A stretch of DNA of 33,842 nt from Actinomycetota bacterium (GTDB lineage Bacteria; Actinomycetota; Acidimicrobiia; Acidimicrobiales; CADCSY01), in the NCBI GenBank assembly GCA_004366205.1, contig SIRW01000092.1, positions 1 through 33,842 of the forward strand, given 5' to 3'. The notes below the pieces were generated by a model. That model did no database searches, had not been told where the DNA came from, and was given only the letters and a program-made list of their open reading frames with translations. Positions 1 to 33,842 of the stretch are shown here, in pieces; the stretch's first letter is position 1; each line of letters opens with the position of its first letter. Position numbers and translations under genes: made by a program.

Positions 1-2386
1 TCCGGATCTCGACCCCTTCGGCGGCGGCGAGCTCGCGGGACTTGCGGTCGGGCCGCACGTTGAAGCCGATGATCGTGGCGTTCGACGTCGCGGCCAGCTG
101 CACGTCGTTCTCGGTGATGCCCCCGACCGCCCGGTGCACGAACGCCAGCTTCACGTCGTCACGCTCGAGCTTGCGCAGGGACTCGGTGAGCGCCTCGAGC
201 GAGCCGTTCACGTCGGCTTTGAGGATGAGCGCCAGCGTGGCGGTCTCGCCCCGCTGGATCTGCTCGAAGATGTCCTCGAGCTTGGCCCCGCCCTGGGTGG
301 TGACCGCGGCGTCGCGCGCCGTGCGAGCGACCCGGGCGTAGTGCTCGCGCCGCTCGCCCACGGTGCGGGCGGTCCGGTCGTCGGGGGCGACCACGAAGTC
401 GTCGCCGGCCTCGGCCACGTCGGACAGGCCGAGCACCTGGACGGGGACGGACGGACCGGCCTCCTTCACCGGTTCGCCGCGGTGGTCGAGCAGCGCCCGC
501 ACCCGTCCCCAGGCCGGCCCGGCGACCATCGGGTCGCCGACTCGGAGCGTTCCCCGCTGCACGAGGACGGTCGCCACGGGGCCGCGCCCCACGTCGAGGT
601 GGGACTCGAGCACGACGCCGGTGGCGCGGCCGTCGGGATCGGCCCGGAGGTCCTCGAGCTCGGCGACCACGAGGAGGTTCTCGAGCAGGTCGTCGAGGCC
701 CTGACCCGTCAGGGCCGACACCTCGACCATGACGGTGTCGCCACCCCACTCCTCGGGCACGAGGTCGTGCTCAGAGAGCTGCTGGCGGACCCGGTTGGGG
801 TCGCTGTTCTCGCGGTCGACCTTGTTGATGGCGACCACGATCGGCACCTCGGCGGCCTTGGCGTGGTTGAGCGCCTCGATGGTCTGGGGCATCACGCCGT
901 CGTCGGCGGCGACGACCAGCACGACGATGTCGGTGACCTCGGCGCCTCGCGCCCGCATGGCGGTGAAGGCCTCGTGGCCGGGGGTGTCGATGAAGGTGAT
1001 GAGGCGCCCGTCCTTGTCGACCTGGTAGGCGCCGATGTGCTGGGTGATGCCACCCGCCTCGCCCTCCACCACGTTGGACTCGCGGATCCGGTCGAGCAGC
1101 AGCGTCTTGCCGTGGTCGACGTGGCCCATCACCGTGATGACCGGCGGCCGCACCGGCAGGTCCTCGCCCTCGGCGGCCTCGTCGTCGGGGATCTCGAGGA
1201 GGGCCTGGAGCTCGACCTCCTGCTCCTCACCGGGGTCGACCAGGCGCACCTGGGCGCCGATCTCGGCGGCGAAGAGCTCGATCATGTCGTCGGTCAGCGA
1301 CTGGGTGGCGGTGACCATCTCACCCTGCTGCATGAGGAAGCGGACGACGTCGGCGGCCGACCGGTTGAGCTTGGGCCCGACGTCCTTCGGCGTGGAGCCC
1401 CGCTCGATGATCACCTCGCCCTCGGGGACCGGCGCGTCCTCAGGGGTGTAGGTGGGGATCTCCTGCGGCTGCAGCTCCTCCATGCTCCGACGCCGGCGCT
1501 TGGCCCGGCGCGGCCGGCGGGGCGGGCCGCCGCGGCCGGGGGCACCGGGTCCACCGCCGGGGCGGCCGCCGGCGCCCGGGACAGCGCCGCGCGGGACCGA
1601 CGGCATGCGGCGCATGCCCGGCGGACCCGAGGGCGCACCGCTGCGACCAGCCCCACCGCCAGGGGCGGGGCGCGCCGGGCGGCGTCCACCCGCGCCGGGG
1701 GGCGGCGGGATGGGCTTGCCGCTGGCCGACCGGGGCGGGCCGGGGGGCGGCGGGATGGGCTTGCCGCTGGCCGACCGGGGCGGGCCAGCCTTCGGCGGCG
1801 CGCCGGGGGCCTGCCCCTGAGGCGGGGCGGGGGCCTGACCCTGCGGTGCCGGCGCCTGGCCCGGAGGCGCGGGCGGGGCGCTGCCGCCGGGTGCCGGCGG
1901 GCGCGGGGCTGGGCGCTCGGTTGGCGTGGGCTGGGAGGAACGAGCCGCGGGCGCGCCGTCGGCGGGCCGCCCCGCCGCCGGCGCCTGACGCGGCGCTGCC
2001 GGCGGGCGCGCCGCACGCGCCGCCACGTCCGGCTGCTCGCTCGCGGGCCGGCTCGTGACGAGACGGGGATCGCGCGCGGGCTGGGCGGGTGGGGTCGCCC
2101 GGGCAGCGGGCGCGTGGGTCGGCGCGGGCTGCTCCGTGCGGGCCGCGGCCGGCTGCTCCGTGCGGGCCGGCTCCTTCGCCGGCGTGCGCTCGGCGGGCTC
2201 CTCGACGGGCTGGCGCCGGAGCCCCTCGGCGTCGGCCTTGCGGCGGACGCGGTCGGCCTGGGCCTCGACGATGCTCGACGAGTGGCTCTTCACCCCGATG
2301 CCGAGGTCCTCGCACAGGTCGATCGTCTCTTTGTTGCTGAGGCCGAGCTCGCGTGCGAGCTCATAGACCCGAACCTTTCCTGCCAC
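1..2386 (-). CDS. infB: Translation initiation factor IF-2 (C-terminal end outside window)
   Basis: GTPase that delivers initiator tRNA to the 30S subunit and promotes subunit joining. The frame opens with GTG at 2386 ([20 protein letters not shown], the usual IF2 N-terminal helical domain) and stays open to position 1, about 795 codons, so domain IV is missing only because the window ends. Order: N-terminal domain (1-50), a Pro/Ala/Gly/Arg-rich disordered linker (about 55-320) ending in a basic RRAKRRRR patch, a second IF2_N domain ([19 protein letters not shown]), then the GTPase domain with GHVDHGKT at 421-428, DTPGHE and NKVD, then domains II-III. The linker has a 15-residue perfect duplication (1695-1784). 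Last gene of the rimP-nusA-ylxR-infB unit, 11 bp after ylxR. No clear Shine-Dalgarno is seen, so coupling to ylxR is likely. Identification is firm. Confidence 0.97.
1695..1784 (-). repeat. Two perfect 45-bp direct repeats inside infB
   Basis: Copies at 1695-1739 and 1740-1784 look identical and keep the frame; each encodes a 15-residue Pro-rich unit ([15 protein letters not shown]) in the disordered IF-2 linker. Perfect identity at the DNA level suggests a recent slippage or recombination duplication rather than conserved protein architecture. Confidence 0.9.
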
Positions 2387-2397
2387 GGTGTTTGCGC

Positions 2398-2697
2398 TCA
2401 GTCCCTTCTCGTGCCTCGTGCACCGGCGGGTAGCCGGTCAATCCTCGCGCGACCTGTGAGCCGGGCACGAAGCGAATCGATGGCGTCGGCGTCGACGGGG
2501 GCGCGGAGCGCTCGGCTGAACGCCCGGCGGCTGGCCGCCCGCTCGAGGCACTCGGGCGAGTCGACACAGAGCCAGGCGCCCCGTCCGGGCAGGCTCCGCC
2601 CGACCTCCAGGCTACCGGCTGGCGTGCGGACCACACGCTGGAGGTCGTCGGGGGTCGCCGTGCGCCGGCACCCGATGCAGGTGCGGCGGGGGGCTAT
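2398..2697 (-). CDS. ylxR: YlxR-family (DUF448) putative RNA-binding protein, start codon unclear
   Basis: Small basic protein of the YlxR/DUF448 family, which normally sits between nusA and infB. The family signature is present: RRTCIGCRR near the N-terminus, then GRSLPGRGAWLC and the Cys/Glu/Arg-rich helix that follows. The frame ends in TGA at 2398-2400. The start is a problem: between the nusA stop and RTCIGC there is no ATG, GTG or TTG. The nearest candidate is an ATA at 2697 overlapping the nusA TAG stop (CCATAG), which gives 99 residues, the expected family length. The next normal in-frame start upstream is a GTG near 2862, inside nusA, which would add about 55 residues of Arg/Gly-rich out-of-frame sequence. 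Family and operon position are secure; the 5' end is not. Confidence 0.85.
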   Translation of the reverse strand: MAPRRTCIGCRRTATPDDLQRVVRTPAGSLEVGRSLPGRGAWLCVDSPECLERAASRRAFSRALRAPVDADAIDSLRARLTGRARIDRLPAGARGTRRD

Positions 2698-3956
2698 GGG
2701 GTGGCTCCCTCGTCGCGCCGGCTCCCGTCGTCCGAGCCGCCGTCGGGCTCCGCCCCGGCGCCGTCCCGGGGTTCCGCAGGGTCGCTGCCCGCCCCGTCGG
2801 TCACAACGGGCTCGGCACCCACCACCCCGGCACCGCCCTCGTCGGTGCCACCCTCGGCCCACTCCTCGGCCGTGACGGCGGGACCGCCCTCGGCGGGCTG
2901 CCACACCATCTCGCCGGCTTCGTTCTCGACCCACTCGCCCTCGGCCCACTCCTCGCCCGCGTAGCCGGCCTCCTCCTCGGCGAGCTGGGTCTCGCTCTTG
3001 ATGTCGACGCGCCAGCCGGTGAGGCGGGCGGCCAGGCGGGCGTTCTGGCCCTCCTTCCCGATCGCCAGCGAGAGCTGGTAGTCGGGCACGATGACCTCGG
3101 CGGTGCCGGTGTCCTCGTGGATCCGCACCTCCTTGACCTTCGCCGGTTGCAGGGCCTTCATCACGAAGTCCTGCGGGTCGTCGGAGAACGGGACGATGTC
3201 GATCTTCTCGCCGCGGAGCTCGTTGACGACCATGCGCACCCGCGACCCCCGGGCGCCGACGCACGCGCCCACCGGGTCGACGTTGGGGTCGTTCGACCAG
3301 ACGGCGAGCTTCGTGCGGTGCCCCGGCTCGCGGGCGACGGCCTTGATCTCGACGATGCCGTCGGCGATCTCGGGGACCTCGAGCTCGAAGAGCCGCTTGA
3401 TCAGGCCGGGGTGGGTTCGGCTGACGACGATCTGAGGCCCGCGGGGGTTGCGACGGACCTCGACGATGTAGGCCTTCAGCCGCGTGCCGGGCTCCGGGCG
3501 CTCGTAGCTGACCTGCTCGGCCTGGGGCAGCAGGGCCTCGACCTTGCCGAGGTCGAGCAGGGTGAAGCGGCTGTCGGTCTGCTGGATGATGCCGGTGACG
3601 ATGTCGCCCTCGCGGCCGGCGTACTCCTCGTACTTCTGCTCGCGCTCGGCCTCGCGGATCCGCTGGAGCATCACCTGCTTGGCGGTCTGGGCGGCGATGC
3701 GCCCGAAGTCCTTGGGCGTGTCGTCCCACTCGCGCACGACGTGGCCCTCGTCGTCGAGCTCCTGGCCGTAGACCCGGATGTCGAAGGTCTCCGGGTCGAT
3801 GGTGACGACGGCCTCCTCGGCCGCGTTGGGCATCCGCTTGTAGGCCGACACCAGGGCGTTGGCCAGGGCGTCGAGCAGGGTGTCGACCGAGATGCCCTTC
3901 TCCGAGGCGAGCGCCTGGAGGGCCTCCATCATCTCGAAGCTGCCGGTGTTGCTCAT
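2694..3956 (-). CDS. nusA: Transcription termination/antitermination factor NusA
   Basis: NusA binds RNA polymerase and nascent RNA and tunes pausing, termination and antitermination. 420 residues from ATG at 3956, with AGAGGAG-like purines upstream. Order: N-terminal RNAP-binding domain (1-130; ALASEKGISVDTLLDALANA), S1 domain (about 135-200; EGDIVTGIIQQTDSRFTLLD), KH1 and KH2 (about 205-345; VGACVGARGSRVRMVVNEL and LAIGKEGQNARLAARLTGW). The C-terminal 75 residues are acidic, Gly/Glu-rich low complexity, and there are no AR repeats of the enterobacterial type. It overlaps rimP by 4 bp (ATGA) and is followed by ylxR and infB, the usual order. Its product is a candidate regulator of its own operon given the leader hairpin upstream of rimP (inference). 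Confidence 0.97.
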   Translation of the reverse strand: MSNTGSFEMMEALQALASEKGISVDTLLDALANALVSAYKRMPNAAEEAVVTIDPETFDIRVYGQELDDEGHVVREWDDTPKDFGRIAAQTAKQVMLQRIREAEREQKYEEYAGREGDIVTGIIQQTDSRFTLLDLGKVEALLPQAEQVSYERPEPGTRLKAYIVEVRRNPRGPQIVVSRTHPGLIKRLFELEVPEIADGIVEIKAVAREPGHRTKLAVWSNDPNVDPVGACVGARGSRVRMVVNELRGEKIDIVPFSDDPQDFVMKALQPAKVKEVRIHEDTGTAEVIVPDYQLSLAIGKEGQNARLAARLTGWRVDIKSETQLAEEEAGYAGEEWAEGEWVENEAGEMVWQPAEGGPAVTAEEWAEGGTDEGGAGVVGAEPVVTDGAGSDPAEPRDGAGAEPDGGSDDGSRRDEGATP

Positions 3957-4486
3957 CGGTGGGCGCTCCTCTTCTCGTCGGACCGCGATGTGTGGGCCCG
4001 CCTGGCCTCCGGGGATCCCGGCTTGGGGGCCGGGCCCCACTCGAAGCGGGTGCGGGCGCGTTCGATCTCGTCGTAGGCCAGGGCGACGGGCCCGCCGGCC
4101 GTGGCCACCTCGACACCCCGCTCGTCGGCAGCCGTGAGCTCGCCCTCGTGGCGGAGGCGGCGGTCGGGGTCGGTCGGGTCGATCGCGTGCAGGATCACGG
4201 CCTCGCCGACCGCCCCGGCGAAGTGCGCCGGGGTGCGCAGGGGTCGCTCGAGGCCCGGGCTCGAGACCTCGAGCGTGTAGCGGCCCGGGATCGGATCGAC
4301 AGCGTCGAGCTCGTCGGACAGCCGCCGGCTGACGTCCTCGATCACCGCCAGGTCGACCCCGCCCACCCGGTGGACGAGCACGCGCAGCGTGCGGCCCTTC
4401 ATCTCGAGGTCGTACAGGTCGAGGCCGAGGTCGGCGAGGATCGGTTCCACGAGGTGGCGCACGCGGTCGGGCACCGGGCTGCTCAT
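3953..4486 (-). CDS. rimP: Ribosome maturation factor RimP
   Basis: Needed for maturation of the 30S subunit. 177 residues from ATG at 4486, preceded by a strong GGAGGAGG Shine-Dalgarno. Family signatures seen: LVEPILADLGLDLYDLEMKG at the N-terminus, DVSRRLSDELDAVDPIPGRY, and LEVSSPGLERPLRTPAHFAG before the SH3-like C-terminal domain. The last about 25 residues are a basic polar tail. First gene of the rimP-nusA-ylxR-infB unit, with its TGA inside the nusA ATGA overlap. The upstream 149 bp carry a -10-like hexamer and a terminator-like hairpin, described separately. Confidence 0.95.
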   Translation of the reverse strand: MSSPVPDRVRHLVEPILADLGLDLYDLEMKGRTLRVLVHRVGGVDLAVIEDVSRRLSDELDAVDPIPGRYTLEVSSPGLERPLRTPAHFAGAVGEAVILHAIDPTDPDRRLRHEGELTAADERGVEVATAGGPVALAYDEIERARTRFEWGPAPKPGSPEARRAHTSRSDEKRSAHR

Positions 4487-4515
4487 CGAACCTCCTCCAG
4501 TCGTCAAGGGGCCAA

Positions 4516-4541
4516 CAAAAAGCGTGGGCGACGCCCACGCT
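4516..4541 (-). terminator. Perfect GC-rich hairpin plus T-run in the rimP leader (terminator or attenuator)
   Basis: On the minus strand a 9-bp perfect inverted repeat AGCGTGGGC / GCCCACGCT with a 3-nt loop (4521-4541) is followed at once by TTTT; with the last stem base this makes five T in a row. That is the form of an intrinsic terminator and is unusual in such GC-rich DNA. It lies about 95 bp after the proS stop and 30 bp before the rimP Shine-Dalgarno. It could end proS transcripts. Because a -10-like TATACT lies upstream of it (4582-4587), it could instead be an attenuator in the rimP-nusA-infB leader. Confidence 0.75.
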
Positions 4542-4581
4542 CCGACGGAAACACTCAGAAATCGAACGGATCGGCGTTCCA

Positions 4582-4587
4582 AGTATA
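4582..4587 (-). promoter_or_regulatory. Candidate -10 box TATACT for the rimP-nusA-infB operon
   Basis: TATACT matches TATAAT at five of six positions and stands out in GC-rich sequence between proS and rimP. No good -35 is seen at 17-18 bp. A start about 7 nt downstream would give a leader of roughly 85-90 nt containing the hairpin at 4521-4541. Confidence 0.5.
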
Positions 4588-4635
4588 GGCAATCGGGTCG
4601 TCGCCTGCACCGTCTGGGGCGGGCGGCGGGGTCGG

Positions 4636-6048
4636 TCAGTAGGCGCGGGCCACGACGGCGACCAGGTCGGGCTCGTCGTCGGCCGCGGGCAGGCCACCGT
4701 CGGCGCGCTGGAGGCAGCGCACGGTGACTCCGTGCTCGGCGAGGCGGTCCTCGCCCTCGTCGCCCACCGCGGACCACGGGATGCGGGCGAAGCCCGTGCG
4801 GGCGGCCTCCACGGCGTCGTCGAGGCTCGTGACCTCGGCGGTGCCGCCGTCCCGCCGCAGGCGGGCCTCGTGCAGCAGCGACGCCTGGATGTCGTCGAGC
4901 AGGTCGGCGACCCGTGAGCCGACGCCGTCGAGGGGGATCGTGTCCTTCCCCTCGTGATCACGGCGCACGAGCGTCAGGCTCATGTTGGCCAGGTCGCGGG
5001 GACCGACCTCGAGCCGCACGGGCACGCCCTTCAGCTCCCAGTCGACGGCGCGGCGCCCGAAGCTGGTGTCGACGCGGGCGTCGAGCTCGGCCCGCACGCC
5101 GGCGGCCCGCAGCTCCTCGACGATCAGCCGGGCCCGCTCCCCCGCCCCCTGCTCGTCGCGCACCACCAGCACGACCACCTGCACCGGCGCCACCCGCGGC
5201 GGCAGGCGCAGGCCCCGGTCGTCGCCGTGGGTCATGATCAGCCCGCCCACCATGCGGGTCGACACCCCCCACGAGGTGGTCCAGCAGAGCTGCTGGTCGC
5301 CGTTGTCGTCGAGGTACCGGATGTCGAACGCCTCGGCGAAGTTCCGGCCCAGCTCGTGGCTGGTGCCCATCTGCAGGGCCTTGCCGTCGCGCATCATGGC
5401 CTCGAGGGTCATGGTGTTGGTTGCGCCGGGGAAGCGCTCGCGGCTGGTCTTGCGCCCGGTCAGCACAGGGATGGCGAGCACGTCGACCATGAAGTCCTCG
5501 TAGACGTCGTGCAGGACCCGCGCCGCGAACGCGGCGGCGTCGGCCTCGGTTGCGTGCGCGGTGTGGCCCTCCTGCCACAGGAACTCGCTGGTGCGCAGGA
5601 ACAGCCGGGGCCGCAGCTCCCAGCGCATGACGTTCGCCCACTGGTTCAACAGCAGGGGCAGGTCGCGGTAGCTCTGCACCCACTTGGCCATGTAGATGCC
5701 GAACACCGTCTCGCTGGTGGGCCGAACGACCACGGGCTCCTCGAGCTCCTTGCCGCCGCCGTGGGTGACGGTCCAGAACTCGTGGCTGAAGCCCTCGACG
5801 TGGGCCTTCTCCCGCTCGATGTAGGACTCGGGGATCAGGACGGGGAAGTAGGCGTTCTGCGTGCCCGTCGCCTTGATGCGTTCGTCGACCTCGGCCTGCA
5901 TGCGCTCCCAGATCGCCCATCCGTACGGTCGGATGACCATGGTCCCCCGCACCGGGCCGTTGTCGGCCAGCTCGGCCTTGGCCACGGCGTCCTGGTACCA
6001 GCGGGGAAAGTCCTCCGCCTGCGGGGTGAGGATGGGAGCCTTCGCCAT
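4636..6048 (-). CDS. proS: Prolyl-tRNA synthetase, archaeal/eukaryotic-like type without editing domain
   Basis: Charges tRNA-Pro with proline. 470 residues from ATG at 6048. The sequence follows the short class II form: FPRWYQDAVAKAELADNGPV, GTMVIRPYGWAIWERMQ, the motif 2 stretch VVRPTSETVFGIYMAKWVQS, then FLRTSEFLWQEGHTAHAT and MTHGDDRGLRLPPRVAPVQ before the anticodon-binding domain. The large bacterial editing insertion between motifs 2 and 3 is absent, and the protein ends in Tyr (VAVVARAY), as is typical of this type. The C-terminal zinc-like domain is degenerate: only one Cys (CLQRADGG) remains where homologues usually carry a Cys4 site. It occupies the standard actinobacterial proS position between ispG and rimP. 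A TANNNT hexamer 7 nt upstream and no Shine-Dalgarno suggest leaderless expression. Confidence 0.96.
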   Translation of the reverse strand: MAKAPILTPQAEDFPRWYQDAVAKAELADNGPVRGTMVIRPYGWAIWERMQAEVDERIKATGTQNAYFPVLIPESYIEREKAHVEGFSHEFWTVTHGGGKELEEPVVVRPTSETVFGIYMAKWVQSYRDLPLLLNQWANVMRWELRPRLFLRTSEFLWQEGHTAHATEADAAAFAARVLHDVYEDFMVDVLAIPVLTGRKTSRERFPGATNTMTLEAMMRDGKALQMGTSHELGRNFAEAFDIRYLDDNGDQQLCWTTSWGVSTRMVGGLIMTHGDDRGLRLPPRVAPVQVVVLVVRDEQGAGERARLIVEELRAAGVRAELDARVDTSFGRRAVDWELKGVPVRLEVGPRDLANMSLTLVRRDHEGKDTIPLDGVGSRVADLLDDIQASLLHEARLRRDGGTAEVTSLDDAVEAARTGFARIPWSAVGDEGEDRLAEHGVTVRCLQRADGGLPAADDEPDLVAVVARAY

Positions 6049-6055
6049 GCGGGCG

Positions 6056-6061
6056 ACACTA
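6056..6061 (-). promoter_or_regulatory. Candidate -10 box TAGTGT, leaderless proS
   Basis: TAGTGT (TANNNT) ends exactly 7 nt before the proS ATG, and no Shine-Dalgarno is present. The sequence TAGTGTCGCCCGCATG closely resembles the enoyl-CoA hydratase start TATCGTCGCCCGCCATG at 24081-24097. Confidence 0.5.
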
Positions 6062-6091
6062 CCGGCGCCCGGCCCCGCCGGTCCGACGGGT

Positions 6092-7312
6092 TCAGCCGCC
6101 GGTGCGCTTGCGGATGAGCTCGACGCGCTGCTCGGACCGGTTGGCGTCGAGGCCCTGCTGGTCGAGCAGGGCGGCCCGGTCGGCCGCGGCCTCGGCGGCG
6201 GCCGAGTCGTCACGGGCGGCGAGACGGGCCTCGACGCCCTCCTTCACCAGGCGCTCGGCCTCCTCGACCAGAGCGGCGACCATCTCGTCCTCGGGCACCA
6301 CGCGCACGACCTCGCCCCGGATGAACAGGTGGCCCCGGTGGCGGCCGGCGGCGATGCCCAGGTCGGCCGAGCGGGCCTCGCCGGGGCCGTTCACGACGCA
6401 GCCCATCACGGCCACCTGGATGGGCAGCTCCCGCTCGGCCAGGGCGGCCTGGGCCTCGGACGCCACCTTGATGACGTCGACCTCGGCCCGGCCGCAGGAC
6501 GGGCAGGCGATGAGGTCGACGCCCTTGCGCTCGCGCAGGCCCAGGGCCTCGAGGAGCTGCCGGCCCGCCCGGGCCTCCTCGACGGGGTCGGCGGTGAGCG
6601 AGTAGCGCAGCGTGTCGCCGATGCCCTCGAGCAGCAGCGTGGCGATGCCGGCCGTGGCCTTCACCAGGCCGCCGGGCGGCGGGCCGGCCTCGGTGACGCC
6701 CAGGTGCAGGGGGTGGTCGACGGTGTCGGCGAGCATCCGGTAGGCCTCGACCATCAGGGGCACGTTGGAGGCCTTCACCGAGATCTTCACGTCGTCGAAG
6801 CCGACCTCCTGGAAGTAGGCGAGCTCGCGCGTGGCCGACTCGACCAGCGCCTCGGGGGTGACGCCGAGGCGCGCCTCGATGTCGGGATCGAGGCTGCCGG
6901 CGTTCACGCCGATGCGGATGGGCACGCCCCGGTCCTTGGCCTCGGTGGCCACCGCCTTGATGTGCTCGGGCTTGCGGATGTTGCCCGGGTTGAGGCGCAG
7001 GCAGTGCACGCCCGCCTCGAGGGCGGCGAGGGCGAGTCGGTACTGGAAGTGGATGTCGGCGACGATCGGCACGGGTGAGCGGGGCACGATCCGGGCCAGC
7101 CCCTCGGCGGCCTCGACCTCGTTGCAGGTGCACCGCACGATGTCGGCGCCGGCGCCGGCCAGGGCGTAGATCTGGGCGAGCGTGCCCTCGACGTCGGCGG
7201 TCTTGGTGATCGTCATCGACTGCACGGTGACCGGCGCCCCGCCGCCGACCGGCACGTCGCCCACCATGATCTGGCGGGTGGGCCGCCGCGGGTACGAGGT
7301 GGTGACGGTCAC
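6092..7312 (-). CDS. ispG: 4-hydroxy-3-methylbut-2-en-1-yl diphosphate synthase IspG (GcpE)
   Basis: Iron-sulfur enzyme of the MEP isoprenoid pathway; converts methylerythritol cyclodiphosphate to HMBPP. 406 residues. N-terminal TIM barrel: RQIMVGDVPVGGGAPVTVQS, VPIVADIHFQYRLALAALEA, LRLNPGNI. C-terminal [4Fe-4S] domain with the three cluster cysteines in CPSCGR and MGCVVNGPGE and the conserved Glu of NGPGE. The last about 40 residues are an Ala/Glu/Arg-rich tail beyond the usual end. The ATG overlaps the end of rseP by 4 bp. It sits two genes downstream of dxr, another MEP gene, so the cluster couples isoprenoid synthesis to CDP-diacylglycerol formation and an intramembrane protease. Confidence 0.97.
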   Translation of the reverse strand: MTVTTSYPRRPTRQIMVGDVPVGGGAPVTVQSMTITKTADVEGTLAQIYALAGAGADIVRCTCNEVEAAEGLARIVPRSPVPIVADIHFQYRLALAALEAGVHCLRLNPGNIRKPEHIKAVATEAKDRGVPIRIGVNAGSLDPDIEARLGVTPEALVESATRELAYFQEVGFDDVKISVKASNVPLMVEAYRMLADTVDHPLHLGVTEAGPPPGGLVKATAGIATLLLEGIGDTLRYSLTADPVEEARAGRQLLEALGLRERKGVDLIACPSCGRAEVDVIKVASEAQAALAERELPIQVAVMGCVVNGPGEARSADLGIAAGRHRGHLFIRGEVVRVVPEDEMVAALVEEAERLVKEGVEARLAARDDSAAAEAAADRAALLDQQGLDANRSEQRVELIRKRTGG

Positions 7313-8613
7313 GGCAGCTGGAACGGTTGGGTGATGTCGAGGTAGATGGCGGTCACCCCGACGAGCACGAGCGCGGCGACGACGGCGTAGGTGAGCGGCA
7401 GGAGGCGGGCGACATCGGCGTGGTGGCGACGGCCACCCCGGCTGCGGATCTTCTCGTAGGTGGCGATGGCCACGTGACCGCCGTCGAGCGGCAGCAACGG
7501 GATGAGGTTGAAGATGCCGATGAAGATGTTGATGGCGAACAGGAAGTACAGGGCGCCCCGCAGCCCCGCCTCCTGGCTGCTGGCGAGCTGCACCGCGCCG
7601 ACGACCGAGATGAGCCGCCCGCCCTCCTCCTCGATGGGGACGGGCTCAGACGGCGGTGACAGGGCCCGCGAGAAGTAGTCCCCGAGGTTGCCGGGCGTGA
7701 AGAAGGCGCCGAGGGCCCGCACCGACAGCCAGGTGGTGCGACCGGTCTCCACCACGGCGTCGCGGGCGCCGGCCAGCGGGTTCCGGCGAACCAGCTCGTA
7801 CTCGGGGCCGATGCCGAGGAAGCCGATGCGGTCGCCCGAGGGGTGGCGGCTGGCGAGCGTGGTGCTCAAGGTGAGCCGCTGCCCGTCGCGGTCGACGAGG
7901 ATCTCGACCTCCTCGCCGGGCCGGGCCCGCACGTACTCGGTGAGCTCGGCGAAGCTGGCGAACCGCTGGCCGTCGATGGCCACGATGCGGTCGCCGAGCT
8001 CGATGCCGGCGTCGCGGGCGGGGCTCGGTCCGGTCTCGAGCTCGCTGATGGCGCCGACCACCCAGCGGTCGCTGTCGAAGCGGGGCACGCCGAAGCCGAC
8101 GAACAGCACGAAGATGAGCACCAGGGCGATGAGGAAGTGCATGGTCGAGCCCGCCAGGGCGACCGACATGCGCCGCCAGTACGGCTTCTGCCGGTAGGTG
8201 CGGTGCTCCTCCTCGGGCGGGACCTCCTCGAGGTTGCTCATGCCGATGATCCGCACGTAGGCACCGGCCGGGATGGCCTTCAGGCCGTACTCGGTCTCGC
8301 CCCGACGGAACGACCACAGGCGGGGACCGAAGCCGATGAAGAACTCGGTCACCTTCATCCCCGCCCACTTGGCGGTGAGGTAGTGGCCGAGCTCGTGGAG
8401 GAAGATCACCACGACCAGCGCCAGGACGAGGAGCAGGACCGACCACGACGCCCACACGGCGAACAGGACGGTGCCGGCGAGGAGCAGCGCCACGCGCAGC
8501 CGGCTGTTGCGGGCCGGGCCGGGCGGCTCGCCGGGCGCGGCAGGCCGGCGCCGGCCGGACGGCGGGGGCGCCGAGGGGACCGGTGCTCCGGGGGTGCGCT
8601 CGGTGTCGGTCAC
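7309..8613 (-). CDS. rseP: RseP-type site-2 intramembrane metalloprotease (M50)
   Basis: Membrane zinc protease that cuts transmembrane substrates such as anti-sigma factors and remnant signal peptides. 434 residues. A Pro/Arg-rich cytosolic N-tail (1-38) is followed by hydrophobic segments; the HELGH zinc motif is at 73-77 in the second one. A PDZ domain is visible (about 200-265; AGIELGDRIVAIDGQRF). The second catalytic motif NLIPLLPLDGGH ends near residue 380, with a final membrane segment (LTYAVVAALVLVGVTAIYL). All expected catalytic residues (two His, Glu, Asp of LDGG) are present. 4-bp overlaps join it to dxr upstream and ispG downstream. The substrate cannot be read from the sequence. 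Confidence 0.95.
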   Translation of the reverse strand: MTDTERTPGAPVPSAPPPSGRRRPAAPGEPPGPARNSRLRVALLLAGTVLFAVWASWSVLLLVLALVVVIFLHELGHYLTAKWAGMKVTEFFIGFGPRLWSFRRGETEYGLKAIPAGAYVRIIGMSNLEEVPPEEEHRTYRQKPYWRRMSVALAGSTMHFLIALVLIFVLFVGFGVPRFDSDRWVVGAISELETGPSPARDAGIELGDRIVAIDGQRFASFAELTEYVRARPGEEVEILVDRDGQRLTLSTTLASRHPSGDRIGFLGIGPEYELVRRNPLAGARDAVVETGRTTWLSVRALGAFFTPGNLGDYFSRALSPPSEPVPIEEEGGRLISVVGAVQLASSQEAGLRGALYFLFAINIFIGIFNLIPLLPLDGGHVAIATYEKIRSRGGRRHHADVARLLPLTYAVVAALVLVGVTAIYLDITQPFQLP

Positions 8614-9773
8614 GCTGCTCTCGAGCTCCTCTCGATGGCCCGCCGGGCCACCTCACGGGCCCGCCGGTCGGCCTCGACGACGTCGTCGACGTCGCCGGGG
8701 ACCGCTCCATCATGCTCGGAGAGCGTCGCGATCAAAACCTCCGGGATCGAGATCCAGCGCAGGCGCCCGTCGAGGAACGCGGCGACGGCCTCCTCGTTGG
8801 CGGCGTTGAGCCACGCCGGGGCCGTCCCGCCGCTGCGGCCCGCCTCGTAGGCGAGGCCGAGGCACGGGAAGGCCTCGTGGTCGGGCGGCTCGAAGTCGAG
8901 GCGGCCGAGGCGCGCCCAGTCGAGCGCGCCGAAGGCCGTGTCGATCCGCTCGGGCCAGCCCAGGGCGTAGCCGATGGGCAGGCGCATGTCGGGCTCGGAG
9001 AGCTGGGCGATGGTCGAGCCGTCGACGAACTCGACCATCGAGTGCACGATCGACTGGGGGTGCACGACCACCTCGATGCGTCCGTAGTCGACCTCGAACA
9101 GCTCGTGGGCCTCGATGACCTCGAGGCCCTTGTTCATGAGGGTCGACGAGTCCACCGTGATCTTGGGGCCCATCTGCCAGGTGGGGTGGGCGAGGGCGTC
9201 CTCCACGGTGACCCCGGCGAGCTCGTCACGGGTGCGGCCCCGGAACGGACCGCCGCTGGCGGTGAGGACGAGGCGGGCCACCTCGGCGGGCCGCCCCGCC
9301 CGCAGGCACTGGTGGATGGCGGCGTGTTCGGAGTCGACGGGGACGATCTCGCCCGCACCCTCCGCCCGGGCCCGGGCGACGACCGGGCCGCCCGCGATGA
9401 GCGACTCCTTGTTGGCCAGCGCCAGCCGCCGGCCGCCCCGCAGGGCCGTGACCGTGACCGGCAGGCCGGCGAAGCCGACGACGGCGTTGACCACCACGTC
9501 GCCCTCGCCGGCGATCGCGCCGAGGGCGTCGGGCCCGGTCAGCAGCTCGGTGCCCGCGGGGAGGCGGGGGGCGAGCTCGCCGGCCCGGCCGGCGTCGGCC
9601 AGCGCCACGACGGCGGGCCGGAGCTTCCGGGCCTGCTCGGCGAGGAGGTCGACCGAGGTGGCGGCGCCGAGGGCGACCACCTCGAAGCGCTCGGCCTCGG
9701 CGGCGACGACCTCGAGCGTCTGCGTGCCGATCGAGCCGGTCGACCCGACGACGCTGACCCGAACCCGGCCCAC
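8610..9773 (-). CDS. dxr: 1-deoxy-D-xylulose 5-phosphate reductoisomerase
   Basis: First committed enzyme of the MEP pathway; NADPH- and metal-dependent conversion of DXP to MEP. 387 residues from GTG at 9773. The nucleotide-binding motif GSTGSIGTQTLEV is at the N-terminus; ALANKESLIAGG, IVPVDSEHAAIHQCL, the substrate-loop ASGGPFRG, DSSTLMNKGLEVIEAHELF and VHPQSIVHSMVEFVDGS are all present, covering the metal and substrate sites. Length is normal. It follows cdsA after 9 bp and overlaps rseP by 4 bp, so it is co-transcribed. No clear Shine-Dalgarno; coupling to cdsA is likely. Confidence 0.97.
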   Translation of the reverse strand: MGRVRVSVVGSTGSIGTQTLEVVAAEAERFEVVALGAATSVDLLAEQARKLRPAVVALADAGRAGELAPRLPAGTELLTGPDALGAIAGEGDVVVNAVVGFAGLPVTVTALRGGRRLALANKESLIAGGPVVARARAEGAGEIVPVDSEHAAIHQCLRAGRPAEVARLVLTASGGPFRGRTRDELAGVTVEDALAHPTWQMGPKITVDSSTLMNKGLEVIEAHELFEVDYGRIEVVVHPQSIVHSMVEFVDGSTIAQLSEPDMRLPIGYALGWPERIDTAFGALDWARLGRLDFEPPDHEAFPCLGLAYEAGRSGGTAPAWLNAANEEAVAAFLDGRLRWISIPEVLIATLSEHDGAVPGDVDDVVEADRRAREVARRAIERSSRAA

Positions 9774-9782
9774 GTGACCCGC

Positions 9783-11261
9783 TCAGACGAGGTCGATGAG
9801 CAGCACGAGGTAGTACGTGGCCGGCAGCACGAACAGGATGGCGTCGAAGCGGTCGAGCAGGCCCCCGTGCCCCGGCAGCACGCTGCTCATGTCCTTGATG
9901 CCGAGGTCGCGCTTGATCATCGACTCGCACAGGTCGCCGAGGGGGGCGAACACGGCGACGACCACGCCGAGGGCCAGCGAGCTCGACAGGTCCCACGGGT
10001 GCACACCCCACGGGTTGAGGTGGAGCACGATCACGCTGGCGAGGATCGCCGCGGCCATGCCCCCGAACAGGCCCTCGTAGGTCTTGCCCGGGCTGATCGC
10101 CGGGGCCAGTGGCGCCCGCCCGGCTCGCCGGCCTACGAAGAACCCACCCAGGTCGTAGGCCACGGCCGCGACGACGGCGCCGAGGAGGATGGCGACGCCC
10201 TGGCGGTCGGGGATGCGCAGGATCAGCGCTGCGAAGGACCCCAGCAGCCCCACGTAGACGACCCCGAGGATCGTCACGGCGAGGTTGCTGGTGAGGTCGG
10301 CGCGCGTGATGCCGAACAGGAACCACAACAAGCCGGTGACGGCGGTGAGACCGAGCACCAGGGGGATGGCGACCTCGCCCTTCCAGTAGGCGGCGCCGAC
10401 GAGCGATGCGGTGGCCACCACGCCGAGCAGCGTCGCCGGGCGGTAGCCGGCCCGGCGCAGGGCGTCGAACAGCTCGGCGGAGGCGAGGACGATGACGGCG
10501 GCGACGAGCAGGAGGGCGGCGGCCGGGCCGATGGCGAACAGCACCAGGGCGCCGGCGCCGAGGAGGCCACCGGTGAGCGCCGCCCGGCCGACGTCGCGCG
10601 GAGCGGTCTCGGCGTGCGCGGCGTCGCCGCCGCCCCAGCCGGGTGGGTGCTGGCCCGTGCGGATCCGCCGGGGCGCGGCGGCCACGGGCGCGGGCTGCTC
10701 CTCCTCGACCGGTTCGTCGAAGCCGAAGAAGTCGTCGGGGGCCGGCCGCTCGGTCTCGTCGAGGGCGCCGACGCGCGATTCCTCGTCGTGCTCGAAGCCG
10801 GGTTCTTCGTCGTCCCAGTCGGTGGGCTGGTCGCGCCAGCGGGGGCCCTGGGTGGCGAAGGAAGACCACGCCTCGAGGTCGTCCTCGGGCTCGTCCTCGC
10901 CGCCGTCGGGGAGGATGCGGGGCACCTCGCCCGTGGGCGGTTCGGTCCAGTGCGGCAGGGCGGTCGAACCGCCGCCCGGCTCACCCGTGCCCGCGACCCG
11001 GGGCCGCGGGGCGTCGGGGTCGTCGCCGGCCGAGCCGCTCCGCGGGAAGCGCAGGGCGGGACGGTCGCCCTCGGGTGGCGGGGTGGGCCGATCGCCGTAG
11101 CGGGGCATGCCCTCGGGCCGGCGCGGTGCCGCCTCCCCCCGCTCGATGGCCTCCTGGGCCTCGTGCGCGCCGATGATGCGCACCCCTTCGGTGGGGTCAC
11201 CCGGCGCCGTCGCCTCGTCTTCGTCCTCGTCTCGCCGCTCCCACGGCGGGCGCTCGTCCAC
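9783..11261 (-). CDS. cdsA: Phosphatidate cytidylyltransferase CdsA with long acidic N-terminal extension
   Basis: Makes CDP-diacylglycerol from phosphatidic acid and CTP at the membrane. 492 residues from GTG at 11261 with an AGGAGG Shine-Dalgarno. The enzyme proper is residues about 225-492: several hydrophobic segments, then the family signature near the C-terminus (APLGDLCESMIKRDLGIKD, LPGHGGLLDRFDAILFVLP) and SPGKTYEGLFGG. Residues 1-225 are a low-complexity, acidic, Pro-rich region not found in ordinary CdsA of 270-300 residues. Short ordered-looking motifs occur within it (VRIIGAHEAQEAIERG, LPHWTEPPTGEVPRIL, WSSFATQGPRWRDQPTDW), which may be docking sites (inference). First gene of cdsA-dxr-rseP-ispG. 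Confidence 0.95.
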   Translation of the reverse strand: MDERPPWERRDEDEDEATAPGDPTEGVRIIGAHEAQEAIERGEAAPRRPEGMPRYGDRPTPPPEGDRPALRFPRSGSAGDDPDAPRPRVAGTGEPGGGSTALPHWTEPPTGEVPRILPDGGEDEPEDDLEAWSSFATQGPRWRDQPTDWDDEEPGFEHDEESRVGALDETERPAPDDFFGFDEPVEEEQPAPVAAAPRRIRTGQHPPGWGGGDAAHAETAPRDVGRAALTGGLLGAGALVLFAIGPAAALLLVAAVIVLASAELFDALRRAGYRPATLLGVVATASLVGAAYWKGEVAIPLVLGLTAVTGLLWFLFGITRADLTSNLAVTILGVVYVGLLGSFAALILRIPDRQGVAILLGAVVAAVAYDLGGFFVGRRAGRAPLAPAISPGKTYEGLFGGMAAAILASVIVLHLNPWGVHPWDLSSSLALGVVVAVFAPLGDLCESMIKRDLGIKDMSSVLPGHGGLLDRFDAILFVLPATYYLVLLIDLV

Positions 11262-11291
11262 GTGGACCTCCTGTCGGTGGTTCCGGACCCC

Positions 11292-11849
11292 TCAGACCTC
11301 GAGCAGCTCCTGCTCCTTGTGCTCGAGCGCCGTGTTGATCTCGCCTTCGTAGCGGTGGGTGAGCTTGTCGAGCTCCTTTTCGGCCCGTTCGAGCTCGTCG
11401 GCGGACATGTCGCCGTCCTTCTCGAGCGCCTCGAGGTCGTGGCGGGCCGAGCGGCGCAGGTTGCGGATGGCGACGCGGCCCTCCTCGGCCATGTTCTTGA
11501 CGACCTTCACGAGGTCCTTGCGGCGCTCCTCGGTCAGCGGCGGGAACGTGAGGCGGATGACCTGGCCGTCGTTGGCGGGGGTGATGCCCAGGTCGGAGTT
11601 CTGGATCGCTTTCTCGATGGCGCCGATCGCCCCCTTGTCGTAGGGCTGCACCACCAGCAGCCGGGCCTCCGGCACGCTGAAGCCGGCCAGCTGCTGGAGC
11701 GGGACCTCAGAGCCGTAGTAGTCGACGGTGAGCTTTTCGACCAGCGCCGGCGAGGCCCGGCCGGTGCGCACGGTGGCGAACTCGGCCTGGGCGTGGGCGA
11801 CCGCTTTGCGCATGCGGTCCTCGGTGTCGGAGAGGATGTCCTCGATCAT
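11292..11849 (-). CDS. frr: Ribosome recycling factor
   Basis: Splits post-termination ribosomes together with EF-G. 185 residues, the normal length, from ATG at 11849. Typical features: EDRMRKAVAHAQAEFATVRT, GRASPALVEKLTVDYYGS, the domain II stretch (VVQPYDKGAIGAIEKAIQNS) and the C-terminal helix containing RRDLVKVVKNMAEEGRVAIR-like sequence with RNLRR. It follows pyrH after 92 bp, a gap that contains a weak -10-like hexamer (11890-11895), and precedes cdsA by 30 bp. The rpsB-tsf-pyrH-frr order is conserved across bacteria. Confidence 0.97.
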   Translation of the reverse strand: MIEDILSDTEDRMRKAVAHAQAEFATVRTGRASPALVEKLTVDYYGSEVPLQQLAGFSVPEARLLVVQPYDKGAIGAIEKAIQNSDLGITPANDGQVIRLTFPPLTEERRKDLVKVVKNMAEEGRVAIRNLRRSARHDLEALEKDGDMSADELERAEKELDKLTHRYEGEINTALEHKEQELLEV

Positions 11850-11889
11850 CGACTCAGAGCCTCGCGCGTCGGGAGCCCGGTCGATGACC

Positions 11890-11895
11890 AGGGTA
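11890..11895 (-). promoter_or_regulatory. Weak candidate -10 box TACCCT upstream of frr
   Basis: TACCCT (TANNNT) in the 92-bp pyrH-frr gap; a start about 7 nt later would give a leader near 35 nt. No convincing -35. It may be chance; read-through from pyrH is the alternative. Confidence 0.25.
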
Positions 11896-11941
11896 GTTGC
11901 CGTCACCCCGTGAACGGGGGTCCCCGGCCTCCTCGGGACCG

Positions 11942-12721
11942 TCAGGACACGAGGGTGCCGATGGGCTTGCCCTCGAGCACGGCCCGGATGTTGCCCGGCG
12001 TGAGCAGGTCGAACACCACGATGGGGATGCCGTGGTCCATGCAGAACGTGATCGACGTGGCGTCCATCACCCGCAGGCCGCGGTTCAGCACCTCCATGTA
12101 GGAGACCTCGTCGATGCGCTCGGCGCTGGGGTCGAGCTTCGGGTCGGCCGTGTAGACCCCGTCGACCCCGGAATGGGTGCCCTTCAGGATCACCTGGGCC
12201 GACAGCTCGGCGGCTCGCAGCGCGGCGGGGGTGTCGGTCGTGAAGAACGGGTTGCCGAGCCCGCCGGCGAGGATCACGACCCGACCCTTCTCGAGGTGCC
12301 GGATCGCCCGCCTGCGGATGTAGGGCTCGGCGATCTGGGCCATCTGGATGGCGGTCTGCACCCGCGTGGGCTGGTCGAGGCGCTCGAGGGCGTCCTGCAG
12401 GGCGAGGGCGTTGATGACCGTCGCCAGCATGCCCATGTAGTCGGCCTGGGCCCGGTCCATGCCGCCGCCGGCGCCGGCCGCGCCCCGCCAGATGTTGCCG
12501 CCCCCGACGACCACGGCGACGTCGACCTCGAGGTCGCGGCGGACCTCGACGATCTCGCGGGCGATCTGCTCGACGATGGCGGCGTCGATGCTGGTGTCGC
12601 CGGCGTGCTCGACGGGCGCGTCCGCCCGCCGGGGGGCGAAGGCCTCGCCCGACATCTTGAGGACGATCCGGCGCCACCCGCCACGGGTGGCGCCGCCGGG
12701 CGCCGGCGCCGCGCCGGGCAC
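11942..12721 (-). CDS. pyrH: UMP kinase
   Basis: Phosphorylates UMP to UDP; hexameric bacterial UMP kinase of the amino-acid-kinase fold. 259 residues from GTG at 12721, two bases after the tsf stop. Motifs: [13 protein letters not shown] (phosphate-binding Lys), [70 protein letters not shown] and the Asp-rich [16 protein letters not shown]. About 15 Ala/Pro/Gly residues precede the catalytic core; ATG in LKMSG lies inside the core, so GTG is the only sensible start. Confidence 0.96.
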
Positions 12722-12723
12722 GG

Positions 12724-13527
12724 TCAGCCGCCGACCTCGACCTGGGCGAACCGCACGACCCGGGCATCGCCCAGATAGGCGGCGACCGTCTGCTTCTCGT
12801 CCTTCACGAACGACTGGTCGGCGAGCACACCGCCTGGGGTGCTCTTGAAGAACCCGTTGAGCTTGCCCTCGACGATCTTGGGGATCGCCTGCTCGGGCTT
12901 GCCCTCGTTGCGGGTCTGCGTCTCGAGCAGCCGGCGCTGCTCCTCGAGCACCTCGGAGGGGACCTCGTCGCGGGTGTTCCAGCGGGGCCGGGCGAAGGCG
13001 ATGTGCACGGCGACGTCGTGGGCGACGTCCTGGTCGCCGCCCTCGAGCTCGACCAGCACGGCGTTCTTGCCCCGGTCGCTCTGCACGTGCAGGTAGGTGT
13101 CGAGCACGTTGCCGGGCGCCGCCTCGAAGCGCACCACCCGTCCGACGTCGATGTTCTCCTTGAGCGTCACCTTGAGCCCGTCGAGGTCGGCCTGGCGCTC
13201 GGCGACGGCGCCCTCGCCCTTGGCGGCGACGAGGTCGGCGAGCTCCTGGGCGAGGTTCACGAAGTCGTCGCTCTTGGCCACGAAGTCGGTCTCGCAGCGC
13301 AGCTCGACGATGGCGGCGACCCCGTCGGCGACGCCGATGGCGACGGCGCCCTCGGCGTTCTCCCGGTCGGATCGCTTGGCCGAGCTGGCCAGGCCCCGCT
13401 CGAGCAGCAGGGTGCGGGCGGCGTCGAGGTCGCCGCCGGTCTCGGTGAGGGCGTTCTTGCAGTCCATCATGCCGGCGCCGGTCTGCTGGCGCAGGGCCTG
13501 GACGTCCTTGGCGGTGAAGTCGGCCAT
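12724..13527 (-). CDS. tsf: Elongation factor Ts
   Basis: Nucleotide exchange factor for EF-Tu. 267 residues from ATG at 13527. The N-terminal UBA-like domain ([37 protein letters not shown]) and the TDFVA nucleotide-exchange motif ([19 protein letters not shown]) are present; a single core domain pair follows and ends in [14 protein letters not shown]. An in-frame GTG four codons upstream (13539) is a possible alternative start but would overlap rpsB. It follows rpsB by 5 bp and precedes pyrH by 2 bp. Confidence 0.97.
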
Positions 13528-13532
13528 GGCGG

Positions 13533-14666
13533 TCACTGCTCCGTGTCGGTCGGGGGGGTGTCGGTGGACGCGTCGCCGCCCGTGGCGGTGGCGGCGTGGG
13601 TGTCGGGCGTGGGCACCTCGACGCGGGGCTCGTCGGCGGCGGGCACCGCTCCCTGCTCGGGCTCGGCCTCGTCGGCCCCCACACCGGGCGCCGCCCGGGC
13701 GGCGTCGACGCCCGTGCCGGTCGCCTCGCCGGGATCGGCGCCGTAGGCCCCGGTCTCGGGCGTCGAGGGCGGCGCCGGGGCCTCGGCGTCGGCGACGCGC
13801 TCCTGGGTGGTGGCGGACTGCTGGCCGCTGGCCCCGCCGGCGGCGAGGCGGGCCTCCCGCTCGGCCGCCTGGGCGGCGGCCTGGGCCCGGGCCTCGGCCT
13901 GACGCTGCTCCCACGCCGCCTGCTCCTCGGGACTGCGGGCGGCGGGCGCCGGGGCGGCGGCCGCGGCCCCCCGCTTGGAGGCGATGAAGCGGCCCTCCTT
14001 CACGGCCTCGGCCATGACCCGGCACATGAGGTTGGCCGAGCGGATGGCGTCGTCGTTGCCGGGGATCACGTAGTCGATGAGGTCGGGGTCGCAGTTCGTG
14101 TCGACCACGGCGACGATCGGGATCTTGAGCTTGTTCGCCTCGGTGACGGCGATGTGCTCCTTCTTGGTGTCGATGATGAACACGGCGTCGGGCTGGCGCT
14201 GCATGTCGGTGATGCCGCCCAGGTTGCGCTGGAGCTTCTCGAGCTCGCGCGAGAGGATCAGCGCCTCCTTCTTGGGCATGGCGTCGAAGTCCCCGGCGGC
14301 CTTCATGCGCTCGTACTCGTGCATCTTCTCGACGCGCGAGTGGATCGTGGCGAAGTTGGTGAGCATGCCGCCGAGCCAGCGCTCGTTGACGTAGGGCATG
14401 CCACATGACGTGGCCGCCCGGGCGATCGGCTCCTGGGCCTGCTTCTTGGTGCCGATGAAGAGCAGGGTCCCACCGCCGGCGACCGTGTCGCGCACGAAGG
14501 TGTAGGCCTCCTCGATCCGAGCCAGCGTCTGCTGCAGATCGATGATGTAGATCCCCGCCCGCTCCCCGTAGATGAAGCGCTTCATCTTCGGGTTCCAGCG
14601 CCGGGTCTGGTGGCCGAAGTGGACCCCGGCCTCCAGCAGCTGCTTCATGGTGACGACCGCGGCCAT
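13533..14666 (-). CDS. rpsB: 30S ribosomal protein S2 with long disordered C-terminal tail
   Basis: Ribosomal protein of the small subunit. 377 residues from ATG at 14666, with GGAAAGGAG spaced as a Shine-Dalgarno; an in-frame ATG 15 codons upstream has no such site. The S2 core is residues 1-230: [72 protein letters not shown] and [20 protein letters not shown]. Residues about 231-377 are an Ala/Glu/Pro/Thr-rich low-complexity tail (first a charged Ala/Gln/Arg/Glu helix-prone stretch, then acidic Pro/Thr/Asp), far longer than in most bacteria. It heads rpsB-tsf-pyrH-frr. Confidence 0.96.
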
Positions 14667-14773
14667 GCGGTGCTCCTTTCCCATCGGTTCGGTCGGGCCC
14701 GGCGCGCGCACCTCCGAGTGGAGGCGACCGTGGGTGGCGCCGGGCCGTGGTCGGGACGGACCCCGGCTGGGGC

Positions 14774-16489
14774 TCAGGGGAGTGTAGCGGTGGGCCGCCG
14801 CAGCCGGCGAGCGAGGGCGGGCGCCGCCTGGGGCCCGGCGGCGATGGCGAGCCCGGCGACGGCACCGGCGAGGAGGACCGCCGCCACCGCCGCGGGGGCG
14901 GTGCGACCGAATGGCGCCGGCGCAGTGGGCTCGAAGGCGGCGGGCGGCGGCACGGGGGGCGCGGGCCGGGCCTCGTGGCCCGCGCCGACGGCAGCCGCGG
15001 CGGCCACCTGCACGTCCTCGGCGGGGACGGCGACCGCGGCGTGGCGCACCCGACCGGCGCCGGCGTCGGCCAGCACGCTGAGCTCGGTTCCCGGCCGCCG
15101 GAGCGCGCCCGCCAGCTCGAAGTGGTGGTCGCCCGCCCCGAGGAGGCCGTGGTGCACGACCGCCCCGTCGGGCCCCGTGACGGCGACGAGCGCCGGCGCG
15201 CCGGTGCGCACCAGGAGGTGGAGCGGCTCGCCGGGCCGCGGCACAGCCGGGTGCAGGCCCAGCACCGCCACCTCGGGCACGCCGGCCTGATCGGCGGGTG
15301 GCCGAACCTGCACGCCACCGGGCACGGGGCGCACCTCCCAGCGGCCGTGGGCCACGTGCGCGAGCACGACGCCGTCGTCGGCCAGGACCCGGAAGGCGCC
15401 GGTGCCGCTGATCGTCGCGGCCGGGCGGTCGAGGGCGACGGCGACGCTGATCGAGGCCGGAAGCCGCTCTGGCGGCAGCGCGACGGGCCGGAGGCCGCCG
15501 TAGTAGGAGGCCAGGATGTCAGGCGCGGCCATGCCGCGGCGGGCCTTGCCCATGGCGCCGTACTGGCTCATGCCGATGTTGTGGCCATAGCCCTCGCCGG
15601 TGACCACGACGGTGCCGCCCTCCTCGGTGTGCACCGAGTAGCGGTACGAGAGGACGGCTACGGGCAGTCCCGGGTTGGGCGGCAGGGCGCGGTTCACGGC
15701 GCTGCGGAACGGGATGAGCCCGAACCCGTGCTCGTGCTGCGCGCCGTCGTCGTCCTGGGTGGTGATGACCACCAGCCCGTCCCGGGTCCGGGCGTCGACG
15801 GGATGACCGGGCACGCCAGCGGCGGCGGCGACGTGACCGAGGGGCAGCACCGACCGCCAGCGGGCCCAGGGGCTGACGGCGAGGTCGTCGGGGTCCTCGA
15901 CAGCCGGCAGGTACGGCGCCCCGCCGGCGTGGGAGCGCCCCCCGTTGCTCGAGCCGTACATGGCCCGGATGAGGCGGTCCTGGTACAGCAGGACCTGCCC
16001 GGCGGTCTCCTCCACCGCCCGGGCCCACAGGCCGGTCTGGTCGCGGCGCTCGCCGGCGAGCCCCCGGTAGACCTGACATGCCTGGGTCGCGCAGATGTCG
16101 GCGCCCGCGGCCCGGAAGGCGCCGGGGCTGGGCGTGCGCTGCTGCCAGAGGGCGTAGGTGCGGGCGGCGATGGCCTGGGCCTTCTGCGCTTCGAGAGGCC
16201 AGCGGGTGGGTACCTCGGCGATGCCCCGCACGTAGTCCTCGACCGCCACGTCGTTCACGACGGCCACGCCCACGCCGCTGCGACCGACCTCGATGGCGCC
16301 GCGGTAGTCGCCGACGGCGTCGACGCTCAGGTGGCCCGAGAGCGGCTCGAAGCGCACCCTCGGCACCGTCCAGCCCGAGCCCTCGGCCGCCGCCGCGGGC
16401 GCGCCGGTGCCGCCGGCGCCGAGCAGCGCCGAGGCGAGTGCTGCGAGCGCCAGGAGCGCCGCGCCGGTCGTCCGCCCGATCCGTCCCAC
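14774..16489 (-). CDS. Exported SpoIID/LytB-domain protein with C-terminal membrane anchor
   Basis: SpoIID-type proteins are peptidoglycan lytic enzymes or amidase enhancers acting on denuded glycans. With GTG at 16489 it is 571 residues: a signal peptide ([20 protein letters not shown] ending at AAAA, about residue 35), then the SpoIID domain (about 45-350) with [12 protein letters not shown], where E92 aligns with the Glu catalytic in Bacillus Spo[32 protein letters not shown] and [14 protein letters not shown] long Pro/Ala/Val-rich region follows, then a hydrophobic segment at about 532-551 and a basic tail (ARRLRRPT), a likely C-terminal anchor. GTG at 16546 is an alternative start that lengthens the signal peptide n-region. 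Neither start has a clear Shine-Dalgarno. It lies between rpsB and the degenerate LytM fusion; the frame upstream of the start runs through the 72-bp repeats and is judged non-coding. Confidence 0.85.
14781..14786 (-). promoter_or_regulatory. Candidate -10 box TACACT for the rpsB operon
   Basis: TACACT (TANNNT) overlaps the last codons of the SpoIID-like gene. A start about 7 nt downstream would give a leader of about 105 nt before rpsB, which holds a small CCTCC/GGAGG inverted repeat (about 14712-14725). No -35 is seen. Confidence 0.35.
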
Positions 16490-16628
16490 GGCGCGCAGAT
16501 GCTTGCAGGTCGTCCCCTCGCGCCGCCAGTCCCCGGTCGCGTGCACAGCGTCGGGTGTCGACACGCCCCGCGCCCGACCTGAACGCTCGCCCGGCTGCCA
16601 CACCCCCCCACCCGGCCCGGCGCCGGCA

Positions 16629-16842
16629 CCGCACGGCTTTCCGGACCCCGCGCGCCCACATACGACGTCCACCGTCCGCAAAGCGGCGGGCCGCCGGCCC
16701 CCGCACGGCTTTCCGGACCCCGCGCGCCCACATACGACGTCCACCGCCCGGAAAGCGGCGGGCCGCCAGCCCCCGCACGGCTTTCCGGACCCCGCGCGCC
16801 CACATACGACGTCCACCGTCCGCAAAGCGGCGGGCCGCCGGC
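16629..16842. repeat. Three 72-bp tandem repeats, each with an imperfect inverted repeat
   Basis: Copies start at 16629, 16701 and 16773, each beginning CCGCACGGCTTTCCGGACCC and ending in a GGCGGGCCGCCGGC-like stretch. Copies 1 and 3 are almost identical; copy 2 differs at a few bases, reading CCCGGAAAGC where the others have TCCGCAAAGC. Within each copy GGCTTTCCGGAC pairs imperfectly with the GTCCGCAAAGC (or GCCCGGAAAGC) arm around a loop of about 25 nt holding a GACGTC palindrome. The repeats fill most of the 380-bp gap between the two cell-wall genes (16490-16869). Outside them, 16490-16628 and 16843-16869 show nothing I can name. The unit is a multiple of three, so frames stay open through it, but the signal peptide begins downstream, which argues against coding. 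Confidence 0.92.
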
Positions 16843-16869
16843 GTGTGCGGGCGAGCGGGGCGAGGGCCG

Positions 16870-18708
16870 TCACCGGCGCTCGTGCGGAAGGGGGACCGTG
16901 GGGGTGAGGGCTGCGCCGGAGCGGAGGCCGGCGCCCAGGATGGCAGCGCCAGCCCCGTCCTGCACGAGGGCGATGCGGTGGGCCACGACGGCGCTGGTCA
17001 GGGCCTCGAGGGCGCGGCGGCACCCCGGTGGGCGGCCGGCGAGCGCCAGGGCCACCTCCCGCTGCACCGCGGGGTCGGTGGTCATGCGGTCATGGGCGCG
17101 GGCGCCGCCGAGCGGGACGACGACGTTCGTGGCGCCGTCGACCCGGCTGCGCAGGGCGGGCACGACCAGGTCGCCCGACACCGCGATCGAGGTCAGCGGG
17201 ATGTGGTCGGGCACCGGCGCCCGGCTGAGCTCGCGCACGAGCGGGGACGTCTCGGCGAGCTGCTGCACGGCGGGCCGGGTGGGATCGGCCGTGCCGCCGC
17301 TGAGCCGGCCGAGTCCCAGGGCCGCGAGCTGCCCGGGTGTGCCCGAGGTGGCCAGCGCGACGCCGGCCGTCGCCAGGTTGGCGCCCTCGTGGGGCGACCC
17401 CAGCGTCACCACGGCGCTGATCTCCGGGAGGGTGGGATCGAGCGGACCCGCACCGGCCAGGGCGAGGCGGGTCACGACGCCGCCCTGGGAGTGGGCGACG
17501 ACGTCGACGGGCACGCCCGGGTGGGCGTGGCGGATCGCCTCGAGCAGGTCGCGCACGTGGGCCGCCGACGCCCGGAGGTCACCGGTGGAGTCTGCGGCCG
17601 TGTAGTCCCGGACCGGCACGCCGGTGAGGGCGCCCACCCCCGGGACCCGGCCCCCGCGGTAGGACGCCTGCACCACGTCTGCGGGGTCGTAGCCCAGGGC
17701 CTCGGCGTCCACACCGAGCACCGCCGCCTTCCCGCCCGCGGAGCCCAGGCCACCGACCAGCACGAGGATTCGGCGGCCGTCCCGGGGGGGCACCGGCTCG
17801 GTGGCGGGCGTGCAGTCCCCACGTGCGGTCCACCAGTCCCAGGCGGCGGCCAGCGTGGCGACGGCGCCCGCCGCCGGGTCGACGGCTCGTGCGTAGTGGA
17901 CGGCGAGGAGGGCGAGGCGGAGCCGGTCGTGGAGGTCGTCGAGGGCGTAGCGCGCCGAGGTGGCGGCCGCGGCGCGCAGCCACTCCCCCGCGGCCGACCC
18001 GGCGGCCCACCCCGCCCCGACCAGGGCCCCGCCCGCGGCCCGCCCGGCGTGGCGGAGGGCGCGCACCAGCCCGGCGCGCTCCTCGACGGCCGGCAGCGGC
18101 CCCCGCCCCTCGTGGGGAACGAGGTGGACGTGCCAGCGGCTTCCGCTGAGGAGGAGGGCGGGGTCGAGGTATGCGTCGCCGGCCCGGGCTCCGAAGTGCA
18201 GGGCGCCGGCGGTGGCGCCGACCACCTGCCCGGCGGACACCTCGTCACCCCGCCGGACGGTGGTCTCGGCCAGGAACGAGTAGCTGGTACGGATGCCGTC
18301 GGCGTGGAGCACCACCACGTGGCGGCTGGTGCCGATCTGACCGGCGAAGGTGACCACCCCGGGGGCGGCCGCCCGCACCGGGTGCCCCGGCGCCGTGGCG
18401 TAGTCGATGCCCCGGTTGCCGGGCCCGTAGGGGTGCGCCGGAGGCCGGAACGGGTCGACGAGCGCGGCGTCGACCGGCGCTTCGTAGCGGACGAGGTCGC
18501 CGGCGGCAGCCACGGGCGCCGCCAGCGGAACGGCCGTGACGAGCACCACCATGGCCACGAACAGGCCGGTGCCGCCGGGCCATCGGGTCGGTGCCGGCAG
18601 CGACGGGGCCGTCCCGCCGTCGTGCACCTGCGAGGAGCGGTGCGGACCACCCGGATGGTGGGGCGCGGCGGGATCGGAACGGGCGGGACGGGGGCGCTCG
18701 GAGCGCAC
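16870..18708 (-). CDS. Exported fusion: degenerate LytM/M23 domain plus alpha/beta-hydrolase (lipase-like)
   Basis: 612 residues from GTG at 18708 (GAGGGGG upstream). A membrane/signal segment lies at about 47-70 (GLFVAMVVLVTAVPLAAPVA). Residues about 75-185 follow the LytM/M23 pattern (NRGIDYATAPGHPVRAAAPG, VRRGDEVSAGQVVGATAGAL) but lack most zinc/catalytic histidines: the HxxxD His is N98 (D102 kept), the YxHL His is F145, and the first His of HxH is A169 (H171 kept). A helical linker follows, then an alpha/beta hydrolase (about 310-560) with nucleophile motif AHSQGG (S407) and plausible partners D513 (SGDLVVP) and H539 (GARAHD). GSPHEGANLA is typical of lipases/PGAP1-like hydrolases. In many actinobacteria an M23 gene sits near rpsB; the fusion and the loss of ligands are the unusual points. 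Likely a non-catalytic wall-binding module carrying an active esterase (inference). Confidence 0.85.
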   Translation of the reverse strand: MRSERPRPARSDPAAPHHPGGPHRSSQVHDGGTAPSLPAPTRWPGGTGLFVAMVVLVTAVPLAAPVAAAGDLVRYEAPVDAALVDPFRPPAHPYGPGNRGIDYATAPGHPVRAAAPGVVTFAGQIGTSRHVVVLHADGIRTSYSFLAETTVRRGDEVSAGQVVGATAGALHFGARAGDAYLDPALLLSGSRWHVHLVPHEGRGPLPAVEERAGLVRALRHAGRAAGGALVGAGWAAGSAAGEWLRAAAATSARYALDDLHDRLRLALLAVHYARAVDPAAGAVATLAAAWDWWTARGDCTPATEPVPPRDGRRILVLVGGLGSAGGKAAVLGVDAEALGYDPADVVQASYRGGRVPGVGALTGVPVRDYTAADSTGDLRASAAHVRDLLEAIRHAHPGVPVDVVAHSQGGVVTRLALAGAGPLDPTLPEISAVVTLGSPHEGANLATAGVALATSGTPGQLAALGLGRLSGGTADPTRPAVQQLAETSPLVRELSRAPVPDHIPLTSIAVSGDLVVPALRSRVDGATNVVVPLGGARAHDRMTTDPAVQREVALALAGRPPGCRRALEALTSAVVAHRIALVQDGAGAAILGAGLRSGAALTPTVPLPHERR

Positions 18709-18750
18709 GGGACCCCCTCGGGACGAGCGGCGCGAGGGGGAGGTGGGGGC

Positions 18751-18756
18751 AGGCTA
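18751..18756 (-). promoter_or_regulatory. Candidate -10 box TAGCCT for the LytM-lipase gene
   Basis: TAGCCT in the 80-bp gap after whiG; the context CTAGCCTGCCCC resembles that upstream of comM (CTAGCCTGCGCC, 23255-23260). A start about 7 nt later would leave a leader near 36 nt with the GAGGGGG site. No clear -35. Confidence 0.4.
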
Positions 18757-18788
18757 GGCCGCGGCGCGGGGCGGGGGAAAGGGGTGGT

Positions 18789-19568
18789 TCAGGCGGGCTC
18801 GCGCTCGGAGGCGGCCAGCTTCGAGCGCAGGTGGATCACCGACTTGGTGTGGATCTGGCACACCCGGCTCTCGGTGACGCCGAGGACCTCGCCGATCTCG
18901 GCGAGCGTGAGGCCCTCGTAGTAGTAGAGCGTGAGGACGATCTTCTCGCGCTCGGGCAGCCGGTTGATGGCGTCGGCGAGGATCTGGCGCATCTCCTCGA
19001 CCTCGTAAGCCGCCATGGGCCCCGCGCCCGTGTCGGCGATGGTGTCCCCGAGGGTCATGGCGTCGCCGCGGTCGCCGCCGCCGAGCATCTCGTCGAGGGC
19101 GACGAGACCGACGAAGGAGATCTGGCTGAGGGTCGACTGCAACTGGTCGACGGACATGTCGACCTCGGCGGCGAGCTCGGCGTCGGTGGGGCTGCGGTGC
19201 AGCTCGCCTTCCAGCTTGGCGTAGGCGCGCTCGATGGCGCGGGCCTTGGAGCGTACCGACCGGGGAACCCAGTCGATGGAGCGCAGCTCGTCGAGGATGG
19301 CGCCTTTGATGCGGGCGATGGCGTAAGTCTCGAACTTGAACCCCCGCTCCGGCTCGAACTTGTCGATGGCGTCGATGAGCCCGAAGATCCCGTAGCTGAC
19401 CAGGTCGGCCTGCTCGACGTTCTGCGGCAGGCCGACGGCGACACGACCGGCGACGTACTTGACGAGCGGCGAGTAGTGGACGATCAGCTGGTCGCGGACC
19501 GACGGATCGCCGGTCTGCTTGTAGCGAGACCAGAGCCGGTCGATCTCCGCTTGGTCATCGACTGTCAC
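18789..19568 (-). CDS. whiG: RNA polymerase sigma factor, FliA/WhiG family
   Basis: Group 3 sigma factor; in Streptomyces WhiG starts sporulation of aerial hyphae, while relatives in motile bacteria drive flagellar genes. 259 residues from GTG at 19568. Region 2: [20 protein letters not shown] and [20 protein letters not shown], then [18 protein letters not shown]. Region 3 is about 125-190. Region 4: [20 protein letters not shown] then [20 protein letters not shown]. Length and order are complete. It overlaps xerC by 14 bp and is followed by the exported LytM-lipase and SpoIID-like genes. No flagellar gene is in the window, so the WhiG-versus-FliA role cannot be decided here; the symbol follows the actinobacterial locus. 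Confidence 0.9.
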
Positions 19569-20466
19569 GTGGGTCCTTCGCCCGGGGATGGGTCTGCGCG
19601 TGCACGGCGCGGAGGCGCTCTTTGCTCACGTGAGTGTAGTGCTGCGTGGTCGCGAGGTCGGCGTGGCCCAGCAGCTCCTGCACGGCGCGCAGGTCGGCGC
19701 CGCCGTCGAGGAGGTGGGTGGCGAAGGTGTGCCGCAGGGCGTGCGGATGGGTGGGTCTGTTGGCGCGCCGGTCGAGCAGGCGCCGGACGTCGCGGGGCGA
19801 GAGCCGGCGGCCCCGCCGGTTGAGGAAGAGGGCGTCGTCGGGCGTCTCGGCCGTGCACAGGGTGGGGCGACCCCGATCCAGCCACGCCCGCACGGCCTCG
19901 ACGGCGGGCTGGCTGACCGGCACCTGGCGCTGCTTGCCGCCCTTGCCCCGGACCCGCACCTCGGCGGTGTCGAGGCGGACGTCGCCGGGAGCGAGCGAGC
20001 ACAGCTCGCCGACCCGGAGCCCGCTGCCGTAGAGGAGCTCGAGCACAGCCGCGTCACGCAACTGGACCCCTTCGGGATCGCTCGCCACCCGGGCGGGCGG
20101 GTCGTCCAGCAGCGCGGCCAGCTCGGCGTCGCGCAGCACCGTGGGCAGGCGGCTCTCGCCCCGGGGGGCGGCGAGGCCCCGGCTGGGGTCGACCGGGAGG
20201 CGCCCGCTGCGGTGGAGCCAGCGGAAGTACCGCCGCAGGGCGGAGGCCTTGCGGGCGAGGGAGCGCTTGGCGTAGCGCCGGGTGGCCAGGTGGGCCAGGT
20301 AGCGCCGCAGGACGATGCGGTCGACCGCGGCGGGACCGGTGAGGCCGCCCCGGCCCGCCCACTCGACGAACGCCTCGACGTCGCGCCGGTACGCGGCCAC
20401 GGTGTTGTCGGCCACGGAGGTCAGCGACCGCGTGAACTCGTCGAGGTGCCACGCCACCGCCGCCAC
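19555..20466 (-). CDS. xerC: Tyrosine recombinase XerC
   Basis: Site-specific recombinase that resolves chromosome dimers at dif with a XerD partner. 303 residues from GTG at 20466: N-terminal SAM-like core-binding domain (1-100) and catalytic domain with the full set R151 (GSGLRVGE), K175 (RGKGGKQR), H242 and R245 ([10 protein letters not shown]), H268 (LLGHADL) and Y277 (QHYTHV). A TACCGT hexamer at 20465-20470 ends 7 nt before a second in-frame GTG at 20457, so the true start may be three codons later and leaderless. It lies between dprA (upstream) and whiG, with which it overlaps by 14 bp. No dif-like site was recognised nearby. Confidence 0.95.
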
Positions 20467-20470
20467 GGTA
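20465..20470 (-). promoter_or_regulatory. Candidate -10 box TACCGT for xerC-whiG
   Basis: TACCGT (TANNNT) overlaps the first possible GTG and ends 7 nt before the second GTG (20457), the spacing seen at proS. If active it implies a leaderless xerC-whiG message beginning at 20457. Confidence 0.4.
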
Positions 20471-20517
20471 CCGGTGGGGGGCGCCCGCGCCGGTGACCCC
20501 GCCCGCCGGGCCGCGCC

Positions 20518-21675
20518 TCACGGCACCCGCTCCCACCACGCGCCTTCGCGGCGGAGCCAGCCGTCGCGGGCCAGGGACTCGAGGTGCAGGCTGACCGGCC
20601 CGACCGGCGCGCCCAGCCGCAGGGCCACCTGGTCGATCGACGCCGGCTGCCACCCGACGGCGTCGAGCACGGCCCGCTCGTCGCGGCTCGGCCTCGGCCG
20701 GGCCGTCGATCCCCGCTTCGGGGGCGCCGGCTGGAGCCCGAGCGCCGCGAGCACGTCGCGGACGTCGCGCAGCAGGCCGGCTGCACCCTCGGCGATCAGC
20801 GCGTTGGTGCCCGCCGACGCCGCGCTGCGCACCGGTCCGGGCACGGCGAGGATCGTGCGGCCCCGGGTGTCGGCGGCGTTGACCGTGTGCGTCGAGCCGC
20901 TCTGGGCGTGGGCCTCGACCACGACGAGCACCCGGGCGAGGGTGGCGATGATGCGGTTCCGGGCCGGGAAGCGCCAGGCCTCGGGTCGGGCGCCGAGCGG
21001 CGCCTCGGCGAGCAGGACGCCCCGCTGCGCCACCCGCCGCCACAGCTCGGCGTGCCGGCGCGGGTAGACGACGTCGAGGCCGCTGCCGACGACGCCCACG
21101 GGCGGTGCCCCACCTTCGGGCTCGAGGGCGCCCACGTGGGCCGCCCCGTCGATGCCGGCCGCGAGCCCGGAGACGACGGCGACGCCCGCGGCGGCCAGCT
21201 CCCGACCGAGCTCGCGGGCGACCTCCCGGCCGTAGTAGGTGCAGCGCCGGCTGCCGATGATCCCGACCGCTGGCAGCTCGACCGCCCGGTCGAGGTCACC
21301 GAGGCTGAACAGCACGGCTGGGCCCTCGGCGTCCTCGGCCAGCACGGTCGGGTAGCCGGCCCCTCCCCGCATGGCGATGCGGACGCCGGCGTCGACGTGG
21401 GCCGCCCAGAGCGATCCGACGTCGGTGAGGCGGGCCTCCTGCGACCAGCGGCGAGCGACCGCCGCCGGGTCGGTGGTCGACCGTTCCGGCTCGAGCTCGA
21501 CCACCCACGCCGCCCGGCCCTCGACGACCTCGGCCCACGCCGCGCTGGGCGGCAGCGCGTCGAGCAGCCGTCGGAGGCGGATCGGACCCATGCCGGGCAG
21601 GCCCGAGAGCGCGACGCCGTACGCCTCGGCGGGCACACCGGCACCCGCACCCTCGCCCGGCGTGACGCCGCTCAC
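20518..21675 (-). CDS. dprA: DNA-processing protein DprA
   Basis: Binds incoming single-stranded DNA and loads RecA during natural transformation. 385 residues from GTG at 21675, whose GTGA overlaps the comM stop. N-terminal helix-hairpin-helix-like region (ALSGLPGMGPIRLRRLLDAL), then the Rossmann core (about 105-310): VGIIGSRRCTYYGREVAREL, VVSGLAAGIDGAAHVGAL, FPARNRIIATLARVLVVVEA, SGSTHTVNAADTRGRTILAV. C-terminal winged-helix (ERAVLDAVGWQPASIDQVAL) ends with GAWWERVP. It is in one unit with comM, as in many bacteria. Confidence 0.95.
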   Translation of the reverse strand: MSGVTPGEGAGAGVPAEAYGVALSGLPGMGPIRLRRLLDALPPSAAWAEVVEGRAAWVVELEPERSTTDPAAVARRWSQEARLTDVGSLWAAHVDAGVRIAMRGGAGYPTVLAEDAEGPAVLFSLGDLDRAVELPAVGIIGSRRCTYYGREVARELGRELAAAGVAVVSGLAAGIDGAAHVGALEPEGGAPPVGVVGSGLDVVYPRRHAELWRRVAQRGVLLAEAPLGARPEAWRFPARNRIIATLARVLVVVEAHAQSGSTHTVNAADTRGRTILAVPGPVRSAASAGTNALIAEGAAGLLRDVRDVLAALGLQPAPPKRGSTARPRPSRDERAVLDAVGWQPASIDQVALRLGAPVGPVSLHLESLARDGWLRREGAWWERVP

Positions 21676-23192
21676 GACGCCACCCCTGCCAGCGCGAGCC
21701 CGGTGCGCTCCACGCGCAACGCCAGGGCGGTGCAGACGTGCTCGTCGGTGACGGGGCCACCGCCCTGCAGGTCGGCGAGGGTGCGGGCGACCCGCCGGAC
21801 CCGGGCGAGGCCGCGGGGGCTGAGCTCGCCGCGCCGGATGCGGTCCTCGAGCAGCAGCACCGCGCCGGGCCCGAGCGGCACGACCTCGTCGAGCAGGGAC
21901 GCCGGGAGCTCGGCGTTGGCCCGCACACCCCGGGTGAGGGCGATCTCCCTGGCGGCCGCGACCCGGGCGGCCACGACGTCGCTCGGTTCGCCCGCCGGTC
22001 CGCCCAGGAGATCGGCGGGCTCGGGCCGGTCGAGCTCGATGCGCAGGTCGAAGCGGTCGAGGATCGGCCCCGAGAGCCGGCGTTCGTAGCGGGCTCGGGC
22101 GGCGTCGGAGCACCGGCACGCCCCCGGGCCGCCCCCGTCCCCGCACGGGCACGGGTTCATGGCGGCGACGAGCAGGAAGCGGGCGGGGAAGGTCACGCTC
22201 GCCCGGGCCCGGGCGACGCGCACGACGCCGTCCTCCAAGGGCTGCCGGAGTGCGTCGAGCACGTGCGGCGCGAACTCGCCGAGCTCGTCGAGGAAGAGGA
22301 CGCCGCCGTGGGCGATCGAGATCTCGCCCGGTCGCATCCAGTAGGTGCCCCCGCCGATGAGCGACACGGCCGAGGCGCCGTGGTGCGGCGCCCGGAAGGG
22401 CGGGCGGCGGACGAGCCCGCTCGGGGGCAGCGGCAGGCCGGCGGCGGAGTGCACGCGGGTGGCCTCGAGGGCCATGGTGCGGTCGAGCGGGGGCAGCAGG
22501 CCCGGGAGCCGGGAGGCCAGCATGGTCTTTCCCGCCCCCGGCGGGCCGACCATGAGCAGGTGGTGGCCGCCGGCCGCCGCGACCTCGAGCGCGAGCCGGC
22601 CCACGGCGTGCCCCCGCACCTCGGCCAGGTCAGGCGGGGGTGGCCCGGGCGGCACCGGCGCCGCCGGCGGCGCGTCCGGCCACGGCGCCTCGCCCCGGAG
22701 CGCCTGCACGACCTGACGGAGCGACGACACCGCTCGGACCCGGTGCCGGCCGACCAGTCCCGCTTCGGAGGCGCAGCCCGCGGGGACGACGACGGTGGGC
22801 TCGGCGACGGCGTCGACGAGCGAGACCATCCCGGGCACCCGGCGGAGCGTGCCGTCGAGGCCGAGCTCACCGAGGAAGGCGGCGCCCTCGACCTGCTCGG
22901 GCTGCAGCTGACCGGTGGCGACGAGCACGCCGACGGCGATGGCGAGGTCGAGGCCCGACCCCGCCTTCTTCAGGTCGGACGGGGCCAGGTTGACGATGAT
23001 CTTGCGGTTCGGCCACTCGACGCCGTCGGTGTGGTCGAGGGCGGCGCGCACCCGGTCACGGGCCTCGCGGCAGGACACGTCGGGCAGGCCGACGACGGTG
23101 AACGCCGGCAGGCCCTTGCCGACGTGGACCTCGACGCGGACAGGGTTGCCCTCGACGCCCAAGAGGGTGGCGGACGGGATGCTTGCGAGCAC
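21672..23192 (-). CDS. comM: YifB/ComM family Mg-chelatase-like AAA+ ATPase
   Basis: Hexameric helicase that helps branch migration during natural transformation. 506 residues from GTG at 23192, with GGAGGAGG upstream. N-terminal Lon-like fold (GNPVRVEVHVGKGLPAFTVV, NLAPSDLKKAGSGLDLAIAV), then the AAA+ domain: Walker A VGPPGAGKTML, FRAPHHGASAVSLIGGG, Walker B GGVLFLDELGEF, sensor region and a Cys cluster CPCGDGGGPGACRC, then the C-terminal Mg-chelatase helical domain (SPRGLARVRRVARTLADL). Complete length. It starts the comM-dprA unit; its 93-bp upstream gap holds a TAGCCT box and a short hairpin. Confidence 0.95.
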   Translation of the reverse strand: MLASIPSATLLGVEGNPVRVEVHVGKGLPAFTVVGLPDVSCREARDRVRAALDHTDGVEWPNRKIIVNLAPSDLKKAGSGLDLAIAVGVLVATGQLQPEQVEGAAFLGELGLDGTLRRVPGMVSLVDAVAEPTVVVPAGCASEAGLVGRHRVRAVSSLRQVVQALRGEAPWPDAPPAAPVPPGPPPPDLAEVRGHAVGRLALEVAAAGGHHLLMVGPPGAGKTMLASRLPGLLPPLDRTMALEATRVHSAAGLPLPPSGLVRRPPFRAPHHGASAVSLIGGGTYWMRPGEISIAHGGVLFLDELGEFAPHVLDALRQPLEDGVVRVARARASVTFPARFLLVAAMNPCPCGDGGGPGACRCSDAARARYERRLSGPILDRFDLRIELDRPEPADLLGGPAGEPSDVVAARVAAAREIALTRGVRANAELPASLLDEVVPLGPGAVLLLEDRIRRGELSPRGLARVRRVARTLADLQGGGPVTDEHVCTALALRVERTGLALAGVAS

Positions 23193-23236
23193 GGGGACCT
23201 CCTCCAGAGGGGTTCGGGAGGAGGGCCGTCACGCCG

Positions 23237-23260
23237 GCCCACGAGCGTGGGCGCAGGCTA
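23237..23260 (-). promoter_or_regulatory. comM leader: TAGCCT box followed by a short perfect hairpin
   Basis: A -10-like TAGCCT at 23255-23260 is followed two bases later by GCCCAC-gctc-GTGGGC (23237-23252). The hairpin has no T-run, so it is not an ordinary intrinsic terminator; it would lie at or near the 5' end of the comM message if the box is used. Confidence 0.35.
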
Positions 23261-23285
23261 GCGGGGGGGTGTATCAGTCACGGCG

Positions 23286-24083
23286 TCAGCTGCCCGTGAA
23301 CCGGGGCTCGCGCTTCTCCATGAAGGCCTGGACGGCCTCGGTCATGTCGGCGGTGCCGAAGTTGACGGTCTGGCAGCGGGCCTCGTCCTCGAGGGCCTGC
23401 TCCATGGAGGTGGCAAAAGCGTTGTTCAGCAGCGTCTTGGTCATCGACAAGGCGATGGGCGGGCCGGCGGCGAGTCGGGCGGCCCAGCCGGCGACGAAGG
23501 CGTCGAGCTCGTCGTCGGGCACGACGCGGTTGACGATGCCGATCTCGCGGGCCTCCTCGGCGTCGATGATGTCCGCCAGCAGGGCGAGCTCCTTGGCCTT
23601 GTGCAGGCCGATCAGGCGGGGGAGCAGCCACGACCCGCCGAAGTCGATCGACAGGCCCCGCCGGGCGAAGATCTGGCTGAACCGGGCGCTCGCACCCGCC
23701 ACCACCAGGTCGCACCCCAGCGCGAGGTTGAGCCCGGCCCCGGCGGCGACGCCGTTCACCTTGGCGATGGTGGGCTTGGCCAGCCGGTGCAGCGCCAGGG
23801 CGGTGTCGCCGATGATGCGCATCCTGGTCAGGCCATGCTGGGTCATGGCCTCGGGGTCGGCCAGGTCGGCGCCCGAGCAGAACGCGTCACCCGCCCCGGT
23901 GACGACCAGGACCCGGTCCTCGGGGTTGCGGGCCACCTCCACGAACGTGGCGTAGAGCTCCTGCCACATGCGGGCGTTGGCGGCGTTCTTGCGCTGAGGG
24001 CGGTCGAGCGTGAGGGTGACGATCCCGTCGGCCCGCTCGACGCGGATGGTCTCGAGGTCGGCCGGCCCGTTTCGATCTGCCAT
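23286..24083 (-). CDS. Enoyl-CoA hydratase/isomerase family protein
   Basis: Crotonase-fold enzyme acting on acyl-CoA thioesters. 265 residues from ATG at 24083; an in-frame TTG 11 codons upstream has no ribosome-binding site. Oxyanion-hole segments GAGDAFCSGADL and NGVAAGAGLNLALGCDLVVA are intact. The stretch FSQIFARRGLSIDFGGSWLL carries Asp (D147) where true hydratases have the second catalytic Glu and lacks the first Glu, a pattern seen in isomerase/PaaG-like members, so isomerization or an unusual substrate is likelier than classic hydration (inference). It sits between comM and yraN, genes that are usually neighbours in actinobacteria, and is divergent from a 38-residue membrane-protein gene with only 22 bp between the starts. 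Confidence 0.9.
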   Translation of the reverse strand: MADRNGPADLETIRVERADGIVTLTLDRPQRKNAANARMWQELYATFVEVARNPEDRVLVVTGAGDAFCSGADLADPEAMTQHGLTRMRIIGDTALALHRLAKPTIAKVNGVAAGAGLNLALGCDLVVAGASARFSQIFARRGLSIDFGGSWLLPRLIGLHKAKELALLADIIDAEEAREIGIVNRVVPDDELDAFVAGWAARLAAGPPIALSMTKTLLNNAFATSMEQALEDEARCQTVNFGTADMTEAVQAFMEKREPRFTGS

Positions 24084-24091
24084 GGCGGGCG

Positions 24092-24099
24092 ACGATACT
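24092..24099. promoter_or_regulatory. Overlapping divergent -10-like boxes (TATCGT minus; GATACT plus)
   Basis: On the minus strand TATCGT (24092-24097) ends 8 nt before the enoyl-CoA hydratase ATG. On the plus strand GATACT (24094-24099) ends 6 nt before the GTG of the small membrane-protein gene. Neither gene has a Shine-Dalgarno, so both may be leaderless and compete for the same 22 bp. Confidence 0.45.
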
Positions 24100-24105
24100 T
24101 GGCCC

Positions 24106-24222
24106 GTGGGGTTCAACCCGTTCCGTCAGCAGCGCCGCCGGACGTCGGACTACGTGTACATCGTCGCGGGGCTGCTCGTGTGCACGGTGCTCGTGCTCTG
24201 GGGCTTCGGCCTCTTCGGATGA
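24106..24222 (+). CDS. 38-residue single-pass membrane protein
   Basis: GTG at 24106 opens MGFNPFRQQRRRTSDYVYIV, followed by a hydrophobic segment (about residues 17-36, YVYIVAGLLVCTVLVLWGFG) and stop. The basic FRQQRRR stretch before the membrane segment predicts an N-in orientation. Evidence for coding: a clear membrane-protein pattern on the strand opposite its neighbours, a -10-like box 6 nt before the GTG, and a full fit between the divergent hydratase start and the convergent yraN stop (26 bp away). I recognise no family name; small actinobacterial proteins of this layout exist but their function is unknown to me. Confidence 0.7.
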   Translation: MGFNPFRQQRRRTSDYVYIVAGLLVCTVLVLWGFGLFG

Positions 24223-24248
24223 CGCGGCCGGCGGCCGGACCGCAGGCC

Positions 24249-24593
24249 TCAGAACGCGCCCTCGATCACCTCGACCTGTCCCCGCAGCACGCCCACCACG
24301 TCGAAGCGGATCTCGGCCGGTCGGGGCCGGCCCTCCTCGAGCCAGCGGGCCGCCAGGTGCCGGATGCGCTGGCGCTTGGCCGGCGTCACCGCCTCGGCCG
24401 GGGAACCGAAGGCGTCGCTGCTGCGGGCCTTCACCTCGCAGAACACCACCGTGCGCCCCCGCCGCACGACCAGGTCGAGCTCGCCCAGCCGGCACCGCCA
24501 GTTGCGGTCGAGCACCTCGTAGCCCTGGGCCTCGTACCAGGCCGCGGCGAGGTCCTCGCCCCTGGTCCCCAGCCGTCGTCGCCCCAGCGTCAT
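24249..24593 (-). CDS. yraN: YraN (UPF0102) family nuclease-fold protein
   Basis: Small protein with a restriction-endonuclease-like fold, role unproven. 114 residues from ATG at 24593 with GGAG upstream. Signature residues: RRLGTRGEDLAAAWYEAQGY, LDRNWRCRLGELDLVVRR and the active-site-like TVVFCEVKARSS (ExK), then AVTPAKRQRIRHLAARWL. The stop of the upstream DUF2469 gene overlaps the ATG by one base (TGATG). In many actinobacteria yraN is directly followed by comM; here an enoyl-CoA hydratase and a small opposite-strand gene lie between them. Confidence 0.93.
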   Translation of the reverse strand: MTLGRRRLGTRGEDLAAAWYEAQGYEVLDRNWRCRLGELDLVVRRGRTVVFCEVKARSSDAFGSPAEAVTPAKRQRIRHLAARWLEEGRPRPAEIRFDVVGVLRGQVEVIEGAF

Positions 24594-24883
24594 CACAGCT
24601 CCTTTCGGGGGAGCTCCTCGATGTTGACGTCCTTGAACGTGATGATGCGCACGGTCGAGACGAAGCGGTGCTGGCGGTACATGTCCCACACCCAGGCGTC
24701 GCTCAGCTCCAGCTCGACGTAGGCCCGTCCGCCGTCGTCGTGGACGGTGGTGCGCACGTCGTTGGCGAGGTAGAAGCGGCGTTCGGTCTCGACCACGTAG
24801 GCGAACATCGGGCAGACGTCGCGGTACTCCTTGTACAGCTGCAACTCGATCTCCGCCTCGTAGCGCTCGACCTCCTCGCTCAT
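24593..24883 (-). CDS. DUF2469 family protein
   Basis: Conserved actinobacterial protein of unknown function, usually next to yraN and lepB. 96 residues from ATG at 24883. Family pattern: VERYEAEIELQLYKEYRDV, VETERRFYLANDVR, LSDAWVWDMYRQHRFVSTVR and TFKDVNIEELPRKEL. Strongly acidic with many aromatics; no membrane segment. A TACAGT hexamer 8 nt before the ATG and no Shine-Dalgarno suggest a leaderless start after the lepB gene (69-bp gap). Confidence 0.93.
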   Translation of the reverse strand: MSEEVERYEAEIELQLYKEYRDVCPMFAYVVETERRFYLANDVRTTVHDDGGRAYVELELSDAWVWDMYRQHRFVSTVRIITFKDVNIEELPRKEL

Positions 24884-24891
24884 GGAGGGTC

Positions 24892-24897
24892 ACTGTA
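24892..24897 (-). promoter_or_regulatory. Candidate -10 box TACAGT, leaderless DUF2469-yraN
   Basis: TACAGT (TANNNT) ends 8 nt before the ATG at 24883; the message would start at or within a few bases of the start codon. No clear -35. Confidence 0.45.
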
Positions 24898-24952
24898 CGC
24901 CCGCCCGGGCCCCCTCGAGCAGGGGCAGTTCGGTGGGCGGCGCAGCCCGCGA

Positions 24953-25621
24953 TCAGAGGAACGCCACGCGCTGCGGCGGCCACAGCCGCAGCACCGCCCG
25001 ACCGACGACGCTGTCTCGGTCGACCGCGCCGAAGAAGCGGCTGTCGCGGGAGTGGGGGCGGTTGTCGCCCATCACCCAGAGCTGGTCCGCGCCGACCACC
25101 ACGGGCTCGTGGTCGGGCATGAACGTGCCGGCGGGCAGGTAGGGCTCGACCAGCTCGCGGCCGTCGATGAGGATGCGGCCGGCGCGCACCTCGAACGTCT
25201 CGCCGGGCAGGGCGATGACGCGCTTGATGTAGTCCTCCGAGCGCGGGCGCACCACGCCCGCGGCCTCGAGGACCGCCCGGGCGACCCGCACGGGCGGCAA
25301 GGCCGCGTCCGGTTCGGGCGCACGCTCTGGGTTCTCGAACACGATGACGTCGCCCCGGCGGGGTTCGTGCAACCGGTAGGACAGCTTGGACACCAGCACC
25401 CGGTCCCCCACCTCGAGCTGGGGCACCATCGACCCCGACGGGATGAAGAACGCCTGCGCGACCCAGGTCTTCACCGGGAACACGACGGCGAGGGCGAGAG
25501 CGGCGATGAGCGGGATCTCGGCGAGCAGGCGCCAGGTCGACGGCTTGTGCCGGACGGCGAACGGCGGCAGGTCGCCGTCGGCGTCGCGCTCGGGCGCGAG
25601 GACCGGGCGCCAGGGGATCAA
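24953..25621 (-). CDS. lepB: Type I signal peptidase
   Basis: Membrane serine protease that removes signal peptides from exported proteins. 222 residues from TTG at 25621, which overlaps the rplS stop (TTGA); no ATG or GTG fits the N-terminus. One N-terminal membrane segment (about 33-50, [18 protein letters not shown]), then the catalytic box [19 protein letters not shown] with Ser64, and the general-base box [15 protein letters not shown] with Lys133. Later boxes [20 protein letters not shown] and [16 protein letters not shown] are present. It follows rplS, a common actinobacterial arrangement. Confidence 0.95.
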
Positions 25622-25968
25622 CGGGCGGCCCGCTTCTCCTTCACCTTGGCGGCCTTCCCGACCCGGTCGCGCAGGTAGTAGAGCTTGGCCCGGCGCACGG
25701 CACCCCGGGTGACGACCTCGATCTTGGCGATGACGGGCGAGTGCACGGGGAACGTGCGCTCGACGCCGACACCGAAGCTGATCTTGCGGACGGTGAAGGA
25801 CTCGCGCACCCCGGCGCCGCGGCGGCGGATGACGACGCCCTGGAACACCTGGACGCGCTCGCGGTTGCCCTCGACGACCCGCACGTGCACGCGGACGGTG
25901 TCCCCGGGCCCGAAGTCGGGGATGTCGTCGCGCAGGCTGGGACGGTCGACGAGATCGGTCGGGTTCAT
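25618..25968 (-). CDS. rplS: 50S ribosomal protein L19
   Basis: Large-subunit protein at the 30S-50S interface. 116 residues, normal length, from ATG at 25968. Signature: [60 protein letters not shown] and [20 protein letters not shown]. 4-bp overlaps on both sides (trmD upstream, lepB downstream) indicate translational coupling. Confidence 0.98.
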
Positions 25969-26747
25969 GGCGCGTCTGGCTCCTGGGCGGGTGAACCGGG
26001 GGACCCTTCATCGTACGCCGGCAACCCGTGTTCGGCCAACAGCGCCCGCTCCTCGTCGGTGAGGCCGCCCCGAGCCGCCACCAGGTCGGGGCGGGACGCC
26101 AGCGTGCGGGCGAGGGCCTGGGCCCGCCGCCAGCGGGCGATGCGGCCGTGGTCGCCGGAGCGCAGCACCGCGGGCACCTCCCAGCCCCGGAACACCGCCG
26201 GCCGGGTGTACTGGGGATGCTCGAGCAGGCCGTCGGTGAACGACTCCTCGCCGGCCGAGGCCTCGTTGCCCATCACGCCCGGCACCAGCCGGCCGACGGC
26301 CTCGATGACGACGAGCGCCGCCGCCTCGCCGCCGGCGAGCACGTAGTCGCCGATCGACAGCTCGCCGTCGACGAGGTGCTCGCGCACCCGCTCGTCCACC
26401 CCCTCGTAGCGCCCGCACAGCAGGGAGAACCCGCCGCCGGCGGCGAGCTCACGGGCCCACGCCTGGTCGAACCGGCGCCCTCCGGGGCCGAGCAGCAGCA
26501 ACGGCCGGGCCGGCTGAACGGCCTCGACGGCGCCGAACAGCGGCTCGGGCATGAGCACCATGCCGGCGCCGCCGCCGAAGGGGGTGTCGTCGACGGAGCG
26601 GTGCGGGTCGGTGGCGGTCGAGCGCAGGTCGTGGACCCGCACGTCGAGCAGGCCCCGTTGCCGGGCCTTGCCGAGCAGGCTGGCGCCGCAGTAGCCCTCG
26701 ACCAGGTCGGGGAAGATCGTGAACACGTCGACGCGCAGCGCGGCCAA
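25965..26747 (-). CDS. trmD: tRNA (guanine-N1)-methyltransferase TrmD
   Basis: Methylates G37 of tRNAs to prevent frameshifting; SPOUT-class knotted enzyme using SAM. 260 residues. The start is TTG at 26747 with AGGAG 8 nt upstream, giving [14 protein letters not shown], the usual N-terminus. Knot motifs: [20 protein letters not shown] then [19 protein letters not shown], and [20 protein letters not shown]. Catalytic Asp lies in GVDERV. Complete length. Part of rpsP-khpA-rimM-trmD-rplS. Confidence 0.96.
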
Positions 26748-26758
26748 CTCCGGTGCTC

Positions 26759-27217
26759 CTAGAGCTCGAACAGCCCGGCCGGAGGGTCGGCGACCACCCG
26801 CCCCGGATCGTGCTCGACCACGAACGTGAGGGGCAGCAGGCCGCCGCCGTCGAGCACGAGGAGATCGCTCGCGGGGTTGGCCTCGACCGCCGTGACGGTG
26901 CCGAGGGTGGCGCCGGTGGTGTCGACCACCGTCGAGCCGATCAGCTCGTGCACCCAGATGACACCGGGATCGGCGATCGGCTCGGCCCGCAGCACCACCC
27001 CCCGCAGGGCCTCGGCGGCATCGGCGTCGGCGACGCCGGCGAACGCGACGATCCAGCGCCCCTTGTGGGGACGGGCCCGCTCGACCTCGAGCGGGCCCCG
27101 GTCGGTCGTCAGCACCGACCCGGGAGCGAGACGCTCGGCGCGGTCGGTCACGAGCGTGACCACCACCTCGCCGCGCACGCCGTGGGGGCGCACCACCTGC
27201 CCGACCTCGAGCAGCAC
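26759..27217 (-). CDS. rimM: 16S rRNA processing protein RimM
   Basis: Assists maturation of the 30S head. 152 residues, slightly shorter than the usual 165-180, from GTG at 27217. N-terminal RimM domain (LEVGQVVRPHGVRGEVVVTL) and C-terminal PRC-barrel (about 80-152; DPGVIWVHELIGSTVVDTTG, LLVLDGGGLLPLTFVVEHDP). It ends 11 bp before trmD and follows khpA after 12 bp. Confidence 0.94.
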   Translation of the reverse strand: MLLEVGQVVRPHGVRGEVVVTLVTDRAERLAPGSVLTTDRGPLEVERARPHKGRWIVAFAGVADADAAEALRGVVLRAEPIADPGVIWVHELIGSTVVDTTGATLGTVTAVEANPASDLLVLDGGGLLPLTFVVEHDPGRVVADPPAGLFEL

Positions 27218-27229
27218 GGTGCGGCGGGC

Positions 27230-27490
27230 TCAGTCGACGAAGTCGACGTCGACGCTCAGGCCGTCACGGGCGGCGGCGGCCCGCACCACGGTGCGGATGG
27301 CGCCGGCCGTGCGGCCCCGGCGGCCGATGACCCGCCCCATGTCGCCCGGGCCGACGGTGACCCGCAGCTCGAGGGTGCGGCCCTGCTCGATGTCGATCTC
27401 GACGGCGTCGGGGTCGTCGACGATCGACGAGACGAGGTGCTCGAGCACGGCGATGGCCGTGGCGCCCGGGCGGTTGCCCTCATCGCTCAC
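27230..27490 (-). CDS. khpA: KH-domain RNA-binding protein KhpA (YlqC family)
   Basis: Small single-KH RNA-binding protein that in other bacteria partners with KhpB/Jag. 86 residues from ATG at 27490. The KH signature [20 protein letters not shown] contains the GxxG loop (GRRG). ATGA overlap with rpsP upstream. The gene position between rpsP and rimM is the standard one for this family. Confidence 0.93.
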
Positions 27491-27771
27491 TGGCCCGCCC
27501 CCGCACCGGTGCGGGACGAGGTGAACTCCTCCCAGGCCCCCGAGATCTCGAGCAGCTTCTTCACGGTGTCGGTGGGCTGGGCGCCCTTCTGGAGCCAGTC
27601 GACGGCCTTGGCGTTGTCGATGGTGACGCCGGACGGCTCCTGGCGGGGCTGGTAGGTGCCGAGGATCTCGATGAAGCGCCCGTTGCGGGGCGAGCGGCTG
27701 TCGGCCGCCACCACGCGGTAGGTGGGCTGCTTCTTCTTCCCCATCCGCATCAGGCGGAGCTTCACGGCCAC
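27487..27771 (-). CDS. rpsP: 30S ribosomal protein S16
   Basis: Small-subunit protein. 94 residues from GTG at 27771, giving [20 protein letters not shown], the typical S16 opening, then [20 protein letters not shown] and the [20 protein letters not shown] stretch. It overlaps the end of ffh by 10 bp and khpA by 4 bp. Confidence 0.97.
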
Positions 27772-29204
27772 GTTGGTCTCTCCTCGCTGAGCGCCGACAG
27801 ATCGGGCAGGCCGGAACCGGCGGCGGGCAACCCGGGGAGGCTGGGGACCCGGCCCCGCTTGCCCTTCTTCCCCTTCTTGCCCTTGGGACCCTTCATGCCG
27901 ACCCCGCCGAAGCGCTTCATCATCTTCTGGACGTCCTTGAACTGCTTCAGCAGCATGTTCACCTCGCTGACCGAGGTGCCGCTGCCGCTGGCGATCCGTG
28001 CCCGCCGCGACCCGTTGATGATCTCCGGCTTGCGCCGTTCCTGCGGGGTCATCGAGCGGATGATCGCCTCGACCCGTCCGAGCTCGGCCTCGCCGATGTC
28101 GGCGTTGCGGACCTCCTTCGGGACGCCCGGCATCATACCGAGGATGTTCCCGAGGGGCCCCATCTTGCGGACCTGCTGGAGCTGCTCGAGGAAGTCCTCG
28201 AGGGTGAACGCCCCCTCGAGCAGCTTCTCCTCGGCTCGGGCCGCGACCTCCTTGTCGTAGGCCTCCTCGGCGCGCTCGATCAGCGTGAGCACGTCGCCCA
28301 TGCCGAGGATGCGGCCGGCCATGCGGTCGGGGTGGAACAGCTCGAAGTCGGCTGGCCGCTCGCCGGTGGAGGCGAAGGCGATGGGCCGGCCCACGACCTC
28401 CTTCACCGACAGGGCGGCGCCGCCGCGGGCGTCGCCGTCGAGCTTGGAGAGGATCACCCCGTCGAGCTCGAGCGTCTCGTGGAACGCCTCGGCGACGGTA
28501 ACGGCGTCCTGGCCGGTCATGGCGTCCACGACGAGGAACGTGAAGTGGGGCTCGACCGCGGCGGAGATGCGGCGCACCTCGTCCATGAGCTCGGCGTCGA
28601 TGGCCAGCCGGCCGGCGGTGTCGACGATGAGCACGTCGCGGCCCCGGTCGCGGGCGGCCTCGAGGCCGTCGCCGGCCACGGCGACGGGGTCGACGCCACC
28701 GGCGGCCACCTCGGCGGGGTCGCGGTGGTACACGGGGACCGACACCTGCTCGCCCAACTTGCGGAGCTGCTCGACCGCCGCGGGGCGCTGCAGGTCGGCG
28801 GCGACCAGCATGGGGTTGCGGCCCTGCTGCTTGAACCAGCGGGCGAGCTTGGCCGCGGCGGTGGTCTTGCCGGAGCCCTGGAGGCCGGCGAGCAGGACGA
28901 CCGTGGGCGGCTGGCTGGCGTAGGTGATCTTGAGCGTCTCGCCGCCGAGGGTGGCGATGAGCTCCTCGTGGACGATCTTGATGACCTGCTGGGCGGGGCT
29001 GAGGCTCTTGGAGAGCTCGGCGCCGACGGTGCGCTCGCGGATGCGGTCGACGAGCGATCGGGCGACCTTGAAGTTGACGTCGGCCTCGAGCAGGGCGACG
29101 CGGATCTCGCGCAGGACCTCGTCGACCTCGGCCTCGCCGAGGCGGCCGCGGCTGCGCAGGCGGGTGAAGATCCCCTCGAATCGTTCGGTCAGCGAGTCGA
29201 ACAT
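27762..29204 (-). CDS. ffh: Signal recognition particle protein Ffh
   Basis: GTPase of the SRP; with SRP RNA it targets nascent membrane proteins to FtsY. 480 residues from ATG at 29204. N domain (1-90), G domain with [45 protein letters not shown] and the closing [12 protein letters not shown], then the Met-rich M domain (about 300-440; [20 protein letters not shown], the RNA-binding [18 protein letters not shown]). The C-terminus has a Lys/Gly run ([14 protein letters not shown]) and a Pro/Leu-rich tail. It follows ftsY after 25 bp; that gap holds TAGCCT 10 nt before the ATG and no Shine-Dalgarno. Confidence 0.97.
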
Positions 29205-29214
29205 GCGGTGTTCG

Positions 29215-29220
29215 AGGCTA
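29215..29220 (-). promoter_or_regulatory. Candidate -10 box TAGCCT, near-leaderless ffh
   Basis: TAGCCT ends 10 nt before the ffh ATG, in the 25-bp ftsY-ffh gap; no Shine-Dalgarno is visible. If active, ffh-rpsP-khpA can be made separately from ftsY. Confidence 0.45.
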
Positions 29221-29229
29221 CCCGCCGGG

Positions 29230-30477
29230 TCAGGCGAAGAGGGCCTCGACGAACTCGTCGGGGTCGAAGTCGACGAGGTCGTCGGCGGTCTCGCCGAGAC
29301 CGACCAGCTTCACGGGGATGCCGAGCTGGTCCTGCACGGCGAGCACGATGCCGCCCTTGGCCGAGCTGTCGAGCTTGGTGAGCACCACACCGGTGACCTC
29401 GACGGCCTCGGTGAACTGCTGGGCCTGGACCAGCCCGTTCTGACCGGTGGTGGCGTCGAGCACCAGCAGCACCTCGGTGACCCGGCCGGGTTCCTTGGCG
29501 GCCACCCGACGCACCTTGCGGAGCTCCTCCATGAGGTTCACCTTCGTGTGCAACCGGCCGGCGGTGTCGGCGAGGACCAGGTCGGTGCCGCGTGCGGCGG
29601 CGCGCTGGACGGCGTCGAACACGACGCTGCTCGGGTCGCCGCCCTCGCTGCCCCGGACCACCTCGGCCCCGACCCGCTCACCCCAGATGCCGAGCTGCTC
29701 GGCCGCGGCGGCCCGGAACGTGTCGCCGGCGGCGAGCACGACCGAGCGGCCCTCGGCGCGCAGGCGCTTGGCGACCTTGCCGATGCTGGTCGTCTTGCCC
29801 ACCCCGTTCACGCCCACGAACAGCCAGACGTTGGGCGCCCCGGGCGCGTAGTTGAGGCTGCGGTCGGCGGTGGCCAGGCGCTCCTTGAGGTCAGCCTTCA
29901 GGCCGTCGAGGAGGGCTTCGGGTGTGGTGATCTCGCCGGCGTCGACCTTGGACCGCAGATCGTCGAGGAGCGCCTGGGTGGCGGCCACGCCCACGTCGGC
30001 ACGGATCAGCGCCTCCTCGATGTCGTCCCAGACGGACGCGTCGATCCTGTCGCGGCTGAGGACGGACCCGACGTAGTCGGCGAGCAGGTTCCGGGCCTTG
30101 GCGAGCCGTTCGCGGAACGACGGCTTGACGAGCGGTTCGGCGAGCTCGGGTTCGGCGGGCTCTGGTTCGGCTGGCGGAGCCTCGGGCTCGGCCGGGGCGA
30201 GCGCCTCCTCCACCTCGGCGACGAGCGCCTCGTCGACCTCGACGGGCGGGGCGGCGTCGGCCGGCGGCGTCTCGGGCGCCGCGGGCGGGCCCGGCGGGAC
30301 GGTGGGCGGCGCCTCGGCGGTCGAGACGGGCGGCGTCTGAACCGGCGCCCCGTCGTCGTCGCGGGCGGGCGGGGGCTCGAGCTCGAGGTCGGGTTCACGG
30401 CCCCGGCGCAGCGCCACCAGCCCGGCGACGGCGCCGACGAGCACGCCGAGCACGACCAGCAGGATCAGGATCTCCAT
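29230..30477 (-). CDS. ftsY: SRP receptor FtsY
   Basis: Membrane-associated GTPase that docks SRP-ribosome complexes. 415 residues from ATG at 30477. It begins with a membrane segment (MEILILLVVLGVLVGAVAGL) typical of actinobacterial FtsY, then an acidic Pro/Glu/Ala-rich A region (about 25-115), then the NG domain: SFRERLAKARNLLADYVGSV, FVGVNGVGKTTSIGKVAKRL, LAAGDTFRAAAAEQLGIWGE, LADTAGRLHTKVNLMEELRK, LTKLDSSAKGGIVLAVQ and VGLGETADDLVDFDPDEFVE. Upstream lies TAGGCT 9 nt before the ATG. smc normally precedes ftsY; here a phosphoesterase gene on the opposite strand lies between. Confidence 0.97.
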   Translation of the reverse strand: MEILILLVVLGVLVGAVAGLVALRRGREPDLELEPPPARDDDGAPVQTPPVSTAEAPPTVPPGPPAAPETPPADAAPPVEVDEALVAEVEEALAPAEPEAPPAEPEPAEPELAEPLVKPSFRERLAKARNLLADYVGSVLSRDRIDASVWDDIEEALIRADVGVAATQALLDDLRSKVDAGEITTPEALLDGLKADLKERLATADRSLNYAPGAPNVWLFVGVNGVGKTTSIGKVAKRLRAEGRSVVLAAGDTFRAAAAEQLGIWGERVGAEVVRGSEGGDPSSVVFDAVQRAAARGTDLVLADTAGRLHTKVNLMEELRKVRRVAAKEPGRVTEVLLVLDATTGQNGLVQAQQFTEAVEVTGVVLTKLDSSAKGGIVLAVQDQLGIPVKLVGLGETADDLVDFDPDEFVEALFA

Positions 30478-30486
30478 CGGCCGGGC

Positions 30487-30492
30487 AGCCTA
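30487..30492 (-). promoter_or_regulatory. Candidate -10 box TAGGCT, leaderless ftsY
   Basis: TAGGCT is a common actinobacterial -10 form; it ends 9 nt before the ftsY ATG with no Shine-Dalgarno between, so the transcript probably starts within a few bases of the ATG. No clear -35 in the G-rich stretch upstream. Confidence 0.55.
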
Positions 30493-30545
30493 CCGGCGGC
30501 ACCCCCGGCCACCCCCGCCCTGCGCCCCCCGTCCACCCCACCGAC

Positions 30546-30731
30546 CCGTTCTGGGTGGCCCCTGTCACACGAGCGCGAGACCACGCCCACCCAGAACGGG
30601 AGGCACGCCGTTCTGGGTTGCCCCCGTCTCACCAGCGCGAGACCACGCCCACCCAGAACGGGAGGCACGCCGTTCTGGGTTGCCCCCGTCTCACGTGCGC
30701 GAGATGGGCCCCACCCAGAACCGGATGGGGA
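30546..30731. repeat. Three 62-bp tandem palindromic repeats
   Basis: Units begin at 30546, 30608 and 30670. Each reads CCGTTCTGGGT, a short C-rich spacer, a GTCTC..GAGA-like inner inverted repeat, then ACCCAGAACGG as the outer right arm. The outer arms form an 11-bp stem, and TCTCAC / GCGAGA an inner, slightly mismatched stem. Copies 1 and 2 have intact outer arms; copy 3 has an extra C in the right arm (ACCCAGAACCGG) and a changed spacer (GATGGGCCCC). They occupy about half of the 359-bp divergent gap 30478-30836. The stretch 30732-30836 shows only the phosphoesterase Shine-Dalgarno; 30493-30545 is C-rich without visible signals. Confidence 0.92.
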
Positions 30732-30836
30732 AGGGCGGGCACACGGGTGTTCGGCCGGCGTTCGGGGAGGGACCGGCGGGGCCGGCGTCGAAGCCAGACG
30801 GCGTCCGTCGTCCGCCCGAAGAACGAGGAGTCGCAC

Positions 30837-32318
30837 ATGGGGAGCATCGACCGCCGGAGGTTCCTGCAGGCCGCCGCCGTCGGTGGGGTCGCTGCCGTGG
30901 CCGGCGGGCCCATCGCGCATGCCCGCAACCCGAAGGCGCCCGCCGGCTCGAAGCGCAACAACCCCGCGTGCCCCGGCGCCGACCACGACTGGAGCGTGCC
31001 GCCCTCGACGCTGCCCGCCGACCCCGCCGACTGCCCCATCGGCCACATCGGCGTTCTGATGATGGAGAACCGCAGCTACGACACCTACTTCGGGTGGCTG
31101 GAGAACGGCCGGGGCTTCCTCAACCTGGGCATGGAGCTCACCTACCAGGACCCCGACGACCCCTCCTTCACCGCCTCCCCCGAGCACTGGGCACCTGCGT
31201 ACCGGCGCTGCGGGCACCCCGACCCCGGCCACAACTGGACCGAGGGCCGCCGCCAGCTCCGAGGGGGCTTCCTGGCAGGCCGCAACGACGAGTACGCCCT
31301 CGCCTACTACCTGGCCGAGGACATCCCCACCTACGCCCGCCTCGCCCGCCAGTTCACCGTGCTCGACCGGTACTTCTGCTCGGTGCTCGGCGGGACCTAC
31401 CCGAACCGGCACTACCAGCACAGCGCCGAGGGGGGTGGGATCAAGACCAACGTCTTCCCGCCGGAGGTCGGCTACCCCACCGGCTACGACTGGCCCACGA
31501 TCTGGGACCGCCTGGACGCCGCCGGCCTGTCGAGCGCCTACTACTTCGTCGACCTGCCGTTCATCGCCATGTACGGCCCGCGGCACCTCGACAAGATGCG
31601 GCCGATCACCCAGTTCTTCCTCGACGCCCGGGCCGGCACCCTGCCCGACGTGTACTTCGTCGATCCCGGCTTCCTCGGCGACCACCGCACCGACGACCAC
31701 CCCGGTGGCGCCGACGTGAACACCGCCCAGGCGTTCGTGAACAACATCGCCCATGCCGTGATCACCGGCCCGCAGTGGGCCCGCACCGCGTTCTTCGTCA
31801 ACTACGACGAGTGGGGCGGCTTCTTCGACCACGTCGTGCCTCCCCGGGTGCCCGACGACCGGGCCAGCGACGACCTCGACGAGGACTGGGGCCAGCTCGG
31901 GTTCCGCCTGCCCGTGCTCGCCCTGTCTCCCTACTCGCGCAAGGGCTACGTCCACCACGACGGCCCCTACGAGCACACCTCGATCCTCAGGTTCATCGAG
32001 TGGCGCTGGGACCTGCAGCCGCTCACCACCAGGGACGCCCACGCCCGGAACATCGGCGAGTGCTTCGACTACGACCAGGCGCCCCGGCTGCAGATCGGCA
32101 TCAACCAGATGGAGACGCCGACGGTGTTCTTCTCGACCGGTTGCGACACGGGACCGCCCGCCCCCGACGACTTCCAGCGCCTCGCCGAGTCCCGGTTCCT
32201 GCGGGACCTCGGCGTCGACATCCCGAGCCCGTCGTGGCCCGAGATCTTCGGGAACCCGCCGGCCGGGGTGCCCGACCTGACCAACCCGCTGGGCGGAGGT
32301 GTGCCCCTGCTGGGCTGA
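30837..32318 (+). CDS. Tat-exported phosphoesterase (phospholipase C / acid phosphatase family)
   Basis: 493 residues from ATG at 30837 with GAGGAG 7 nt upstream. It starts MGSIDRRRFLQAAAVGGVAA, a twin-arginine signal peptide, so the protein is exported folded. The phosphoesterase family (PF04185-type) pattern follows: IGVLMMENRSYDTYFGWL (metal/nucleophile region near residues 75-90), TVLDRYFCSVLGGTYPNRHY, DLPDVYFVDPG-like text, then NYDEWGGFFDHVVPPRVPDD (DE and DH metal ligands) and PVLALSPYSRKGYVHHDGPY with EHTSILRFIEWRW. Members hydrolyse phospholipids or other phosphate esters; the substrate cannot be told. It is the only large plus-strand gene and splits smc from ftsY, suggesting insertion into the conserved block. 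Confidence 0.9.
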   Translation: MGSIDRRRFLQAAAVGGVAAVAGGPIAHARNPKAPAGSKRNNPACPGADHDWSVPPSTLPADPADCPIGHIGVLMMENRSYDTYFGWLENGRGFLNLGMELTYQDPDDPSFTASPEHWAPAYRRCGHPDPGHNWTEGRRQLRGGFLAGRNDEYALAYYLAEDIPTYARLARQFTVLDRYFCSVLGGTYPNRHYQHSAEGGGIKTNVFPPEVGYPTGYDWPTIWDRLDAAGLSSAYYFVDLPFIAMYGPRHLDKMRPITQFFLDARAGTLPDVYFVDPGFLGDHRTDDHPGGADVNTAQAFVNNIAHAVITGPQWARTAFFVNYDEWGGFFDHVVPPRVPDDRASDDLDEDWGQLGFRLPVLALSPYSRKGYVHHDGPYEHTSILRFIEWRWDLQPLTTRDAHARNIGECFDYDQAPRLQIGINQMETPTVFFSTGCDTGPPAPDDFQRLAESRFLRDLGVDIPSPSWPEIFGNPPAGVPDLTNPLGGGVPLLG

Positions 32319-32342
32319 CGGCCGCCGGGCCCCGGGTCAGCC
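32313..32342. terminator. Inverted repeat spanning both stop codons of a convergent pair
   Basis: GGCTGAC (32313-32319) and GTCAGCC (32336-32342) are perfect complements and contain the TGA stops of the phosphoesterase (plus) and smc (minus); the 16 bases between are GC-rich and partly self-complementary. Only 18 bp separate the genes. It could act as a two-way terminator; there is no T-run on either side, so termination strength is uncertain. Confidence 0.5.
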
Positions 32343-33842
32343 GACCGGTTCGGAGATGCGCTCGGAGACGACCTTGGAGGAGCCGCCGGGCTGCATGGTG
32401 ACGCCGTAGAGGCAGTCGGCCGTCTCCATCGTGCGCTTCTGGTGGGAGACCACCAGCAGCTGCGCCTCGCGCCGGAACTCCTCGAGCAGGCCGAGGAAGC
32501 GGTGGAGGTTCACGTCGTCGAGGGCGGCCTCGACCTCGTCGAGCAGGTAGAAAGGTGACGGCCGGCTGCGGAACACGGCGAACAGGAACGCCAGGGCGGT
32601 GAGCGAGCGCTCGCCGCCTGACAGCAGCGACAGCTTCCGCACGTTCTTGCCCGAGGGCCGGGCCTCGACCTCGATGCCGGTCTCGAGCGGGTTGCCCGGG
32701 TCGGTGAGCCGGAGCCGGCCCTGGCCGCCCGGGAAGAGCGTGTCGAAGAGCAGCGTGAAGTTCTCCGACACGTCGGCGAAGGCGGCCGTGAACACCGACA
32801 CGATCTCCTCGTCGATCGCCCGGATCACCTTGGTGAGCTCCCGCCGGGAGGCCTTCACGTCGTCGAGCTGACCCTGCAGGAACTCGTGGCGCTCGGACAG
32901 CGCCGTGAACTCCTCGAGGGCGAGGGGGTTGATGGGGCCGAGCAGCCGCAGCTCGCGCTCGAGGTCGCGCAGGCGAGCGGCCGGGGTGGTGCCGTCGGGG
33001 AGCGGCGGGCACTCGGCGGCCTCGGCCCGTTCGGGCTCGCAGTCGAGCTCGCGCCGCAAGGTGTCGACGGCGGCCTCGAGGCGGAGGCGCACCTCGGCCT
33101 CCTCGAGCTCGGTGCGGCGGGCCCGCTCGCGCAGCTCCTCCAGCTGGCGCTCGAGGTCGTGGCGGCGCCGGCGGAGCCGGTCGAGCTCCTCGGCGGTGGC
33201 TCGGGTGGCCTCGGACTGCCGGCGCCGGCGCTCGCGCTGCTCGGCGAGCTCGGCCTCGACGAGGGCGAGGCGGTCGGCGACCAGGGCGGCGAGCCGGTCG
33301 GTGGCGCGCAGGCGGCGGTCGAGCTCGGCCTGCAGGCCCTGAGCGCGGGAGCGCTCCTCGGCATGGCCCGCGAGGCGCTCGTCGACCTCGGCGAGCCGCT
33401 GGCCGAGGTAGGTGCGCCGCTCCTCGACCGCAGCGGCGCGCACCTCGAGATCGGTGCGCAGGGCACGCACGGCGGTGGCCCGCTCCTCGAGGGCGGCCCG
33501 CTCGGCCTCCCGGGCCTCCTGCTCGTCGAGGTGGGCGGCCTCGGCTTGCTCGAGTGCCGGCAGCTCGGCCTCGAGCTCGGCCAGGCGGGTGCGCTCGGCC
33601 GTGACACGGTCGTCGAGCTCGGCCCGGTGCTCGCTGAGGGTCGCCTCCTCGGCGCGGCAGTCGTCCTGCTCGTCAGCCAGGCGGGCGAGGCCGTCATCCG
33701 CCGTCTGCACGCGCCGGGCGGTCGCGTCGAGAGCGGAGGCGGCGGTGCGCTCGGCGGCGGTTGCGGCGTCGCGCTCGGCCCGGGCGGCGGCGAGGCGGGT
33801 CTCGGCGAGCACGAGGGCCCCGGCCGCCTCCTCGGCGCGCCG
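32337..33842 (-). CDS. smc: Chromosome segregation protein SMC, C-terminal part (start outside window)
   Basis: ATPase of the SMC-ScpAB condensin that compacts and segregates chromosomes. The frame is open from the right edge to TGA at 32337-32339, about 501 residues of what is normally a 1150-1200 residue protein; the N-terminal head, first coiled coil and hinge lie outside. Visible: a long Glu/Arg/Ala/Leu heptad coiled coil (to about 190 residues before the end), the GPINPLALEEFTALSERHEF joint, then the C-terminal head with LSGGERSLTALAFLFAVFRS (ABC signature), PFYLLDEVEAALDDVNLHRF (Walker B and D-loop) and LLVVSHQKRTMETADCLYGV. Confidence 0.96.
   Translation of the reverse strand, partial: RRAEEAAGALVLAETRLAAARAERDAATAAERTAASALDATARRVQTADDGLARLADEQDDCRAEEATLSEHRAELDDRVTAERTRLAELEAELPALEQAEAAHLDEQEAREAERAALEERATAVRALRTDLEVRAAAVEERRTYLGQRLAEVDERLAGHAEERSRAQGLQAELDRRLRATDRLAALVADRLALVEAELAEQRERRRRQSEATRATAEELDRLRRRRHDLERQLEELRERARRTELEEAEVRLRLEAAVDTLRRELDCEPERAEAAECPPLPDGTTPAARLRDLERELRLLGPINPLALEEFTALSERHEFLQGQLDDVKASRRELTKVIRAIDEEIVSVFTAAFADVSENFTLLFDTLFPGGQGRLRLTDPGNPLETGIEVEARPSGKNVRKLSLLSGGERSLTALAFLFAVFRSRPSPFYLLDEVEAALDDVNLHRFLGLLEEFRREAQLLVVSHQKRTMETADCLYGVTMQPGGSSKVVSERISEPVG

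Follow-up and report, generated by a model that had tools for sequence, protein, structure and literature searches.

Inactive LytM domains are known to regulate other cell wall hydrolases in Proteobacteria (PMC10336132, PMC8416486). In the degenerate LytM factors EnvC, NlpD, ActS and DipM, the LytM fold is kept and the zinc ligands are lost. In Actinomycetota, an M23-like protein is encoded beside rpsB and whiG, and we take its gene to be the Rv2891-type gene of mycobacteria. Rv2891 itself is listed among three M23 genes of M. tuberculosis whose function is unknown (PMC8594824).

The protein described here, from the acidimicrobial order Acidimicrobiales, resembles each of these systems in part. 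Like EnvC, NlpD, ActS and DipM it has a LytM fold with lost zinc ligands, but unlike them it has no recognised LysM domain or coiled coil, carries a lipase domain and is actinobacterial; a regulatory role would be assigned by analogy. It shares its locus and an orthologous LytM domain with the rpsB/whiG-adjacent M23-like protein of other Actinomycetota, which is usually without a hydrolase and mostly keeps its His/Asp/His, whereas Acidimicrobiales have Asn98. SpoIIQ of endospore formers is a LytM homologue by profile (3tuf, 3uz0), and a SpoIID-domain gene adjoins the fusion gene, but SpoIIQ has no lipase. The hydrolase half is like the Streptomyces lipase 5h6g, B. subtilis LipA (1isp), CALB (1tca) and B. 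licheniformis BlEst2 (6wpy) in fold (Z ~18-20) and triad order, although it is only ~18-27% identical to these lipases, and they have no LytM domain. Each half is already known, and the literature searched does not describe the two in combination. Searches for a LytM-lipase fusion, for LytM in Acidimicrobiia and for DUF7379 returned nothing relevant there (domain-architecture databases may list the fusion), and the words lipase and esterase are absent from an M23 review that surveys more than 1,000 domain architectures (PMC9662197).

Results

Gene, locus and protein architecture

The window (the whole stretch of DNA analysed, 33,842 nucleotides) carries, on one strand, nusA, a proS-type synthetase gene, ispG, an M50 protease gene, dxr, cdsA, frr and a pyrH-type kinase gene, followed by tsf, rpsB, a SpoIID-domain gene, the fusion gene and whiG, and beyond whiG by a xerC-type integrase gene, dprA and a ComM-type gene (Table 1). 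The 612-codon fusion ORF, read from 18708 to 16870, starts with GTG, just 5' of which lies a purine-rich GAGGGGG. Between the fusion and SpoIID genes there is a 72-bp tandem repeat (16621-16842; 3.1 copies, 94% identity). Another, of 62 bp, occupies 30546-30725 (2.9 copies); its unit starts with CCGTTCTGGGT and also contains the inverted complement, ACCCAGAACGG.

Table 1. Features of the fusion gene, its product and the neighbouring genes
Feature	Position	Strand	Evidence
rpsB ORF (ribosomal protein S2), syntenic marker	13533..14711	-	PF00318 2e-100
SpoIID-domain protein, downstream neighbour, start approximate	14774..16489	-	PF08486 4e-23, TIGR02669 3e-47
LytM-lipase fusion gene, 612-aa product	16870..18708	-	ORF; order-wide orthologues
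Hydrophobic N-terminal segment, residues 48-64, signal-peptide-like or membrane anchor	18517..18567	-	Sequence; helix 47-59 in model, low confidence here
Degenerate LytM/M23 domain, residues 75-191	18136..18486	-	PF01551 2e-16; model; structure matches
Asn98, first zinc-ligand His position	18415..18417	-	N in 66/67 fusions with a letter, 27/27 LytM-only rows
Asp102, second zinc-ligand position, mostly Glu in relatives	18403..18405	-	Alignments
Phe145, YxHL histidine position	18274..18276	-	His in 0/69 fusions
Ala169-Leu-His171, HxH remnant with last His only	18196..18204	-	H171 68/69; His169 3/69
Variable helical linker, residues 205-298	17815..18096	-	Mean conservation 0.28; pLDDT low until ~275
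Lipase-type alpha/beta-hydrolase domain, residues 299-565	17014..17814	-	Pfam, model, structure matches
Cys299, invariant, domain start	17812..17814	-	69/69
Ser407, nucleophile in AHSQGG	17488..17490	-	68/68 in-frame rows
Asp513, triad acid	17170..17172	-	69/69
His539, triad base	17092..17094	-	69/69
Cys563, invariant, domain end	17020..17022	-	68/68
C-terminal helix, residues 566-596	16921..17013	-	AlphaFold model
whiG/fliA-family sigma factor, immediate upstream neighbour	18789..19568	-	NF004935 4e-116; adjoins in most orthologous loci

From its N-terminus, the protein consists of a long Arg/Pro-rich region, a hydrophobic segment, the LytM/M23 domain, the variable helical linker and the alpha/beta-hydrolase. 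Judging from the hydrophobic segment around residues 48-64, it is apparently exported. An AlphaFold model built from a 21-sequence alignment has a mean pLDDT of 76.9; both domains lie mostly at 85-98 and superpose on LytM/M23 and lipase structures, and the low-confidence regions are the N-terminus and the linker. The initial annotation had read this protein as a degenerate LytM domain joined to an intact lipase-like hydrolase, and Pfam, the model and 69 distinct fusion loci agree with it; the residues that it numbered (N98, D102, F145, A169, H171, S407, D513 and H539) are all correct. We also considered a chance ORF or a misassembly and rejected it, as the continuous two-domain frame recurs in those 69 loci across many assemblies.

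The order xerC-whiG-X-rpsB is held in relatives, X standing for the fusion in some of them and for a LytM-only protein in others, and the fusion gene lies between whiG and rpsB, the position that defines the rpsB-adjacent actinobacterial M23-like orthologue group. Since other lineages have an unfused LytM protein at this very spot, the fusion is the rpsB-adjacent M23-like orthologue of Actinomycetota with a lipase attached. In a subset of Acidimicrobiales (the window, L011, L012, L014, L015, L018, L036, L039, L045 and L052), a SpoIID-domain gene stands between the LytM gene and rpsB, and this SpoIID/degenerate-LytM neighbourhood resembles sporulation genes.

The LytM domain

By both fold and profile, the N-terminal domain belongs to the M23/LytM superfamily. 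Peptidase_M23 (PF01551) matches residues 98-183 (E 2e-16; 60.3 bits against a Pfam cut-off of 28.7), and residues ~65-191 of the model align with Csd3, DipM, EnvC and ShyA at VIA-align Z scores of 17-19 (~17-18 for DipM 7qrl and for EnvC 8c0j and 4bh5). The LytM domains of DipM, EnvC, ShyA and others are among the Foldseek matches in the PDB, M23/LytM-type structures are among the named top matches listed from a viral structure library, and a plasmid search gave weak M23 matches only. The best NCBIfam models for the protein are those of DipM, ActS and NlpD, at 29-36 bits against cut-offs of 311-900, which is far below the equivalog level. Model confidence is ~84-97 over most of the domain and falls to 65 at residues 91-100.

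Active M23 endopeptidases carry HxxxD and HxH; here Asn98, Phe145 and Ala169 stand in place of histidine, family-wide. The replacements that the initial annotation had pointed out in one protein are therefore conserved in its homologues (Table 1), and the zinc site is lost and conserved in its lost form, as in a degenerate LytM factor. By its residues, the LytM half should be incapable of acting as a zinc peptidase. The claim that D102 and H171 remain holds for this protein, and His171 is nearly invariant, but position 102 is unconserved: Glu is found in 39 and Asp in 22 of 67 fusions of the extended set, and the set found without motif patterns has 13 Asp, 7 Glu and 1 Ala. What is conserved forms a groove made of GNRG, His171, Arg175 and Tyr180-x-Asp-Pro.

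The possibility that the LytM histidines are kept at shifted positions was rejected from the alignment, in which no Acidimicrobiales fusion has His at 98 or 145 and only 3 close relatives, the Microthrix group, have it at 169. His130 and His135 are conserved, but they lie in an HVVVLH strand, off the ligand positions. These Microthrix-group fusions (L016, L050 and L054) retain HxH despite degenerate positions 98 and 145.

The hydrolase domain

Pfam alpha/beta-hydrolase models (DUF7379, PGAP1 and Lipase_2) match weakly around residues 365-450. Among 14 hydrolase domains of the family, DUF7379, DUF676 and PGAP1 match 13, 11 and 9, respectively; the matches to these hydrolases are weak, partial and placed mainly at the nucleophile elbow. 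In structure, residues ~310-565 align with PlaB, 5h6g, CALB and BlEst2 at VIA-align Z ~20, and the top Foldseek match of the fusion model in the PDB is the Streptomyces lipase 5h6g. In the model, Ser407 sits at a strand-helix elbow between strand 401-406 and helix 408-416, Asp513 follows strand 505-510 and His539 follows strand 527-531, the nucleophile-acid-base order of a lipase-type alpha/beta-hydrolase fold. The triad that had been proposed from a single protein is thus in canonical order, and it is invariant over the 69 fusion loci apart from one frameshifted copy (L021), which has the lone Thr at position 407 (Ser407 in 68/69). The oxyanion motif is GGLGS, as against the commoner HGxG. 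The C-terminal hydrolase should be a catalytically competent lipase/esterase. DSSP marks residues 300 and 562 of the model each as a single bridge residue, so that the invariant Cys299 and Cys563 are apparently neighbours, and a disulfide between them probably clasps the hydrolase domain.

Conservation within the order

A motif-free protein search of 59 relatives gave matches in 41 genomes. Across the 21 full-length fusions aligned, Asn98, His171, Cys299, Ser407, Asp513, His539 and Cys563 are invariant and Phe145 nearly so. The set was then enlarged with named genomes, mostly Acidimicrobiia MAGs and including Candidatus Microthrix parvicella RN1 and the isolate EGI L10123, to 69 distinct fusion loci in total, 51 of them mutually <60% identical. 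One of the two patterns used in the enlarged search, GNRG[ILV][DE]Y, is biased toward Asn98 and Asp/Glu102; in the pattern-free set Asn98 is present in 21/21. Among the 51 rows <60% identical, conservation reaches ≥97% at 36 of 527 positions, which include Gly97-Asn98-Arg99-Gly100, His171 and the whole triad. Both domains are under purifying selection: comparison of 14 close pairs gave dN/dS values of 0.06-0.35 in LytM and 0.14-0.54 in the hydrolase. The signature foreseen in the initial annotation, a conserved loss of ligands beside a conserved Ser/Asp/His triad, is what the family displays, with neither shifted LytM histidines nor an inconsistent triad among the homologues.

Distribution and evolution in the phylum

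A LytM profile search over 396 genomes of the phylum was combined with inspection of the loci. Outside Acidimicrobiales, the usual sequence of the whiG/rpsB-adjacent orthologue is GHRG[IV]D ... LH[WF]G, which mostly keeps the zinc ligands (His, Asp and last His) and has lost the YxHL His and the first HxH His. The losses at 145 and 169 are therefore older and phylum-wide, whereas Asn98 is nearly confined to Acidimicrobiales and requires 5 changes when mapped on a LytM tree of 161 rows (a short alignment with many weak branches). The three histidine losses, which had been treated together, were not a single event. On the same tree, likewise to be read in view of its short alignment and many weak branches, the fused/unfused label changes about 19 times, from which it follows that the hydrolase was lost or gained many times.

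Homologous fusions with invariant Ser/Asp/His occur in other lineages of the phylum, outside the class (7 sequences, mostly at the whiG/rpsB locus), where model and fold match, and a further fusion family lies away from this locus. In another actinobacterial family (L171:2087-4108 and L172), LytM is fused to Abhydrolase_8 (PF06259, 5e-32), possibly an independent invention of the same pairing. One fusion outside Acidimicrobiales (L123/L158, genome G089) reads GNRGLD; its Asn in place of the first ligand is apparently of independent origin. In the LytM proteins L161-L169, HxxxD and HxH are intact (GGHAGIDI or GGHQGxDI, and HLHF), and a long hydrophobic C-terminal region follows that apparently spans the membrane several times.

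Discussion

Based on these results, we propose, with somewhat better than even confidence, that the fusion is an envelope protein of two working parts, a pseudo-enzyme LytM adaptor and a lipase/esterase, that keeps ester hydrolysis where wall work takes place. The N-terminal LytM domain would be a fixed pseudo-enzyme that should not hold catalytic zinc; position 98 is fixed as Asn and has not drifted, which counts for this reading. Its conserved groove would most likely bind peptidoglycan or a wall-hydrolase partner, by analogy with EnvC and DipM, and the domain may keep an ancestral role as adaptor or activator of wall hydrolases. Partner hydrolases are available in the fusion-bearing genome, which has one Amidase_3 match and roughly a dozen M23 domains. 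The C-terminal lipase/esterase would be held by the LytM half at sites of wall work, and its candidate substrates are envelope phospholipids, lipoglycans, lipoproteins and captured exogenous lipids or triglyceride. Some points count against this proposal: the oxyanion motif is GGLGS, the linker is poorly modelled, the fold alone leaves the substrate unfixed and, because LytM-only orthologues exist, the two parts need not cooperate.

These orthologues also bear on the targeting model of the initial annotation, in which LytM serves only to anchor a nutritional lipase to peptidoglycan and so present it at the cell surface. The fusion itself and its export-like N-terminus fit such a model, as does the presence of a fusion (L050) in Microthrix parvicella, which a work cited by PMC11495043 describes in its title as a specialised lipid consumer. 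A LytM-only protein, however, occupies the locus in up to 27 distinct rows, an upper bound because some are truncated by contig ends (e.g., L082), and within the locus none of the 27 has a separate hydrolase match (a few perhaps ending at contig edges). Two single-contig genomes (G013 and G017) and a complete Aquihabitans chromosome (L098) are among these cases, and a mere anchor should not outlast its cargo. Persistence of the same degenerate domain, with the same fixed Asn, in many relatives that lack the hydrolase at this locus says that LytM has a role of its own. We therefore consider the anchor-only model unlikely; targeting is one version of holding hydrolysis at the wall, but too simple a one.

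LytM may instead regulate the lipase in cis, its groove gating the active site until contact with peptidoglycan or an autolysin turns ester hydrolysis on. A conserved groove and a conserved lipase do share one chain, and inactive LytM domains relieve the autoinhibition of partner amidases (PMC9662197). The long linker, however, is variable and modelled with low confidence, and the model offers no reliable inter-domain interface, which makes such gating decidedly improbable. The fuller scheme, in which a peptidoglycan-sensing pseudo-peptidase switches on a covalently attached lipase and so couples wall remodelling with membrane or lipoglycan ester hydrolysis, has in our judgement a low probability. 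Two independent functions that merely share a secreted polypeptide and are repeatedly separated would suit the ~19 label changes and the LytM-only genomes with no hydrolase homologue at E 1e-6 (G017, G045 and G050) or with distant ones only (G013 and G016), but this is very unlikely given that the fusion is held in 69 distinct loci with both domains constrained and recurs elsewhere in the phylum.

Degenerate LytM domains are known as adaptors for peptidoglycan cutters, and here one is joined to a presumed ester-cutting enzyme, and selection maintains both halves in Acidimicrobiales, a large and poorly studied order. For the role of each half, the LytM-only orthologues serve as a natural control. 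The pairing of the two in dozens of genomes suggests a fat- or ester-cutting activity that may be held at the bacterial cell wall. If our proposal of a two-part envelope protein is true, LytM factors would reach beyond wall hydrolysis to lipid and ester chemistry, and the fusion would offer a defined handle on the envelope biology of Acidimicrobiales, including the sludge-bulking Microthrix.
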